Assembly: GCA_022710185.1 (NCBI GenBank)
Contig: JAKLHK010000013.1
Coordinates: 1-64,000, forward strand
DNA: 64,000 bases
Source: Bacteroidota bacterium
Lineage (GTDB): Bacteria > Bacteroidota > Bacteroidia > Bacteroidales > JAGNHN01
Direction: 5' to 3'
The position numbers and the translations under genes are program-made. The notes beneath the pieces were generated by a model. The model was not told the origin of the DNA. It saw only the letters and a list, made by a program, of their open reading frames with translations, and did not search any database. This document shows positions 1-64,000 of the stretch, piece by piece; position 1 is the stretch's first letter, and each line of letters opens with the position of its first letter.

Positions 1-2
1 GC

Positions 3-3000
3 AGTGTGGTACTTTACTCAACCAGCAATTCCTATACGCAGAGCCTTAGTGCTGCTAACAGTACAACATTTAATAATGTACCCAATGGCACGTACGCCGC
101 TGAAGTGTACCACAATCCTCCAACTACCACAAGCATCTTTGGGTCTGAGTTTTGGGGTGGGGCCCAAAACAAAGTGGTCAACTCAAACTCACAAACCGTT
201 TCTATCATCCGGGATATGCCATATGGGCTTGACCTTAAAGTATTCGCCAACGGCCAGGATGTCACTGGTGGATCTGTTGCGGTTGGCACCCCACTGGAAA
301 TTCGCGCAACGATCAAGAATCCTATTAACTATATCCAAAATGTAAAAGCCCGTGTCGTTCTGGATCGAAGCAAGAGCTCTGGATGGGATTACGACCAGGA
401 ATCAACTCCTCAACCAGCCCTGGCAAACTCTAACGTTGTTTGCACCTCATACTGGACACCCACAACAACAGGAGACTACTTTTCCTGTTTCGGCACAAAG
501 ACAAACGTTAATACATACATTATTACAGATGGATGGGCATGGAGTGCATCCAAACTCATTTCTATTGTACCTGCAACAGGGTCATTACCAATAATTACCT
601 CAACATTACCAACTGGAGGAAGCACATCTGTGCCAACGAACACGGTTATCAAGGTCTACTTCGATCAACCGATGAATGCAACCACAGTGGAGAATCAGGC
701 TAACTTCTTTGTCAGTGATCAATCAGCGTGTATTCAGGGAAACATCACGTATTATCCAGCAGATAATCACGCTGAGTTTGTTCCAACAGGGGGGATGCAA
801 ACCGGCACTTCATATACTGTTACGTTGACGTCTTCAATATCAAGCTCCAGCGGCATGCCATTGGATGGGAATGGGAATGGTACAGCTGATGGAAATGACA
901 TATATTCCTTCATTTTTACAACCCAAACAAGTCCCCCAACGCAAAATAATTTCCTCGATCTATGGGTTTGGCTTGCGAATCAGAATGGACAGGAAGGTGA
1001 TATACCAACGCAATATGCTAACAAGAAAAAGAGTCTTTTTTACATATCAGGAACTTTGTCGATTCCAATTATAAAAAGCAAGACTGATTCAACAATTCAA
1101 ATGGCCAAGGATACACTTAACTACGATACAACCAAATACAAGCTAATTAACCTTGACTTAACGGCAACTGTCTTTATTGATCTTGCTGACTACTATGCGG
1201 CCAAGACGGGAAATGCAAACGTATCTGGCGAGGGTGCTGGACCAGATCATTGGATTACTGTTTGGATTGATGCCGCTGTTGGAGCATCCTTAGGTGCTGA
1301 AATTGGAATTGATGGGAGTTTTGGACTTGCTCCCCCCTATGAATTTACTTTACCACAAAGTGATGGAAACCGTGGATTTTCGTTTTCTGCACTAAACCTA
1401 TCGGCTCCTTTCCTGAATTTCTCGGCTGTAAGCTATGATGCTTCTTCCGGATGGGGTGGATTGCAGTATTCTAGCCCACCAAATGTCAGTTTACCTTCTT
1501 TAGGATTAGTGGAGTTTGGATATAACGTAGCTAGATTTGAAATAAAGAAAGAAGCCCTGGATTTGATAATAAACACCGCATTAATGACCTCAGTTGCTCA
1601 ATATCTTGCTCCGCCGCTAATTCCACCTATACTGCTAGTCCAGTTTCTTGAACTTGATGGCTGGAAGGTTCGCCCAGCTTCAGCTCTCAACAATAGCATA
1701 CGCCGTGTTACCTACTCAGACTTATTGAATCCGCCCCCACTCGTGACCGGTAATCTGAACTCATTAAGAGGTGGAAAGGATATCAATAATGATGGAATGC
1801 CTGACAATTTCTTTCATGAAACGCCATACACGTTCTTTGGTTTACCCATAACATACGAATTGTTCGATATTTCGTTTGAGAATACAAGTCTGATTGCAAC
1901 GGACTATTACATAAAGCTCACTGGCATCCCCAGTGGATGGTATTTCGGTCATACTCAGTTATTAAACGGGAACCCTGTATGGTCAACACTATTAAATGAT
2001 CACAAGCTCAATTTTAATAATGTCGCGCCAAACACTAATTGGAACACAATAGGGAACATTGGCTCTTGGGCCGTAGCTGCTTTCCCAAATGCGCCTGATA
2101 CTGCGATAGTCAAATTTGAACTTTATTGGAACAGGGATATCTTCCATCAGGATGTTTTACTGGATAGTGTTACTGATACGTTGTTTAAATACTTGCTGAA
2201 TGGCAACACCAGCCCCAATATATCTATCTACACCCCAGCCTCAGGATTATCGACTACACTTGGTGATACGTTAACGGTGTCGTTCGGTGATTCGGATCCC
2301 GATGATAACGCGTTGGTCTCCATCGCTATCGACCCGGATCTGAACTCAACTCCCTGGACAGGCAGCCCTAACCAAACGTTTATTGAGACAAACCACAGTG
2401 AAGATCCGGATGGAATCAATGATATACTGAAGTGGCGTATAAACGGCTTATCCCCCGGACAGTATTCCATCTGGGGAAGTATATATGATGGAGCTAATCC
2501 GCGGGAATACGATCGTGCAGCTGGAATACTCACAATCGTGGATGACAACACTCCACCGTCAGCCATATACAATAGTCTGGAGAACCAGTGGTTCAATCAG
2601 AACCCTGTCCTGGACATTGACTTTGTGGACAATTACTCCATCTTCAGTGTGGCCTGCCAGATCGATAACAATGCCACAAACGGCAACTGGATCCCTATTA
2701 CCATTGATGGCAGCAATTCAATACAAAAGGGCCAGCTGGGTGGTTCATCCTATACAGGAAATTGGAAGCTCAGGGACAGCGACTGGAATGCCCTGGGACT
2801 GACCAGTCAGTATGGTGCGAAGCACTACCTCTATTTCAAAGTCACCGACAATGCCGGCAACAACTTTATAACACCAAACCAGTCGGCCGCCTTTGAGCTC
2901 AACAAGGATGTCCTTCCCCCAAACATTCATTTCACCTATCCCTCGAACACCCTCGTTATCAACACCAACGCACTGCAGCTAACCTGGTACGCCTCAGATG

Positions 3001-6000
3001 GCGCCTACGGACTGGCAATGAGTGGCCTGGACTCAGTATACCTCGCGCTTGACCAGCAATCTACCTGGATGAGGTTTACTTCATCCCAGACTTCATATAC
3101 CTGGCAAGGTCTCACCAATGGAAGCACGCACACAGCATATATCAAGGCCAAAGACAAGGTTGGCAATTTCTCAATGGCAACTCAGGTGTCATTCAGCGTT
3201 AATCTGAATATCAATCCTCCCACTACCTTTGCACTTGTTTCGCCGGCCAGCGGAACCATCCTCACAAATCTCCAACCCAGCCTGGATTGGAATAACTCGA
3301 CAGATCCGGATGGTGGGAGCATAAGTTACGAGCTCTGGATCGACGATGAGCCTTCATTTCAGGGATGCATTCCCATTGGAAATCTGACGAGTTCCAGTTT
3401 CAGTCCACCATCCGCACTTGCGGATAACACCACATATTACTGGAAGGTTAAGGCGACAGACAGCAACGGACAACAGCGATGGAGCACCCAGCAAAACTGG
3501 GATTTCACCCTCAATGCTGCAAATGACGCCCCTGGAACTTTTACCCTTATTTCTCCAGCGGCAGGAGCCTTACTATCCTATCTGAACCCAATCTTTGAAT
3601 GGACATCCAGCATCGATCCTGATCCATTCTCCAATGTATCTTATACCTTATACATTGATAAGCAGAACTCATTTTCAAGTCCAGACCTGCTGACTATCTC
3701 AAGTCTTACGACATCATTCTACCAGCATATGCAGGGACTTGCACCAAACACGACCTATTTCTGGAAGGTTAAGGCCACCGACAACCTCGGCTTATCAACC
3801 TGGGCATCACCTGCAATCTCGAGTTTTACGACCTCTAACTCCTCACCAATCCTTAATTATTCCGGCGTAGCTAACTATATCTCTGATGGCGTTCATCCTG
3901 ATGCCGGAGAACCCTCAGTCCAGTTCAATTTCAGGGTGAACTATTCTGATGCCGATAACGATGCACCACTTGCCGGATCTCCAAAGATCCATATCCTGAA
4001 GGGAGGAGTTGACATCGCCGGCAGTCCGTTCGCATTGACTGAATTGAGCGGCTCAAGTTATTCAACAGGTAAAGATTACGGTATCACTCTCAGCGGATTC
4101 AGCGATGGATTCGATTATGCATACTATTTCGAAGGCAGGGATATTCACAATTCAGCAGCCACAGGCACTGCGACACAAAATCGAAATGGTCCTTTTGTCA
4201 ATACTACCCTATCCTCACAATTCTCGCCACTGAACAGCAGTGTTCAGGTTGGTCACAACCTCTCCTTCCAGGATCAGTCAACAGGGAATCCAATTTTTTG
4301 GAAGTGGGAATTCAAAGGAGGCACCCCTATATTCTCCTATGATCAGAACCCTTCCAACATTACCTATAACGCGACTGGGATTTATGACATACAATTGATC
4401 ACCGGCAATGGTTATATGTTTGACACTCTCCTGGTACAGAATGCGGTCACCATTACCCCAGGTGTATCCTATTGCTGCGATACCCTCACCGACACCCGTG
4501 ACGGGCAGAAGTATCCCACCGTACTTATAGGGAATCAGTGCTGGATGAAGGAAAATATGAACATCGGTCAGCGTATCGATGGGACCCAGAATCAAACAAG
4601 CAATAGTATCATAGAAAAGTACTGCCAGAATAATGACACCCTCCAGTGTGCCATTTTTGGCGGCTTGTATCAGTGGAATGAGGCAATGCAAAACGCCACT
4701 GCTGCCGGAGCGAAGGGAATCTGCCCGGACGGATGGCATATTCCTACCGATGCCGAGTTCTGCACCCTCACCCAATACCTGGATCCAAGTGTGAATTGCA
4801 GTGCCTCCGGGGCCAGTGGCACCAACGCTGCATCCAAGATGAAGGAGGTTGGAACCCTTTACTGGAGTCCCCCCAATGCCGGGGCAACCAACGAGAGTGG
4901 GTTCAGTGCCCGGGGTGCCGGTTACAGATACAGCGATGGCACCTTCGGTGGATCTCCCTCCAACGCAGATTTCTGGTCCTCTACTTCGGCATCAGGCCAG
5001 GCATATACCCGGACGTTGTACTTTAATGAAGCCCGGGTTCACCGATTCGCATTGAGCAAAGTCTTTGGGTATCCGGTTCGCTGCATTGCCGACAGCACCA
5101 TCCTCTGCTCCCCACAACCTGACCAGGCCAATGCCGGGCCGGACCAGTGGAACATTGCGACGACCAGTACTCTACTGGCCGCCAATACACCAGTCCATGG
5201 GACTGGGCAATGGTCCATCCTATCCGGCACTAACGGCAGCCTTGCCAACCCTGCAGCCGCCAACAGCAGTTTCAGCGGTGTGCCATCAACAACCTATAGC
5301 CTGATTTGGACCATTACCACCCTCTGTGGCAGTAGTTCAGATACGGTCACTATTAATTTCGGGTCTCCTGGATCGGTTTGGGAACCATTCAACGGCACAC
5401 AACTCGACACGAGCCGGTGGGCTATTTTCGATAACACCTTTGTTCACGAATCAGGGATAGACTTGTGGATCAATGATTCCCTGTTCATTAAACGCGGAGT
5501 TTCGAACAACAACAATGGTTACTATGGTATCAGAACAACAGTGGATGTTTCCTCCGCTGATGTATTTGAGGTGAACTGCTGGTTAGACGCATTACATAAT
5601 TGGCAAGACCTTTCTGCTGTGTTCCTGACCCCTTTTGGGGAGATGTTCTATTACAATTACGATGCAGCCTGGAAAATCGGCTATATTAACAGCAGCGGAA
5701 CATGGAGCTATTCCATACTTAAAAGCAGCTATTCTGCTGACACACTCTACAAACTCAGAATTTCAAAAGCCCAGGACAGCATCCATTTTGAGCTATTCGA
5801 GGGCAATGGTTATCATACAACCTTTGTGCATCCCTATTTCGGCCCAGCGGCACACACATCGTTCCCGGGTGTTGATGGAGTGGCCCTTCTCTCATCAGAT
5901 AAAGGGCTCACAAAATTTGACAACCTGGATATTCGCTCAAGCGTGGCTCCTTGCTCTCCTCAGCCCGACCAGGCCACTGCCGGGCCGGATCAGCTCAACC

Positions 6001-8957
6001 TCCCGGGAAATTCCACCCAGCTTGCCGGAAATGTCCCAGTTGCTGGTTCAGGATCATGGACGATCATCAGCGGTTCAGGTGGGATGATCGGCAGCCAGGG
6101 AGCAGCTCTTTCGCTCTTTGGTGGGGTACCCGGACAAAGCTACCAGTTGGCATGGACGATCTCCAATGCCTGCGGCTGGACCGCGGACACGCTTACCGTG
6201 AGCTTTGCCCCGGACTACTCCAATCCTGCATTGCAAGTTACGCCGCAGCTGCCTTGCAGCTATGAAGCGATCAACCTGGTCAATTCCTGGCAGATGGGCA
6301 CGCCCTGCTATCATGTCAGTTCCACCCACCAGGTCAACGGCAACCAGATCGACATCTCGATCACTACGGTGCAGGTTCCGGGAATATGCCTGCAGGTGGT
6401 CACCACATTTCTCGATACGACAACAATAGGCCCCCTGGCCGCCGGGACCTATCACGTCAACGTGAGCCTGAACGGCAACCCCGTGGTCAGCAACCAGGCG
6501 TTCACTGTGCAAAGTTGCAGCTGTCCGGTACCGGGGGCCCTCAGCGCTACGGAGGCGGGGTATGACGTTCATCTGGATTGGAACTCCAATGCCGTCGGCT
6601 CTACTTATGAAGTCCGGTACAGGGTTCTCCCGGAGACCCAATGGACGATCCTCCCCACGGTACAGGAAAACCTTGACCTTGACACTGTGGATTGCGATGC
6701 CCTTTATGTCTGGCAGGTGCGATCGGTATGTGCTGCCGGGATCTATAGCGCATGGTCTGTGGCAGACACCTTCAGTACCATCCCCTGTTGCGGAGCACTC
6801 CCGGCACCTCAGATCAGTGTACAGCATCTATCTTGTGATCAGGTAGTGGTCTGGGTGAGCGGTCAAAAAATTCCCGGAGGCAGTTCCGGTGGATTTTTCA
6901 GCGCCGCATTCCGGGGCCCTCTGGATACGGCCTGGACCCCGCTTGACAGTAACCCCGATACCCTCAGTGGTTTGGTGGGCCAGACAACCTACGAGCTTAG
7001 CGCCATACATTATTACCCGACAATCGCGCCCCCTCCCATCCTGAGCTGCCCGGACACGGTCACGTTCACAACGATGCCTTGTGTGGCGATTGACACCATG
7101 TATACCGATCCTGTATCGCCCTGTGAAGGGGACAGCCTCGGAATCGTCATCCGCTGGCAGATGGGAAGCCCGTGCTATACCGTGTCTTCGTCTTATCAGG
7201 TCATCGGTAACAATATCCAGGTTTCACTTGGTGTGGCCCCTTCCACTCCCGGAGCTGTGTGCATCCAGGTGGTGACCCCATTTACCGAATTCATTAATCT
7301 CGGAATGCTACCCAGTGGAAATTACGACCTGAGTCTGACCGTCAATGGTTCCCCATCAGGCAACTTAGCATTCCATATTTGCCCGCCTGCTACTTCCACT
7401 GTTACTTTAAGCCTGGACACTTTGTCGCAATGCACAGACACCTTCCTGGTTCCCGTCCATGCAGCCGGCTTTGATGAGGTGGCCGGGCTATCCTTCACCC
7501 TGGGGATAGACACCAGCCAGTTCCAATTCCTGGGGCTCATGAACATCCACCCGCAACTCACAGGGATTGGGCCTCTCTGCAGCATGCTGGGCCAGGAGAT
7601 CAAAATCTCGTGGCTGTCAACGACTCCCCTTTCCCTGGGCAATGTTGATCTTTTCCAATTGCGGCTGGTGGCCAAAGGACCTGGTTCTACAAACCTGATA
7701 TGGAACCTCTCCATACCAGATCTGAACCAGGTCAATAATGGACAAGGGGGCAGTATTCCATCCCAATACCTCAATGGGCGTCTTCTAAGGAACAATTGCC
7801 ATGTCGTGCAAGGGAAAGTGGCATACCGGAATGCGGCACACACTCCCATAACCAACGCATTGGTGGTGCTGAAACAGAATGCTGGCATTGTAGGCCAGAA
7901 CCATTCAAACAGTAGCGGATCTTTCAGCATCGAAGCCCCATCCTCAGGAAACTACACCTTGTCGGCTTCCACCACCAAGACCTGGGGGGGAGGGAATGCC
8001 TCCGATGCCGTCCTGATCGCTCAGGAATTCGTGAACCCCGCAACCCTGTGCTGTCTGAGCGATACGGCTGCGGATGTTAACCTCAGCGGGTATGTAAATA
8101 CTGCGGATGCCTTGCTCGTCCTGAAGCGTTTTGTCAATCAGGTCAGTTCCTTTGCCTCCGGGGACTGGGCTTTTTCAACCCCGGCTGTCACAGTAGGGGC
8201 AAACCAGTCCTACGTCAACATTGACGCCCTATGCTATGGCGACGTCAATGGATCCTACACCCCTGCCATGAAAGACATCCCCGTGATGGATACTTACGGT
8301 CAGCTTTCCTATCGCCCGGAGACGGCTATGGACATTCCCCTTCAGATCCAGTCCCAGGGGCCTGTCCATGCAGTTTCCCTGGTCCTCGGGTACGATGCCC
8401 GGAGGGTTCACCCAGAAGCCATTACCTCCGCCCTGGATCATGGAGAATTCCTATACGCCATCGGGGATGACGAGATCCGCATCGCCTGGTTCAGCATGGA
8501 AGGGATGAACGCCGGAGAGCTATCCACCATCTGCACCATCAAGGTCAGGGTTAACGAAGGAGCTTCGGATGCCTTCCTGCCCTTCCAGCCTCTACTTGGG
8601 AGCACCGTGGGAGATGCCCTCGGCCAATCCCTGGACAGCAGGCTGATCCTCCCACGGCTTAGCCCGATGGAAGAAGTGAAGGAAGGAGTGGAGCTACAAG
8701 TCTTCCCCAACCCTGCCATGGATTTATTGACACTTACCGTGAAGGCCGAAAGCCGGGGGACCCTCGCCCTTCGCTTCGAGAATTTGCTGGGCCAAACGGT
8801 GTTTACATCAGAAGGCATGCCCTGCGAACCCGGCCAATGCAGCCATAGGGTAAGCACGGCACTGCTGCCTCCCGGGGTCTATCTGGTCAGGGCAGAGTAT
8901 CATCCGGAATCCGGGGGGACGGAAACGCTGTTCCAGCGCTTGCTGATCCAACGCTAG
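3..8957 (+). CDS. Giant T9SS-exported multidomain surface protein, 5' end outside the window
   Basis: Reading frame is open at the left edge, so the N-terminus and any signal peptide are missing; about 2984 residues are visible. Numbering from the GTG at position 6, modules in order are: an Ig-like Big_5-type domain (about 195-308); a long region I do not recognise (about 314-730); Ig-like segments; two FN3-like domains (about 1069-1172 and 1176-1277) each ending with YYWKVKATD or YFWKVKATD; a PKD-like domain (about 1399-1485); one FISUMP domain (about 1489-1695); two copies of a spacer module starting SPQPDQA with a ConA/LamG-like domain between them; a duplicated Ig-like domain (WQMGTPCY and WQMGSPCY); a cohesin-like domain (about 2459-2597); a carboxypeptidase-regulatory plus dockerin-like segment (about 2599-2749); a second cohesin-like domain; and a T9SS type A sorting domain from about 2897, beginning LQVFPNPAMD. 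The product is probably exported by T9SS and held at the cell surface. Substrate and function are unknown. Domain names are read from motifs, not from a profile search. Confidence 0.85.
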   Translation, partial: SVVLYSTSNSYTQSLSAANSTTFNNVPNGTYAAEVYHNPPTTTSIFGSEFWGGAQNKVVNSNSQTVSIIRDMPYGLDLKVFANGQDVTGGSVAVGTPLEIRATIKNPINYIQNVKARVVLDRSKSSGWDYDQESTPQPALANSNVVCTSYWTPTTTGDYFSCFGTKTNVNTYIITDGWAWSASKLISIVPATGSLPIITSTLPTGGSTSVPTNTVIKVYFDQPMNATTVENQANFFVSDQSACIQGNITYYPADNHAEFVPTGGMQTGTSYTVTLTSSISSSSGMPLDGNGNGTADGNDIYSFIFTTQTSPPTQNNFLDLWVWLANQNGQEGDIPTQYANKKKSLFYISGTLSIPIIKSKTDSTIQMAKDTLNYDTTKYKLINLDLTATVFIDLADYYAAKTGNANVSGEGAGPDHWITVWIDAAVGASLGAEIGIDGSFGLAPPYEFTLPQSDGNRGFSFSALNLSAPFLNFSAVSYDASSGWGGLQYSSPPNVSLPSLGLVEFGYNVARFEIKKEALDLIINTALMTSVAQYLAPPLIPPILLVQFLELDGWKVRPASALNNSIRRVTYSDLLNPPPLVTGNLNSLRGGKDINNDGMPDNFFHETPYTFFGLPITYELFDISFENTSLIATDYYIKLTGIPSGWYFGHTQLLNGNPVWSTLLNDHKLNFNNVAPNTNWNTIGNIGSWAVAAFPNAPDTAIVKFELYWNRDIFHQDVLLDSVTDTLFKYLLNGNTSPNISIYTPASGLSTTLGDTLTVSFGDSDPDDNALVSIAIDPDLNSTPWTGSPNQTFIETNHSEDPDGINDILKWRINGLSPGQYSIWGSIYDGANPREYDRAAGILTIVDDNTPPSAIYNSLENQWFNQNPVLDIDFVDNYSIFSVACQIDNNATNGNWIPITIDGSNSIQKGQLGGSSYTGNWKLRDSDWNALGLTSQYGAKHYLYFKVTDNAGNNFITPNQSAAFELNKDVLPPNIHFTYPSNTLVINTNALQLTWYASDGAYGLAMSGLDSVYLALDQQSTWMRFTSSQTSYTWQGLTNGSTHTAYIKAKDKVGNFSMATQVSFSVNLNINPPTTFALVSPASGTILTNLQPSLDWNNSTDPDGGSISYELWIDDEPSFQGCIPIGNLTSSSFSPPSALADNTTYYWKVKATDSNGQQRWSTQQNWDFTLNAANDAPGTFTLISPAAGALLSYLNPIFEWTSSIDPDPFSNVSYTLYIDKQNSFSSPDLLTISSLTTSFYQHMQGLAPNTTYFWKVKATDNLGLSTWASPAISSFTTSNSSPILNYSGVANYISDGVHPDAGEPSVQFNFRVNYSDADNDAPLAGSPKIHILKGGVDIAGSPFALTELSGSSYSTGKDYGITLSGFSDGFDYAYYFEGRDIHNSAATGTATQNRNGPFVNTTLSSQFSPLNSSVQVGHNLSFQDQSTGNPIFWKWEFKGGTPIFSYDQNPSNITYNATGIYDIQLITGNGYMFDTLLVQNAVTITPGVSYCCDTLTDTRDGQKYPTVLIGNQCWMKENMNIGQRIDGTQNQTSNSIIEKYCQNNDTLQCAIFGGLYQWNEAMQNATAAGAKGICPDGWHIPTDAEFCTLTQYLDPSVNCSASGASGTNAASKMKEVGTLYWSPPNAGATNESGFSARGAGYRYSDGTFGGSPSNADFWSSTSASGQAYTRTLYFNEARVHRFALSKVFGYPVRCIADSTILCSPQPDQANAGPDQWNIATTSTLLAANTPVHGTGQWSILSGTNGSLANPAAANSSFSGVPSTTYSLIWTITTLCGSSSDTVTINFGSPGSVWEPFNGTQLDTSRWAIFDNTFVHESGIDLWINDSLFIKRGVSNNNNGYYGIRTTVDVSSADVFEVNCWLDALHNWQDLSAVFLTPFGEMFYYNYDAAWKIGYINSSGTWSYSILKSSYSADTLYKLRISKAQDSIHFELFEGNGYHTTFVHPYFGPAAHTSFPGVDGVALLSSDKGLTKFDNLDIRSSVAPCSPQPDQATAGPDQLNLPGNSTQLAGNVPVAGSGSWTIISGSGGMIGSQGAALSLFGGVPGQSYQLAWTISNACGWTADTLTVSFAPDYSNPALQVTPQLPCSYEAINLVNSWQMGTPCYHVSSTHQVNGNQIDISITTVQVPGICLQVVTTFLDTTTIGPLAAGTYHVNVSLNGNPVVSNQAFTVQSCSCPVPGALSATEAGYDVHLDWNSNAVGSTYEVRYRVLPETQWTILPTVQENLDLDTVDCDALYVWQVRSVCAAGIYSAWSVADTFSTIPCCGALPAPQISVQHLSCDQVVVWVSGQKIPGGSSGGFFSAAFRGPLDTAWTPLDSNPDTLSGLVGQTTYELSAIHYYPTIAPPPILSCPDTVTFTTMPCVAIDTMYTDPVSPCEGDSLGIVIRWQMGSPCYTVSSSYQVIGNNIQVSLGVAPSTPGAVCIQVVTPFTEFINLGMLPSGNYDLSLTVNGSPSGNLAFHICPPATSTVTLSLDTLSQCTDTFLVPVHAAGFDEVAGLSFTLGIDTSQFQFLGLMNIHPQLTGIGPLCSMLGQEIKISWLSTTPLSLGNVDLFQLRLVAKGPGSTNLIWNLSIPDLNQVNNGQGGSIPSQYLNGRLLRNNCHVVQGKVAYRNAAHTPITNALVVLKQNAGIVGQNHSNSSGSFSIEAPSSGNYTLSASTTKTWGGGNASDAVLIAQEFVNPATLCCLSDTAADVNLSGYVNTADALLVLKRFVNQVSSFASGDWAFSTPAVTVGANQSYVNIDALCYGDVNGSYTPAMKDIPVMDTYGQLSYRPETAMDIPLQIQSQGPVHAVSLVLGYDARRVHPEAITSALDHGEFLYAIGDDEIRIAWFSMEGMNAGELSTICTIKVRVNEGASDAFLPFQPLLGSTVGDALGQSLDSRLILPRLSPMEEVKEGVELQVFPNPAMDLLTLTVKAESRGTLALRFENLLGQTVFTSEGMPCEPGQCSHRVSTALLPPGVYLVRAEYHPESGGTETLFQRLLIQR

Positions 8958-9004
8958 GATAAACTGCAGGATCGACAAAGAGCATAGTGTCAAAAAGCAA
9001 TAGG

Positions 9005-9036
9005 AATGGGTCGGCCTATGGCTGGCCCATTTTCTT
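9005..9036 (+). terminator. Rho-independent terminator after the giant surface protein gene
   Basis: The arms TGGGTCGGCC (9007-9016) and GGCTGGCCCA (9020-9029) pair with two G-T wobbles around a 3-nt loop. The stem is extended by AA/TT, and the run TTTTCTTTTT follows. It lies 47 bases after the stop of the surface protein gene. Confidence 0.8.
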
Positions 9037-9058
9037 TTTAGGGGACCAGGGACCAGAG

Positions 9059-9191
9059 GATGGTTGATGGTTGATTTTTGATATTGATTTTTCATTTTTC
9101 AGAACGCTGGTCGCGGGAGGAAACCGACCCATCGTCTGCAATGATAAATCACCCATCCAAATGACAAATCAACCATCAACCATCAAAAATC
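9059..9191. repeat. Inverted pair of heptamer arrays, GATGGTT and AACCATC
   Basis: The left arm reads GATGGTT, GATGGTT, GATTTTT at 9059-9079 and continues with degenerate GATTTTT-like units to 9099. The right arm reads AACCATC, AACCATC, AAAAATC at 9171-9191. The two double heptamers (9059-9072 and 9171-9184) are perfect reverse complements over 14 bp, separated by about 98 bp. Confidence 0.8.
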
Positions 9192-9267
9192 AATCGGAGC
9201 ACTGAGAAATGCGAATCGAAATTCCTTCGTCACTCGTCAATCGCCCTCGTCAATCATCAATCTATTT

Positions 9268-9302
9268 CAGATATCAGATATCAGATATCAGATATCAGAT
9301 AT
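9268..9302. repeat. Five perfect CAGATAT heptamers
   Basis: Five head-to-tail copies of CAGATAT cover 35 bp. The array overlaps the stop codon of the MFS transporter gene, whose TGA is read from 9297-9295 on the minus strand, so the last codons of that gene lie inside the repeat. The same unit recurs at 10739-10766, and in the opposite orientation at 10611-10658. Confidence 0.9.
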
Positions 9303-10590
9303 TATTTCTCCCCGGCTCCTTCACAAATAACCACAGCACGGCGCTCATGCTCAGCGAGAGGGCGCTGATGAGGAAGATCAGGCTTTTATCGGCCGCCTCC
9401 TTGATGAAGTATCCGATCACCAGGCTGGCAATGAGCTGGGGGATGACTACGCTGAGGTTGAAGATGCCCATGAAGAAACCCATGCGGTCCTTGTTCACTT
9501 TCTCGGTCATGATGGCAAAGGGCAGGCTTACCAGGGACGACCAGCCGAAGCTGAGCACGACCATCAGGCCGTAAAATATGGCCTCGCTGCGGGCCAGGAA
9601 GGTGATGCCGAAATAACCCAGGGCCATTATGCTGATCATCAGGAAATGGGTGCGCACCCTCCCCAGGCGCCGGGCCATGGGCTCGAGGAGGATGATGGGG
9701 ATGAAGGCGCCCACGGCGTTGAGCAGGAAGAAGGACCAGCCGATGATCTGACCGGTGTGGATGTCGGAGGTGGGATGGAGCTCCTGCTGGATGAAGGCGA
9801 TGGCATATACAAACATCACCTGCACGCCCAGCCAGGTAAAGCCGTGGGCGATGTACAGGCGCATCAGCTCACCCCAGGGAGTCGAGTGAGAGTGAGGTTT
9901 GAGTGCGGAGTTTGAAACCGTTGCCTGATCCTTCAACCTGATTCCCTCTTCCTCTTCCTCTTCCTCTTCCTCCTTTAGCTTCCTTGGCTCTTCAATGAAG
10001 AACATAGGTACGATGGAGAACAGCAGGATGAGTACGATGCCGACCTGGATAAGGAAGTAATTGTCGATGAGGGCACCGATAAGGTAGGCCACGCTGCCGA
10101 AGAAGTTGGAGATGCTCTGCATCCAGGTGTAGCCCTTGGTGCGGGCGGGACCCTGGGGGGTGACGTCGGCAATGATGGAACGCGTGGGGTTGAAGCTGAT
10201 ATTGATGCTGAGATCGAGCGTAAGGGCGACGGTGACTGCCACGGCCATCAGGCTGCCGATGCCGAAGAGGTCGTTGATCTGGTCGATCCGCGGCAGGGCG
10301 AAGATCATCAGGGCCGCCAGGATGCCGCCGATAAGGATGAACGGACGCCTTCGGCCACCCCAGAACCAGACCCGGTCGCTGATCAGGCCCACGATCACCT
10401 GGCCGAGGATGCCGGCGATGGGCCCCGCCGCCCACACCAAACCCACCTCATGGATGTCGAGGCCGTATTTGGTGGTGAGTATCCAGCTCAGCACGGCTAT
10501 CTGCACCGACAGGCCAAAGCCCATGGCGGTGGCGGGAAGGCCGAGGAGCACGTAAAAGGAATTGGTCAGACGTTTCTGGAAGGGTAGCAT
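9295..10590 (-). CDS. MFS sugar transporter, SLC45/sucrose-maltose transporter-like
   Basis: This 431-residue polytopic inner-membrane protein has about 12 hydrophobic segments. The GGRRRPF motif (78-84), just after the SDR (71-73) of the loop between helices 2 and 3, is the hallmark of the SLC45/SUC group of proton-coupled disaccharide carriers. It is the last gene of a minus-strand operon with the GH65 phosphorylase fusion and a trehalose-synthase-like enzyme, so maltose, trehalose or short maltodextrins are the likely cargo; this is inferred from context. The central cytoplasmic loop has nine consecutive Glu (207-215), encoded by four TTCCTC hexamers (9949-9972 on the plus strand). Heptamer arrays lie on both sides of the gene. 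Another disaccharide or glycoside substrate is possible. Confidence 0.85.
   Translation of the reverse strand: MLPFQKRLTNSFYVLLGLPATAMGFGLSVQIAVLSWILTTKYGLDIHEVGLVWAAGPIAGILGQVIVGLISDRVWFWGGRRRPFILIGGILAALMIFALPRIDQINDLFGIGSLMAVAVTVALTLDLSINISFNPTRSIIADVTPQGPARTKGYTWMQSISNFFGSVAYLIGALIDNYFLIQVGIVLILLFSIVPMFFIEEPRKLKEEEEEEEEEGIRLKDQATVSNSALKPHSHSTPWGELMRLYIAHGFTWLGVQVMFVYAIAFIQQELHPTSDIHTGQIIGWSFFLLNAVGAFIPIILLEPMARRLGRVRTHFLMISIMALGYFGITFLARSEAIFYGLMVVLSFGWSSLVSLPFAIMTEKVNKDRMGFFMGIFNLSVVIPQLIASLVIGYFIKEAADKSLIFLISALSLSMSAVLWLFVKEPGRNNI
9949..9972. repeat. In-frame TTCCTC hexamer microsatellite inside the MFS gene
   Basis: Four tandem TTCCTC units encode Glu-Glu pairs on the minus strand, in the cytoplasmic central loop. 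Gain or loss of a unit would keep the frame. The same hexamer occurs four times as GAGGAA at 50985-51008. Confidence 0.85.
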
Positions 10591-10610
10591 AAGGATTGTG
10601 AGTTGGAAAA

Positions 10611-10773
10611 TCTGATATCTGATATCTGATAGTTACAGTTACAATCTGATATCTGATATGAATGGTTCATTAGACTTTCTGAATTACATAAAACATTCAA
10701 CATACAACATCAAACATCAAACATCAAACATCAAACATCAGATATCAGATATCAGATATCAGATATCAGATCT
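10611..10773. repeat. Inverted and in-register heptamer arrays between MFS and kinase genes
   Basis: TCTGATA occurs three times at 10611-10631 and twice at 10645-10658. After a gap, CAT-NCAA-type units lead into four perfect CAAACAT (10711-10738), followed without a phase break by four CAGATAT (10739-10766) and one CAGATCT (10767-10773). TCTGATA is the reverse complement of a rotated CAGATAT, so the two sides could pair. The array ends just outside the stop codon of the kinase gene at 10775. Confidence 0.9.
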
Positions 10774-10774
10774 C

Positions 10775-11404
10775 CTATCCCTTCACGCGATAATCCCGGT
10801 CAACGATGATTTCCGCTTTGGGTTTAAGGGCGGTCACTACTTCATGCTCACGCTGGAGCACGGAGGCGCGGTATTCGTTCTGGGGCTCCTTGCCGCGGCG
10901 CAGCTGGGCCTTCTTTGTTTCGTGATAGGTGATATCAATGAACACGCGCACATCCACGTCCGCCGCCTGAATGGCGTATAGCCCGTCCACGATAAGGGTA
11001 TCCACCTCGCCGAAGTCGGTGATGAGGCGGTCCACCTGCTCGGTAACAATATCAACACAAGGCATCTCGGCCCTCAGGCCCTTGCGGAACTCATCGAGGT
11101 TGCGGTTGATGGTGGGCCAGTCGTATTCCTCCAGCCCCACATGCTCTATGCCATGCTGCATGCGCCACTGGGTACGTTCCAGGGGATGGATGCGGTAATA
11201 ATTATCGATATGCAGGGGCTTGGCCCGGCGGCCGTTCTCCTTGAACACCTTGGCCAGCATGTGGGTCAGCTCCGACTTCCCGGAACCTGACTCCCCGGAT
11301 ATGGCGATCACAAAACGCTCTGTCAAACGATCTTGGATCAATGCAAATATCTCACGTGCAGCGCTTTCGTGCTTGTCTTCCAGCAGCAATACGTCTCCCA
11401 GCAT
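10775..11404 (-). CDS. P-loop kinase of the uridine kinase/phosphoribulokinase family (copy 1)
   Basis: The protein has 209 residues with a Walker A motif GESGSGKS at 37-44, then HIDNYYRI and the WPTINR-type segment of the uridine kinase-like fold, and a VDGLYA segment in the Walker B region. It is a cytoplasmic kinase that transfers a phosphate from an NTP to a small molecule. The substrate cannot be read from the sequence: uridine is the family default, but the gene sits in a sugar operon 11 bp downstream of a diverged paralogue, so a sugar-linked substrate is worth considering. No fused uracil phosphoribosyltransferase domain is seen. Confidence 0.75.
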   Translation of the reverse strand: MLGDVLLLEDKHESAAREIFALIQDRLTERFVIAISGESGSGKSELTHMLAKVFKENGRRAKPLHIDNYYRIHPLERTQWRMQHGIEHVGLEEYDWPTINRNLDEFRKGLRAEMPCVDIVTEQVDRLITDFGEVDTLIVDGLYAIQAADVDVRVFIDITYHETKKAQLRRGKEPQNEYRASVLQREHEVVTALKPKAEIIVDRDYRVKG

Positions 11405-11415
11405 CGTCAGTGTCT

Positions 11416-12060
11416 TTAAAGGTGATAGATTTCCAGGGCGGTGTTGAGGTCTATAAAGATATCGGCATTCTTCTTGAGTTCCAACACCACTTTCTGTTCC
11501 CGTCTCAGGACCTGCAACCGGAAGCCGTCGATGACCTCCTTCTGGCTCTCCCGTTGGCGGTCCATGGTCTCGGGCCAGGTCATCTCCATATACACCCTCA
11601 GGTCGGCGCCCGGGATATGGAGGGAATACAGGCCGTGGATGATGAGCACCTCCACCCCGCTGAACTCTGTTTCGTGGGTGTCCACCTTATCAGTGATGAG
11701 GTCCACGTCGGGGTAGCGGGAAGGCCGGTTGTTGCGGTAATCGTCGATGACCTTGTAGAGCAGGTTCCAGTTGATCTCCCCAATGCCCACGCTCTCCAGG
11801 CCGTTCTCCAGGCGCCACGACCGGCGCTCGGTGGGCGGGATGCGGTAGAAATCGTCGAGGTCGATGAGCTTGGCGCGAACCCCTTCCTGTTTCAGCAGGC
11901 GGGCGAGGCAGAGGCTGACGGGGGACTTGCCCGAGGCTACCTCACCCGAGACCGTGACCAGGGTCTTGCCCGAGGGGCTCATGCGCTCCCGCAGCCGTTC
12001 CAGCAGGGTGCGGGCGCTGTCTTCGTGTATCTTCTGTATGTTGAAGGCGTTGTTCTGCAT
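11416..12060 (-). CDS. P-loop kinase of the uridine kinase family (copy 2)
   Basis: This 214-residue paralogue of the downstream neighbour has the same layout: Walker A GEVASGKS (39-46), then LDDFYRIPPTERRSW, matching NYYRIHPLERTQW in copy 1, and a LIIHGLYSLH segment. In copy 1 the corresponding segment is LIVDGLYAI, so the Walker B Asp is replaced by His here. This may change activity or substrate. The gene starts 3 bp after the GH65 fusion stop and ends 11 bp before copy 1, which implies one transcript. Confidence 0.72.
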   Translation of the reverse strand: MQNNAFNIQKIHEDSARTLLERLRERMSPSGKTLVTVSGEVASGKSPVSLCLARLLKQEGVRAKLIDLDDFYRIPPTERRSWRLENGLESVGIGEINWNLLYKVIDDYRNNRPSRYPDVDLITDKVDTHETEFSGVEVLIIHGLYSLHIPGADLRVYMEMTWPETMDRQRESQKEVIDGFRLQVLRREQKVVLELKKNADIFIDLNTALEIYHL

Positions 12061-12063
12061 AGT

Positions 12064-15000
12064 CTATGATGTTAAGTTCACCCAATGCTCTTCCCCTCCG
12101 GATATTTCCAGGCGCTGCCCGGCGACCAGGATCACAGCCCCGGGTTCTCCGGAGCGAAGGCAGACCCTTGCCCTGCCGTGTTCCAGCAGGAAATCCCAAA
12201 CCCTGCCCCTGAGCGTAACCGTGAATTCCAGGCTTTCCCATTCCGGCGGCAGGGAGGGGTGCAGGGCAGGAACCGCTGCACGGAAGTCGAGGCCGGCATA
12301 GGCGGTAAGGGCGATCATCAGGGTGCCGGCCATCACCCCTGCATGAATCCCCTCGCCGGTGGTCCCGCCCTGGATGTCTTGGTAATCAGAGCCCAAGGCA
12401 TCTCGGTAGAGGTCCCAGGCCAACCCATCTTTTCCGGCCAGGCGGGCCAGATAGGCGTGCACCACCCGGCTGAGGGTGGAGCCATGGGAGGTACGGGCCA
12501 GGTAGTACTCCAGGTTGCGCTGCAGGAAATCTTCAGGAAGGGAGTAGCCCATATCGCCGATGAGCCCTTCCACGGTGGCTGGGGCCAGGTTGTAGAAGGT
12601 CATCAGGGTATCCGCCTGCTTGGCCACCTTGTAAGCATCGGGGGAGCGCCCTTCGGCCTTGAGCAGGCGGTCCATGCGGTAGATGTTGCCGTATCGCCGG
12701 CGGTAGTCTTCCCAGTCCAGCTCCAGGAGGTCGAAGTACCCGTCGTACTGGGCGAGGATGCCGTCCTCCGAAAGGACCAGCCTGAGCGAGGAGGCGAGCT
12801 CCTGCCATTGGGCCAGGAGCTTTTCCCCCACCCCGGTGACCCCGCTCAACCTGGCGCGTGTCTCCTGGCTTAGCATTTGCCAGAGGCCGGAGGCCTGGCG
12901 GAGCATCCAGGCGGTCATGAGGTTGGAGTAAGCGTTGTCACTCAGCCCTCCCTCATCTGTACCAGGGAGCTTCTCGTGGAACTCGTCGGGGCCCATGACC
13001 CCGTGGATGGACCAGCGTCCGGTGCCCTCGCTGGGCCGGGCTTTGGCAGCCCAGAAGCGGCAGACCTCATAGAACATCTCGGCCCCGTACTCCTCAAGGA
13101 AGGCGGTATCGCCCGAGGTGTGGACGTAATCCCAAACGTTGTAGGCTATGGCCAGGGACACATGGCGTTGGAGGGAGCTGTGGTCGGCGCCCCAAGTGCC
13201 GGAAAGGGGGTTGAGGTGGACCACCTGGGTCTCTTCCCTACCGTCGCTGCCGCTCTGCCAGGGGAACATGGCCCCTGGAAGGCCTTCGGCCGCAGCCAGG
13301 CGCCGGGCGGCGCCGAGGCGGCGGTAGCGATAGAGGAGCAGGGAGCGGGAGATCTCCGGGAAATGGAGGGTATACCACGGCAGGATGAAAATCTCGTCCC
13401 AGAAGACGTGGCCACGGTAGGCCTCCCCATGCAGTCCGCGGGCCGTGATGCCGGCGTCGAAGGTTTGGTTGTGGGGAGAGGCCGAGGCATAGAGGTGGTA
13501 GGTATGCATGCGAAGGAGAAAGCGGGCCTCCCGATCCCCGCGCACTTCGAGCCGGGAGCGCTCCCATAGCGAATCCCAGGCCTTGAGGTGGCGTTCTTTC
13601 AGGCTGGTGTAGCTGAACAGGCGGGCGTTGTGCTCCATGGCTGCACGCCAGGGGTCCTCGCTTTCGAGGCTGGTAAACAGGCTGACCATTTTCTCGACTT
13701 CCAGCACTTCCCCCGGCAGCAGGGTGAGATTCATCTCCCAGGCGGCGATGGCCGGGCTGCTGGTCCCGGCAGGAAGGGCCTGTACTTCTTCCCCCCCGGC
13801 CAGGATGCGGTGGCGGGCCACCATGGCGATGTGGGTACCGCTTTGGTTCGTCTGGGCGAGGAGCCGGAGGCTGCGGCCTTTAGCCGAGGCCTCCACGGCT
13901 TTCAGGTGGAGGGATGCCAGGCTGCGGTAGCGTTCCACCCCGGCATTGATCACGCTGGCGTCGAGGGCCGAGCGGATACGCAGGGCTGGGGTACCAGGGG
14001 CCACCTCGATACGATAGCGCAAGGCCCCGTAGTGGGGGACGTCCATCCCGGCGAAGCGCTCCACGCTGACCCGGGCCTCATGGCCCTGGGGATCGGTGAC
14101 GCGCATCTCACGGTAAAGGACCCCTTCGCGCAGGTCGAGGCTGCGGTGGAAGGAATGCAGGGTCCAGGATCCCGGATCGAACCAGGGTCCGGATCCGAAG
14201 GCAAAGGTCAGGGGCAGCCAGTTGGGGGCATTTACAAAGTCCTCATTCTCTACATCCCTATCGCCCACCCTGGATTTCAGGCGGTTATACAAGCCTGCGA
14301 TATAGGTCCCGGGATAGTGGGCTCCCCCGGCCGCCAGCTCCTCCAGGCACCCCCGGGTGCCGAAGTATCCATTGCCGGTGGTGAGCAGGGCTTCGCGGGA
14401 AGCTTCCTTGAGGGGGTCGAGCCCGTGATAACTGAGCCTCCATGTTCGGGCTTCCTGCCCGGATCCGAGTTCTTCGGTGAGCCGGTCAAGGGTAATCTCC
14501 CCCAGGTCATTCACCACGATATCAGCCCCGGCCGCAAGAAGCTCTTCCCGATTGTCCTCCCGGGCCACGCCCACCACCAGGCCGAACCCTCCGGCCTTGC
14601 CCGCGGCCACACCGCTCACAGCATCCTCGAAGATCATGCTTTGCCAGGGCTTGCCATTGATCCTGCGGCAGGCTTCCAGGAAGATATCCGGCTCCGGCTT
14701 GCCGTTCAGACCGATCTCAGCCGAGACCACCCCATCCACGCGCGCTTCGAAGAGACCGGACAGTCCGGCACGCTCCAGCACCTGGGCGCAGTTCTTGCTG
14801 GAACTGGCCACGGCAGTGCGCATTCCGGCGCCATGCATGGCACGGATGAGTTCCACGGTGCTCTGGTATACCTCCACCCCTTCCTCCTGCAGCACCTGGT
14901 TGAAAAAATCGTTCTTGCGGTTGCCCAGCCCGCATACCGTCTCCGCTTCCGGTCCATCGTCCGGATGCCCATAGTCCAGGGTGATCCCACGGCTTTCAAG

Positions 15001-15198
15001 GAAGGAGCGGACCCCTTCATAGCGGGGCTTGCCGTCCACATAAGGCAAATAGTCGTCCTGGTGGGTGAATTCCCGGAAGGCGACATCCAGCCGAAGGCTG
15101 CGTTCGCGGAGGTAGGCGTCGAACATGCGTTTCCAGGCCCGGCCGTGGACTGTGGCCGTGCGGGTGATGATGCCGTCGAGGTCGAAGATGCAGTGCAT
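12064..15198 (-). CDS. Beta-phosphoglucomutase/GH65 glycoside phosphorylase fusion
   Basis: This is a bifunctional protein of 1044 residues. Residues 1 to about 240 form a HAD-type beta-phosphoglucomutase: FDLDG at 5-9 carries the nucleophile Asp6 and Asp8, and SSSKN and FEDAVSGV follow. From about 255 to the end is a GH65 phosphorylase, with the general acid Glu739 in VMGPDEFHE, the DGREETQ and SLQRHVS segments, and the phosphate-site motif TSHGSTLS. GH65 enzymes phosphorolyse alpha-glucosides (maltose, trehalose, kojibiose, nigerose) to beta-glucose-1-phosphate, which the HAD half would convert to glucose-6-phosphate, so the fusion channels its own product. DGREETQ recalls trehalose phosphorylases, but maltose phosphorylase is not excluded. 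No signal peptide is seen, so it is cytoplasmic. A heptamer array begins 3 bp upstream of the start codon. Confidence 0.9.
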   Translation of the reverse strand: MHCIFDLDGIITRTATVHGRAWKRMFDAYLRERSLRLDVAFREFTHQDDYLPYVDGKPRYEGVRSFLESRGITLDYGHPDDGPEAETVCGLGNRKNDFFNQVLQEEGVEVYQSTVELIRAMHGAGMRTAVASSSKNCAQVLERAGLSGLFEARVDGVVSAEIGLNGKPEPDIFLEACRRINGKPWQSMIFEDAVSGVAAGKAGGFGLVVGVAREDNREELLAAGADIVVNDLGEITLDRLTEELGSGQEARTWRLSYHGLDPLKEASREALLTTGNGYFGTRGCLEELAAGGAHYPGTYIAGLYNRLKSRVGDRDVENEDFVNAPNWLPLTFAFGSGPWFDPGSWTLHSFHRSLDLREGVLYREMRVTDPQGHEARVSVERFAGMDVPHYGALRYRIEVAPGTPALRIRSALDASVINAGVERYRSLASLHLKAVEASAKGRSLRLLAQTNQSGTHIAMVARHRILAGGEEVQALPAGTSSPAIAAWEMNLTLLPGEVLEVEKMVSLFTSLESEDPWRAAMEHNARLFSYTSLKERHLKAWDSLWERSRLEVRGDREARFLLRMHTYHLYASASPHNQTFDAGITARGLHGEAYRGHVFWDEIFILPWYTLHFPEISRSLLLYRYRRLGAARRLAAAEGLPGAMFPWQSGSDGREETQVVHLNPLSGTWGADHSSLQRHVSLAIAYNVWDYVHTSGDTAFLEEYGAEMFYEVCRFWAAKARPSEGTGRWSIHGVMGPDEFHEKLPGTDEGGLSDNAYSNLMTAWMLRQASGLWQMLSQETRARLSGVTGVGEKLLAQWQELASSLRLVLSEDGILAQYDGYFDLLELDWEDYRRRYGNIYRMDRLLKAEGRSPDAYKVAKQADTLMTFYNLAPATVEGLIGDMGYSLPEDFLQRNLEYYLARTSHGSTLSRVVHAYLARLAGKDGLAWDLYRDALGSDYQDIQGGTTGEGIHAGVMAGTLMIALTAYAGLDFRAAVPALHPSLPPEWESLEFTVTLRGRVWDFLLEHGRARVCLRSGEPGAVILVAGQRLEISGGEEHWVNLTS

Positions 15199-15200
15199 TT

Positions 15201-15235
<35 letters not shown>

Positions 15236-15286
15236 AAAGGTAAGTTTTTCGCTCCGAAGGGATGTTTTTTCTGGCGGACATGACGG

Positions 15287-17008
15287 TTATTTCCATAGCC
15301 AGTGAATCTCGTAGGGGGCGAGTTGGGCTGCAGGGCCGGGGGAAAAGGGCAGATCTGAGGCCAGGAGGTCGCGGTAACCCTCAAAGGGAGTCAGGTCGCA
15401 GGTTATGGGCTGTGGGCCCATGTTTTGGATTACGATGACCTCGTCGTTCTCCAATGTTCTCCGGTAGGCCAGCACCTCCGGAAGGGGTATGCCGGACGGG
15501 TTGCTGATTTCCATCCATTCCAGGCTGCCGCGCCCGAAGGCTGGGTGACCGGAGCGCACATGGATCATTTCCTTCAGTGTTTGGAAGACCTGACTGCCCA
15601 GGCTGGAGGGGTCAGCGAGCAAAGCTTCCGTTTCGTTCCAGCGAATGGGGCCGCGCACAAAATACCGGGTGTCGTTATAGCCGGTGAGGGCCTTCACCTC
15701 TTCGTAATACCGCTCGTCGTTGCCACGGGCAAACTCATCCCCATAATAAATGATGGGTGTACCTGGAAGGGTGAACATGATAGAATAAGCCAGCCGGATG
15801 CGCCTCATGTCGAATTCCAACAGCTCGGCCAGGCGGGCGGAGATGCCCTCTCCCACCCTGAAATCCCATCGCGGATCGCGACAGTAATGGCCATGGATGA
15901 TGGCGCGGTCCTCCGGGCTCACCATTTCCAGGGTCAGCTCATCGTGCAGGCGGAGGAACATGAACCATTGGTTGCCGGGGGCGATGTCCGGGGTGACCTC
16001 CGGGCTGAGGGTCGCTTTCACCGGCAGGGCGGAACCCAGGGCCAGGGCCTTGAAGATCTGGGGCATGATAGGAAAATGGTAACCGGCATGGCATTCATCC
16101 CCTTCGCCGAAATACTTCACGACTTCATTCGGGGGCTGGCAGGCCTCCGCGAGGAGCAGGGTGCCCGGACAGACCAGGTCCACCACGCTGCGGAAGAACT
16201 TGACGATCAGATGGGTCTCCGGCAGGTTCTCGCAATTCGTGCCTTCTTCTTTCCAGAGATAAGGAATGGCATCGACCCGGAAGCCGTCGACCCCGCTGGC
16301 CAGCCAGTGCAGCAGTACCCGGCTGATCTCCACCAGCACCCTGGGATCGCGGTAGTTGAGGTCGGGCTGAAACTCGAAAAAGCGGTGAAAAAAGTATCCC
16401 TCCCCGTCCTTCTCCCAGTTGCTGGGGCACATCCCCTTGAACAGCAGACGGGCCCCGGAGTATTTACTGTCGTCGTGGTTCCAGATATAATAGGATCGAA
16501 ACGGATTATCCTCGCTGCTGCGCGACTGCTGAAACCAGGGATGTTCTTCAGAGGTGTGGTTCATGGCCACATCGAAGATGACCCTGATGCCGAGGGTGTG
16601 GGCTGCCTTCAGAAAATCAGTGAAGCGGCCATGGATGAGGACATCGTCAGCATCCTCCGGCAGGCTGAAAAGGGAGGGCCGGATGCGGTCGTAGCGCCGG
16701 ATATCGAAGCCGGCATCGCGCATGGGGCTGTCGAGGATGGGGAGCAGCCACAGGCAGTTGACCCCAAGGTCCCGGAGGTAGGGCAGCTTAGCTTCCAGTC
16801 CGGCAAAGTCCTGGTTGAAAAGGTCGACATAAAGGGAGTACACCACAGCATCCTTGTACCAGTCGCCGTTTTCCGGCGCCCGGTCAAGGGAAATGCGGCG
16901 GATTCGGACCTCCCGGAAGAGTTCCTCAAGCAGCCGGCCGTCATCGCCGGGATACAGGCTGGCCCATAAGAGGCGCATCCTGTCGGTGATCTCTCGCTCC
17001 ATCATCAT
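15287..17008 (-). CDS. GH13 family enzyme, trehalose synthase (GH13_16)-like
   Basis: This 573-residue TIM-barrel glycoside hydrolase/transferase has no signal peptide and is probably cytoplasmic. DWYKDAVVYSLYVDLF (49-64), the second-region motif NHTSEEHPWFQ (150-160) and FLRLHDELTLEMV (351-363) match the trehalose synthase/maltose glucosyltransferase group. The catalytic triad is present: nucleophile Asp246 in GFRVDA, acid Glu288 in LLLAEA, and Asp356 in LHDE. Such enzymes interconvert maltose and trehalose, or act as alpha-glucosidases, which suits the phosphorylase and transporter genes downstream. It is the first gene of the minus operon; the gap to the next gene carries a heptamer array. 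Which activity it has cannot be settled from sequence alone. Confidence 0.85.
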   Translation of the reverse strand: MMMEREITDRMRLLWASLYPGDDGRLLEELFREVRIRRISLDRAPENGDWYKDAVVYSLYVDLFNQDFAGLEAKLPYLRDLGVNCLWLLPILDSPMRDAGFDIRRYDRIRPSLFSLPEDADDVLIHGRFTDFLKAAHTLGIRVIFDVAMNHTSEEHPWFQQSRSSEDNPFRSYYIWNHDDSKYSGARLLFKGMCPSNWEKDGEGYFFHRFFEFQPDLNYRDPRVLVEISRVLLHWLASGVDGFRVDAIPYLWKEEGTNCENLPETHLIVKFFRSVVDLVCPGTLLLAEACQPPNEVVKYFGEGDECHAGYHFPIMPQIFKALALGSALPVKATLSPEVTPDIAPGNQWFMFLRLHDELTLEMVSPEDRAIIHGHYCRDPRWDFRVGEGISARLAELLEFDMRRIRLAYSIMFTLPGTPIIYYGDEFARGNDERYYEEVKALTGYNDTRYFVRGPIRWNETEALLADPSSLGSQVFQTLKEMIHVRSGHPAFGRGSLEWMEISNPSGIPLPEVLAYRRTLENDEVIVIQNMGPQPITCDLTPFEGYRDLLASDLPFSPGPAAQLAPYEIHWLWK

Positions 17009-17092
17009 CGGACATCAGTTGAAACCTGAGCAAAATTAACAACAAAACCCTTGAGGGATTTTTGGGTATTTTTACCCACGATAGCGGTTCTT
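17009..17092. promoter_or_regulatory. Divergent control region of the two glucan operons
   Basis: Only 84 bp separate the two divergent operons. A minus-strand -7 box TAATTTTG (plus-strand CAAAATTA, 17031-17038) sits 22 bp from the GH13_16 gene start. On the plus strand TATTTTTA (17067-17074) is a near match to TAnnTTTG before the SDR gene. A small inverted repeat, GGGTA TTTT TACCC (17064-17077), overlaps the latter and could be an operator. No -33 box at good spacing was found for either side. Confidence 0.5.
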
Positions 17093-17821
17093 ATGAAGAA
17101 AAGAGGAAGTTTGGACGGCACTACGGTCCTCGTGACCGGCGCAAGCCAGGGGATAGGGAGGGCCATCGCCCTGACGCTGGCAGCGGAAGGCGCGGCGCTG
17201 ATGCTCAATGCCAGGGACGGCGAGGCCCTGACGGAGCTGGTGAACCATATCTCGGATCGCGATGGGAATGCGGTACATTGTGCCGCGGATCTTACCACCG
17301 GTGAAGGCCTGCAGGAACTGGTTGAGTTTACAGGGCTCATTTATCCCTCCCTGGACATTATTGTACACAATGCCGGTATGGGAGTGTTCAAACTGGGGGA
17401 TGAGCTGAGTGCTGACGACTGGGAACGGCAGATGGCCCTGAACGCCACGGCCATCTTCAGGCTGACCCAGGCCATGGAGCCCATGCTTAGTCGCAGCAGC
17501 GCCCCCTTGCTCATTGGCATCCTCAGCGATGCGGCCACCCGTTTCTTTCCATACGGCTCGGCCTACAGTGCTTCCAAGGCCGCGGCCCATGCCTTTCTGG
17601 GCTCACTGCGCAAGGAATGGCAGGCACAGGGCCGTCGGGTGAGTGCCATCTATCCAGGGCTGGTGGCAACTGCCTTCGATGGACAGGATGCCATGCAGAA
17701 CTACAAACTGGACTGGCTTGACCCGGAGGACGTGGCTGAGGCCGTGCTCTATATATGCAGGCAAGCCCCGCACGTGCTGGTGGATGAGATCGTCCTGCAC
17801 CCCATATCCCAGGAGTATTGA
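17093..17821 (+). CDS. Short-chain dehydrogenase/reductase (SDR)
   Basis: This is a 242-residue classical SDR with the nucleotide-binding motif TGASQGIG (15-22), NAG (93-95) and the catalytic pair Tyr158/Lys162 in AYSASKAA. It is an NAD(P)(H)-dependent oxidoreductase; the substrate is unknown. I chose ATG 17093 because the fold begins straight after it; an in-frame TTG at 17051 lies in the divergent promoter region and would add 14 unlikely residues. It leads the plus operon, with its stop codon one base before the next ATG. Its place before three amylases suggests co-expression, but its role in glucan use is not evident. Confidence 0.82.
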   Translation: MKKRGSLDGTTVLVTGASQGIGRAIALTLAAEGAALMLNARDGEALTELVNHISDRDGNAVHCAADLTTGEGLQELVEFTGLIYPSLDIIVHNAGMGVFKLGDELSADDWERQMALNATAIFRLTQAMEPMLSRSSAPLLIGILSDAATRFFPYGSAYSASKAAAHAFLGSLRKEWQAQGRRVSAIYPGLVATAFDGQDAMQNYKLDWLDPEDVAEAVLYICRQAPHVLVDEIVLHPISQEY

Positions 17822-17822
17822 T

Positions 17823-19673
17823 ATGCGACCCAGGATGATGTCACGACTGCTTACCCTGCTGCTGTTGATCCTGATGGGGCAAGGGGCATGGGCCCAGGTG
17901 AAGGTCTGGCCCCCTTCCTGGTGGGTGGGTATGCGCAACCCCCGGCTGCAGCTGATGTTCCATGCCCCCGGCATTGGCCAGGCCAGGGTGAGCTGTGAAC
18001 CCGCTGGAGCCTTGATCATTGGCGTTTATCCCGCCGATGACGGGGATTACCTCTTCGTAGACCTGGATCTGAGCGATCTGGCCCACGCAAACGAACTGAC
18101 CTTCAGGTTTACCTTGCAGGGCAGAAGGGCCCTGAGCTGCAGCTACACCCTTTCCGAGCGCCCTCCGGTCTGGGAGCAGGGACGGGGCTTCGGACCTGCC
18201 GATGTCATCTATATGGCCTTTCCGGACCGCTTTACCAACGGGGACCCCACCAACGATTCCATACCGGGCATGCTGCAGGGCAGCCGTCGACAAGACCCTG
18301 ACCACCGCCATGGCGGAGACCTGCAAGGGGTGATCGACCATCTGGATTACCTGGAAGGAATGGGCTTCACTGCCCTCTGGCTTACGCCTGTTCAGGAGAA
18401 CAATATGCCGGCATGGTCATACCACGGCTATGCCATCACCGATGCTTACCAGGTCGATCCCCGCCTGGGTAACAATGCGCTATACCGCGCCCTGGCGGAT
18501 AGCGCCCATGCCCGGGGCATACGCCTGATCATGGATGTGGTGCTGAACCACTGGGGCGACCGGAACGCATTGGTGCAGAAGCCTCCCTTCCCAGCATGGA
18601 TCAATGCCTGGCCGGAATTCACCCGCACTACCTACCGTTCTGTGACCCTCACCGATCCCCATGCCTCCGTGGCCGACCGGGAGCGGTTCCAGCGCGGATG
18701 GTTCGACCGCCATATGCCGGACCTCAACCTTGATGACCCCTTCCTGCTTACTTTCATGGTGCAGCACACGATTTGGTGGATCGAATATGCCGGGCTGGAC
18801 GGGCTGCGCCTCGACACCCAACCCTATGCTGGCCTGGAGGGAGTGGCCGCCTGGGCCACCCGGGTGAAGGCCGAATATCCTGAGCTGGATATCGTGGGCG
18901 AAGCCTGGCTGGACTATCCGGCCTATACCGCCTTCTATCAAGGGGGAAAAAACTACCCGGACGAGTATAATTCCGGCATGAACTCGGTCACCGATTTCCC
19001 CCTGCACTATGCCCTGCGCGATGCCTTTACCCAGGAGGATGGATGGAACGAGGGCACCCTTCGCATCTATCAAACGCTGGCCCAGGATTTCCTATACGTG
19101 GATCCCGGCTCCATCCTCACCTTCGCCGACAACCACGACGTCGGCCGCATCTTCAGTTCAGTGAACGAAGACCCTGCCCTGCTGCGCATGGCCCTGGGCA
19201 CGCTGCTGACCACCCGGGGCACCCCCATGATCTATTATGGCACCGAAGTGCTCATGCCAGGCAAAGAGTCGGAAGGTCACGGACCTATGCGCAAGGACTT
19301 TCCTGGGGGCTGGCCCGGGGATAGCGTCGACGCCTTCACGGGGCGCGGGCTGAGCCCAGCCCAGGCCGAAATGCAGGAAATGTTGCGAAAGCTCCTGAAC
19401 TACCGCAAGGGTGCTAAGGCGCTGCACACCGGCCGGCTTCTCCATTATCTCCCGGAGGACGGGGTATACACTTATTTCCGCCTGCATGAGCATCAGCGGG
19501 TGATGGTCATCGTGAACAATGCCCGGCAGACCGTCCGATGGATGCCCGAACGCTTTGCCGAAGGACTGGGGAGTGCCACCCGCGGCATTGAAGTGGTGAG
19601 CGGCCAGATGCTCATATTTGACCAGGGAATGGACCTCGCCCCAAAATCGATCATGATCCTTGAACTCCAATGA
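17823..19673 (+). CDS. Exported GH13 alpha-amylase/neopullulanase, SusA-like
   Basis: This 616-residue protein starts with a Sec signal peptide (about 1-24, ending GAWAQ). An N-terminal Ig-like domain (about 25-115) opens with VKVWPPSWWVGM, as in Bacteroidota neopullulanases, and is followed by a GH13 barrel. Catalytic residues are nucleophile Asp331 (DGLRLD), acid Glu360 (IVGEAW) and Asp439 (FADNHD); a C-terminal beta domain follows. It probably cleaves maltodextrins or cyclodextrins in the periplasm. ATG 17823 directly follows the SDR stop and gives the signal peptide; the frame is open farther upstream but only inside the SDR gene. The stop overlaps the next ATG (ATGA at 19670-19673), which suggests translational coupling. 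Confidence 0.9.
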   Translation: MRPRMMSRLLTLLLLILMGQGAWAQVKVWPPSWWVGMRNPRLQLMFHAPGIGQARVSCEPAGALIIGVYPADDGDYLFVDLDLSDLAHANELTFRFTLQGRRALSCSYTLSERPPVWEQGRGFGPADVIYMAFPDRFTNGDPTNDSIPGMLQGSRRQDPDHRHGGDLQGVIDHLDYLEGMGFTALWLTPVQENNMPAWSYHGYAITDAYQVDPRLGNNALYRALADSAHARGIRLIMDVVLNHWGDRNALVQKPPFPAWINAWPEFTRTTYRSVTLTDPHASVADRERFQRGWFDRHMPDLNLDDPFLLTFMVQHTIWWIEYAGLDGLRLDTQPYAGLEGVAAWATRVKAEYPELDIVGEAWLDYPAYTAFYQGGKNYPDEYNSGMNSVTDFPLHYALRDAFTQEDGWNEGTLRIYQTLAQDFLYVDPGSILTFADNHDVGRIFSSVNEDPALLRMALGTLLTTRGTPMIYYGTEVLMPGKESEGHGPMRKDFPGGWPGDSVDAFTGRGLSPAQAEMQEMLRKLLNYRKGAKALHTGRLLHYLPEDGVYTYFRLHEHQRVMVIVNNARQTVRWMPERFAEGLGSATRGIEVVSGQMLIFDQGMDLAPKSIMILELQ

Positions 19674-22066
19674 ACATGAGAAGGATATCCACATTCACCG
19701 GAACACTGATGCTGGGCCTGCTCCTGATAGGCCTGGATGCATGCCAGCCTTCCCGCCCTGCGGGCGAAGAGCCTATCCTCGGCCTGGCCGGGCCCCTGCG
19801 CCTGGTGCATGGCAATAACCTCATCGTGTTGGGCGACTTTTTTCAGGATCCCTTGCTCATCGACTCTATCCAGGCCCCGGAAGGCAGTTGGGCCGGGCTG
19901 GAAGACAGTGGCCGGGTCCTCCGCCTCATCCCGCCTGAGAAGATGCACGGAGTGGATGCCCTGAGATTCCGGCTGAAGGGCGAATGGTATGACATCCCGG
20001 TATATGCCCCCTCGGCTTTGTGGGTCGGGCTGAGGTTCGACCCTCAGGGCAAGCAGTACTCCGAGGTGACCGTGGTTGGGGAAATGAATGCCTGGGATCC
20101 GCGGGCCACCCCCATGGAATGGTCGGGCAGGGCCTGGGAAGTCATGCTGATGCTGGAGCCGGGGCAGTACCAGTACCAATTTGTGGCTGACGGGCAGTGG
20201 GTCCTTGATCCTGCGGCAGTGAAGCAGGTTCCCAACGGGATCGGCGGCACCAATTCACAGATGGAGGTGGGCGATGTATGCGGACAGCTTACTCCTCACC
20301 TGAAGACCCAGGAGCTGCAGGGGAGGAAGGTTGTGCTTAGCGCAAACAACGGACCGGTGGGGGCCGTCGCCTTCTGGCAGAACCACCAGATCAGGGGCAC
20401 TGAGCTACGCCAGGGTCAGGTCGTGCTGAACATCCCGAAGGAAGCTGCCAGGATGAAGCGCAGCTGGATCCGCGTCTATGCATGGAATGCCTACGGCCGC
20501 TCCAACGATGTGCTCATTCCCCTCGAAAAAGGCGTACCGGTGCTGGACCCATCCCAGCTCACAGAAGATGACCCCCAGCGCAAGATCATCTATAACGTAT
20601 TCATAGACCGCTTCTTCAACGGGGACAGCACCAACGACCGTCCGCTCCGCACCCCGGAAGTACACCCTCGTGCCGATTATCATGGGGGCGACCTGGCCGG
20701 GGTAAGAAAGAAGGTACAGGACGGTTACTTCAAGTCCTTGGGTATTAATACCCTATGGATCAGTCCAGTAGTTCGTAACCCGGAAGGGCCTTACGGGCAG
20801 TGGCCCGATCCTCAAACCCGTTTTTCAGGATATCACGGCTACTGGCCGGTATCCTTCACCCAGGTCGATCCCCGTTTCGGCAAGGCGGATGAACTGCGGG
20901 GTCTTGTGGATGAAGCCCATGGGCAGGGATTGGGCGTACTGCTGGACTTCGTGGCCAACCATGTGCATGAGGAGCACCCCTTCTACAGGGCACACCCTGA
21001 GGTCGCCACCTCCCTGTACCTTCCCGATGGCAGCCTGAACACCGAACGCTGGGATGAGTACCGCCTTACCACCTGGTTTGATGTATTCCTCCCCACGCTC
21101 GATCTGGAACGCGAGCCCGTGCGTGAAATGCTCAGTGATTCTGCCTTGTTCTGGCTGAAGGAATTCAACCTGGACGGGTTCCGTCACGATGCCACCAAAC
21201 ATATTCCTGAGTCCTTCTGGAGGTTGTTGACGCGTAAGATCAAGGATAGCATCCTCGTTAAGGACCATGAACGCAGCATCTACCAGATCGGGGAGACCTA
21301 CGGCAGCCCGCAGCTGATCTCGAGCTATGTAGGACCTGGGATGCTTGATGCACAATTCGACTTCAATCTCTACGATGCCCTGGCCAATGCGGCAGGGCAG
21401 AAGGAAGGCAGCTTTGAGAAGGTCCGCAGTGTACAGTGCCAGAGCCTGCGCTGGTATGGACATCACCACCTTATGGGCAACATCAGCGGCAACCAGGACA
21501 GGGGCCGCTTCATCTCCTACGCCGGTGGCGCCCTGGCCTTCGGGGAAGATGCCAAGAAAGCGGGATGGACCCGGGAAATCGGCGTGGGCGATCCTCGGGC
21601 CTACGACCGGTTGATGCTGGTACATGCTTTCAATTTCACGGTTCCCGGACTGCCGGTAATCTTCTATGGGGATGAAATCGGCATGCCCGGGGGCAACGAC
21701 CCCGACAATCGCAGGATGATGCGCTTTGAGGGCCTCAGTCCGCAGGAACTGGAGGTAAAGCAGTGCGTGTCGGATCTGGCCGGTCTGCGTTCGCACAGCC
21801 TTGCGCTGCTGTATGGCGACATGGAGCTGGTCTACCTGGACCAGGACCTCTATGTATACCGAAGAACCTATTTCAACGAGAGTATGATCATCCTGCTCAA
21901 CCGCTCCGAATCCCCGCGTGAGCTGAACATCCCGGCCGGCACCGTGGGTCCTTACCAACTGTTGGGGACCATGAACGGTCATCCGGCCACCCTGGGCGGC
22001 GCTGGCCTCGAGGTCCGCCTGCGTCCCCTTTCCTTTGAGATCATCACCCTGAAAAAATCCCTGTGA
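19670..22066 (+). CDS. GH13 lipoprotein with CBM48-like domain
   Basis: This is a 798-residue predicted lipoprotein with lipid-anchor Cys25 in GLDAC. After an N-terminal region there is a CBM48/glycogen-binding-like E-set domain (about 130-200; VVGEMNAWDPRATPM, then GQYQYQFVADG), a further beta domain, and a GH13 barrel from about 305 (KIIYNVFIDRFFNGD). Catalytic residues are Asp507 (GFRHDA), Glu542 (QIGETYG) and Asp610. The usual NHD around the third residue reads NQD, so the transition-state His is replaced by Gln. It likely attacks starch-type glucans at the outer membrane or in the periplasm. Its start overlaps the SusA-like gene and its stop lies 3 bp before the next gene. Confidence 0.87.
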   Translation: MNMRRISTFTGTLMLGLLLIGLDACQPSRPAGEEPILGLAGPLRLVHGNNLIVLGDFFQDPLLIDSIQAPEGSWAGLEDSGRVLRLIPPEKMHGVDALRFRLKGEWYDIPVYAPSALWVGLRFDPQGKQYSEVTVVGEMNAWDPRATPMEWSGRAWEVMLMLEPGQYQYQFVADGQWVLDPAAVKQVPNGIGGTNSQMEVGDVCGQLTPHLKTQELQGRKVVLSANNGPVGAVAFWQNHQIRGTELRQGQVVLNIPKEAARMKRSWIRVYAWNAYGRSNDVLIPLEKGVPVLDPSQLTEDDPQRKIIYNVFIDRFFNGDSTNDRPLRTPEVHPRADYHGGDLAGVRKKVQDGYFKSLGINTLWISPVVRNPEGPYGQWPDPQTRFSGYHGYWPVSFTQVDPRFGKADELRGLVDEAHGQGLGVLLDFVANHVHEEHPFYRAHPEVATSLYLPDGSLNTERWDEYRLTTWFDVFLPTLDLEREPVREMLSDSALFWLKEFNLDGFRHDATKHIPESFWRLLTRKIKDSILVKDHERSIYQIGETYGSPQLISSYVGPGMLDAQFDFNLYDALANAAGQKEGSFEKVRSVQCQSLRWYGHHHLMGNISGNQDRGRFISYAGGALAFGEDAKKAGWTREIGVGDPRAYDRLMLVHAFNFTVPGLPVIFYGDEIGMPGGNDPDNRRMMRFEGLSPQELEVKQCVSDLAGLRSHSLALLYGDMELVYLDQDLYVYRRTYFNESMIILLNRSESPRELNIPAGTVGPYQLLGTMNGHPATLGGAGLEVRLRPLSFEIITLKKSL

Positions 22067-22069
22067 CCT

Positions 22070-23434
22070 ATGAGATCCCTGACACAATGTACCGTATTCG
22101 CCACGATCACCGGACTGGCCCTGATCCTTCTTTCCTGCGGAGGCAATAAAACCGCTGCAGATAAGGCCTTTACCATGGATCCTCCCGAATGGTCGCGCAA
22201 TGCGGTCATTTATGAGGTCAACCTCCGTCAGTTCACCCCGGAGGGAACCTTGGCGGCATTCAGGGAGCACCTTCCACGGCTTAAGGAACTGGGCGTGGAC
22301 ATCCTATGGTTGATGCCTATCCATCCGATCGGTGAGATCAACCGCAAAGGCAGCCTGGGAAGTTACTATTCCGTTAAGGATTACAAGGCAATGGATCCCG
22401 CCTATGGAACGATGGAAGAGTTCCGCGCCATGGTGGAAGAGGCCCACTCCCTGGGGATGTATGTCATTCTGGATTGGGTGGCCAACCATACCGCCTGGGA
22501 CAACCCGCTGATGGAGGAGCACCCGGAGTGGTACCTGCGCGACTCCACTGGCAAGGTGCTAAGCCCCTATGATTGGACCGACGTGGCTGAGCTTGACTTT
22601 GAGCAACAGGGGCTTTGGGACTATATGGCCGGAGCCATGGAGTTCTGGGTAAGGGACTACGGCGTGGACGGATTCCGCTGCGATGTGGCCATGATGGTGC
22701 CCCAGGACTTCTGGCCCTATGCCATCACCCGCTTGCAGCAGGTGCACAACGTCTTCATGCTGGCAGAGGCGGAGGAGGTTTACCTGCATGATTCCGCCTT
22801 CCACATGACCTACGCCTGGAACCTCCACCACCTTTTCAACAGGATCGCCAGGGGGGAGTCAGACGCCGACAGCCTGCGAAAGTTCGTGGCAAGGGACCTT
22901 TCAAAGTTCCCGCCGGATGCCTACCGCATGAACTTCACCAGCAATCACGACGAGAACTCATGGAACGGCACCGAGTATGAGCGCCTGGGCGATGCGGTGG
23001 AAGTGATGACCGTGCTGAGCTATACCCTGCCGGGTATGCCGCTGATCTATTCAGGGCAGGAGGCCGGGCTGAACCGCAGGCTCAGCTTTTTCGACAAAGA
23101 CAGCATCGAATGGAAGGAGCATCCAATGCGGCAGTTATATACTGATCTTGGCCAGCTCAAGCACCGCCATCCTGCCCTGAGAAATGGTGCTGAAGGAGGG
23201 GAATGCGAGTTTGTGGAAGGGGATGCCGGAGCGAGGTATGTTGCCTTTTTAAGAAAAAAAGAGGGTAGAGAAGTTTTGGTCGTGGCCAATCTTAGCCCTG
23301 AACCGGTTCCCTATCAACTTTCCTTCACCTGCAAGGAGCGATGGGCGCCCCTGGGGGATGAGCAGGACATCTTGCTCGAACAGTTGCCGGCCACGCTGGG
23401 TCCCTGGCAGTATTATGTTTTGGAGAAGAAGTAA
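22070..23434 (+). CDS. GH13 alpha-amylase lipoprotein
   Basis: This 454-residue protein has a lipoprotein signal ending LLSC (Cys23), followed by a compact GH13 barrel beginning SRNAVIYEVNLRQF. Catalytic residues are Asp205 (GFRCD), Glu233 (MLAEAEE) and Asp294 (SNHDEN). A short C-terminal beta domain ends near SPEPVPYQLSF. It is the last gene of the plus operon and the smallest of its three GH13 enzymes. It is probably an alpha-amylase or alpha-glucosidase anchored to the envelope. Polarity of the anchor (surface or periplasm) cannot be judged. Confidence 0.88.
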   Translation: MRSLTQCTVFATITGLALILLSCGGNKTAADKAFTMDPPEWSRNAVIYEVNLRQFTPEGTLAAFREHLPRLKELGVDILWLMPIHPIGEINRKGSLGSYYSVKDYKAMDPAYGTMEEFRAMVEEAHSLGMYVILDWVANHTAWDNPLMEEHPEWYLRDSTGKVLSPYDWTDVAELDFEQQGLWDYMAGAMEFWVRDYGVDGFRCDVAMMVPQDFWPYAITRLQQVHNVFMLAEAEEVYLHDSAFHMTYAWNLHHLFNRIARGESDADSLRKFVARDLSKFPPDAYRMNFTSNHDENSWNGTEYERLGDAVEVMTVLSYTLPGMPLIYSGQEAGLNRRLSFFDKDSIEWKEHPMRQLYTDLGQLKHRHPALRNGAEGGECEFVEGDAGARYVAFLRKKEGREVLVVANLSPEPVPYQLSFTCKERWAPLGDEQDILLEQLPATLGPWQYYVLEKK

Positions 23435-23503
23435 GCGAGCATGGTTTGTGGCATAAGGGGTGGGGGGAGATCTGGAGGATGCAGCCTGTCTTCGCGATCA
23501 AAC

Positions 23504-23546
23504 ACCAACCGTTAACAACGGCTGCAAATCGTTAGAAACGGTTGGT
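23504..23546. other. Perfect 10-bp inverted repeat between converging genes
   Basis: ACCAACCGTT (23504-23513) and AACGGTTGGT (23537-23546) are exact reverse complements around a 23-nt loop. Two more AACGG copies follow up to 23561. The site lies between the amylase operon and the converging malQ gene. No T-run follows directly, so I call it an inverted repeat rather than a terminator. Confidence 0.6.
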
Positions 23547-23678
23547 AACGGATATTAACGGTTCGGTTTCGAGAACTTTTTATACCTGGCAACCGCATCA
23601 CCTCAACCTAATCCTCCCTGAGGCATCCCCTGTCACTGACGCAAGCTATCCCAATAACCAAGCAGATGCATGTGTCAG

Positions 23679-25205
23679 CTATTCCCGATGACCAAGTCTG
23701 CCGTAAATCTCGGTAAGTTCCTGTATCCTTTTCGTCAGATCATTTCCAAGCTGAGCCTCCGAACAGCGCCAGGTCCAATTGCCGCCCAGTGTACCGGGGG
23801 CGTTCATCCGCGAAGATGAATCCAGGCCCAGCCAATCCTGAAAGGGGACGATGCAAAGTTCAGCCACTGAGGCCAGGGCGGCACGGAGCACGGCATTGCC
23901 CAGGGAATGCTCCGCGCACCCAAAGTAATCCTTCAGCCAATGCATCGTCTCCGGAGCCAAGGAAGCCAGCCATCCATTGAGGGTATCGTTGTCGTGGGTG
24001 CCGGTATAGGCCAGACTGTTTCGGCGGTGCAGGTATGGGAGGTGGATGTTCCTGCGGTTACCGTCGAAGGCAAACTGCATCACCACCATCCCCGGAAGCT
24101 CGAAATCATCACGCAGGGCGTACACTTCCTCGGAGATGTCCCCCAGGTCCTCTGCAATAAGGGGCACCGTTCCCAGGGCTTCCCTTACGGCTTCCAGCAT
24201 TTTTCGCCCCCTGGCAGGCAGCCACTGTCCATTCACTGCGGTCTCCTCCCCGAAAGGAACGGCCCAATAGGCCTCCAGACCGCGGAAGTGGTCAATCCTG
24301 ATCAGGTCCGCCATCCTCAGGTTACGCCTTATCCTTTCAATCCACCAGGCATAGCCGCTATGCTCAAGGTAATCCCAGTCGAACACAGGGTTTCCCCAGA
24401 GCTGTCCCGTGGCACTGAAATAATCCGGCGGCACTCCGGCCACCTGGGTAGGATGCATCGCTTCATCGAAAAGAAAAACCTCCGGACCGGCCCAGGCATC
24501 GGCGCTGTCGCGGGCAACATAGAGAGGGATGTCGCCAATGATGCGGATCCCTGATTCCTGTGCTTTCTCGCGCAATGCTTCCCACTGCCGGAAGAAGACA
24601 TACTGAAGGAAGGCATGAAAGTCGACCTCTTCCTGCAGGCTTGCCTGGGCTGACCTCAGTGCCTCAGGGTCGCGCAGGCGAAGCTGCTCCGGCCATTCGT
24701 ACCAGGGGCGCTGATCGAACTTCAGCTTCAAGGCCATGAACAAGCTGAAGTCGTGAAGCCAGGAAGACTCGGTATAAATGAATGACTCCAGTGCCTCGCG
24801 GTCCGTCGCTCCGGCTGATGCTTTGAACCCGGCCCAGGCCTTGCGGAGCCTTTCCATCTTCCAGGGGATCAACTGCCCGAAATCCACCTTGTGCCCCTCT
24901 CCGGGGGCTCCATGAAGAAGGGCTGGATCCAACCATCCCGCACTGGCCAGCTCCGAAAGATCAATAAGGTAGGGATTGCCGGCAGCGGAAGAGAAACACT
25001 GGTATGGGCTATCCCCATATCCGGTCGGCCCCAGCGGCAGAACCTGCCAAAAGCGTTGTCCTGATTCCTTGAGAAAGCGGAGGAAGTTCCGTGAGGGCTC
25101 CCCCAGGGTCCCTATCCCCTCATTCCCTGGTAGGGAGGAGGGATGCATCAGGATGCCGGCAGAACGTCCGGTTGCGGACAAAGGGCTGTGACTGCCTTTA
25201 CGCAT
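23679..25205 (-). CDS. malQ: 4-alpha-glucanotransferase (amylomaltase), GH77
   Basis: This 508-residue cytoplasmic enzyme transfers alpha-1,4-glucan chains and releases glucose from maltodextrins. It begins with the GH77 signature GILMHPSSLPGNEGIGTLG. Catalytic residues are visible: nucleophile Asp305 in RIDHFRG, acid Glu352 in AEDLG, and Asp405 in GTHDNDT. The length is normal for bacterial MalQ without extra starch-binding domains. It converges on the plus operon and is not in the same transcript, but it completes the maltodextrin pathway of the locus. Confidence 0.95.
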   Translation of the reverse strand: MRKGSHSPLSATGRSAGILMHPSSLPGNEGIGTLGEPSRNFLRFLKESGQRFWQVLPLGPTGYGDSPYQCFSSAAGNPYLIDLSELASAGWLDPALLHGAPGEGHKVDFGQLIPWKMERLRKAWAGFKASAGATDREALESFIYTESSWLHDFSLFMALKLKFDQRPWYEWPEQLRLRDPEALRSAQASLQEEVDFHAFLQYVFFRQWEALREKAQESGIRIIGDIPLYVARDSADAWAGPEVFLFDEAMHPTQVAGVPPDYFSATGQLWGNPVFDWDYLEHSGYAWWIERIRRNLRMADLIRIDHFRGLEAYWAVPFGEETAVNGQWLPARGRKMLEAVREALGTVPLIAEDLGDISEEVYALRDDFELPGMVVMQFAFDGNRRNIHLPYLHRRNSLAYTGTHDNDTLNGWLASLAPETMHWLKDYFGCAEHSLGNAVLRAALASVAELCIVPFQDWLGLDSSSRMNAPGTLGGNWTWRCSEAQLGNDLTKRIQELTEIYGRLGHRE

Positions 25206-25276
25206 AGGTTTCAGTGGATTGAAAGGATGAGGAATCTTATAATAGACGAGGCCTGTCGGAATACAGAAGCCCTGGC

Positions 25277-25861
25277 TCAGAGCTTGATCCCTGCACCCAG
25301 GGTAAGCATACGGGAACGTACATTTTCCTGTTGTTCAAGGACTTCGGACAGCCCATATCCATAGCGCAGATCGAACGTAAGAAACCAGAGGTCCAGGCCC
25401 AGTCCGGCCTCCACCGCCAGTGTGGCCGGGTTATAATCCTTGGTACGGAGGTCATAGGCATTATCATCGGCACGAAGGAGCAGCTCAAAAACGGGTCCGG
25501 CCATGACCCGCACCGAGGATGTACCGTCAGCGGACCTGAATACCTTATATCCCAGGAGAACCGGCAGTTGCAGGGAGGTAAACCCGAGCCGTTGGTTAGG
25601 CTCATCCTCAAAAACCACTCCATCCAGGCTAACCTCTGTCGCTTTGCGCAGGTAGTTCAGTTCGGGCTGGACATAGAGGTCATCCCCATAACGAAGAAAG
25701 GCGCCAAAGAGGACCCCCAGTTCTACATTGGTTTCCGTGAAGCCTTGTTCCTCAGTGAGGCGGAACGCCGTTAGCCCTGCTTTAGCCCCAAAATCGAGCT
25801 GGGCCTGGGCTGTTGCAAGGAGCATCACGAAAAGGATGGCAGCAAGGATTCGGATTTTCAT
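25277..25861 (-). CDS. Small outer-membrane beta-barrel protein (PorT/OmpW-type fold)
   Basis: This 194-residue protein has a clear signal peptide (MKIRILAAILFVMLLATAQAQ). Alternating beta-strand segments start LDFGAKAGLTAF, continue through FLRYGDDLYVQPELNYL and VMAGPVFELLLRADD, and end with an LGAGIKL-type terminal strand. This is the usual look of the Bacteroidota outer-membrane beta-barrel family, whose members have no common function. The start was chosen at the signal peptide, although the frame is open 12 codons farther upstream. It is a single gene between malQ and a divergent gene. Confidence 0.72.
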   Translation of the reverse strand: MKIRILAAILFVMLLATAQAQLDFGAKAGLTAFRLTEEQGFTETNVELGVLFGAFLRYGDDLYVQPELNYLRKATEVSLDGVVFEDEPNQRLGFTSLQLPVLLGYKVFRSADGTSSVRVMAGPVFELLLRADDNAYDLRTKDYNPATLAVEAGLGLDLWFLTFDLRYGYGLSEVLEQQENVRSRMLTLGAGIKL

Positions 25862-26054
25862 CGGTAATTTTTTCTGTAAAGATAAAACTATGGTCACACA
25901 ACGATCACCGCTTGTTCATACCAGACCGCCTGCGATGCACCTATTGCTTAACCTTTTCATAACCCTGACTTAACACCGGGACAGGGTATAAGCCTCACCT
26001 TTGTGACAGATTTCTTTCCCCCCTCCATCCCCCCATCCTTCCCTCGTTCTCCGC

Positions 26055-26076
26055 GAACCCCCGGTCCCGGGGGTTC
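26055..26076. other. GC-rich perfect hairpin upstream of the Wzz-like gene
   Basis: GAACCCCCG and CGGGGGTTC (9 bp each) flank the loop GTCC. No T-run follows on either strand, so a simple terminator is unlikely. It lies about 76 bp upstream of the start at 26152 and upstream of a -7 box at 26119-26126. Confidence 0.6.
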
Positions 26077-26118
26077 CGCCATTTATGGAGACAGGTCTCG
26101 GCGCTCCTGCTTCTTTCT

Positions 26119-26126
26119 TACCTTTG
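26119..26126 (+). promoter_or_regulatory. Bacteroidota -7 box before the Wzz-like gene
   Basis: TACCTTTG matches TAnnTTTG exactly and ends 25 bp before the start codon. No clear -33 box was found. Confidence 0.5.
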
Positions 26127-26151
26127 AAGTGCCAATCCACCGGCCAGGATA

Positions 26152-27174
26152 ATGCACCCCATAAGTCTCGAGAATATTATCAGCCTCATCCGTCGATGGA
26201 AAAGGGTTTTTCTGCTCACCACCCTGGGTGCGGTGATGCTGTCCCTGGCCTTTTCACTTCCATGGATGATCCCGCCACGCTACCGCTCCACCGTAGTGAT
26301 GTACCCTACCTCCACCTCCTCCCTCTCCTCCTCTATGCTGAGCGATCTGCAGTGGTCTGAGGAGGATCTCCTGGAGTTCGGGGAAAGGGAGGAGGCGAAC
26401 CAACTCAAGCAGATATTGGTGTCGGAACCGATACGTGACCACCTGATCGTTAGATACCGGCTTTTTGAGCATTACCAGATCGACACTACCGATGCACACC
26501 CCCTGACGCGACTATGGAAGGAGTACGAACGCAATGTGGAGGTACGCATCAACGAGTATGGGGCCGTGGAGCTTACTGTTTATGATACGGATGCCCAGCT
26601 GGCCGCGGATATGGCCAACAAGATGGCGCAGCTCCTGGATTCGGTTACCCATCAGATGCAGCAGGGCCGTGCCCTGGGTGCGGAGCATGTAGCGCTGACC
26701 GCCTACGAAGACCAGCAGCGGTATATACACCTCCTGGAAGACTCCCTCAGCCGGATTATGGCCAGGGGGGTGCACGACTACGAATCCCAGGCCCAGGTAA
26801 TCTATGAAGAACTGGCCATTCAGCTCGGGCGCGGCAATGTGAGGGCAGCCCAGGCACTGGAGGACAAGCTGCAGGGGCTTGGACGGGACGGCGGTGCTTA
26901 CATTGCCCTGCAGGAGGAACTTAAGCTGGAGAAGGAGAGGCTGAGCATTCTGAAATCGAAATGGGAGAAGGCAGGGATGGACTCTCGCCAGGACCTGCCC
27001 CAGAAGTTCATTGTAAACGATGCCTACCGGGCAGAACGCAAGGCTTATCCCATGCAGCTTGCCATAATAGCCGGAAGCGGGATCTCCAGCTTTATGTTCA
27101 CCCTGCTGGTACTGATCGCATTGCAGCGTTTCGAGCACATCGCCGGCCGTATCCGGAACCAGGAGAAGGTGTGA
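26152..27174 (+). CDS. Wzz/chain-length-determinant-like inner-membrane protein
   Basis: This 340-residue protein has the two-helix topology of polysaccharide co-polymerases: a TM helix at about 19-41 ending in a Pro-rich PPRYRS segment, a long periplasmic helical region with coiled-coil character (about 150-290), and a second TM helix at about 305-327. Wzz proteins set O-antigen or capsule chain length. No C-terminal tyrosine-kinase domain is present and no glycosyltransferases are next to it, so the polysaccharide it serves is unknown. Confidence 0.75.
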   Translation: MHPISLENIISLIRRWKRVFLLTTLGAVMLSLAFSLPWMIPPRYRSTVVMYPTSTSSLSSSMLSDLQWSEEDLLEFGEREEANQLKQILVSEPIRDHLIVRYRLFEHYQIDTTDAHPLTRLWKEYERNVEVRINEYGAVELTVYDTDAQLAADMANKMAQLLDSVTHQMQQGRALGAEHVALTAYEDQQRYIHLLEDSLSRIMARGVHDYESQAQVIYEELAIQLGRGNVRAAQALEDKLQGLGRDGGAYIALQEELKLEKERLSILKSKWEKAGMDSRQDLPQKFIVNDAYRAERKAYPMQLAIIAGSGISSFMFTLLVLIALQRFEHIAGRIRNQEKV

Positions 27175-27218
27175 ACATTGTGCCGGGTATGAAAAGCGGC
27201 ATCCGTGCAGCGGGAAGG

Positions 27219-28580
27219 TCAGTCGCGGGAGGTACCTAAGGTGATAAGATCAAGGTAATTTCCGTTGCGGAATGCCTGTCGCAAGATCATCCGGGCATCC
27301 CGGTCATGGTCCTGGGGCGCTACCAGAGAGGGCAATTCCTCCCGATGCGTGGCGATGAATTCCTGCGAAAAATAGCCATAGCCCTTGTATTCCCCACCCT
27401 GTACAACCATCACACTGCGTTCATCTTCATGCCTTCCCAGGTCAACCAGGGCGAAATCGTTCACCTGGAAGCGGTAGCGGTCGAGGGCCGCGTTCACCCT
27501 CGCATTGTACGATTCCGGGTGCTCCCGGCCCACGCAGGCCCCGTGGCATTTCCCGATGGTATGATAGAAACATGATTCAGAAGACTTATACATGCCACAG
27601 AGCTTCTGGCAAAGGTCAAACTCTTCCCAAAGCCTTACCATGAACGCACGGGCTTCTGCCTTGGTGCTGAAGGTATGTACAGGGCATTTGCGTTTACCCA
27701 GGGCCAATATGCTGAGATGGAGATATCCCTGCTCATCGGAGGCATGGAAGAGGCCGTAGGTGGTCCCTTTTCTTCTTCCCTGTTTGTTGAACACCGGCAT
27801 CATACGCTTGATCTCTGCAGATTCGCGGAGCAGTGCCAGGGTTTCCGAGCCGGTGAGCTCCCAGCTGACATCGGCGATGCGGTCCTTCATGGCCGCACCT
27901 TTCACCGTCTTGTCGTTGGCAAAATGCGAAACCACCCTTTTCCGGATGTCGTTGCTCTTCCCAACATAAATCACCTTGCCTGAATCATCATGAAAGAAAT
28001 AGACTCCTGGTGCCTCCGGCAGTCGTGCCAGTATCTCCCGTCGTATGCGGGTATCCACCAGCGCTTTCCCTTCCTCCAGTATCGCAGGGTGTTCGCTAAG
28101 GATAAGATGCAGCAGCTCCATGGTTGCCAGGGCATCTCCCGAAGCGCGGTGACGGTTGTTCACCTCTATATTCAGCGAACGGCATAAACGGCCCAGGCTG
28201 TATGAAGGCAGGCCGGGGAAGACCCGGCGGCTCATCCTGAGCGTACACAGGGTGTCCCTTTTATAATGATATCCGAGCCTGCGAAAATTCTCGCGGATGA
28301 AACTGTAGTCGAAGCTGACGTTATGCCCCACCAGGGTGCAGCCCTCTGTCATTTCCACGATCCTTCGCGCTACCATGGGGAAGCTTGGGGCGTTGCGGAC
28401 CATCTCGTTGGTGATCCCGGTGATCCGGCTCACTTCTATCGGAATGCTCTTCCCGGGATTGAGCAGGCTGGACCAGGAGTCGATCAGCCGCTGTCCGTCA
28501 GTGATCAATACGGCCACTTCCGTCATGGCTTCCTTGTGGAAGTTGCCCCCGGTGGTTTCAATGTCGATGACAGCGTACAT
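27219..28580 (-). CDS. DEDDh exonuclease fused to a UvrC-type GIY-YIG nuclease
   Basis: This 453-residue two-domain nuclease has a DnaQ-like 3'-5' exonuclease at residues 1 to about 165, with the metal ligands Asp6, Glu8 (DIETTGG), Asp91 (SFDYSF), His144 and Asp149 (HRASGD). Residues about 185-275 are a GIY-YIG domain like the N-terminus of UvrC (GVYFFHDDSGKVIYVGKS, 192-209). A Cys-containing region resembling UvrC follows. The fusion is known in bacteria as a DNA polymerase III epsilon/UvrC-like protein, and a role in DNA repair is likely. The start codon directly touches a heptamer array. Confidence 0.87.
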   Translation of the reverse strand: MYAVIDIETTGGNFHKEAMTEVAVLITDGQRLIDSWSSLLNPGKSIPIEVSRITGITNEMVRNAPSFPMVARRIVEMTEGCTLVGHNVSFDYSFIRENFRRLGYHYKRDTLCTLRMSRRVFPGLPSYSLGRLCRSLNIEVNNRHRASGDALATMELLHLILSEHPAILEEGKALVDTRIRREILARLPEAPGVYFFHDDSGKVIYVGKSNDIRKRVVSHFANDKTVKGAAMKDRIADVSWELTGSETLALLRESAEIKRMMPVFNKQGRRKGTTYGLFHASDEQGYLHLSILALGKRKCPVHTFSTKAEARAFMVRLWEEFDLCQKLCGMYKSSESCFYHTIGKCHGACVGREHPESYNARVNAALDRYRFQVNDFALVDLGRHEDERSVMVVQGGEYKGYGYFSQEFIATHREELPSLVAPQDHDRDARMILRQAFRNGNYLDLITLGTSRD

Positions 28581-28583
28581 GGC

Positions 28584-28632
28584 TAGTGGCTAGTAGCTAG
28601 TGAAAAGTGGGTAGTGAAAAGTGGGTACTGCA
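28584..28632. repeat. Seven in-phase 7-bp units at the start of the exonuclease gene
   Basis: In phase, 7 bp each, the region reads TAGTGGC, TAGTAGC, TAGTGAA, AAGTGGG, TAGTGAA, AAGTGGG, TACTGCA, so a 14-bp higher-order unit is itself repeated. It begins 3 bp from the start codon and shares TAGTGGC and TAGTGAA with the array at 15201-15235. Confidence 0.85.
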
Positions 28633-28661
28633 AGTAATACGGGCTGATGGTAACTGCTTAC

Positions 28662-28710
28662 AACATAGAACATAGAACATAGAACATAGAACATAGAACC
28701 TACAACATAC
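28662..28710. repeat. AACATAG heptamer array
   Basis: Five perfect AACATAG units (28662-28696) are followed in phase by AACCTAC and AACATAC. The array lies between the exonuclease gene and the tRNA-Leu pair. Confidence 0.9.
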
Positions 28711-28836
28711 CCCTTCCGGCGCCCATACGCATGCTCCACGCACGACCTCACCTGGTCATTCCTCCGTATCCTGCCACGTTCTGCTTGCCGTCTCAAAATT
28801 AGCTTCTCCCGGAACATTAAAAATATTCCAGGGCAA

Positions 28837-28866
28837 TTTTGCAGTTTCAAATTAAGTGTATCTTTG
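28837..28866 (+). promoter_or_regulatory. Promoter of the tRNA-Leu pair
   Basis: A -33-type TTTTG (28837-28841) and a -7 box TATCTTTG (28859-28866) are 17 bp apart, matching the Bacteroidota consensus TTTG...TAnnTTTG. The first tRNA begins 10 bp after the -7 box. Confidence 0.75.
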
Positions 28867-28876
28867 CAGTCCGTTT

Positions 28877-28960
28877 GCCCAGGTGGCGGAAATGGTAGAC
28901 GCGCATGGTTGAGGGCCATGTTCCTGTTCGGGAGTGCAAGTTCGATTCTTGTCCTGGGCA
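28877..28960 (+). tRNA. tRNA-Leu(GAG)
   Basis: This is an 84-nt class II tRNA. The acceptor stem GCCCAGG/CCTGGGC pairs perfectly with discriminator A28960. The anticodon stem CATGG/CCATG encloses loop TTGAGGG, so the anticodon is GAG (28911-28913). A long variable arm and the T-arm loop TTCGATT are present. CCA is not encoded. Confidence 0.95.
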
Positions 28961-28981
28961 CTGCAAGCGGAAAAGTTCTTT

Positions 28982-29065
28982 GCCCAGATGGCGGAATTGG
29001 TAGACGCGCTGGTTTCAGGGACCAGTGATCGCAAGGTCGTGCAGGTTCGAGTCCTGTTCTGGGCA
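28982..29065 (+). tRNA. tRNA-Leu(CAG)
   Basis: This 84-nt class II tRNA starts 21 bp after the first one. The acceptor stem GCCCAGA/TCTGGGC pairs perfectly. The anticodon stem CTGGT/ACCAG has loop TTCAGGG, so the anticodon is CAG (29016-29018). Long variable arm; CCA is not encoded. It is probably co-transcribed with tRNA-Leu(GAG). Confidence 0.95.
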
Positions 29066-29083
29066 CATTATCCGCCAAATCAC

Positions 29084-29117
29084 CGGCTGCTTCAAACGAG
29101 GCAGCCGTTCTTGTTTT
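29084..29117 (+). terminator. Terminator after the tRNA-Leu pair
   Basis: CGGCTGCTTC (29084-29093) pairs with GAGGCAGCCG (29098-29107), with one wobble, around loop AAAC. TTCTTGTTTT follows. Confidence 0.8.
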
Positions 29118-29316
29118 CAGCCCTCCCCTATTTAATGCAACGCCAGCCCAATGCCGCGAACACGGTACCCAGCCTTGCCACGACAGACCATAAAAGGGTC
29201 GGGTGAGCAAAAGAAAGTGAAGCAAGAAAAACAATGCCTTCAGCTGAACCTGAATCAAGAACCCGTTGGGATCCTCATGGTCACCCGCATGAATTCCCCA
29301 TTGTGCCGTTTTAACC

Positions 29317-29324
29317 TACTTTTG
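29317..29324 (+). promoter_or_regulatory. -7 box very close to a start codon
   Basis: TACTTTTG ends only 5 bp before the ATG at 29330. If it is used, transcription would begin at or near the start codon, giving a leaderless mRNA. Confidence 0.45.
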
Positions 29325-29329
29325 CCTCC

Positions 29330-31684
29330 ATGCGTCCAGCCTGGATAAGATACATTTTTTCTCTGCTGTGCCTTGTACTGAGCAGCCCCGGCCTGAACGC
29401 CCAGACATCCCTGGTGTTGTGTGCAGCAACAGACCGCGGCGAACTGGTCAGCAGCATCGCCAGAACCGGAGTGCACCAGCAGAAAGCCCTCGACAGCCTG
29501 ATAAATTTGCCCGAACGGTGGTGCTTCACCCTGCGCGAAAAGGGTAATCCCGGCAGCAGCGACCACCACCTGGAAATCGCAGGCCCTGTTACCCATGGAA
29601 AGGCCACATACCGGGGCATCGACCTCAGCGTACGCTGGTGGCCCGACCGCATACTCATCCGAGAGGCAAGCCGACCCTACGCCCCGGGCGTCACACTGCA
29701 ACGGGAACAGACCGACCCGGTCGGGTATGCCCACAGCCCGCATCCCGGCTTCCGTTTGACCCAGCCCGAGGCCTTGTTGGTCACCCTGGCCTTCCAGCCT
29801 GCACAGATGGCAGAGGATATCCGGGTGATCGACCACTGGATGGACCACACCGACAGCCTGCCGGAGATACTCCGTGAATTCTCCTCAGTGTCCACCTACC
29901 CTGAAGATCCGGTGGAACGTCTGCTGATGCTCAACCGATGCGAAGCCGCCACCCGTCTGGCGCAGGATATCCTGAACTACCTCAATGCTTTCGCCCTGGC
30001 AGGCGATACAGCAGCCCCCTTAGCCCAGGCCCGGGCCATACTTCAGGAAACAGCACGCATCAACGAACTGGGGAGGAGCACGAAACTGCCTCTGGCCGAA
30101 GGCTATTACCGGACTGCGGTCAAACACCTCACCCGGGGTGACACGGCCAGTGCGATGGAAGCCCTGCACCGTTCGGTCGCGGCCGATCCCATGCACTGCG
30201 GGGCCCTGGAGGCCCTGGCCGGCACCGCCCTGAAGAGGCAGCAGCCGGTCATCGCATTGAATGCCGCCCGCAGCCTCTCCCTTGCCAACCCATCCGATGC
30301 CAGGCCGGCCCTGCGCCGTCTCCTCCCTGACTTCGTAGCTACATTTGACCGCCTGTTCGTGGCCGAGGACCATCCCTCCCTGCTCGAGATGGCAGACAGC
30401 CTTATACAGTATTACATCCATGCCGGCGAAGACACAGTCGTACTGACATCCCAACGGGAGCGCTCCCGTGCCGCCACGGTGGAAGCCTATCAGCGCGTCG
30501 CTGACAAGGCACGTGCAGAAGGGCGGCGCCCGCTGGCCGCACGCTATCAGGCGATGGCAGAGGAACACCGCCGGCAGTGGGGATTGCCGGTACCAGCAGC
30601 CCACTCAGCGCGTTCGAGGGAAGAACGGGGGATCAGCGAGCCCCCACCTTCTGAAGCGGTGCTGGCCAGGGATACTGCCCTTGCGATGCCTGCCGAAATA
30701 CGAACAACAGGGGAGGATAACCTGCGAAACACCCATGTGGAAGGCGAGGAAAGCAAGAACAGTGGACAGGAGCTGCTCTATGCCAGGGGTTTGCCCACAT
30801 CTGCACACGGCCTGCAAATCCAGGATGCGCAAGACACGAACAAGCTGATCCTACTGGACGCTAAGCTGTTGCAATACGTCAATGACTGGATCTCCGATCG
30901 GGGAGTCGGGGCCCGGTTCAGGGTCTGGCAGGGTGACCTCCATGCTGCTCAGGGAATTGCCGACACCCTGGCGGCATTATCATTGCTCAGTGACCCCCAG
31001 GTCGCACGGACAGCATCCGATGCCCTGATGATGCTGAACCAGGAAATCCGCGCCGCACGTTGCCGAAAGGGTTCCTGCGGCTCGCATACCCTGTTGTACC
31101 GGCTCCGCAGGGCCGCGGCAGAAAACCACTGGACCGAAGCCGCCGGGTTACAGGACTCACTGCTGCGCCTGAATGCCACCTGCGAGGGCTGTGAAGGCCT
31201 CGCATGGCCTGAACGCTCGGAACGCGAACGCATCCAGGATGCGGCAGAATATTTAAGCCTCCACGAACAAGCAGGAACAGTACTGAAACTTCGTGATTAT
31301 GTTCTGGCCGACAGCTTGCTTGACAGAGCCGACCAGAAATATGCCCACTCCTTCCGGCTTCAGGAGGTCATGATTCGTCAGGACCGGGTGGGATGGGCGG
31401 CTGCAAGGCAGGATACCGCCTACCTCCGCCATCTGGCTATGGATTATGCAAGTCATGGCCTCCCCGACCCCTCATGGCGCAGCCTTCAGGCATTGAATCG
31501 TCTGGAGGTCGCGGCGGTATGTACCATTGCGGCCCAGCAAATGCTGGGTGCACTCTGGGCCTCCCTCGATAAAGCTTCCAGCCCCCTGACCAACCCCAGG
31601 ACCCTGCTGGCCCGGCGCATCCCTGCGGACCCCTGGTTCGACACGCTGCAGAAGGCCTACCTAAAGCGGTTCCGGCAGGGCTGA
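29330..31684 (+). CDS. Exported protein of unknown function, helical TPR-like repeats
   Basis: This 784-residue protein has a signal peptide (1 to about 24, ending GLNAQ). The first 180 residues look beta-rich. From about 195 the protein is helical and rich in Ala, Leu and Arg, with TPR-like pairs such as AVKHLTRGDTASAMEALHRS and AAARQDTAYLRHLAMDY. A low-complexity Ser/Pro/Glu segment lies near 425-480. I do not recognise a family. It stands alone between the tRNAs and pepE. A periplasmic scaffold or binding role is possible but speculative. Confidence 0.7.
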   Translation: MRPAWIRYIFSLLCLVLSSPGLNAQTSLVLCAATDRGELVSSIARTGVHQQKALDSLINLPERWCFTLREKGNPGSSDHHLEIAGPVTHGKATYRGIDLSVRWWPDRILIREASRPYAPGVTLQREQTDPVGYAHSPHPGFRLTQPEALLVTLAFQPAQMAEDIRVIDHWMDHTDSLPEILREFSSVSTYPEDPVERLLMLNRCEAATRLAQDILNYLNAFALAGDTAAPLAQARAILQETARINELGRSTKLPLAEGYYRTAVKHLTRGDTASAMEALHRSVAADPMHCGALEALAGTALKRQQPVIALNAARSLSLANPSDARPALRRLLPDFVATFDRLFVAEDHPSLLEMADSLIQYYIHAGEDTVVLTSQRERSRAATVEAYQRVADKARAEGRRPLAARYQAMAEEHRRQWGLPVPAAHSARSREERGISEPPPSEAVLARDTALAMPAEIRTTGEDNLRNTHVEGEESKNSGQELLYARGLPTSAHGLQIQDAQDTNKLILLDAKLLQYVNDWISDRGVGARFRVWQGDLHAAQGIADTLAALSLLSDPQVARTASDALMMLNQEIRAARCRKGSCGSHTLLYRLRRAAAENHWTEAAGLQDSLLRLNATCEGCEGLAWPERSERERIQDAAEYLSLHEQAGTVLKLRDYVLADSLLDRADQKYAHSFRLQEVMIRQDRVGWAAARQDTAYLRHLAMDYASHGLPDPSWRSLQALNRLEVAAVCTIAAQQMLGALWASLDKASSPLTNPRTLLARRIPADPWFDTLQKAYLKRFRQG

Positions 31685-31710
31685 AACCCGGGAACGAAGC
31701 GCAGATTGGT

Positions 31711-31718
31711 TACCTTTG
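31711..31718 (+). promoter_or_regulatory. Bacteroidota -7 box before pepE
   Basis: TACCTTTG is an exact TAnnTTTG match that ends 30 bp before the chosen ATG at 31749. It supports that start over the in-frame codon at 31716. Confidence 0.5.
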
Positions 31719-31748
31719 CATCGGACGATACGATCAACACCATCCATA

Positions 31749-32480
31749 ATGAGACTTCTACTGATCAGCAACTCGACAAACGCCGGCGAAGCCTACCTCG
31801 GCTGGCCACGCCCACACATCCAGTCCTTTATGCAAGGCACAGGGGTTAAGGACATATTGTTCATTCCTTATGCCGGAGTAGGGCTCACGACAGAAGGTGA
31901 CCAGGCCTCCTTCGATCGGTATGAGGTACGGGTCCAGGCCGTGTTTTCGGAGCTGGGACTGAATATCCGGTCCATACACCATGAACCAGATCCGGTGGGG
32001 GCCGTGCGGGAAGCCGCCGCAATCGCCGTGGGTGGGGGCAACACCTTTTACCTCGTCAAGCGCTTGCAGGAGTTGGGGATCATGGAGGCCATCCGCGAAC
32101 GGGTGCTCCAGGGTGCACATTACATGGGATGGAGCGCCGGGTCCAATGTGGCGTGCCCCAGCCTGAGGACCACCAACGACATGCCCATCGTCGAGCCGCC
32201 CAGCTTCCACTGCATGGGGCTCATCCCCTTCCAGATCAACCCCCACTATCTTGACGCCAACCCCGAAGGACATGGAGGAGAAACACGGCAGCAGCGCATC
32301 GAGGAATTCCTCATCGCCAACAGGGAAATGAAGGTGGCCGGCCTGCGCGAAGCCACTTTCCTGCAACTGGAAGGTAACCGGCTCAGCCTCGGGGGTTCCC
32401 GTCCCATGCGCCTGTTCCAGTTTGGCCAGGAGCCCCGGGAACTCATGCCCGGCGATGACCTGCAGTTTCTTATGGGCTGA
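31749..32480 (+). CDS. pepE: Peptidase E (alpha-aspartyl dipeptidase), family S51
   Basis: This 243-residue cytoplasmic serine peptidase cleaves Asp-X dipeptides. It begins MRLLLISNSTNAGEAYLGW. It has the family S51 nucleophile elbow GWSAGSN with Ser129, preceded by AVGGGNTFYL (93-102), and the MPIVEPPSF segment. The length is close to that of enterobacterial PepE. ATG 31749 is preferred because the family starts here and a -7 box lies upstream. Confidence 0.92.
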   Translation: MRLLLISNSTNAGEAYLGWPRPHIQSFMQGTGVKDILFIPYAGVGLTTEGDQASFDRYEVRVQAVFSELGLNIRSIHHEPDPVGAVREAAAIAVGGGNTFYLVKRLQELGIMEAIRERVLQGAHYMGWSAGSNVACPSLRTTNDMPIVEPPSFHCMGLIPFQINPHYLDANPEGHGGETRQQRIEEFLIANREMKVAGLREATFLQLEGNRLSLGGSRPMRLFQFGQEPRELMPGDDLQFLMG

Positions 32481-32638
32481 TCAAAGTTCAGTTGAAACAT
32501 CCTGAATTTCAGCACCGGATGTAGAACAATAACGATAGGGACCGTGCAATAAGATGAACAGTCTTATGGCATAGAATTTGACAGGATAAGAATAAGCAAG
32601 CCCAATCCCCGTTACGGGACCAAAACCATCCATCCTTT

Positions 32639-34186
32639 ATGCTGACCAAAGAAGATCTCCACCTGCTGCGAAAGAAGGGAATTACCGAAGAGAAGATTAA
32701 CGCTCAGCTGGAACAGTTCAGGCATGGCTTTCCCTACATGAGGCTCGACCGACCGGCCACCCCAGGGGACGGCATCATCCGGCTCGAGTCGAAGAGGGCG
32801 CAGGATCTGGCCCGATTCTATGACGAGCATAAAGGACGCTACCAGTTGGTGAAGTTCGTGCCAGCCTCGGGGGCTGCGAGCAGGATGTTCAAACACCTCC
32901 ATGCCTTTCTGTCCGATCATACGGACCAGTCCGCAATGGAGGATGCACTTCAGAGGGACAAAGGGCCCCAGAGTGTGCAGGCCGTGTTGCGCAACCTGAG
33001 CCTTTTTGCCTTCTTCGACGACCTCAAGGAGGCCCTGAAGCGCGACGGCAAGGAGGTACGTCAGCTCCTCGACAAACAGGACTACCGCAGCCTGCTTGAG
33101 TACCTTATGGACGAGAAAGGGCTGAACTATGCCTCCCTGCCCAAGGCCCTGCTCAAGTTCCACCGCTACGACGGGTACAACCGTACGGCTATGGAGGAGC
33201 ACATGGTGGAAGGAAATTATTATGTGCGGCAGGAAGATGGCTCCGTGCCCCTGCACTTCACTATTTCGCCCGAGCATGAGGAGGCCTTCCGCAAGCGCTT
33301 GGAAAAGGTGACACCCCTGTTCGAACAACGGTTCAGCGTAAAATACGACATCAGCTTTTCCAACCAGAAACCTTCCACCGACACCATCGCCGTGGACATG
33401 GACAACCAACCCCTGCGCGATGCCGACGGTCAGCTGGTGTTCCGGCCGGGCGGACACGGGGCGCTGCTGGAGAACCTCAACGACCTCGGTGCAGATATTG
33501 TGTTCATCAAGAATATCGATAATGTAGTCCCTGACCGCCTGAAGCAGGAAACCTACCTGTACAAGAAAGTCCTGGGCGGATACCTGATCCGGCTGAGAAG
33601 GCAGGTCTCCGATTATTTGCGCATCCTGGAACAGGGCATGGCCGGGGAAGAGCTGTGCCAGGAAATCATGGGCTTCGCTACCCAGGAGCTGAACATCCGT
33701 TTCCCGGACGATTTTCATTTCCTTTCGGAAAAAGATAAAGCCAACCTGTTGTTCCGTGCCCTACACCGCCCGATCAGGGTATGTGGCATGGTGCGCAACG
33801 AGGGGGAACCCGGGGGAGGGCCTTTCTGGGTCAGGGACCATGAAGGCGGCGTATCGCTGCAGATCGTGGAATCTTCACAGATCGACCACAGCGACCCCCA
33901 GCAGCATGAGTTGATGGGCCGGGCCACCCATTTCAACCCGGTAGACCTTGCCTGCTCTACCACGGATTACAAAGGGGAGCATTTTGACCTGGACGAGTTC
34001 ACCGACCCGGAAACAGGCTTCATTTCCACCAAGTCGGTGGGCGGCAAGCAAGTGAAGGCCCTGGAGCTGCCCGGGCTTTGGAACGGCGCTATGGCCAAGT
34101 GGATCACCGCTTTCATCGAGGTGCCCATCATCACCTTCAACCCGGTGAAGACCATCAACGACCTGCTACGTAAGGAACATCAGTAG
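32639..34186 (+). CDS. DUF4301 family protein
   Basis: This 515-residue cytoplasmic protein is typical in length for DUF4301. The N-terminus MLTKEDLHLLRKKGIT and the segment KFVPASGAASRMFK (78-91) are characteristic. The latter resembles a nucleotide-sugar pyrophosphorylase-type binding loop, and GADIVFIKNIDN (about 284-295) adds to that impression. A nucleotidyltransferase-like fold is therefore plausible but unproven. It is a single gene with no evident partner. Confidence 0.85.
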   Translation: MLTKEDLHLLRKKGITEEKINAQLEQFRHGFPYMRLDRPATPGDGIIRLESKRAQDLARFYDEHKGRYQLVKFVPASGAASRMFKHLHAFLSDHTDQSAMEDALQRDKGPQSVQAVLRNLSLFAFFDDLKEALKRDGKEVRQLLDKQDYRSLLEYLMDEKGLNYASLPKALLKFHRYDGYNRTAMEEHMVEGNYYVRQEDGSVPLHFTISPEHEEAFRKRLEKVTPLFEQRFSVKYDISFSNQKPSTDTIAVDMDNQPLRDADGQLVFRPGGHGALLENLNDLGADIVFIKNIDNVVPDRLKQETYLYKKVLGGYLIRLRRQVSDYLRILEQGMAGEELCQEIMGFATQELNIRFPDDFHFLSEKDKANLLFRALHRPIRVCGMVRNEGEPGGGPFWVRDHEGGVSLQIVESSQIDHSDPQQHELMGRATHFNPVDLACSTTDYKGEHFDLDEFTDPETGFISTKSVGGKQVKALELPGLWNGAMAKWITAFIEVPIITFNPVKTINDLLRKEHQ

Positions 34187-34303
34187 TCCTTACTATAAAC
34201 CTGAGAGGGTTCTGTATCGGCCAGACACGGGAAAGAAGCTTCGGGCCGGACGTTCTCCACTGTTCCACAGATTTCTTACTTTTAAGCCCTGAAGCCAGCC
34301 GGT

Positions 34304-36391
34304 ATGGTGCGCATTGCACTCCTTTTTTTAGGGCTGATCATGCTTCTGCATGGTCCCTCACATTCACAACCCTCCGGAAACTCCTTAATACTCAATGGAG
34401 TTAATGACTATATCCTGATCCCTAACAACAGCAACCTGAACCAGGACTCGAGCATGTCGGTGGAAGCATGGATCTATCCCTGCAAGGTGCTGGGTCAGAA
34501 CTTCATCCTCAACAAGGACTGGTGCGGGGGGAGTGGAAATAATGCCTATAATTTCAGGGTCCTCAATGGCAAACTGCATTGGAAGTGGGACACTGATGGC
34601 TGCGGGAATGGTGCTCACGCTTATGAATCCTTACTACCTGCTATTCAAGCCAATCAATGGCAACATGTCGTAGCTGTTCATACCACCACCTCCGTGACGC
34701 TATACCTGAATGGGGTGGCCCTACCTGGCCAGCTCATCAGTGGATCCTACAGTCCGATAATGCAAAGTCCAGAACCTATGCGGATTGGGACCTACCGCGA
34801 CATCAACAGCAACTACTGGGGTTACTTAAAAGGTCGCATTGACGAGGTCAGGGTGTGGAACTACGCCCTGAGCGCTGCTGAGGTATATGCCCGCTACGAC
34901 ACCGTGCTGGTGGGCAACGAGGCCGGGCTGGTAGCCTATTACCCCATGGACAATTCCGGCAGCGGTGCCGGAACGTTGATCCCCAACCAGGCTACCCTGA
35001 CCGGGATCGCCATCAATGGAAGCGCCGTGGGAACCACAAGTACTCCCTACCTTCAGTCCAATGCCCAGCCCCTGGTGGCCGTGGACCTGGGCAACGACAC
35101 CACCCTCTGCCCCGGTCAACAGATCAACCTCAATGTCAGCCTCAGCGGAGCCTCCTACCTGTGGAACAACGGCACCACCCTGCCCACCTTTTCCATTACC
35201 CAGCCCGGGGCCTACTGGGTCCAGGTCAGCCAGGGCGATTGCGCCAGTACGGACACCCTGGTGGTACAGGATGAGGTCCTTCCCCTTGACCTGGGGCCGG
35301 ACACCGCGCTCTGTATCGGGGATACTCTCTTCCTCAATGCCGGCCTGACAGGGGCTGCCTACCTCTGGGACGACGGCACCACCAATGCGGTCCGGGCGGT
35401 CACCCAGTCAGGTATCTATTGGGTCAGCGTGAGCCGCAATGGCTGCAGCATCACCGACACCATCCAGGTTACCTTTATCAGTATCCCTGTTGTCAACCTG
35501 GGAATAGATACCATGCTTTGCGAAGGGACTCCCATCACCTTATCCCCCGGAGCAGTCCCGCTCAACGCGTCCCTCCTCTGGTCCACCGGGGCCACTGGGT
35601 TCTCCATATCGCCCCTCTTCAGCGGGACCTACTGGCTCAGGGTAGGCGTAGGCTCGTGCGAGGTCAGCGATACCGTAAATGTCCAGTTCAAACCCATCCC
35701 CCAGGTGCACCTGGGAGCGGACACCACCCTGTGCGAGGGGCAAGCCCTGCAGCTACAGTCCAACTGGCCCGGAGATCAGTACCTGTGGAGCGATGGGTCC
35801 ACCGCTGCGACGCTGACGGTTTCCCAGGCCGGCATTTACGGCCTCACCGTTTCGGATGATGGCTGTTCGGGACAGGACGAGATCGGGGTGGACACCCAGC
35901 CCCTTCCGCACACCTACCTGGGCGAGGACACCACGATTTGCCAGGGCAACGAGCTGCTGCTGCATGCCGGCAACGGTTTCGACCATTATCTCTGGAGTAC
36001 CGGGGCCACCTCCAATGTCATCGGGCTCACCGAAGCCGGCAAGCATTGGGTGAGGGTGGAAAACGAATGCGGCACAGCATCCGATTCACTGGTGCTGACC
36101 ATTGAGGATTGCGAATTCACGATGTTCATCCCTAATGCCTTTACCCCCTGGAGACCCGACGGGATCAACGACGAGTTCCTGGTCAAGGCCACACGGATCG
36201 CGGAATATTCCATCATCATCTTCAACCGCTGGGGCGGACTGATCTTTGAGTCGCATTCCCTGGATGATCCCTGGGACGGCACCTACCACGGGAAGTTGTG
36301 TCCTTCCTCAGTGTATTACTATCGCATCGATTTCAGACCGGTGTATACCCACCATAAATACACCCGGCAGGGCTGCATCACCCTGCTGTGA
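34304..36391 (+). CDS. T9SS type B surface protein with LamG domain and five Ig/PKD-like repeats
   Basis: This 695-residue protein has a signal peptide (about 1-21), a LamG/ConA-like domain (about 24-215; SLILNGVNDYILIPNNSNL, then KGRIDEVRVWNYAL), and five repeats of about 75-80 residues. Each repeat opens with a motif like LGxDTxLCxG (LGNDTTLCPG, LGPDTALCIG, LGIDTMLCEG, LGADTTLCEG, LGEDTTICQG). It ends with a gliding-motility-associated CHU_C-type domain (IPNAFTPWRPDGINDEF, NRWGGLIFES, DPWDGTYHG). It is likely secreted by T9SS and surface bound, perhaps binding carbohydrate through LamG. The start region has a TACTTTTA near-match to the -7 box at 34277-34284. Confidence 0.88.
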   Translation: MVRIALLFLGLIMLLHGPSHSQPSGNSLILNGVNDYILIPNNSNLNQDSSMSVEAWIYPCKVLGQNFILNKDWCGGSGNNAYNFRVLNGKLHWKWDTDGCGNGAHAYESLLPAIQANQWQHVVAVHTTTSVTLYLNGVALPGQLISGSYSPIMQSPEPMRIGTYRDINSNYWGYLKGRIDEVRVWNYALSAAEVYARYDTVLVGNEAGLVAYYPMDNSGSGAGTLIPNQATLTGIAINGSAVGTTSTPYLQSNAQPLVAVDLGNDTTLCPGQQINLNVSLSGASYLWNNGTTLPTFSITQPGAYWVQVSQGDCASTDTLVVQDEVLPLDLGPDTALCIGDTLFLNAGLTGAAYLWDDGTTNAVRAVTQSGIYWVSVSRNGCSITDTIQVTFISIPVVNLGIDTMLCEGTPITLSPGAVPLNASLLWSTGATGFSISPLFSGTYWLRVGVGSCEVSDTVNVQFKPIPQVHLGADTTLCEGQALQLQSNWPGDQYLWSDGSTAATLTVSQAGIYGLTVSDDGCSGQDEIGVDTQPLPHTYLGEDTTICQGNELLLHAGNGFDHYLWSTGATSNVIGLTEAGKHWVRVENECGTASDSLVLTIEDCEFTMFIPNAFTPWRPDGINDEFLVKATRIAEYSIIIFNRWGGLIFESHSLDDPWDGTYHGKLCPSSVYYYRIDFRPVYTHHKYTRQGCITLL

Positions 36392-36410
36392 TCCGGTCCT
36401 TCCTGACGAC

Positions 36411-37049
36411 TCAGCTTCTGGCAATTCCCTTCTTCCTGAATTCCAGGCGCTTCTCTTCCCCCCTCAGCAGGCGGCGGATGTTCTTGTGATGGGTGGCAGG
36501 AATGGCAATGGCCACGACGAAGGCAAAGACCACCGATGGCCAGGGCTCCTGGAAGGCGAGGATGGCGAACATGGGCATGGTGAAGGCGCTGACGATGCTT
36601 CCCAGCGACACCCAGCGGGTGAGGAGGAAGATCAGCAGGAAGATGCCTATAGCACAGAGGAATGTGAGCGGAAAGATGGCGAAGGCCGTGCCCATGAAGG
36701 TGGCTACCCCTTTCCCTCCGCGGAATCCGGCGAAGACCGGGAACACATGCCCCAGCACTGCAGTGAATGCAAGGATTACACGGAACAGGTCAGGATTGGT
36801 TCCCGGACCGAGCAGTGCGGGAAAAAATCCGACCAGGGATACGGCCAGCAAGCCTTTCAGCATGTCGATGAGTAAAACGGCCATCCCCACCCAGGTCCCC
36901 AGTACCCGGATGACGTTGGTAGCCCCGGCATTGCCGGAACCGTGCTGGCGCACATCGACACCGAAGAAAACACGCCCTGTCCATACCGCGGTGGGTATGG
37001 ATCCGATGAAATAGGCCAGGACGATCAGAAGGATGCTGCTCATGTTCAT
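36411..37049 (-). CDS. plsY: Glycerol-3-phosphate acyltransferase PlsY
   Basis: This 212-residue integral membrane enzyme transfers an acyl group from acyl-phosphate to glycerol-3-phosphate, the first step of phospholipid synthesis. It shows the three cytoplasmic PlsY motifs: GSIPTA near the N-terminus, HGSGNAGATNVIR, and GFRGGKGVATFMGT. The start is 3 bp after the stop of the upstream 1518-residue gene. MNMSS or the second Met could be the true start. Confidence 0.95.
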   Translation of the reverse strand: MNMSSILLIVLAYFIGSIPTAVWTGRVFFGVDVRQHGSGNAGATNVIRVLGTWVGMAVLLIDMLKGLLAVSLVGFFPALLGPGTNPDLFRVILAFTAVLGHVFPVFAGFRGGKGVATFMGTAFAIFPLTFLCAIGIFLLIFLLTRWVSLGSIVSAFTMPMFAILAFQEPWPSVVFAFVVAIAIPATHHKNIRRLLRGEEKRLEFRKKGIARS

Positions 37050-37052
37050 GGG

Positions 37053-40000
37053 TTATTCTTCTGTTTCCTCACCGGTAGCCTCACCCTGCAGGAATTTTCG
37101 CAGGAAATCCCTGCGCTTGCGTTCCGTACTGATGATGTAGCGGAACGACTGTTCCCCCTTCTTGACGTCCTGGGTGCGGTCATCGGGTTTTTCCTCCCGG
37201 ATGATGGTATTGAAGGCATTGTCGGCCGCCAGGGCCTGCATGAGGTTGCGGCTGTAGCTGAAGAAGTACCAGTTGCGTTCTCCGGCCTCGAGGCAAAGGG
37301 TGACGATATCCCCCGATCGTTTTCTTTCTATAACGAGCTTTCCGGGAAGGCTGCGGTGAAGCTGTTTGCCGGCTACCGAGGCGAGGCCAAGGTCGCCCTG
37401 GGAGACCCAGGCTTTCAGCGTCTCGCTCCAGGCCATGGTTACGTCGCTCAGCACCAAGGTCTGCTTCATGGCATCCGGTACTTTTTGCAGGGAGCCATAC
37501 ATACTGATCTCCGCCATAGCTTCTTCCGCTTTCTCCCTGCCCATCAGGTCGGTGAGGGCGGCGCGGTAATATCCCTGCTCAAGGTCGCTCGGCTCAAGGT
37601 TAGACCCGTCGAGGTCTGTGCTCATGGCTTCGAGGGCCGCCGCCGAGAAGAAGAAGTTCAGGGCCAGGCTGATACGTATCCAGGTGGAGTCAGGTACCAT
37701 GAGGTGGTGCACGGCTCCGTAGGCTGTGGCCCCCCCCTGCCCGAACTCGAGTTTCATATCCACTTTGCCTGCACCGAGGGCCGAACAGCCCTTACGGCTG
37801 AGGCTGAGGTAGCTGCCGAAGGCTTCGGGATCCCGGAGCCTTTCCGGCGAGGCGATGCGGTATTCCTGGGAAGGACGGTCGTACAGAATGGCCCCTCCTG
37901 AGCTTACCAGGACCTCGTCGCTGTATACGGCCTTACGCTGCAGGAAGGCAGGGTAAATCCCACGTGGGCCCTGGCTGAACAGTATGCCTGACTCGATATC
38001 CCGGTTATTGATGTCTTTCAGGGCCGGGGCCAGGGGCAGGATAACGGTATCCGGGTTGACTCTTCCTTCAAAGCGAACCCAGGGCCGGGGCAGGGTATCG
38101 CAGTCGTGTGCAATGCGGAAGGCCCCGTCGAAATTCAGAAAGCGTTCCGGGGCATCCATGCGGGCCTTCCCCTGATAGGCAAAGGCCGGGCTAAGGAAGA
38201 CCCCGGCGCTGTCGCTGATACTGGCCTCACCGAAGCTCACCCCATCCCTGGCCCCGATCTGCTGCAGGGGGAGCAGGGTAAGCGTACCTGCCTCATCCTT
38301 ATAAGGATACATGGCCTTGCCACCGTAGCCGTTCCGGGAATGGACGTTCACTGAAGCGCTTTCCAGCAGGTGATATTTGGTACTCACATCGGCCAGCACC
38401 CTGGAGTTTTCCAGGGTCCCCATTTCTGCCTTACGGTAGATTGTCACTTTTTTGTCGTGCGGGAAAATGGCCGCATCCGCAACGCGGATAAACTGCACAC
38501 CCTCGGTATGAATTACGCTCTCCTTCAAATCGAACACGCCCCGCTCCGCGAAGAAGCGCAGGGAATCCTGGGCCGGGTGGACAGAGACGAATTCAGAGCC
38601 TACGATGCGGGCGTCCACCAGTTGGCGTGGATCCAGACCACTGTAATCCTGTCCCCCCACCGTGGTATTGCGCAGGGAGATCTTGTCGTTGTCCATCAGC
38701 CAGATGCATTCATCCATGAAGGTGATGTAATCGTTCAGCAAGAACTCCACACGGGCTACCCCCCCGTTCGAATGGAACTCACCCCTGCGCTTTTCAAGGT
38801 CCACATGTGCCCGGTAGTCCTTGACCACGAATGCGAGCTCGCTCAGATCGAATGACTTCAGGCTGAAGTCAGCCGTATCTGCTTTGAATTCATGATGCAG
38901 GAAGGCGTATCGTCCGGAAGTCATATAGGCCTTCTCGAAGTCGAGCCTCCCCGATCCCTGCAGTCCATCCGGGCGCAACGACAGCCTCCCGTCGAGTCGG
39001 GCTTCCCGGGCATACATCAACATGGGATCCCTGGTGTTCTTCAGTGTCATGACGTCCTGATAGGGGTGCCAGTTCATCTTCAGCTGTTCCCCACTGACTT
39101 GCGGATACTGGGTACCGGCCAGCTGCTCCTTGAGGGCAAAACGTTCATATTGGGCCCGGGCTGAGTCAGGAAAGAACAGGAAGTCCCCGGATTCACCCAG
39201 GGAGCCCAGGTATTGCAGGCTCCCCTTCCCTCTGAGTCCCTGATTGTTCAGGTCGATGGTGGAGAAATAGGTGCCCTTTCCACCATAGACGGGAAAGCCG
39301 GAGGCAGGGGTCTCGGTTACGAAACCCAGAGAGTAATCGGGGCGCACCTTGAGTGGTACGTGAAGATCAGGGAAGATTCCCCCGGAATTAAGATAGCCCT
39401 TGAACTCCAGGCCAGCGGTACTCAGGTTGTCGAGGCTGTCGATGGTGAAGGGGCTGATGCGGTAATTGAATCGGTCGCGGGCATAGACACCCCCGTGTAT
39501 CGCCTTGCTGTCGTAATAGGCATAGGCTTCTGAGCTGGCCCTGAAGATGGGGTACTCGGGATTGGCGTCTTTGCCAGACTTGTTGTTCGGCATATCGATC
39601 TGTATCTCACCACTCAGGTCGGAGAGTACCGTTTGAACCGGTTCCAGCGTATAGAACCCGCTGGCATCCGGCTCGAAGCTCTGCACCCTGAACACCATGC
39701 GGTCGATCACAGGCATGTCGATGCGGAACTTTTCGTAGTCGAAATGGCTTTCCCTGGTATGGAACATAAAATTCCCCGCCTGAACACGGCCGCTGAAGCG
39801 GAAGCTGCGGTTCTTCTGCATCAGGATCTCCTGTTCGGCCGGGAAGATCACCACCTGCTGGGAATCGCTGAGGTATACCGCAGGTACGCCGCGGATCTTC
39901 AGGTCGAAGCTGGTCAGGCTGAGGGTGGCATTGGGCAGGGCCGAGATGGTGGACCTCAGCTGCATCACATCATAATCGGCCCGTCCGGACCTGGCCCTGA

Positions 40001-41609
40001 GGTATTTGAACAGCCTCTCCTTAACCTGGATATGATCATTGTCGAGGTCGTAATTAAGGAAGCCGTGGTTAGCCATATCCAGCAGTACGGCTTTCACCTG
40101 GTCGGGGGGCCTGCGCACGAAATTGACGTATTCTTCCAGGAAGAACTCTTCCCTGTAGTTCCGCTTGCAATAATTGCTGATCAGGTCCAGGGGATTGAAA
40201 TCGTCGATGCCCTGCAAAAGGTCGTAGCGCTCACGGGAATAGTAGTCCATGGATTCGAAGAAGGCCCGTCCTTCGGTATTCAAGCCCCGGATATCCTGAA
40301 AGTCAATGGATTCTTTGTCCATTTTCCAGTAAAGGGCCTCGAAATACATATCCAGCCCATGCCAGGTGTCCATATAGGGGCTCTGTCCCAGGCCATCGTC
40401 GGGGCGCAGCAGGCTGAGCTCGCGGTCGGCATGCAGGTAGCGCATGCGCAGGCCGGGATGGAAAATACTGTCCCCGTCATGATATATGGCCACAGAAGCC
40501 CGCTGGGCGGAGATGCGGTCGGGGCTGATAGCGAAGGCAGAGGAGCGGAGACGGATGAAAAGGACATTGTTCCGTCGGAAATCAAGAACCGCCTTTGATC
40601 CTCCTACGGCCCGGCCAAGCACCCTCTTCCCTTCCAGGCTGAAGCCGCCGCTATAGTCGATACCCGGGAATATATCCCTGAGAACCAGTTCGCCAAGGTA
40701 GGAATTGAAGCGGGGATAGGAGGCGGAGGAAGTATCGACCTGCATCATCAGCTTCTCCTGCAGTTGTCCCAGCAAGGGGCGTTCCAGATAGTCGGGGTAG
40801 CTGAACACCACGGAGTCGATGCTGAAGCTTGTAGACCGGAGGTCGAGGGTATAGCCAGGAAAGACGGCCCTGACCTGCTCAGGGTCCAGACCTACCCTTT
40901 CCCATCCCAGGGAGCCGCCGATACCGGTCCATCGCTCCGCAAGGATGTCCCAGCGCCCTGCTGTGGAAGCGATCATCGTAGAGTCTCCCTTCACCCTTCC
41001 CTTGAGGGTTGCTTGCCCCACCTTCACCGCCAGGGTGCTGTCGAAAACCAGCTCCATCCCTTCAGCATCCACCAGTTGCCACTGGAGGCTCCGGCTATGG
41101 TAAATGGAGAAATCACGAAAAAAGGCCAGGGAGGCATCGAGGAAGGGGACGAAGCCCCGGGAGCGCCGGCCTTGCAGCAGGTCGGCCGAAAAGCGGAGCC
41201 AGGTCTTCAGTCCGGCATCGGTAAAGACATGATAAGGGAATTGCTGCAATACGTCGAGATAGGTAAGGATGGCGGGATCGAGCCGCAGCTTGCGGTCCCA
41301 CATCTTTTGAACCAGGGCCGCTGCCTGGCGCGACAGGCTGTCATCCATCGGGGCATTCTGCCACCATACATCAAAGGCCTCAATGCGTTGCTCTGCTTCC
41401 TTTTGCTTCTCCTTGAGCGGAAGCTCCCCGGCCAGGGCTTGTAGTTCCGAGCTAAAGGTGACCGGGTTGCCGGTAACCACCCGCTGGGCCATCCCGGATA
41501 TGGGGATGAACAGGAGGATCATGGAGAGAATCCCCAGCAACTGAAGGAATGTGGGCCTACTGCAGGATTTCTGTTGAACCAGGAATGAGGGTAGCGGGGA
41601 ATGCTTCAT
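37053..41609 (-). CDS. Large exported protein of unknown function (1518 residues)
   Basis: The protein has a signal sequence with a long N-region (hydrophobic stretch about 22-38, ending GMAQ) and then many short beta-rich segments with recurring patterns such as GLQGSGRLDFEKAY, SNGGVARVEFLLNDYITFMDECIW and GGKGTYFSTIDLNNQGLRGKGSL. This resembles conserved large proteins I have seen in Bacteroidota without assigned function; a beta-repeat envelope role, AsmA- or TamB-like in general style, is only an analogy. I start at 41609, 11 bp after prmA, rather than at 41669, which would overlap prmA and weaken the signal peptide. It sits between prmA and plsY, 3 bp from the latter, in an apparent housekeeping operon. 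Confidence 0.75.
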   Translation of the reverse strand: MKHSPLPSFLVQQKSCSRPTFLQLLGILSMILLFIPISGMAQRVVTGNPVTFSSELQALAGELPLKEKQKEAEQRIEAFDVWWQNAPMDDSLSRQAAALVQKMWDRKLRLDPAILTYLDVLQQFPYHVFTDAGLKTWLRFSADLLQGRRSRGFVPFLDASLAFFRDFSIYHSRSLQWQLVDAEGMELVFDSTLAVKVGQATLKGRVKGDSTMIASTAGRWDILAERWTGIGGSLGWERVGLDPEQVRAVFPGYTLDLRSTSFSIDSVVFSYPDYLERPLLGQLQEKLMMQVDTSSASYPRFNSYLGELVLRDIFPGIDYSGGFSLEGKRVLGRAVGGSKAVLDFRRNNVLFIRLRSSAFAISPDRISAQRASVAIYHDGDSIFHPGLRMRYLHADRELSLLRPDDGLGQSPYMDTWHGLDMYFEALYWKMDKESIDFQDIRGLNTEGRAFFESMDYYSRERYDLLQGIDDFNPLDLISNYCKRNYREEFFLEEYVNFVRRPPDQVKAVLLDMANHGFLNYDLDNDHIQVKERLFKYLRARSGRADYDVMQLRSTISALPNATLSLTSFDLKIRGVPAVYLSDSQQVVIFPAEQEILMQKNRSFRFSGRVQAGNFMFHTRESHFDYEKFRIDMPVIDRMVFRVQSFEPDASGFYTLEPVQTVLSDLSGEIQIDMPNNKSGKDANPEYPIFRASSEAYAYYDSKAIHGGVYARDRFNYRISPFTIDSLDNLSTAGLEFKGYLNSGGIFPDLHVPLKVRPDYSLGFVTETPASGFPVYGGKGTYFSTIDLNNQGLRGKGSLQYLGSLGESGDFLFFPDSARAQYERFALKEQLAGTQYPQVSGEQLKMNWHPYQDVMTLKNTRDPMLMYAREARLDGRLSLRPDGLQGSGRLDFEKAYMTSGRYAFLHHEFKADTADFSLKSFDLSELAFVVKDYRAHVDLEKRRGEFHSNGGVARVEFLLNDYITFMDECIWLMDNDKISLRNTTVGGQDYSGLDPRQLVDARIVGSEFVSVHPAQDSLRFFAERGVFDLKESVIHTEGVQFIRVADAAIFPHDKKVTIYRKAEMGTLENSRVLADVSTKYHLLESASVNVHSRNGYGGKAMYPYKDEAGTLTLLPLQQIGARDGVSFGEASISDSAGVFLSPAFAYQGKARMDAPERFLNFDGAFRIAHDCDTLPRPWVRFEGRVNPDTVILPLAPALKDINNRDIESGILFSQGPRGIYPAFLQRKAVYSDEVLVSSGGAILYDRPSQEYRIASPERLRDPEAFGSYLSLSRKGCSALGAGKVDMKLEFGQGGATAYGAVHHLMVPDSTWIRISLALNFFFSAAALEAMSTDLDGSNLEPSDLEQGYYRAALTDLMGREKAEEAMAEISMYGSLQKVPDAMKQTLVLSDVTMAWSETLKAWVSQGDLGLASVAGKQLHRSLPGKLVIERKRSGDIVTLCLEAGERNWYFFSYSRNLMQALAADNAFNTIIREEKPDDRTQDVKKGEQSFRYIISTERKRRDFLRKFLQGEATGEETEE

Positions 41610-41620
41610 GACCGAAAGAC

Positions 41621-42469
41621 TTACATGGTTTCGGAAGCAGCCGGGAGGCTGAAATGGGCGGCTACCCATTGTTCCGAGTCGGTATAACGCAGCAGCCGCA
41701 TCCCTGTTGCCTCTGCGGCCTCCCGAATGGCACCCAGGTCGGACAGGTAGAATCCGCTCATCATCAGGGAGCCCCCGGCTACCAGGCAGTCCCGGTAAAC
41801 AGGGATATCCCGCAACAGGATATTTCGGTTGATGTTGGCCAGGATCAGGTCAAACATTCGTCCACCCAGCGTTTGTGCATCCCCAAGGACCACTTCAACC
41901 CCGGCACCAGCATTGCGGGCCACATTCTCCATTCCGTTCCTCCAGGCCCATTCGTCATTGTCCACGGCCATTACCAGCGATGCTCCGCGTAATGATGCCA
42001 GGATGGCAAGCACCGCTGTCCCTGAGCCCATGTCCAGCACCCGTTGGCCTTCCACCGGCACTTCCAGGAGCAGGGCCAGCATCTGACGTGTGGTAGGATG
42101 GTGGGCGGTACCGAAGGACATCTTGGGCTCGATCACCAACTCGTAGGCATAGGCATCGGATGGCTTGTGGAATGGAGCCCTTACCCGCAGTATGCGGCCA
42201 ATCGTAACATCCTCGTAACTCTGCTCCCAGAGCGCGTTCCAGTTCTGGTCCGGGATCACGGCTGTCGCGCTGCTGTATCCGAATGTCTGTCGGATCTCTT
42301 CCTGTATCTCTGCCGGAGACATCCCGTCTTCCCCCTGCTCACGATAGGCCAGGAGACATTCTTCTTCTTCCATGAAACCGTCGAAGCCCTTCATCCCCAG
42401 AAATCCGATGAGGCGTTCCCGTTCACGCTCGGTGGAGGGTACGAACACCTTCAGCTCAAGATACTCCAT
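41621..42469 (-). CDS. prmA: Ribosomal protein L11 methyltransferase
   Basis: This 282-residue SAM-dependent methyltransferase modifies ribosomal protein L11. Residues 1 to about 90 form the substrate-recognition domain. The Rossmann-type domain carries motif I VLDMGSGTAVLAI (usual Cys replaced by Ser), AVDNDEWA, and the active-site NINRNILL. The KMSFGTAHHPTT segment is the PrmA signature. It lies 18 bp downstream of tpiA. Confidence 0.93.
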   Translation of the reverse strand: MEYLELKVFVPSTERERERLIGFLGMKGFDGFMEEEECLLAYREQGEDGMSPAEIQEEIRQTFGYSSATAVIPDQNWNALWEQSYEDVTIGRILRVRAPFHKPSDAYAYELVIEPKMSFGTAHHPTTRQMLALLLEVPVEGQRVLDMGSGTAVLAILASLRGASLVMAVDNDEWAWRNGMENVARNAGAGVEVVLGDAQTLGGRMFDLILANINRNILLRDIPVYRDCLVAGGSLMMSGFYLSDLGAIREAAEATGMRLLRYTDSEQWVAAHFSLPAASETM

Positions 42470-42487
42470 AGTGCGGAGAGGATAGGC

Positions 42488-43246
42488 TCAGAGACTGCGT
42501 ACGATGCTGATGAAATCGTCGGCTTTCAAAGAAGCCCCGCCGATGAGCCCCCCATCCACGTCAGGCTGGGCGAACAGCTCGGCCGCGTTGGCAGGGTTGC
42601 AGCTGCCCCCATAGAGGATCGTCATATCCTGGGCCAGGGCCTGTCCGTAGCGTTCCTGCACCAGTTCACGGATCATGGCGTGCATTTCCTGGGCCTGGGC
42701 CGCGCTGGCGTTCACGCCGGTGCCTATGGCCCACACCGGTTCGTAGGCAATCACCACCTCCTTCATGTCTTCGTCGCTCAGGTGGAACAGGCCTTTCTCC
42801 AACTGGGCCTGCACCACTTCGCGATGGCGCCCGGCCTCCCGCTCCTCCAGCTGTTCCCCGCAACAAAATATGGGACTGAGATCCTGCAACAGGGCCTGGT
42901 TCACCTTGGCGGACAGCACCTCATCGGTCTCCCCGAAATACTTCCTCCGCTCTGAATGCCCGATAATCACGAAGTCAACATCCATGGAACGCAGCATTTC
43001 CGCAGAAATCTCCCCGGTATAGGCCCCGGTGCTGAACTGGCTCACATTCTGGGCCCCTATGCGCACAGGGTGCTCGGCAGCAACATCCGTCGCCATTTCC
43101 ATGTAGGGGAATGGCGGACAGAGGATCACCTCCATTCCTTCCAGCTTCAGGCTTTGCAGTCCGTCCACGATCCCGAACAAGAGGTCGTCGGCTTCCTCAA
43201 AGGTCTTGTTCATCTTCCAGTTTCCGGCAACCATGCGCGTTCTCAT
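42488..43246 (-). CDS. tpiA: Triosephosphate isomerase
   Basis: This 252-residue TIM-barrel enzyme of glycolysis interconverts DHAP and GAP. Catalytic Lys11 (GNWKMN), His97 (IGHSERR) and Glu169 (AYEPVWAIGTG) are all present, as is the phosphate-loop GGSCNPANAAEL near the C-terminus. It is the first gene of the tpiA-prmA-large protein-plsY group, with a -7 box upstream. Confidence 0.97.
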   Translation of the reverse strand: MRTRMVAGNWKMNKTFEEADDLLFGIVDGLQSLKLEGMEVILCPPFPYMEMATDVAAEHPVRIGAQNVSQFSTGAYTGEISAEMLRSMDVDFVIIGHSERRKYFGETDEVLSAKVNQALLQDLSPIFCCGEQLEEREAGRHREVVQAQLEKGLFHLSDEDMKEVVIAYEPVWAIGTGVNASAAQAQEMHAMIRELVQERYGQALAQDMTILYGGSCNPANAAELFAQPDVDGGLIGGASLKADDFISIVRSL

Positions 43247-43286
43247 AGGTATAGGGGTTTGATTGACACAATATTGACAACGGGGG

Positions 43287-43294
43287 CAAAGGTA
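43287..43294 (-). promoter_or_regulatory. -7 box of the tpiA operon
   Basis: The plus-strand CAAAGGTA reads TACCTTTG on the minus strand, 40 bp upstream of the tpiA start. No convincing -33 box is seen. Confidence 0.5.
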
Positions 43295-43335
43295 GGCAAT
43301 TGCTGGCTATGCCCTGCGGCCAGGCCGGGGCCGCC

Positions 43336-44418
43336 CTATTGGAGCCTGACCCTGGGATCGAGCCAGGCGTAGAGTATGTCTACCAGGATATTGACCGCCA
43401 CCAGGATGACCGCGATGAAGAGCACCGCTCCCATCACCACCGGGAAATCGTACTTCTCCAGGGCATCGACGATGACCACCCCGACCCCCTTCCAGTCGAA
43501 GACATATTCCACAAAGACCGCCCCCGCCATAAGAGAGGCGAACCACCCGGAAATAGCGGTAAGGACCGGATTGAGCGCATTTCGCAGGGCGTGACGGAAG
43601 ACCACTCGGGTCTGACTGAGACCTTTGGCATAGGCTGTGCGGATATAGTCCTGGGAGAAGACCTCCAGCAGGCTGCTTCTGGTAAGCTCCACAATAATCG
43701 CCAATGGCCTGATGCCGAGGGTGATGGCAGGCAAGATGAGGTTGCGAAGGCTGAGGTATTCCCCCCCTCCCATGTCATCCACGCTGTAGAGACTGCCCAC
43801 CATGGACAGTCCGGTGAGGTCGGCCAGAAGGAAAGCGAAGACCCAGGCCATGAGGATGGCTGCGAAAAAGGACGGTAAAGACATGCCCAGGACCGAGAGA
43901 AAAAGGATGAGCCGGTCAAGCCATGAATCGCGGAACAAAGCGGCCAGCACGCCCAGTAGCAGGCCGAGCAGGGTAGCGAGCAGCATGGCCGCCCCGGCCA
44001 GCAGCAGGGTCATGGGAAATGCCCCTGCCAGGATATCTGAAACCGGGCGCTGCGATTGATAGGACCTGCGGAGATAGGGCGCCTTGAGCACCATTACCTG
44101 GCCTTCGCCCCAGCGGAGCAGGCGGACAGGGGATCCGTACTTGCCTGGATCAAGGTAAAAGAAGCTTTCAGTATCACTGAGCGTATGGAAAGAAAGAGGG
44201 GAAACATCATTGATGAAACCAGAAAACTGCACTCCGGCGGGGCGGTCGAGCCCCAATTCATGGCGCAGCGTCTCCACGCTGGCCAGGTCGGCCCGCTGAC
44301 CCATCATCATTCTGGCCGGATCCCCCGGTAGGATAGTGAAGAGCGAAAAAACCAGGATGGTGACCCCTGCCAGCACCAGCAGTCCGTAGAAGATCCTTCG
44401 TGCGAGAAAGCGGAGCAT
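43336..44418 (-). CDS. Oligopeptide/dipeptide ABC transporter permease (OppB/DppB type), orphan
   Basis: This 360-residue inner-membrane permease has an N-terminal helix MLRFLARRIFYGLLVLAGVTILVF followed by LPGDPARMMMG, the standard OppB/DppB opening. A core of about five more helices carries the EAA-like segment YIRTAYAKGLSQTRVVFRHALRNAL. It would form a peptide or nickel import channel with an OppC partner, a solute-binding protein and two ATPases, but none of these is nearby. The extra loop of about 60 residues between helix 1 and helix 2 is longer than in enterobacterial OppB. Confidence 0.88.
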   Translation of the reverse strand: MLRFLARRIFYGLLVLAGVTILVFSLFTILPGDPARMMMGQRADLASVETLRHELGLDRPAGVQFSGFINDVSPLSFHTLSDTESFFYLDPGKYGSPVRLLRWGEGQVMVLKAPYLRRSYQSQRPVSDILAGAFPMTLLLAGAAMLLATLLGLLLGVLAALFRDSWLDRLILFLSVLGMSLPSFFAAILMAWVFAFLLADLTGLSMVGSLYSVDDMGGGEYLSLRNLILPAITLGIRPLAIIVELTRSSLLEVFSQDYIRTAYAKGLSQTRVVFRHALRNALNPVLTAISGWFASLMAGAVFVEYVFDWKGVGVVIVDALEKYDFPVVMGAVLFIAVILVAVNILVDILYAWLDPRVRLQ

Positions 44419-44448
44419 GGTGCAGGGCTTAGCGAGTCAGATCAGAAG

Positions 44449-45582
44449 TCAGTCCCCCTGGCCCAGGAACAGCGCATCAAGCACTTCCGGGTCAGGGAAA
44501 TCGTTGTAATGCCATTTCTTCACCACCACCCCATCGTGCAGCAGCACCAGGCCTGGGTTGGAGCGGACCACCGATTTCAGCGCCGTCTCATCCACATTGT
44601 ACCAGTCATAGTCCCCGCCCACCTCGCGACGGAACTGTTCGGCGCGATCAAGAGAGGAACCCGTGAGTGCGATGAAGGAATAGCCTCCGGCCTGAGCCGC
44701 ACCAGCGATGAGGTTGGCACGTTCAAAGGCGCTTCGTGAGGTCTTGTCAACACTAGATACGATCAGCAGGAACTGATAATCGGGGTTCCCGATGAAATCC
44801 GCAGTATGGTCGTTATGTTCTGCGTCATTGATCTCGAAATCATGGATGGGCGCATCCTGGAACTCCTGGATGACCTCCTTGCGCTGATCCACAAACTCCA
44901 GCCGGGCCATCAGCACACTGTCCTGCCAGGGCAGCGTGGCGCTGGTGTATTCCACCATTTCGCCGCTTTCCTTGTCGCGGTATTGCAGATAGATCTCCGA
45001 TATCTCAGGTACGGGTACCACCTGATCAGCAATGCGGTTGCCTTCCTTCCACGGCAGAAAATCAATGAGGGGAAGGTGACGGTAAGAATAAACAGAGGTC
45101 CCGAGCAGTACCGCGGCCCCCAGTCCCAGCACCAGGGCCTGTCCCTTGCGGGAGTAAGGCTCTGAATAACGGTGCCTGCCGAAGAATACGATCAGTGTGG
45201 GGACCATGAGCACCACATTCTTATAGAAGGTCTCCCAGTTGGTCATCTTGATGGCGTCGCCGAAGCAACCACAGTCCGACACTGGATTGGCGATGGCCAG
45301 GTAGAGGGTAAGGAAGAGGAAATAAGTCATGAAGACCATGAGGGCCCAGGCGAAGAAGCGCATGCGGGTACCGAACAGCAAACCCACGCCGATCATAAAT
45401 TCCGCCAGGCAGAGGGCCACCCCCAGGGGCAGCGCCAGTCCGGTGAGCCATTCCATGTGGAAGGCCGTGAAGTAATCGTGGAACTTATAGGCCGAGCCCC
45501 AGGGGTCGACGGCCTTGACAAAACCGGAGAAGATGAACACTGCGCCGAGGAAGATCCTGCTGATGGTCCTTATCGCTTTCAT
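44449..45582 (-). CDS. DoxX/MauE-like membrane protein, BT_3928 family
   Basis: This 377-residue protein has four N-terminal TM helices (DoxX/MauE type; FSGFVKAVDPWGSAYKFHDY) with the Cys pair of SDCGCFGDAI (Cys104, Cys106). A fifth helix follows near 150-168, and then a soluble C-terminal region with a thioredoxin-like look (FLLIVSSVDKTSRSAF, then NPGLVLLHDGVVVKKWHYND). This two-part layout matches the BT_3928 family that lies beside tpiA in Bacteroidota. A redox or thiol-related role is suggested by the MauE relationship but not shown. Confidence 0.85.
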   Translation of the reverse strand: MKAIRTISRIFLGAVFIFSGFVKAVDPWGSAYKFHDYFTAFHMEWLTGLALPLGVALCLAEFMIGVGLLFGTRMRFFAWALMVFMTYFLFLTLYLAIANPVSDCGCFGDAIKMTNWETFYKNVVLMVPTLIVFFGRHRYSEPYSRKGQALVLGLGAAVLLGTSVYSYRHLPLIDFLPWKEGNRIADQVVPVPEISEIYLQYRDKESGEMVEYTSATLPWQDSVLMARLEFVDQRKEVIQEFQDAPIHDFEINDAEHNDHTADFIGNPDYQFLLIVSSVDKTSRSAFERANLIAGAAQAGGYSFIALTGSSLDRAEQFRREVGGDYDWYNVDETALKSVVRSNPGLVLLHDGVVVKKWHYNDFPDPEVLDALFLGQGD

Positions 45583-45600
45583 GGATTGAAATGGTATGGT

Positions 45601-46167
45601 TCAGCCTACACCTTCAGCGTCTGTGCTGTCGGCCAGCCCCAGCTTGATCAGGGCAAAGACGGAGTAGTTGATGATGTCGGCATAGCTGCCTTCCGTTCCT
45701 TCCGACACCTCGGTACGCCCTTCATTGTCCTCTATCTGCTTGATCCGGTGAAGCTTCATTAATATTATATCCGTAAGGGAGCTCACCCGCATCTGCCGCC
45801 AGGCCTCCCCATAGTCGTGGTTCTTGGCTTCCATGAGGCCCTGGGCCTGCCCTGCCATGGCATCGAACCACTGCATTGCACCCCGCGGGTCCAGGTCCGG
45901 CTCCTCAGCGGCTCCCAACCGCAACTGAACAAGGGCCATGATGGAATAGTTCACCATCCCGATGAATTCCGGCACGATACCTTCCTTCACCCGCTGTTCC
46001 CCCTTGGTTTCTATGCTGCGGATACGGCTGGCCTTGATGTAGATCTGATCGGTCAGGGAAGACGGACGGAGCACCCTCCAGGCCAGTCCGTAGTCGCTCA
46101 TCTTACGGGAAAACACTTCCCTGCATCTGTTGATCACCTGCTGGTATTCCCGGGAGGTTCCTTCCAT
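45601..46167 (-). CDS. DUF1599 protein with an internal duplication
   Basis: This 188-residue cytoplasmic protein is made of two copies of one unit: DYGLAWRVLRPSSLTDQIYIKASRIRSIE with FIGMVNYSIMALVQL, and DYGEAWRQMRVSSLTDIILMKLHRIKQIE with IINYSVFALIKL. The start at 46167 fits the family; the frame is open farther into the divergent folP gene but that extension is not credible. It forms an operon with the DoxX gene (18-bp gap). Function is unknown. Confidence 0.85.
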   Translation of the reverse strand: MEGTSREYQQVINRCREVFSRKMSDYGLAWRVLRPSSLTDQIYIKASRIRSIETKGEQRVKEGIVPEFIGMVNYSIMALVQLRLGAAEEPDLDPRGAMQWFDAMAGQAQGLMEAKNHDYGEAWRQMRVSSLTDIILMKLHRIKQIEDNEGRTEVSEGTEGSYADIINYSVFALIKLGLADSTDAEGVG

Positions 46168-46173
46168 CCTTCG

Positions 46174-46181
46174 TAACTTTG
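46174..46181 (+). promoter_or_regulatory. -7 box before folP
   Basis: TAACTTTG matches TAnnTTTG and ends 19 bp before the folP start, within the 33-bp divergent gap to the DUF1599 gene. Confidence 0.5.
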
Positions 46182-46200
46182 GAGCGAAAATGCCTGTGTT

Positions 46201-47091
46201 GTGTTGGACGGCGATAAAGTTACCACATTTTCCCCTTTCCAAAGCCTCAGCCTGGGTGGCCGGCTCCTTCCCCTGGACCCTCCCGTGGTCATGGGCATCC
46301 TCAACCTAACCCCAGACTCGTTTTATGACGGAGGCTCCTATCCAGACGAGGCCAGCCGTATCCAGCAGGTCGGGCGTATGCTGCAGGAAGGGGCCGCAAT
46401 AATCGACCTGGGCGCTATGTCCACCCGTCCCGGCGCCCCGGAGATCAGCGAAGCCGAAGAGCTCGCGCGCCTCCTCCCTATGCTGCGGAAACTGGTGGAG
46501 CACTTCCCCGGTATCTGCATATCCGTGGACACCTACCGCGCCAGGGTAGCCGAAAAGGCCCTGGCCGAGGGGGCCATGATGGTGAACGATATATCCGGGG
46601 GAACCTTCGACCCTGAGATGATCCCTTTCATTGCCGGGGCCCGCGTTCCCTATGTGCTTATGCATATCCAGGGAAAGCCGCGCAGCATGCAGGAAGCGCC
46701 ACAATACCAGGATGTGGTGACCGAGGTCATGCAGCACTTTGGCCATCGGCTCGGGGAACTGTTTCGCCGGGGAGCCACGGATGTCGTCCTCGACCCGGGT
46801 TTCGGCTTCGGGAAAGACATCGTGCACAACTACAGCCTCCTGCGCTCCCTGCCCCTACTAACCTCCCTGGGCCTACCCGTGATGGCGGGTGTTTCGCGCA
46901 AGTCCATGATCAACAAGGTCCTGGGGACCACCCCCTCCACCGCCCTCAACGGCAGCACAGCCGTCCATATGCTCGCCCTGATGGGTGGGGCCTCCCTGCT
47001 GCGGGTGCACGATGTGAAGGAAGCCATGGAGGCCATCCGCATCTTTCAGGCCTATCGGGGCCATTTCCCAGGACCAGCAGCAGGGGAATGA
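46201..47091 (+). CDS. folP: Dihydropteroate synthase
   Basis: This 296-residue folate-pathway enzyme condenses DHPPP with p-aminobenzoate. Signatures include MGILNLTPDSFYDGG (31-45), the pterin-binding VNDISGG, DPGFGFGK, and GVSRKSMI, plus VHDVKEAMEA at the end. No ATG is in frame before the first motif, so GTG 46201 (or TTG 46204) is the start. It is divergent from DUF1599 and followed by cdaA, which has its own -7 box. Confidence 0.95.
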   Translation: MLDGDKVTTFSPFQSLSLGGRLLPLDPPVVMGILNLTPDSFYDGGSYPDEASRIQQVGRMLQEGAAIIDLGAMSTRPGAPEISEAEELARLLPMLRKLVEHFPGICISVDTYRARVAEKALAEGAMMVNDISGGTFDPEMIPFIAGARVPYVLMHIQGKPRSMQEAPQYQDVVTEVMQHFGHRLGELFRRGATDVVLDPGFGFGKDIVHNYSLLRSLPLLTSLGLPVMAGVSRKSMINKVLGTTPSTALNGSTAVHMLALMGGASLLRVHDVKEAMEAIRIFQAYRGHFPGPAAGE

Positions 47092-47092
47092 C

Positions 47093-47100
47093 TACCTTTG
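47093..47100 (+). promoter_or_regulatory. -7 box before cdaA
   Basis: TACCTTTG begins 2 bp after the folP stop and ends 22 bp before the cdaA ATG. Confidence 0.5.
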
Positions 47101-47122
47101 TCGCGAAACCCCTACGGCAAGG

Positions 47123-47932
47123 ATGCTGCTCCAGCTGACAGAAATATTCACGGACATGCGTATCCTGGACGCGATAGACCTCATCCTGGTGGCCTATCTG
47201 CTCTACGAGTTCTACCGCCTGATGCGGGGTACCAGCACCATCAACATCTTTTTCGGGATCATCAGCATCTACCTGCTGTACAAGCTGGTGAACTATCTCG
47301 ACATGGCCCTGCTTTCGGAGATCCTCGGGGCCTTCATCAGCGTGGGGGTCATCGCGCTCATCGTGGTGTTCCAGCCCGAGATACGGAAGTTCCTCCTCAT
47401 GCTGGGCACACCCGGCTATATCCGCAAGAACTCCCGCCGGTTTCTGTTCTGGCGGATCACCTACTCCTCGGTGCCTGAACTCGACACCCAGGCCGTGCTC
47501 CAGGCCTGCGAAGACATGGCGGCCACCTTCACCGGCAGCCTCATCGTGATTGAGCGGGGCAATGAGCTGGGCCAGTTCGCGGAAAGCGGCACCCGTCTCG
47601 ATGCCTCCCTTAGCCCCACCCTCATTGCCAGCATCTTCTTCCATAACGCACCATTACATGACGGCGCGATGATCATCGCGCGCAACCGCATCCAGGCCGC
47701 CGGCTGTATCCTCCCCGTTTCGGCCAACCCCCATCTGCCGCCCCATCTCGGGCTCAGGCACCGCGCCGCCATCGGCATCACCGAACAAAGCGACGCCCTG
47801 GCCATCGTGGTTTCGGAAGAAACAGGCAAGATCTCCCTGGCCGAACATGGGCAGCTCAAGGAGGATCTCAGTATGGAGGAGCTCACCGCCATGCTGCAGG
47901 AGCAGTTCCCCGGACAGGAAAACAAGCATTAA
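47123..47932 (+). CDS. cdaA: Diadenylate cyclase CdaA (DisA_N domain)
   Basis: This 269-residue protein has three N-terminal TM helices (about 15-35, 40-58 and 68-88) followed by the DAC domain (about 110-250). The catalytic motifs DGA (180-182, in PLHDGAMII) and RHR (212-214, in LGLRHRAAIG) are intact, so it should make cyclic di-AMP from two ATP at the inner face of the membrane. The position next to folP agrees with other Bacteroidota as I recall them. Confidence 0.95.
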   Translation: MLLQLTEIFTDMRILDAIDLILVAYLLYEFYRLMRGTSTINIFFGIISIYLLYKLVNYLDMALLSEILGAFISVGVIALIVVFQPEIRKFLLMLGTPGYIRKNSRRFLFWRITYSSVPELDTQAVLQACEDMAATFTGSLIVIERGNELGQFAESGTRLDASLSPTLIASIFFHNAPLHDGAMIIARNRIQAAGCILPVSANPHLPPHLGLRHRAAIGITEQSDALAIVVSEETGKISLAEHGQLKEDLSMEELTAMLQEQFPGQENKH

Positions 47933-48539
47933 AGCATGTTCTGCCTTATGCCCCGGCGACTGGATCACGCCTGGGTGGAGGAAGCTTCGGGCAGCATCTG
48001 TCCAGGCTATCGAATGCCCTATAACAGCTCAACGGAGAATTCATGTGGGGTAGACTTGATTGATCCATCGGGCTAATGATTCTGATTCACCTGAACGGAT
48101 GGTTTTTTCTTTACTTTCTTTTACTCACCCAAAAGAAAGTAGCAAAGAAAAGGGTGGCCTGGGTTTTCCGTAGGAAAACAAGCCTGAGGATGATTGGAGT
48201 GAAGTACAAGGTTTTGAGAATGGAGCGATCCGCGAGCTCAGGCTTGGGAGTACCACGCGAGTAGTCCCGCAGCGGCCCGGATCGCGACTCCCATCTGAAG
48301 GCGTAGTTTTCAAGGAAATCCAACGCAGTCCTGATCTTTTACTCGCAAAGTGTTCATTAATAAGGTGCTCGTGAGCTCAGGAAGCGCAAGCGCTTCCTTC
48401 GGTTGGTACTTTTCTATCAAGAGAAAAGAACTGAAAACTCTTTCAGATCAGACCAGGCATCATGTCTATGGGGTCCATAATTGTTGGCCAGATCATCAAG
48501 TGATCTCTTACCGCCCCACCCGAATGCTGCGGTGATCCT
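47933..48539. other. Gene-free region with a hairpin-rich element
   Basis: This 607-bp region has no credible gene. Its middle (48105-48446) is packed with perfect inverted repeats: TACTTTCTTTT/AAAAGAAAGTA (48112-48122, 48131-48141), GTTTTCC/GGAAAAC (48163-48179), CAAGCCTGAG/CTCAGGCTTG (48179-48188, 48237-48246), GCGATCC/GGATCGC (48224-48230, 48279-48285), GGAAGCG/CGCTTCC (48380-48397), CTTTTCT/AGAAAAG (48409-48428) and CTGAAA/TTTCAG (48431-48446). It could be a non-coding RNA, an attenuator-type structure or a decayed mobile element. The flanks (47933-48104 and 48447-48539) show nothing I recognise. Confidence 0.6.
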
Positions 48540-49094
48540 TTATACCGGCCCAGCTGAGCTGTCGGCTGCCGCTTCAAACTCCCGGATGATCTCTTCCGGG
48601 GATTTTCCCAGGTTGCGGATGCAGGCTTCGGCATCGTCGGCGAAATCGCTGGAAGGATAAAGCCGAAGGAACTCCCCATACAGCATGCGGGCCCTGCCCA
48701 GGTCACCCAGCTGGTTCTCCGCAATAAAGGCCTGCATGAACAGGGCCTCATCGGCCTTACCATGCTCAGGGTAGTCCCTGCAGAGGCGTTCGAACTGGGT
48801 CAGCGCCCCTTCGGATTGTCCCAGGGTCATCATGAGCTCGCCTGCCCCGAAGAGGAAGCCGGGGACCAGGGTATCCCTGGGGTGCTCGTGAATGAATGCC
48901 ATGAAGGCGCGGGTCAACTCATCGGCCGCCTGGGCATCGAAGGCGCGACTTTCCTCTGAAATAACGCGTCCGCGCAAATCCTCGATCTCATCCAGGGCCT
49001 TCTGGCGGGAGTCCTGACAAGAAAACAGGGTGAGGGTGAGGAGGAGGAAGAGGGAATGGGGTGCAAACGGTGTGATGATCCTGGGCATGGTCAT
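48540..49094 (-). CDS. TPR-type lipoprotein of unknown function
   Basis: This 184-residue predicted lipoprotein has the lipobox LFSC. The mature part has tetratricopeptide-like helices, with the periodic segments AFMAFIHEHPRDTLVPGFLFGAG, GALTQFERLCRDYPEHGKADEALFMQA and RARMLYGEFLRLYPSSDFADDAEACI. This is the pattern of BamD/YbgF-type repeat proteins, but it is shorter than BamD. It is probably periplasmic and anchored. A minus-strand -7 box TATTTTTG (plus-strand CAAAAATA, 49109-49116) lies 14 bp upstream of the start. Confidence 0.75.
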   Translation of the reverse strand: MTMPRIITPFAPHSLFLLLTLTLFSCQDSRQKALDEIEDLRGRVISEESRAFDAQAADELTRAFMAFIHEHPRDTLVPGFLFGAGELMMTLGQSEGALTQFERLCRDYPEHGKADEALFMQAFIAENQLGDLGRARMLYGEFLRLYPSSDFADDAEACIRNLGKSPEEIIREFEAAADSSAGPV

Positions 49095-49108
49095 GGGAAT
49101 TGTTGGGA

Positions 49109-49116
49109 CAAAAATA
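49109..49116 (-). promoter_or_regulatory. -7 box before the TPR lipoprotein gene
   Basis: The plus-strand CAAAAATA reads TATTTTTG on the minus strand, 14 bp upstream of the start. Confidence 0.45.
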
Positions 49117-49237
49117 CGCCATGACGGTTAAAGCATAACGCCATACATTACAACATCTTATACATTTCACGCCCAGCTCTGCCCAATCTGCGGGGCATAC
49201 AGTGCCCCGCAATGGTACAATTAGGGCGAAACCGAGC

Positions 49238-49245
49238 TATCTTTG
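49238..49245 (+). promoter_or_regulatory. -7 box before the ompA-type gene
   Basis: TATCTTTG matches TAnnTTTG and ends 26 bp before the ATG at 49272. Confidence 0.5.
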
Positions 49246-49271
49246 CACTTTAACCCCAAATCTCTATTCTT

Positions 49272-50222
49272 ATGAAAAGAACGATCATGATCATGGCTGC
49301 GATCAGCCTGATGGCGCTGGGCGCCCGGACCCAGGATGCATCCTGGTACTTCATGACGGGCCCTCACTTTGTGGATTATTATGCCCCGGACGGGGGTGGT
49401 TACCTGGCCACCGATAACTGGAACGGTGACGCCATGCCCAAGCAGTTCTATGTCGGCCGCTCCCTGATTTATGGCCTGGAGCTCGGGACCTCCCTCTCGC
49501 TGCTGCAGATCCAGGACTTCCCGGATGAGCTGGTGAACAAGAACTTCCTCGACTGGGACCTGATGCTTTCCTACAAGCCCCTGTACAAGAAGGTGATCAA
49601 CGAGAACCATTGGTTCGATCCCTACCTGTGGATCGGCGGAGGCCTCACCCGCATCAATGAGGAGACCAACCCCCTGGTTAACGTGGGTGCCGGCATCGAC
49701 TTCTGGCTGAACGAATGGGCTGCGTTCAATGTACATACCGCTTACGATGCCGCCATGGGCGACGGCAAGGCCTACACCCACCATGGCGTGGGCGTAAAGT
49801 TCCGCATCAAGGGCAACAAGGGCGATCGTGGAGCGATTGAGCCCATGGACCTGAGCACCGAAAAGAAGCAGGAGATCAACGACCAGATCCGCTTCGCCGC
49901 CAAGAACATCCAGTTCGAAACCTCCAGCGATGTGATCCGTCAGGAATCATACAAGGACCTCGACAACATCGTGAGCATCATGAAGAACTTCCCCAATACG
50001 AAGTTTGACATCCACGGCCACACCGACAATACCGGCGATGATGCCATGAACCTCGACCTCAGCAAGCGCCGTTCCGCCTCCGTGAAGAAATACTTTATGG
50101 ATAAAGGCATCGATGGCAGCCGCCTGTTCCCTGAAGGCTATGGCGAAACCAAGCCCATCGCCACCAACGACACCCCCGAAGGCCGCGCCCAGAACCGCCG
50201 CGTAGAGATCAAGCTGCGCTAA
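49272..50222 (+). CDS. OmpA-family outer-membrane protein
   Basis: This 316-residue protein has a signal peptide (about 1-20), an N-terminal beta-barrel-like region (about 22-180) and a C-terminal OmpA peptidoglycan-binding domain (about 205-316) with IQFETSSDVI, HGHTDNTGDDAMNLDLSKRRS and RAQNRRVEIKL. It links the outer membrane to the cell wall. It is a single gene with its own -7 box and a strong terminator. Codons are strongly GC-ending, as expected for an abundant protein. Confidence 0.92.
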   Translation: MKRTIMIMAAISLMALGARTQDASWYFMTGPHFVDYYAPDGGGYLATDNWNGDAMPKQFYVGRSLIYGLELGTSLSLLQIQDFPDELVNKNFLDWDLMLSYKPLYKKVINENHWFDPYLWIGGGLTRINEETNPLVNVGAGIDFWLNEWAAFNVHTAYDAAMGDGKAYTHHGVGVKFRIKGNKGDRGAIEPMDLSTEKKQEINDQIRFAAKNIQFETSSDVIRQESYKDLDNIVSIMKNFPNTKFDIHGHTDNTGDDAMNLDLSKRRSASVKKYFMDKGIDGSRLFPEGYGETKPIATNDTPEGRAQNRRVEIKLR

Positions 50223-50250
50223 GCTAACCCTCGGTTTATTCAGCATAGGA

Positions 50251-50281
50251 AAGCCGCTCCCGTGATGGGGCGGCTTTTTTA
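50251..50281 (+). terminator. Terminator of the ompA-type gene
   Basis: AAGCCGCTCC (50251-50260) pairs with GGGGCGGCTT (50267-50276), with one wobble, around loop CGTGAT, and runs into TTTTTT. Confidence 0.9.
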
Positions 50282-50360
50282 TCAACTGAATCTGCGGAAA
50301 TTGCTGGTAAGTGTTAACAAGGATCAAGAAACAAGAAATATCGCAAATCAACATCAACCA

Positions 50361-50683
50361 TCAACAATCATTCTGCTCTTCCGCCAGCAGGCTATACACC
50401 TCCAGGTCGATGAAGCCCTGATCCGGCAGCCATTCACCAGCCCTTTCAATCCCTTCAAAATGAAACCCCAGACGCCGTGGAATCCCGATGCTGGGGCGGT
50501 TCCCTGCTCCGCAGCGTATCTGCACCCGGTTCATCCCCATCTCCCCGAATGCGTAGCCCCAACGAACGGGAGCCAACGGCCCAAATATTCGCGCTGGGAG
50601 TCAATCACCTGAAAGATCTCTTCGGCATCGCTCAGCGCTATTTGATGCAGGCTAAGCTGGCCGGTAACCTGGATATGGTTCAT
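50361..50683 (-). pseudogene. GNAT (RimJ/RimL-type) acetyltransferase remnant with internal deletion
   Basis: From ATG 50683 the minus strand reads MNHIQVTGQLSLHQIALSDA, then EEIFQVIDSQREYLGRWLPFV, an N-terminus typical of RimL-type acetyltransferases, and then meets a stop near 50535. In another frame the strand encodes the matching C-terminus, WGYAFGEMGMNRVQIRCG, followed by a GFHFEGIERAGEWL-like segment and a stop at 50361. The two pieces meet at about 50556-50566. From family knowledge, roughly 75-80 residues including the acetyl-CoA loop are missing, so the product cannot be active. Confidence 0.85.
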
Positions 50684-50779
50684 TCAGAAATATTTTATAA
50701 AACTCATTCCCCTTTTCTGGTCCTTCGCCCAGGTCACGGACAGTCCACTTTCCTTGATCACCTGCTGATGGATTGATGC

Positions 50780-50893
50780 TTATGAATCAGCATCCGGGTC
50801 ACTGAAATATTCCTTGCCATAGGCAAACAGCATGGATTGGGCACAGTTGAAGCCCGATTCAAAAATCATCCGCGCTGATTCAGCACTGCTCAT
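50780..50893 (-). pseudogene. Truncated C_GCAxxG_C_C family gene
   Basis: The frame starts MSSAESARMIFESGFNCAQS and continues MLFAYGKEYF before a TAA stop after 37 codons. GFNCAQSMLFAYG matches the N-terminal part of redox-type C_GCAxxG_C_C proteins, which normally run 120-150 residues with a following GGG and more Cys. None of that is found in any frame up to the GNAT remnant, so the gene has lost its 3' part. Confidence 0.7.
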
Positions 50894-50984
50894 AACGAAA
50901 TGCATTTGCTACAAATCTACGCGATCTGCATATTCGGGAGAAAGGGAGAAGAAATAAAGTACAAGTAATAAAGGATTGATTGTG

Positions 50985-51008
50985 GAGGAAGAGGAAGAGG
51001 AAGAGGAA
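50985..51008. repeat. GAGGAA hexamer microsatellite, four copies
   Basis: Four perfect tandem GAGGAA units lie in non-coding sequence. It is the same hexamer as the TTCCTC tract inside the MFS gene at 9949-9972. Confidence 0.85.
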
Positions 51009-51097
51009 GAGGGTGAAGAATATCGAACGGCAGCATCCGATGTCCATTCACTCAAGGTACTCCCAACACCAAGTAACCTAACTCTTTCAACTATAGG

Positions 51098-51127
51098 CAC
51101 TTTAGCTCACTTTAGTTCACTTTTGGC
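51098..51127. repeat. Three 10-bp tandem units of CACTTTAG type
   Basis: The units are CACTTTAGCT, CACTTTAGTT and CACTTTTGGC, head to tail, in the non-coding stretch upstream of def. Confidence 0.75.
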
Positions 51128-51180
51128 AGTTGCTCCTCTGTGGAAATCGGGGTAATCTGCGGTGAACAAGGAAAATCATC

Positions 51181-51218
51181 CATCAACCACTTGTGCTGAG
51201 CTTGTCGAAGCATCAACC
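51181..51218. repeat. Short element with CTGAGCTTGTCGAAG core between direct repeats
   Basis: CATCAACC occurs at 51181-51188 and again at 51211-51218. Between them is a 22-bp sequence containing CTGAGCTTGTCGAAG. I recall this core as a dispersed short repeat in many bacterial genomes; only one copy was noticed in this window. Confidence 0.55.
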
Positions 51219-51223
51219 CTCAA

Positions 51224-51802
51224 TCATCCCCGCTTCCTGCTCTTTTTCTGGCGGGCGAACACCATACGGTAATCGGCATCTACGTGGCCTTCGGAAATCT
51301 CTTTCAGCTTGCGGCCCAGCAGGGTGCGGCGCAGCGTGCTGATACGGTCGATGAACACCACACCTTCCACGTGGTCGTACTCGTGCTGGATGATGCGGGC
51401 CAGGATACCGGAGTATTCTTCTTCATGAAAGTTCCACTGCTCATCGTAATACTGTATCCTCACGCTTTCCGGCCGTTCCACCACTTCACGCAGTCCGGGA
51501 AAACTGAGGCAGCCTTCCTCGAAGGGCACCTTGCCCCCTTCATAAGCCACGATATGCGGGTTGACGAAGGCCTTGCGGAAACCTTCGGCATCGGCACCAT
51601 CCTCTGCAAAGGGGGTAGCATCGATAACAAAGATGCGGCCGGTCACCCCGACCTGCTGTCCGGCCAGTCCCACCCCGCTGGAGGCGTACATGGTCTCGAA
51701 CATATCTTCGATGAGGCGGGCCACGGCAGGATCACCCTGGGGGAAGTCCTCCCCCACCTGCTTCAGCACGGGATGCCCATGGGCAACAATTGGTAGTATC
51801 AT
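51224..51802 (-). CDS. def: Peptide deformylase
   Basis: This 192-residue metalloenzyme removes the formyl group from nascent N-termini. The three motifs are GVGLAGQQ (43-50), EGCLS (96-100, metal ligand Cys98) and QHEYDH (139-144; His140, His144 and catalytic Glu141). The usual Ala of GLAAxQ in motif 1 is Gly. Its start overlaps the ruvX stop by 4 bp, so the two genes are probably coupled. Confidence 0.95.
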   Translation of the reverse strand: MILPIVAHGHPVLKQVGEDFPQGDPAVARLIEDMFETMYASSGVGLAGQQVGVTGRIFVIDATPFAEDGADAEGFRKAFVNPHIVAYEGGKVPFEEGCLSFPGLREVVERPESVRIQYYDEQWNFHEEEYSGILARIIQHEYDHVEGVVFIDRISTLRRTLLGRKLKEISEGHVDADYRMVFARQKKSRKRG

Positions 51803-52221
51803 GATCTGTAAGCTTTCGATTCCATAAATGACTGGAGGATAATGGTAGCGCTGACCTTGTCGATGAGGTCTTTACGCTGGCGGTCCTTCTTCTTCGCCCC
51901 GGCCTCCAGAATGGCCCGGCTGGCCATGCCCGAGGTAAAGCGCTCGTCGATACGCTCCACCGGGACCGTTGGAAAGAGCTTGCGGAGCTTCTTCACAAAA
52001 GGCTCGGTAAACACCTGGGCCTCAGACGGCGTATTGTCGAGACGGGTAGGCTTGCCTACCACGAAGAGGTCAACGTTCTCCCTGGAAAGGTAGTCCCGGA
52101 GGTAGTCGAAGATGGTGTGGGCTGGGACGGTATCCAGGCCGGTAGCGATCAGCTGCAGTTCGTCGGTGACCGCCAGGCCAACCCTTTTCCGCCCATAATC
52201 GATGGCCATGATCCTTCCCAT
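51799..52221 (-). CDS. ruvX: Putative pre-16S rRNA nuclease / RuvX (YqgF)
   Basis: This 140-residue RNase H-fold protein has the metal-site segments AIDYGRKRVGLAVTD (6-20), VVGKP, and DERFTSGMA near 92-100. YqgF proteins trim 16S rRNA precursors and were first named Holliday junction resolvase-like. It is the first gene of the ruvX-def pair. Confidence 0.93.
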   Translation of the reverse strand: MGRIMAIDYGRKRVGLAVTDELQLIATGLDTVPAHTIFDYLRDYLSRENVDLFVVGKPTRLDNTPSEAQVFTEPFVKKLRKLFPTVPVERIDERFTSGMASRAILEAGAKKKDRQRKDLIDKVSATIILQSFMESKAYRS

Positions 52222-52243
52222 AATATAATCCCCTGAAGAACAG

Positions 52244-52251
52244 CAAAATTA
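52244..52251 (-). promoter_or_regulatory. -7 box before ruvX-def
   Basis: The plus-strand CAAAATTA reads TAATTTTG on the minus strand, 22 bp upstream of ruvX. A CAAA (TTTG on the minus strand) lies 22 bp farther at 52274-52277. Confidence 0.55.
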
Positions 52252-52282
52252 CGAATATGTTCCGGAAGCGGGGCAAAAAGGG

Positions 52283-52290
52283 TAGTTTTG
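52283..52290 (+). promoter_or_regulatory. -7 box before dapD
   Basis: TAGTTTTG ends 15 bp before ATG 52306. An in-frame TTG at 52288 overlaps it, which argues for the ATG. Confidence 0.55.
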
Positions 52291-52305
52291 TACAAAGGCA
52301 CAGCG

Positions 52306-53121
<816 letters not shown>

Positions 53122-53190
53122 GGAGCTCATGCCGACCTTTGGGAATCCATCACACCGACTCCCCCGCCCTAAGAGCCTGACCCTCACCCC

Positions 53191-53793
53191 ATGACCCGAG
53201 CCCGCACTCTCCTTTATGGCCTCCTTGCCCTGACCATGGCCTATGTCAGCGTGCAGCAGCATGTAATCTCCAATGTACCCTGGAACCTGCTGCCCCTTTA
53301 CACCCTGAACAAGGCTTTGGCATGGACCGGCCTGCTGCTGCTGGCCTTCATCTTCAGCCTGAGAGCCCTGAGCATACGGGGATGGCTTACCGAAGTATGG
53401 ATGCAGGAAAGACGCGCGCTGGGCAAGTCCGCGTTCAACCTGTTGGGGCTGCATGCCCTGTTCACCCTGCTGCTTTTCCGCACGGAATATGGCATGGCGT
53501 TTCTTTGGAAAGAGGGGAACATCCGTGTGGAAGGCATCGTGAGTATCGTGCTGGGTAGCCTGGCCCTGGGCTTGCTGGCCTGGTACAGCAAGGCCGCGGG
53601 CTCCACGGCCGGCCGGCCCGTCCTTTTCCAGAGGCTTCCTCACCTCTTGCTGCTCCTCGCCCTGATGCATACCACCAGCTGGGGACTGGGGTCGTGGTTC
53701 ACATCAGCAGCCTGGGAAGGCGCGCTGCCCCCGGTATCGCTGATGGGAGCGCTCACAGCCCTTGCCGGATTGTGGATGAGGCGTTTGCGTTAA
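53191..53793 (+). CDS. Polytopic membrane protein, ferric-reductase-like transmembrane domain (tentative)
   Basis: This 200-residue protein has about six hydrophobic helices. His residues in or near helices (GLHALFTLLLF, LLLLALMHTTSWGLG) and the LGKSAFNLLGLH segment resemble ferric reductase-like or MsrQ-type haem-binding membrane domains. The similarity is loose and I place it with low certainty. It follows dapD by 69 bp and could be co-transcribed. Confidence 0.55.
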   Translation: MTRARTLLYGLLALTMAYVSVQQHVISNVPWNLLPLYTLNKALAWTGLLLLAFIFSLRALSIRGWLTEVWMQERRALGKSAFNLLGLHALFTLLLFRTEYGMAFLWKEGNIRVEGIVSIVLGSLALGLLAWYSKAAGSTAGRPVLFQRLPHLLLLLALMHTTSWGLGSWFTSAAWEGALPPVSLMGALTALAGLWMRRLR

Positions 53794-53964
53794 TTGCAGC
53801 CATTGAGAGGGCCGTTGGCGGTTTGAAGGGAAGAAAAATCTTTTGCCCACCACTAAAGGAACCCATACTGTTCCTAAATTAACAGTCCTATTCCTGCCCC
53901 TGTGATGCCGCATCCCACAGGCAGGCCGGTATCACGGATTTCTTGATCTAAACTCTTCCTAATC

Positions 53965-56900
53965 ATGAGAAAAGCCCTCATTCTGTGCTTATTCCTCGGA
54001 CTGTACCTTTTTGTTGACGGGCAGAACGCCACCGTACGTCTGAAAGTATTTCTCCAGGGAGCATATGCCGGCAATGGTACGATGAACAACCTGCTGAACG
54101 CGGGGAACAGGTTGCCCCTGGCTCAACCGTACAACACTCCGATCTGGAACTATGACGGCAGCGAGAACCTCAGCAGTATCCCCGCACAAATGGTGGACTG
54201 GGTGCTGGTGGACCTGAGAACGGCCCCCGACACCGCCATCGCCCGTAAGGCCCTGGTGTTGTACACCGATGGAACGATCAGGGACCTGCAGGGCGATACC
54301 GACCTGAGCTTCAGTGTGCCCCCGGGCAGTTATTATGTGGCGGTGATGCACCGTTCCCACCTCAGCGTTATGACGGCATCGAAGGTCAGCACCTCATCCG
54401 CAGGGCTGATCGACTTCACGGATACTGCATCCACACCCGTGTATGGGCGCTGCCTGATGCAATTGGCCGGAGGGGCCGAGGGCATGATTGCCGGGGACAT
54501 CAACCACGATAAAACGATCAAATACAGCGGTTCGGGCAACGACCGCGTACTTATCCTGCAGCGCATCATGAGCGTGCTGGGCGGGGGTTCCATCACGAGC
54601 ATCATCAACGGGTATTACAAGGAAGACCTGCGCATGGACGGCAACGTGAAGTACAGCGGGGGTGGGAACGACCCTTCCCTGATCATACAGAACCTTATCG
54701 GGTTGACGGGCAGCTCCGCCATCACGGTCACTTTCACCGGCCCAGTGCCCCATGCCGTGTTCGTGCCCTATGTCAATCCGGGATTCCAGAACTGCGGCGA
54801 TCTTCTGACCGACTCCAGGGACGGACAGCAATACCCTACGGTGCTGATTGGTAACCAGTGCTGGATGGCAAGTAACCTCAACGTCGGTGATATGGTCAAC
54901 AGCCAGTATACGGCACAATCACATTCCGAACTCACCAACAATGGAACCCCGGAGAAATACTGCTACAACAACGACTCAGTGATGTGCACTCAATATGGAG
55001 GGCTCTATGGTTGGGATGAGCTTATGGACTATGGACTAACCGCGGGGGCAAAAGGGATTTGTCCCGACGGCTGGCATGTTCCGACAGACGATGAGTGGAA
55101 ACTCCTGGAAGGCAACACTGATACGCAGTTCGGCGTTGGGAATGCCGTATGGAACAATACCGTGTGGAGAGGTTTCGACGCAGGCAAGCGATTGAAAAAA
55201 GCCGGGAGTACTCACTGGTCGGCCAGCAATAATGGGACGGATGCCCTGGGTTTCACAGCAGTGGGTGGAGGGGACCGGGCCCCTACCGGCAGTTTTGAGA
55301 TGCTCAACAGTTATGGACACTACTGGACCTCCAGCCCGGGAACTGGCAGTACTGCCTGGGTTAGGAGTATGTACAGCAGTTACGGGGAAATTTACCGTGG
55401 AACGGCTAACCGACTGGATGCCTATTCCGTTCGTTGCCTCATGGACACCATTCCATGCTCCCCCCTCCCCGACCAGGCGAATGCCGGAGCAGACACCTTC
55501 AATGTTCCCGCAACAAGCGTTCAGCTTCAGGCCAATGCTCCCAGCGCCGGCAGCGGCAGCTGGACGATCGTCAGCGGGACGGGAGGGAGCTTCGCCGACA
55601 GCACCGGCGCTACCACCCTGTTCACCGGATCGGCAGGGGAGTCTTACATTCTGGCATGGACCATCACCACCCTATGCGGCAGCAGCAGCGACAGCCTCGC
55701 GATCAGCTTGGCCCCTCCAGTGGTATGCGACGATACGCTGACAGACATCCGCGATGGACAGAAATACCCCATAGTACAAATCGGGAACCAGTGTTGGATG
55801 GGGAAGAACTTGAACTATGGATTGAAGATTGACAGCGAATACCTTGGATACAGCCACAGTCTGCAGTCGAACAACATGGTTCCGGAGAAGTACTGCTATA
55901 ACAATGATGAGGCCTTATGTACGATCTACGGTGGGTTGTATGAATGGGGGGAAGCCATGGATTATCAGACTACACCGGGTAGCAGGGGATTATGCCCGGA
56001 AGGCTGGCGTGTCCCAACTGACCAGGAATGGGATATCCTGACCGATTTTCTTGGGGGGGCCTCCGTGGCCGGCGGCAAGCTTAAGGACACGGGCCTGACC
56101 TACTGGAACAGCCCAAATACCGGGGCCACCAACATCACCGGTTTCAGCGCAAGAGGGGCCGCTTACCGCATGTACAACGGCAGCTTCAACAATCTGAAGA
56201 ACTATACCTATTTCTACACTTCGAACGATACCAATGGAATGGGGATCACCCGAACCCTTTATTCTTTCAACGAAATCATCCACCGCAATATCAACAACAA
56301 GAGCAACGGGTTGTCTGTGCGCTGTATACAGGATTTTACGCCGGGATGTGCCCCCCAGCCCGATCCGGCCCATGCCGGCACGGACACTTTTAATGTTCCT
56401 GCTGCCAGCATTTTACTGCAAGGCAACCTCCCCATTGAAGGCCAAGGTCATTGGATCATTGTCAGCGGCAATGGCGGTATCCTGGCCGACAGCACCCAAC
56501 CCAACACCCTATTTAGTGGGATTCCAGGGGAGGAGTATTTGCTTGCTTGGATTATCTCCAATGCCTGCGGGTACAATACTTCTATTGTGAGGATCAGCTT
56601 CGCCACGGCCATGCCTTTCACTTGCGGGGATACTTTGACAGACCTCCGCGATGGCCGGCATTACCCCACCACCCAGATCGGGAACCAGTGCTGGATGGCC
56701 GCCAATCTGGACATTGGCACTATGGTTCCAGGCTCCTCTGACCAGCAGAACAATGGAGTAGTGGAAAAGTATTGCTATGCGGACCTCACCGCAAACTGCG
56801 CTACTTATGGAGGACTATACCAGTGGGGAGAGCTCATGACCTACGATTCGGCCAACGGGGGTCGCGGACTATGCCCGGAAGGCTGGCATGTGCCCACGGA

Positions 56901-59900
56901 CCACGAATGGACCGCCATGACCCTGATCCTGGACCCGGGCGTCGATTCCCTGATTCTGGGCTACAGCGGGACCGATGCCGGCGGCAAAATGAAGGCAACA
57001 GGTTCGGCCCATTGGACCGCCCCCAATTTCGGGGCGACCAATTACAGCGGGTTCAGTGCCTACGGCAGCGGAGTGCGCAACCAGAACAGCGCTTTTGAAC
57101 ATCTGAATAACTTTACGTTCTTCTGGTCATCTTCCCTGGACAACGGCACCTATCCCATCACCCGGTACCTGTATTACAACTATGCCTATGTGGGCCGGGG
57201 CCTCGACAACTACTTCAATCTGGGCTTCTCGGTGCGCTGCGTGCACGACAGCGCATTCGTCTGCACTCCCCAGCCGGATCAGGCCAACGCCGGCCCCGAC
57301 ACCGTACTGAGCACTGGGAACACATACGCCCTTCAAGGCAATCCACCGGTAGCGGGTTTAGGGCGCTGGACCATCACCGGGGGCGCCGGGGGGCATTTTG
57401 CCGACAGCAGCCAATACAATACCCTGTTCACCGGCCAGGCCGGTCAGAGCTATACCCTGGCCTGGAGCATTTCCAACCTGTGCGGCCGCAGCCTTGACCT
57501 GGTCAACCTCAGCTTCAGCGGTGCTCAGCCCTTCCAGCAGTGCGGAGATACGCTTATCGATGCCCGCGACCTGCAGCAGTATCCAACCGTGCAGGTCGGC
57601 ACCCAGTGCTGGATGGCTAAAAACCTGAATGTCGGGAATATGATCCTGGGGCTTTCCGATCCAGGCAACAACAGCCTGATTGAAAAGTACTGCTTTGTGA
57701 ACAACACCGCCAATTGCACGGAGCATGGCGGCCTCTACCAATGGGGCGAGATGATGGCCTATACCACGGTGGAAGGCAGCCAGGGGATCTGCCCTGAAGG
57801 TTGGAAACTGCCCAACGTGGCCGACTGGCAGGCGCTGATCGGATTTGCCGGAGGAACGGCAGTGGCCGGGGGAAACCTGAAAGAGACAGGAACCGCACAC
57901 TGGCAGAGTCCCAATACCGGGGCTTCCAATTCCTTCAGTTTCACTGCACTCCCGGGTGGCCGGAGGGAATCGAAAGGGGGATTCAACTTCCTCGACAGCG
58001 AGGGTAATTTCTGGACATCCAGCCTGAACGGTTCTTCAGCCAAAGCATTCACGATCTATCATAACTCCGCGGGCATCAGTGAACTGAGCTTCGCCCAGAC
58101 CCTGGGGCATTCCGTCCGCTGCATACAGGATACCGTCCTGCCCTGCATCCCCCCTCCCGATCAGGCGAATGCCGGACCTGATACATTCAACATTCCCGGA
58201 ACCACGTTGGCACTTCAAGCCAATGCTCCCAGCGCCGGAACAGGTAAGTGGATGATCGTCAGCGGTACAGGCGGCTCCTTTGCCGACAGTTCCAACGCTA
58301 CTACCCTCTTCACCGGACTGGCCGGCAGCGCCTATGAGCTGTCCTGGACCATCACCACCCCCTGCGGCAGCAGCAGCGACAGTGTAAAGATCAGTTTCGC
58401 CCTCCCACCCATCCTCTGCGGGGATACCCTGACCGATGCCCGGGATGGCCAGAAATATCCGATCGTGCAAATCGGCAACCAGTGCTGGATGGGACGCAAC
58501 CTGAATATCGGGGTGAAAGTTAACAGCAGCAACCTGGGTTACATCCACTCGGATGTGGCCGATAATCTGGTCGTTGAGAAGTACTGCTATGGGAATGATG
58601 AAGCCAACTGCGATATCTACGGAGGCCTGTACGATTGGAATGAGGCTATGGATTACCAGACCATACAGGGCAGCAAGGGGATTTGTCCAGCAGGGTGGCA
58701 TATCCCTTCCGATGCGGAATGGACCGTACTATCAGATTTTCTCGGCGGGGAACAGGTAGCCGGGGGCAAGATGAAAGAAGCCGGGACCGCACACTGGACA
58801 TCTCCCAATGAAATGGCCAGCAACAGCAGCGGCTTCACAGGATTGGGTGCCGGCTATCGCTATTACTACAACGGCACATTTCAAAACCTCCTGTCTTTCG
58901 CCTATTTCTGGACATCAAGTATTGACACCAGCGGACTTCTACTGACCCGCACACTGATCCATTTCTGGGAACCCCTGGTACGCAACACAAACGATGCAAG
59001 CGCTGGCAATTCTGTGCGCTGCCTGATGGATACCCATCCGGCCTGCGCCCCCCAGCCCGATCCGGCTGATGCCGGGCCTGATCAGCTGCAGTTACAAGGT
59101 ACCAGCGCCATGCTGGCAGCCAACCAGCCAGTAAACGGCAGCGGACATTGGCAAATATATAGTGGCCAGGGAGGCAGCATCTCCGACAGTTCGTTGAATA
59201 CATCGGTTTTCACCGGCACCGCGGGGGAGACCTATCAACTTGCCTGGATTATCCAGAATGCCTGCGGATACACCAGTGACCTGGTGAACATCAGTTTTGC
59301 CCCCCCGGCCCTATTCCCCTGCGGAGATACGCTGAGCGATAGCCGGGACGGACAATACTACCCCACGACCCAGATCGGTGTACGCTGCTGGATGGCAAAG
59401 AACCTGAATATCGGAAGCTACACCTATAGTCAGCATACCGGGAATTTACACAGCGATGTAAGCGATAACGGAACCATTGAAAAGTATTGTTACCAGAATA
59501 TCCCGGACAACTGCCAGGCCTACGGAGGGTTGTATGACTGGAACGAAGCGATGGCCTACACCACCCTGGAAGGAACCCAGGGGATCTGTCCTCCCGGCTG
59601 GCATATCCCCACAGACAGCGAATGGTCCGAAGCGGAAGCTGTACTTGGCGGTGCCGACATCGCCGGAGGCCACCTGAAGGAAACGGGGACCAGCCATTGG
59701 GCAGGTCCCAATACCGGCGCCAGCAACCTGAGCGGGTTCACCGCCCTGCCCGGGGGCTACCGCTACTTCGACGGGAGCTTCTCCGAACTGGGCTCCTATG
59801 GCGATCACATCTCCTCCACCCTGTATTCGTCTGACTATTTCTACCACCGGGGCCTGTACGAGGACAACGACGACTTGTACCGTGGGCTCGAATTCCTCTC

Positions 59901-62607
59901 CAACGGGGTCAGCATCCGCTGCATAGCCGATAGTTCATACCCTTGCAACGATGCCCCGGATCCGGCCGATGCCGGTCCCGACAGCCTGAATATTACCGGA
60001 GGGACCATCACCCTTCAGGCCAGCACGCCTGCACAGGGGGTGGGTCGATGGACCGTGATTTCAGGTCAGGGTGGTAGCTTCGCCGACCACACCCTCCCGG
60101 GCACCCTTTTCACCGGTCAGGCAGGAAAATCCTATTCCCTGGCATGGACCGTAAGCACCCCCTGCGGAAGCGATTCAGATAGTGTGGAGATCAGCTTTGC
60201 CACTCCCCCTTCCTTGTGCGCCGACAGCCTCACTGATGTCCGTGATGGACAAGTGTACCCTGTGGTGGAGATCGGAGGCCGCTGCTGGATGGGCCGTAAC
60301 CTCAACTACGGGGTCATGGCCACCAGCATATATACGGGAACCGTCCATAAGGATGTGGCCAACGACGGGATCATCGAGAAATACTGCTACAATAACGATC
60401 CTGCCCAATGCGAGATATACGGGGGGCTCTACGACTGGGACGAAGCCATGGCATACCTCTGGACGGAGGGCGTACAGGGCGCCTGTCCGGCCGGATGGCA
60501 TCTGCCGTCCTTTGACGAATGGTCCGGCCTGGTCAATGTAGCCGGGGGGGAGACCCGTGCCGGGGGAATACTGAAGGAGAACGGATTCGCCCATTGGCTG
60601 AGTCCGAATGCCGGGGCAACCGATAGCCTGGGCTTCGCTGCGCTCCCGGGCAGTGCCCGCTATGCCGATGGGATATTCAGTGTGCCCTATGCCCAAGGGC
60701 TCTTCTGGTCATCCACCCAACCAATTGATCAGCAGCCCTATATGCTACTTATGATCTACGACGACAGCATAGCCGCCATATTCGGCTATGGTCGCGAGAA
60801 CGGATTAAGTGTACGCTGTGTCCAGGATACCCTTCCGGCCTGCACCCCCCTGCCTGATCCTGCCAACGCCGGTCCGGACCAGATCAACATACCGGGAACA
60901 AGCATGCACCTGCAAGGGAATGCCCCCAGCCAGGGAAGTGGGGTCTGGCGCATCGTGTCCGGAACGGGCGGCAGCCTGGCCGACAGCACCTCGCCTGGCA
61001 GCCTGTTCACCGGGGTAGCCAACGAATGGTACGAGCTCACCTGGACCACCTTTACCTCCTGTGCGTACAGCAGGGACAAGGTCTACCTCAACTTCAGCGG
61101 AGCATTACCGTTCAGCTGCGGCGACAGCCTGACAGATACCCGGGACGGCCAGGTATACTCTACGGTACAGATCGGCAGCCAGTGCTGGATGGCCAGGAAC
61201 CTGAACATCGGCAGCCTGGTACCTTCCACCATCACCTATTCCACGCATACTGACGTAAGCAACAACGGGGTCATCGAGAAGTACTGCTACGAAAACGCCG
61301 ATAGCAATTGTCTCGTTTTCGGAGGGTTGTATGACTGGAACGAAATGATGGGCTATGACACTACCCCCGGCGTCCAGGGCATCTGCCCGGATGGCTGGCA
61401 CGTGCCCACGGTACCGGACTGGGACCTGCTGAGCCTCTACCTTGGAGGGGATGCCATGGCCGGCGGGATGCTGAAAGACACGGGCACCGCGCTCTGGACC
61501 ACTCCGAACCAGGATGCCACCAACAGCTATGGATTCTCAGCTATCCCCGGGGGCAACCGGGATCCCGGCGGGTTCTTCAGTAACCAGGGCTACAATACCA
61601 CCTTCTGGGTAGCCAAGGAAGCCGCCGCGCTCTATGCCGGATACCGTGACATCGGTTTCAACAGCGGATGGCTTGTCAGCAGCACCCATCCCAAAGAGTA
61701 TGGGTTCAGCGTGCGATGCATCAGCAATAACACCCTGCCTTGCAGCCCACAGCCCGACCAGGCCAATGCCGGTACGGACACCTTCAACATCCCCGGGACC
61801 TCCTTCAGCCTGCAGGCCAGCACGCCATCGAATGGCAGCGGACAGTGGTCGATCCTGATTGGCCAGGGAGCTAGCTTCACCGACGACAGCCAGCCCAATG
61901 CCACGTTCTCCGGGAACGCCGGGGAGGCCTATACCCTGGTTTGGACCGTGAGCACCGGCTGCGGATCCACCGTGGACACCCTCAACCTCAGTTTCGCCGC
62001 ACCAGCATTCAACTGCGGGGATAACTTCACGGATGCCCGCGACAGTCAGGTATATCCAACCGTAGTGGTTGGAAGCCAATGCTGGATGGCGAAGAATCTC
62101 AATGTCGGAACACAGATCGCATCCATTATCGGACAAAGTGACAACGGGACTGCAGAAAAGTACTGCTATCAGAACAATGCCTCACATTGTGATGTATACG
62201 GCGGGCTGTACGAATGGAACGAGATGATGAATTACTCCAGCAACGAAGGGGCTCAGGGCCTGTGCCCCGTCGGTTGGCATGTGCCCTCCGATGCGGAATG
62301 GAGCACCCTGGAATCCTCCCTGGGCGGAGTGAGCGTCGCCGGGGGAAGACTGAAGGAAATGGGAACAGCCCATTGGCTATCCCCAAATACAAATGCCAGC
62401 AATTCCGTGGGAATGACCATGTTGCCGGGCGGTTATGAATACAATAGCAGTTTCGGCAATCTGGGGAACCGCTCCTATGTATGGACATCCACCTCCTACG
62501 ATTCGGTGACTTCCTGGATGCGCAGTCAGTACTTCAATTTTGCCACCAGCGGCAGGAATACCGGAAACCGGGGAAGTGGCTTCAGCGTGCGCTGCCTTAA
62601 GAACTGA
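53965..62607 (+). CDS. Giant exported protein with nine FISUMP domains
   Basis: This 2880-residue protein has a signal peptide (1 to about 19). An N-terminal region follows with a dockerin-like or calcium-loop pair (about 176-243; AGDINHDKTIKYSGSGND, then EDLRMDGNVKYSGGGND). Then come nine Fibrobacter-succinogenes-major-paralogous (FISUMP) domains starting near nt 54790, 55726, 56620, 57538, 58417, 59320, 60217, 61117 and 62014, spaced 879-936 bp apart. Each opens CGDTLTDxRDGQxYPTVQIGNQCWM and ends SVRC. Eight Ig-like spacers of about 90 residues beginning PQPDQANAGPD separate them. Frames (GICPxGWHxPTDxEW, AGGxLKExGTAHW) are conserved while the WTSS-to-SVRC segment varies most. It ends inside the last FISUMP without a recognisable T9SS sorting domain. 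FISUMP belongs to the C-type-lectin-like fold as I recall, so surface binding is plausible; the ligand is unknown. Confidence 0.88.
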   Translation: MRKALILCLFLGLYLFVDGQNATVRLKVFLQGAYAGNGTMNNLLNAGNRLPLAQPYNTPIWNYDGSENLSSIPAQMVDWVLVDLRTAPDTAIARKALVLYTDGTIRDLQGDTDLSFSVPPGSYYVAVMHRSHLSVMTASKVSTSSAGLIDFTDTASTPVYGRCLMQLAGGAEGMIAGDINHDKTIKYSGSGNDRVLILQRIMSVLGGGSITSIINGYYKEDLRMDGNVKYSGGGNDPSLIIQNLIGLTGSSAITVTFTGPVPHAVFVPYVNPGFQNCGDLLTDSRDGQQYPTVLIGNQCWMASNLNVGDMVNSQYTAQSHSELTNNGTPEKYCYNNDSVMCTQYGGLYGWDELMDYGLTAGAKGICPDGWHVPTDDEWKLLEGNTDTQFGVGNAVWNNTVWRGFDAGKRLKKAGSTHWSASNNGTDALGFTAVGGGDRAPTGSFEMLNSYGHYWTSSPGTGSTAWVRSMYSSYGEIYRGTANRLDAYSVRCLMDTIPCSPLPDQANAGADTFNVPATSVQLQANAPSAGSGSWTIVSGTGGSFADSTGATTLFTGSAGESYILAWTITTLCGSSSDSLAISLAPPVVCDDTLTDIRDGQKYPIVQIGNQCWMGKNLNYGLKIDSEYLGYSHSLQSNNMVPEKYCYNNDEALCTIYGGLYEWGEAMDYQTTPGSRGLCPEGWRVPTDQEWDILTDFLGGASVAGGKLKDTGLTYWNSPNTGATNITGFSARGAAYRMYNGSFNNLKNYTYFYTSNDTNGMGITRTLYSFNEIIHRNINNKSNGLSVRCIQDFTPGCAPQPDPAHAGTDTFNVPAASILLQGNLPIEGQGHWIIVSGNGGILADSTQPNTLFSGIPGEEYLLAWIISNACGYNTSIVRISFATAMPFTCGDTLTDLRDGRHYPTTQIGNQCWMAANLDIGTMVPGSSDQQNNGVVEKYCYADLTANCATYGGLYQWGELMTYDSANGGRGLCPEGWHVPTDHEWTAMTLILDPGVDSLILGYSGTDAGGKMKATGSAHWTAPNFGATNYSGFSAYGSGVRNQNSAFEHLNNFTFFWSSSLDNGTYPITRYLYYNYAYVGRGLDNYFNLGFSVRCVHDSAFVCTPQPDQANAGPDTVLSTGNTYALQGNPPVAGLGRWTITGGAGGHFADSSQYNTLFTGQAGQSYTLAWSISNLCGRSLDLVNLSFSGAQPFQQCGDTLIDARDLQQYPTVQVGTQCWMAKNLNVGNMILGLSDPGNNSLIEKYCFVNNTANCTEHGGLYQWGEMMAYTTVEGSQGICPEGWKLPNVADWQALIGFAGGTAVAGGNLKETGTAHWQSPNTGASNSFSFTALPGGRRESKGGFNFLDSEGNFWTSSLNGSSAKAFTIYHNSAGISELSFAQTLGHSVRCIQDTVLPCIPPPDQANAGPDTFNIPGTTLALQANAPSAGTGKWMIVSGTGGSFADSSNATTLFTGLAGSAYELSWTITTPCGSSSDSVKISFALPPILCGDTLTDARDGQKYPIVQIGNQCWMGRNLNIGVKVNSSNLGYIHSDVADNLVVEKYCYGNDEANCDIYGGLYDWNEAMDYQTIQGSKGICPAGWHIPSDAEWTVLSDFLGGEQVAGGKMKEAGTAHWTSPNEMASNSSGFTGLGAGYRYYYNGTFQNLLSFAYFWTSSIDTSGLLLTRTLIHFWEPLVRNTNDASAGNSVRCLMDTHPACAPQPDPADAGPDQLQLQGTSAMLAANQPVNGSGHWQIYSGQGGSISDSSLNTSVFTGTAGETYQLAWIIQNACGYTSDLVNISFAPPALFPCGDTLSDSRDGQYYPTTQIGVRCWMAKNLNIGSYTYSQHTGNLHSDVSDNGTIEKYCYQNIPDNCQAYGGLYDWNEAMAYTTLEGTQGICPPGWHIPTDSEWSEAEAVLGGADIAGGHLKETGTSHWAGPNTGASNLSGFTALPGGYRYFDGSFSELGSYGDHISSTLYSSDYFYHRGLYEDNDDLYRGLEFLSNGVSIRCIADSSYPCNDAPDPADAGPDSLNITGGTITLQASTPAQGVGRWTVISGQGGSFADHTLPGTLFTGQAGKSYSLAWTVSTPCGSDSDSVEISFATPPSLCADSLTDVRDGQVYPVVEIGGRCWMGRNLNYGVMATSIYTGTVHKDVANDGIIEKYCYNNDPAQCEIYGGLYDWDEAMAYLWTEGVQGACPAGWHLPSFDEWSGLVNVAGGETRAGGILKENGFAHWLSPNAGATDSLGFAALPGSARYADGIFSVPYAQGLFWSSTQPIDQQPYMLLMIYDDSIAAIFGYGRENGLSVRCVQDTLPACTPLPDPANAGPDQINIPGTSMHLQGNAPSQGSGVWRIVSGTGGSLADSTSPGSLFTGVANEWYELTWTTFTSCAYSRDKVYLNFSGALPFSCGDSLTDTRDGQVYSTVQIGSQCWMARNLNIGSLVPSTITYSTHTDVSNNGVIEKYCYENADSNCLVFGGLYDWNEMMGYDTTPGVQGICPDGWHVPTVPDWDLLSLYLGGDAMAGGMLKDTGTALWTTPNQDATNSYGFSAIPGGNRDPGGFFSNQGYNTTFWVAKEAAALYAGYRDIGFNSGWLVSSTHPKEYGFSVRCISNNTLPCSPQPDQANAGTDTFNIPGTSFSLQASTPSNGSGQWSILIGQGASFTDDSQPNATFSGNAGEAYTLVWTVSTGCGSTVDTLNLSFAAPAFNCGDNFTDARDSQVYPTVVVGSQCWMAKNLNVGTQIASIIGQSDNGTAEKYCYQNNASHCDVYGGLYEWNEMMNYSSNEGAQGLCPVGWHVPSDAEWSTLESSLGGVSVAGGRLKEMGTAHWLSPNTNASNSVGMTMLPGGYEYNSSFGNLGNRSYVWTSTSYDSVTSWMRSQYFNFATSGRNTGNRGSGFSVRCLKN

Positions 62608-62634
62608 CCGGCATTGTCCCATTTTAACGATCTT

Positions 62635-62672
62635 TGGCCGGGTGGACGAATTTTCACACCCGGCCATTTTTT
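62635..62672 (+). terminator. Terminator after the FISUMP giant, touching the next start codon
   Basis: TGGCCGGGTG (62635-62644) and CACCCGGCCA (62657-62666) are a perfect 10-bp stem with a 12-nt loop, followed by TTTTTT. The ATG of the next gene is at 62673. Confidence 0.88.
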
Positions 62673-63059
62673 ATGACAAACTCTGTAGATCAATATATTG
62701 CAGCCCAGACTAATGAAGCGCAAGCGCTCCTGGAACGGGTGCGTGGACTGGTTAAAGGGCTGGCTGCGGACGCTGAGGAAACGATCAGCTATGGAATGCC
62801 AGCCTTCAAACTGAATGGGCGCATCCTCCTGTATTACGCGGCACACAGCCGTCACATCGGGCTCTACCCCAGCGGTTCGGGCATCCTCCGCTTCAGTGCC
62901 CGCTTCGACGCCCTGGGGCTGAAATGGTCGAAAGGCGCTGTGCAGCTGCCGCTGGAACGCCCCATTCCGGAGGACCTGGTGAGCGAACTGATCCTGTTCA
63001 GGGCGGAGGAAAACCGGATGAAGCCTACCCCTGGACGAAAACCCCGAAGGACAGGATGA
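62673..63059 (+). CDS. DUF1801 family protein (YdhG-like)
   Basis: This 128-residue cytoplasmic protein has the DUF1801 pattern: DQYIAAQTNEAQALLERVRGLVK, then ETISYGMPAFKLNGRILLYYAA, then HIGLYPSGSGILRF. The function of the family is unknown. The chosen ATG follows the terminator directly; the frame continues upstream only through the hairpin. Its stop overlaps the start of the next gene (ATGA at 63056-63059). Confidence 0.88.
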   Translation: MTNSVDQYIAAQTNEAQALLERVRGLVKGLAADAEETISYGMPAFKLNGRILLYYAAHSRHIGLYPSGSGILRFSARFDALGLKWSKGAVQLPLERPIPEDLVSELILFRAEENRMKPTPGRKPRRTG

Positions 63060-64000
63060 ACCTTCATGGCAAAGCCGCTCGTCCTGCCGACAGCAATGCG
63101 TCGATAGCCCATACAACCCTCCCCGCGGTGTGGATGAAGGCTGCAGTGCTCGGAGCCAACTGGGCTGCCTCGGAAATCATCCTCGGCAGCTTCCTGCACA
63201 ACCTTCATGTCCCTTTCAAGGGAAGCCTGCTGACAGCCATAGGCCTGGTGCTGCTGATCGCGGCGGCCCACCGCTGGAAGGATAGCGGCATCTTCTGGAG
63301 GGCAGGACTGGTGTGCGCCCTGATGAAGACCATGTCGCCCAGCGCCGTGATCTTCGGCCCCATGGTGGCCATCTTCATGGAGGCCCTGCTGTTCGGGGCG
63401 GCCGTGCGCCTGCTCGGACGTAACTTCCTGGGCTTCCTCACCGGCTCTACCCTGGCCATGACCTGGATCCTGGCACAGAAGATATTCAACTATGTTCTGT
63501 ACTATGGCTTCAGCATCGTAGGGATTTACAGTGATCTGGTAGTTTACGCTGAGCGCCAGCTGCGGTTGGGCACTCCCCTGTTCTGGCTGCCCCTGTTCCT
63601 CCTGCTGTCGGTTTACCTTCTCGCTGGTCTGCTGGCAACGATAGCAGGCATGCGCATCGGCCAGAAGTCGGAAGGCTTTTCCATCCCGCCGGAGTGGCAG
63701 GAACCCATAAAGCGGGAATGGTCGAAGGAAGCCCCTCAGCGCAGCTTCCCTTACTCCCTGGGTTGGTTGCTGTTCAGCTTCCTGGCCCTGATCGGCACCC
63801 TGGTCCTCATCAATAATAGCCCCCTATGGATATGGGTCCCCCTGACCACCCTGCTGGTAGCCGTGTGGGTGAGGCGCTACCGTCGCGGATTGCGCCAGAT
63901 CACCCGTCCACGCTTCTGGATTTTCTTCTTGCTGCTCACCACCCTCTCCGCCCTGCTCATATCTGGGCTGGACCATAAGGGCGGCACATGGCTCGACGGG
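63056..64000 (+). CDS. Polytopic membrane protein, 3' end outside the window
   Basis: The frame from ATG 63056 stays open to the last base (315 codons). It begins MNLHGKAARPADSNASIAHT and has at least seven hydrophobic helices. Recognisable stretches are NWAASEIILGSFLHNLHVPF (about 35-54), FWRAGLVCALMKTMSPSAVI and FGPMVAIFMEALLFGAAVRL. The ILGSFLHNLxVPF and MKxxSPSAVIxGPM patterns recall a conserved Bacteroidota membrane protein I cannot name. An S-component-like or small-molecule transport role is only a guess. It overlaps the DUF1801 stop by 4 bp and is probably coupled to it. Confidence 0.75.
   Translation, partial: MNLHGKAARPADSNASIAHTTLPAVWMKAAVLGANWAASEIILGSFLHNLHVPFKGSLLTAIGLVLLIAAAHRWKDSGIFWRAGLVCALMKTMSPSAVIFGPMVAIFMEALLFGAAVRLLGRNFLGFLTGSTLAMTWILAQKIFNYVLYYGFSIVGIYSDLVVYAERQLRLGTPLFWLPLFLLLSVYLLAGLLATIAGMRIGQKSEGFSIPPEWQEPIKREWSKEAPQRSFPYSLGWLLFSFLALIGTLVLINNSPLWIWVPLTTLLVAVWVRRYRRGLRQITRPRFWIFFLLLTTLSALLISGLDHKGGTWLDG

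Follow-up and report, generated by a model that had tools for sequence, protein, structure and literature searches.

The window, i.e. the whole 64,000-nucleotide stretch of Bacteroidota DNA that was analysed, contains a gene-free, hairpin-rich gap with cdaA (47123-47932), coding for a DAC domain, on one side and a gene for a TPR protein, located on the minus strand (48540-49094), on the other. Between positions 48105 and 48446, 12 perfect inverted repeats with an arm of at least 6 bp and a loop of 3-60 were counted, where the initial annotation had claimed at least seven. The same count over 373 equal-length windows gave a mean of 4.1 (sd 2.0) and a maximum of 11, and the value of 12 was reached by none. 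The stem CAAGCCTGAG/CTCAGGCTTG was located at 48179-48188/48237-48246, exactly as annotated. The stem GCGATCC/GGATCGC was found at 48225-48231/48279-48285, with the 3' arm as annotated and the 5' arm displaced by one base. Both named stems are therefore present and, as had been proposed, they cross. The ORF list showed no convincing gene in this interval, the overlapping ORFs being only mechanical (61-70 aa), in agreement with its description as gene-free. The boundaries 48105-48446 did not hold: they enclose just the inner part of a larger unit, which extends from 48026 to 48538.

The 25 bp at the two extremities of this 513-bp unit repeat each other imperfectly in inverted orientation. The left terminal inverted repeat, AGCTCAACGGAGAATTCATGTGGGG (48026-48050, plus strand), has one mismatch to the end pattern and the right one, GGATCACCGCAGCATTCGGGTGGGG (48514-48538, read on the minus strand), has none. 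With this pattern, which covers both 25-bp ends and allows up to 3 mismatches, we found 17 matches in the genome of origin and 0 with the reversed control; within the window it matched nowhere but at this element's two ends, and shuffled sequences gave no match. The flanks CCTATAAC (48018-48025) and TTTATACC (48539-48546, overlapping the stop codon of the TPR gene) agree at 5/8 positions, the chance of a match of at least 5/8 being 0.027, and form a candidate decayed target duplication. In a genome of the same genus (G001), the folP-cdaA-TPR-ompA order and orientation are kept and the element is absent, with a cdaA-TPR gap of 31 bp compared to 607 bp in the window; the two gap sequences are too diverged to give exact breakpoints.

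The end pattern also revealed, on contig C30 (1859-3272), a complete insertion sequence (IS) of 1,414 bp with the same ends, which had not been used in making the pattern. Its pair of ORFs matches NF049916 (124.5 bits, cut-off 55) and NF049917 (460.6 bits, cut-off 250), the NCBIfam models of the ISAon1 N-terminal part and transposase, as well as Pfam DDE_Tnp_ISL3, and its transposase is the only one of the ISAon1 type found in this genome. The IS is flanked on both sides by the target duplication ATAAGATC (8/8), and its right end is 88% identical to the right terminal inverted repeat of the window element. None of the papers searched names ISAon1. The IS sits within a PemK/MazF-like gene (PF02452; L117:1387-1611), part of a probable toxin-antitoxin pair.

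Four pairs of facing ends were identified in the genome, delimiting the window element (513 bp), the IS on C30 (1,414 bp) and two further elements on C6 (277 bp) and C50 (279 bp). By end-pattern matches, the genome holds three two-ended gene-less elements and nine single ends, copy numbers that were taken from searches and are lower bounds. The C6 element (68832-69108) matches the window element over 118 bp on the left (92%) and 117 bp on the right (96%), around a short and different middle. It carries a perfect target duplication, CTGATCAC, on both sides (8/8). The flanks of the gene-less C50 element match at 5/8 positions, and the duplications of the window and C50 copies have apparently decayed. 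The left ends, GGCTCAACGG, and the right ends, GGATCACCGC, are alike in the IS and the small elements, single changes aside, showing that they share ends in both orientation and sequence. Over part of the 25 bp the left end of the IS differs from that of the small elements (GAAAGTAGG versus GAATTCATG), so that this exact IS may not be their mobiliser. Inside the ends, sequence comparison of the IS with the small elements showed nothing convincing in common. A degenerate second piece in the window (29201-29307, minus strand), made of a left-end-like sequence and the beginning of the first interior module, M2, is 71% identical over 106 bp; it lies about 140 bp downstream of two tRNA genes (28877-29065).

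Taken together, the facing 25-bp ends, the empty site and the C6 relative make it very probable that 48026-48538 is a MITE-like non-autonomous transposon with ends related to those of ISAon1-type IS (ISL3 superfamily). The initial annotation had left open a structured RNA or a non-autonomous mobile element, and the second option is borne out by shared terminal repeats, an autonomous partner, two perfect 8-bp duplications and an empty site in the same genus. Many near-identical copies with target duplications had been predicted for it; several copies do exist, two of them with 8/8 duplications, and what they share is the ends, the interiors being different. A transposase encoded elsewhere would have recognised the 25-bp ends and, being of the ISL3 type and acting in trans, would have placed the element next to the TPR gene's stop codon, duplicating about 8 bp of the target. 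Mobilisation in trans is the probable route, and the source may be the C30 IS or a close relative since lost. The window copy is probably old and inactive, its age being suggested by the decay of the presumed duplication and by a first base that departs from the end consensus.

The window element has in common with ISAon1-type IS its imperfect ends of 25 bp, which are asymmetric between left and right in the same way, and 8-bp target duplications are seen at C30 and C6; it differs in having no transposase gene and an interior unrelated to the IS. The ISL3 element ISPpu12a has imperfect 24-bp ends and an 8-bp duplication (PMC4133298). Descriptions exist of prokaryotic MITEs whose borders alone are shared with a partner IS (PMC3852290), and the window element is like them in having no ORF and in conserving only the borders of its partner; it differs from them in its few two-ended copies, its mosaic interior and its length, 513 bp being longer than usual. 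TIMEs (PMC4133298) and BIMEs are likewise gene-less and are, or form, mosaics of modules, but TIMEs have Tn3-type ends, and BIMEs, which lack such terminal repeats, are built of short REPs arrayed in alternating orientation.

Searches of 40 relatives gave no copy of the element, and the DNA search over 400 genomes scores few candidates per genome, so that distant copies could escape. In 394 further genomes of this phylum, the end pattern gave single 3-mismatch matches in two only, a low count which, the pattern having been written from these ends, is no independent test.

The interior was then compared with the rest of the genome. A 401-bp query returned an 88% identical copy of 267 bp on contig C45 and a dozen shorter pieces sharing different parts of the query. 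Comparison of these pieces gave the order left end, M2, M3, M4 and right end. Module M2 (48103-48150) is a T-rich hairpin with the loop ACTCACCC, replaced by GCTCACCC in other copies, and was found on C6, C23, C50 and C3 and in genome G299. Module M3 (48162-48325) contains the crossing stems; it begins with GTTGGATTTCC in other copies, its left halves are present on C16, C27 and C3, and the 88% copy on C45 has no terminal inverted repeats. Module M4 (48340-48431) carries the two short hairpins AGGAAGCGC/GCGCTTCCT and GTACTTTTCT/AGAAAAGAAC. No matching ends were found around M3 and M4 at C45. The interior is a mosaic whose palindromic modules are also found on their own; these modules, which differ between copies, account for the hairpin density. 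More generally, dense intergenic inverted repeats can arise from accumulated palindromic modules of mobile DNA. Searched over GTDB contigs, the M3 core gave 7 scattered matches in unrelated groups, near our chance expectation, and none in viral contigs. Two viral-contig matches of GTTGGATTTCCGTNGNAAA were rejected as unrelated sequence.

The crossing stems had suggested a structured non-coding RNA, in which they would form a pseudoknot or act as a switch between two folds. The stems exist, and predicted folding is more stable than that of dinucleotide shuffles on both strands (z of -3.3 on the plus and -2.4 on the minus strand). The C45 copy, which differs from the window at 36 of 278 aligned positions, nevertheless breaks 3 of the 10 pairs of CAAGCCTGAG/CTCAGGCTTG. 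The stem GCGATCC/GGATCGC is invariant between the two and hence uninformative. With one crossing stem broken and the other unchanged, the crossing fold is left without support, also from the covariance analysis called for by the initial annotation: no compensatory change was found in the crossing stems in this single full-length comparison. In the same comparison, TGGGAGT/ACTCCCA and GTTTTCC/GGAAAAC lose two pairs each and GCGATCCG/CGGATCGC is invariant. No Rfam family fits at gathering or relaxed thresholds (one match to a miRNA model, E 0.85, was rejected as chance), M3 is missing from other copies or cut short in them, and no promoter-like site emerged from a simple sigma-70 scan, a method that may be ill-suited to this organism. 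We consider this RNA extremely unlikely. The locus is a fairly ordinary non-autonomous mobile element and not a new structured RNA, and what appeared as an RNA candidate becomes an IS/MITE pair that defines the ends of an ISAon1-type element.

Pairing is maintained in three short local hairpins. Compared with C45, AGGAAGCGC/GCGCTTCCT shows one compensatory change and GTACTTTTCT/AGAAAAGAAC two, plus one pair gained, i.e. three compensated pairs in M4. In nine sequences of the M2 hairpin, pairing is kept through two-sided changes at three pairs. Three measures, namely paired cells, cells with two-sided changes and the covariation score, exceeded all 500 shuffles and all slid versions, but the count of pairs with two-sided changes was unremarkable (95/500), in a set of related sequences, four of them from one other genome, that represents few events. 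Selection on a DNA or RNA hairpin would give this compensation, and so would the correction of palindromes during replication. A 26-nt hairpin, CTTTCTTTTGCTCACCCAAAAGAAAG, has exactly the same sequence, including its loop, in this genome as in G299, which belongs to another class and has neither the terminal repeats nor the end pattern. What most merits further attention is these compensatory changes in short hairpins, one of which two classes have in common. The interior hairpins might represent a distinct class of small palindromic elements. Its members would be found in distant classes of the phylum, some within MITEs and others on their own, and would be kept as hairpins through selection or through palindrome correction, an idea that we regard as doubtful. 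On contigs C14 and C27 of G299 (L093, L095), the M2 hairpin has the identical 8-nt loop GCTCACCC and is surrounded by large palindromic mosaics of that genome's own.

In another reading, which the retained pairing favours, the element would now work chiefly as a structure that ends transcripts or stabilises mRNA for the convergent gene pair. Most copies do lie between convergent genes (12/18, against 8/37 of the window gaps), as assigned by a crude gene caller that misassigns some strands in this GC-rich DNA. Such placement is also expected if insertions elsewhere, in genes or promoters, were removed, palindrome correction in replication can restore hairpins without any function, and a simple scan showed no terminator-like site. 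A main role of this kind is unlikely; as a secondary one, it would be compatible with the MITE explanation.

The mosaic of palindromes in intergenic sites, together with the presence of one gene for a REP-associated tyrosine transposase (RAYT) in the genome, also recalls a REP/BIME-type element moved by that enzyme. This origin is very unlikely for the element as a whole: it shares its 25-bp ends, and its relatives share their 8-bp duplications, with a DDE-type IS, and the palindromes flanking the RAYT gene are different. RAYT was rejected as the mobiliser since the only Y1-type transposase found, on C16, is the one surrounded by these different palindromes; mobilisation of single interior modules by RAYT is possible. 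The RAYT gene (NF047646, 98 bits) lies at L031:1310-2280, at about 40.6-41.6 kb of C16, and its flanking palindromes are of the GCGCGCGTCTGTGACGCGTGC type, forming a separate REP/RAYT pair.

A further, separate module of 133 bp was found at some 12 positions of the same genome, with copies about 92-98% identical, among them C20:97-731, C37:1-364, C35:26635-26767, C50:126149-126241, C23 and C1:278210-278342. It is spaced by about 250 bp in C20 and often lies at contig ends, so it probably forms a repeat array at which the assembly broke.
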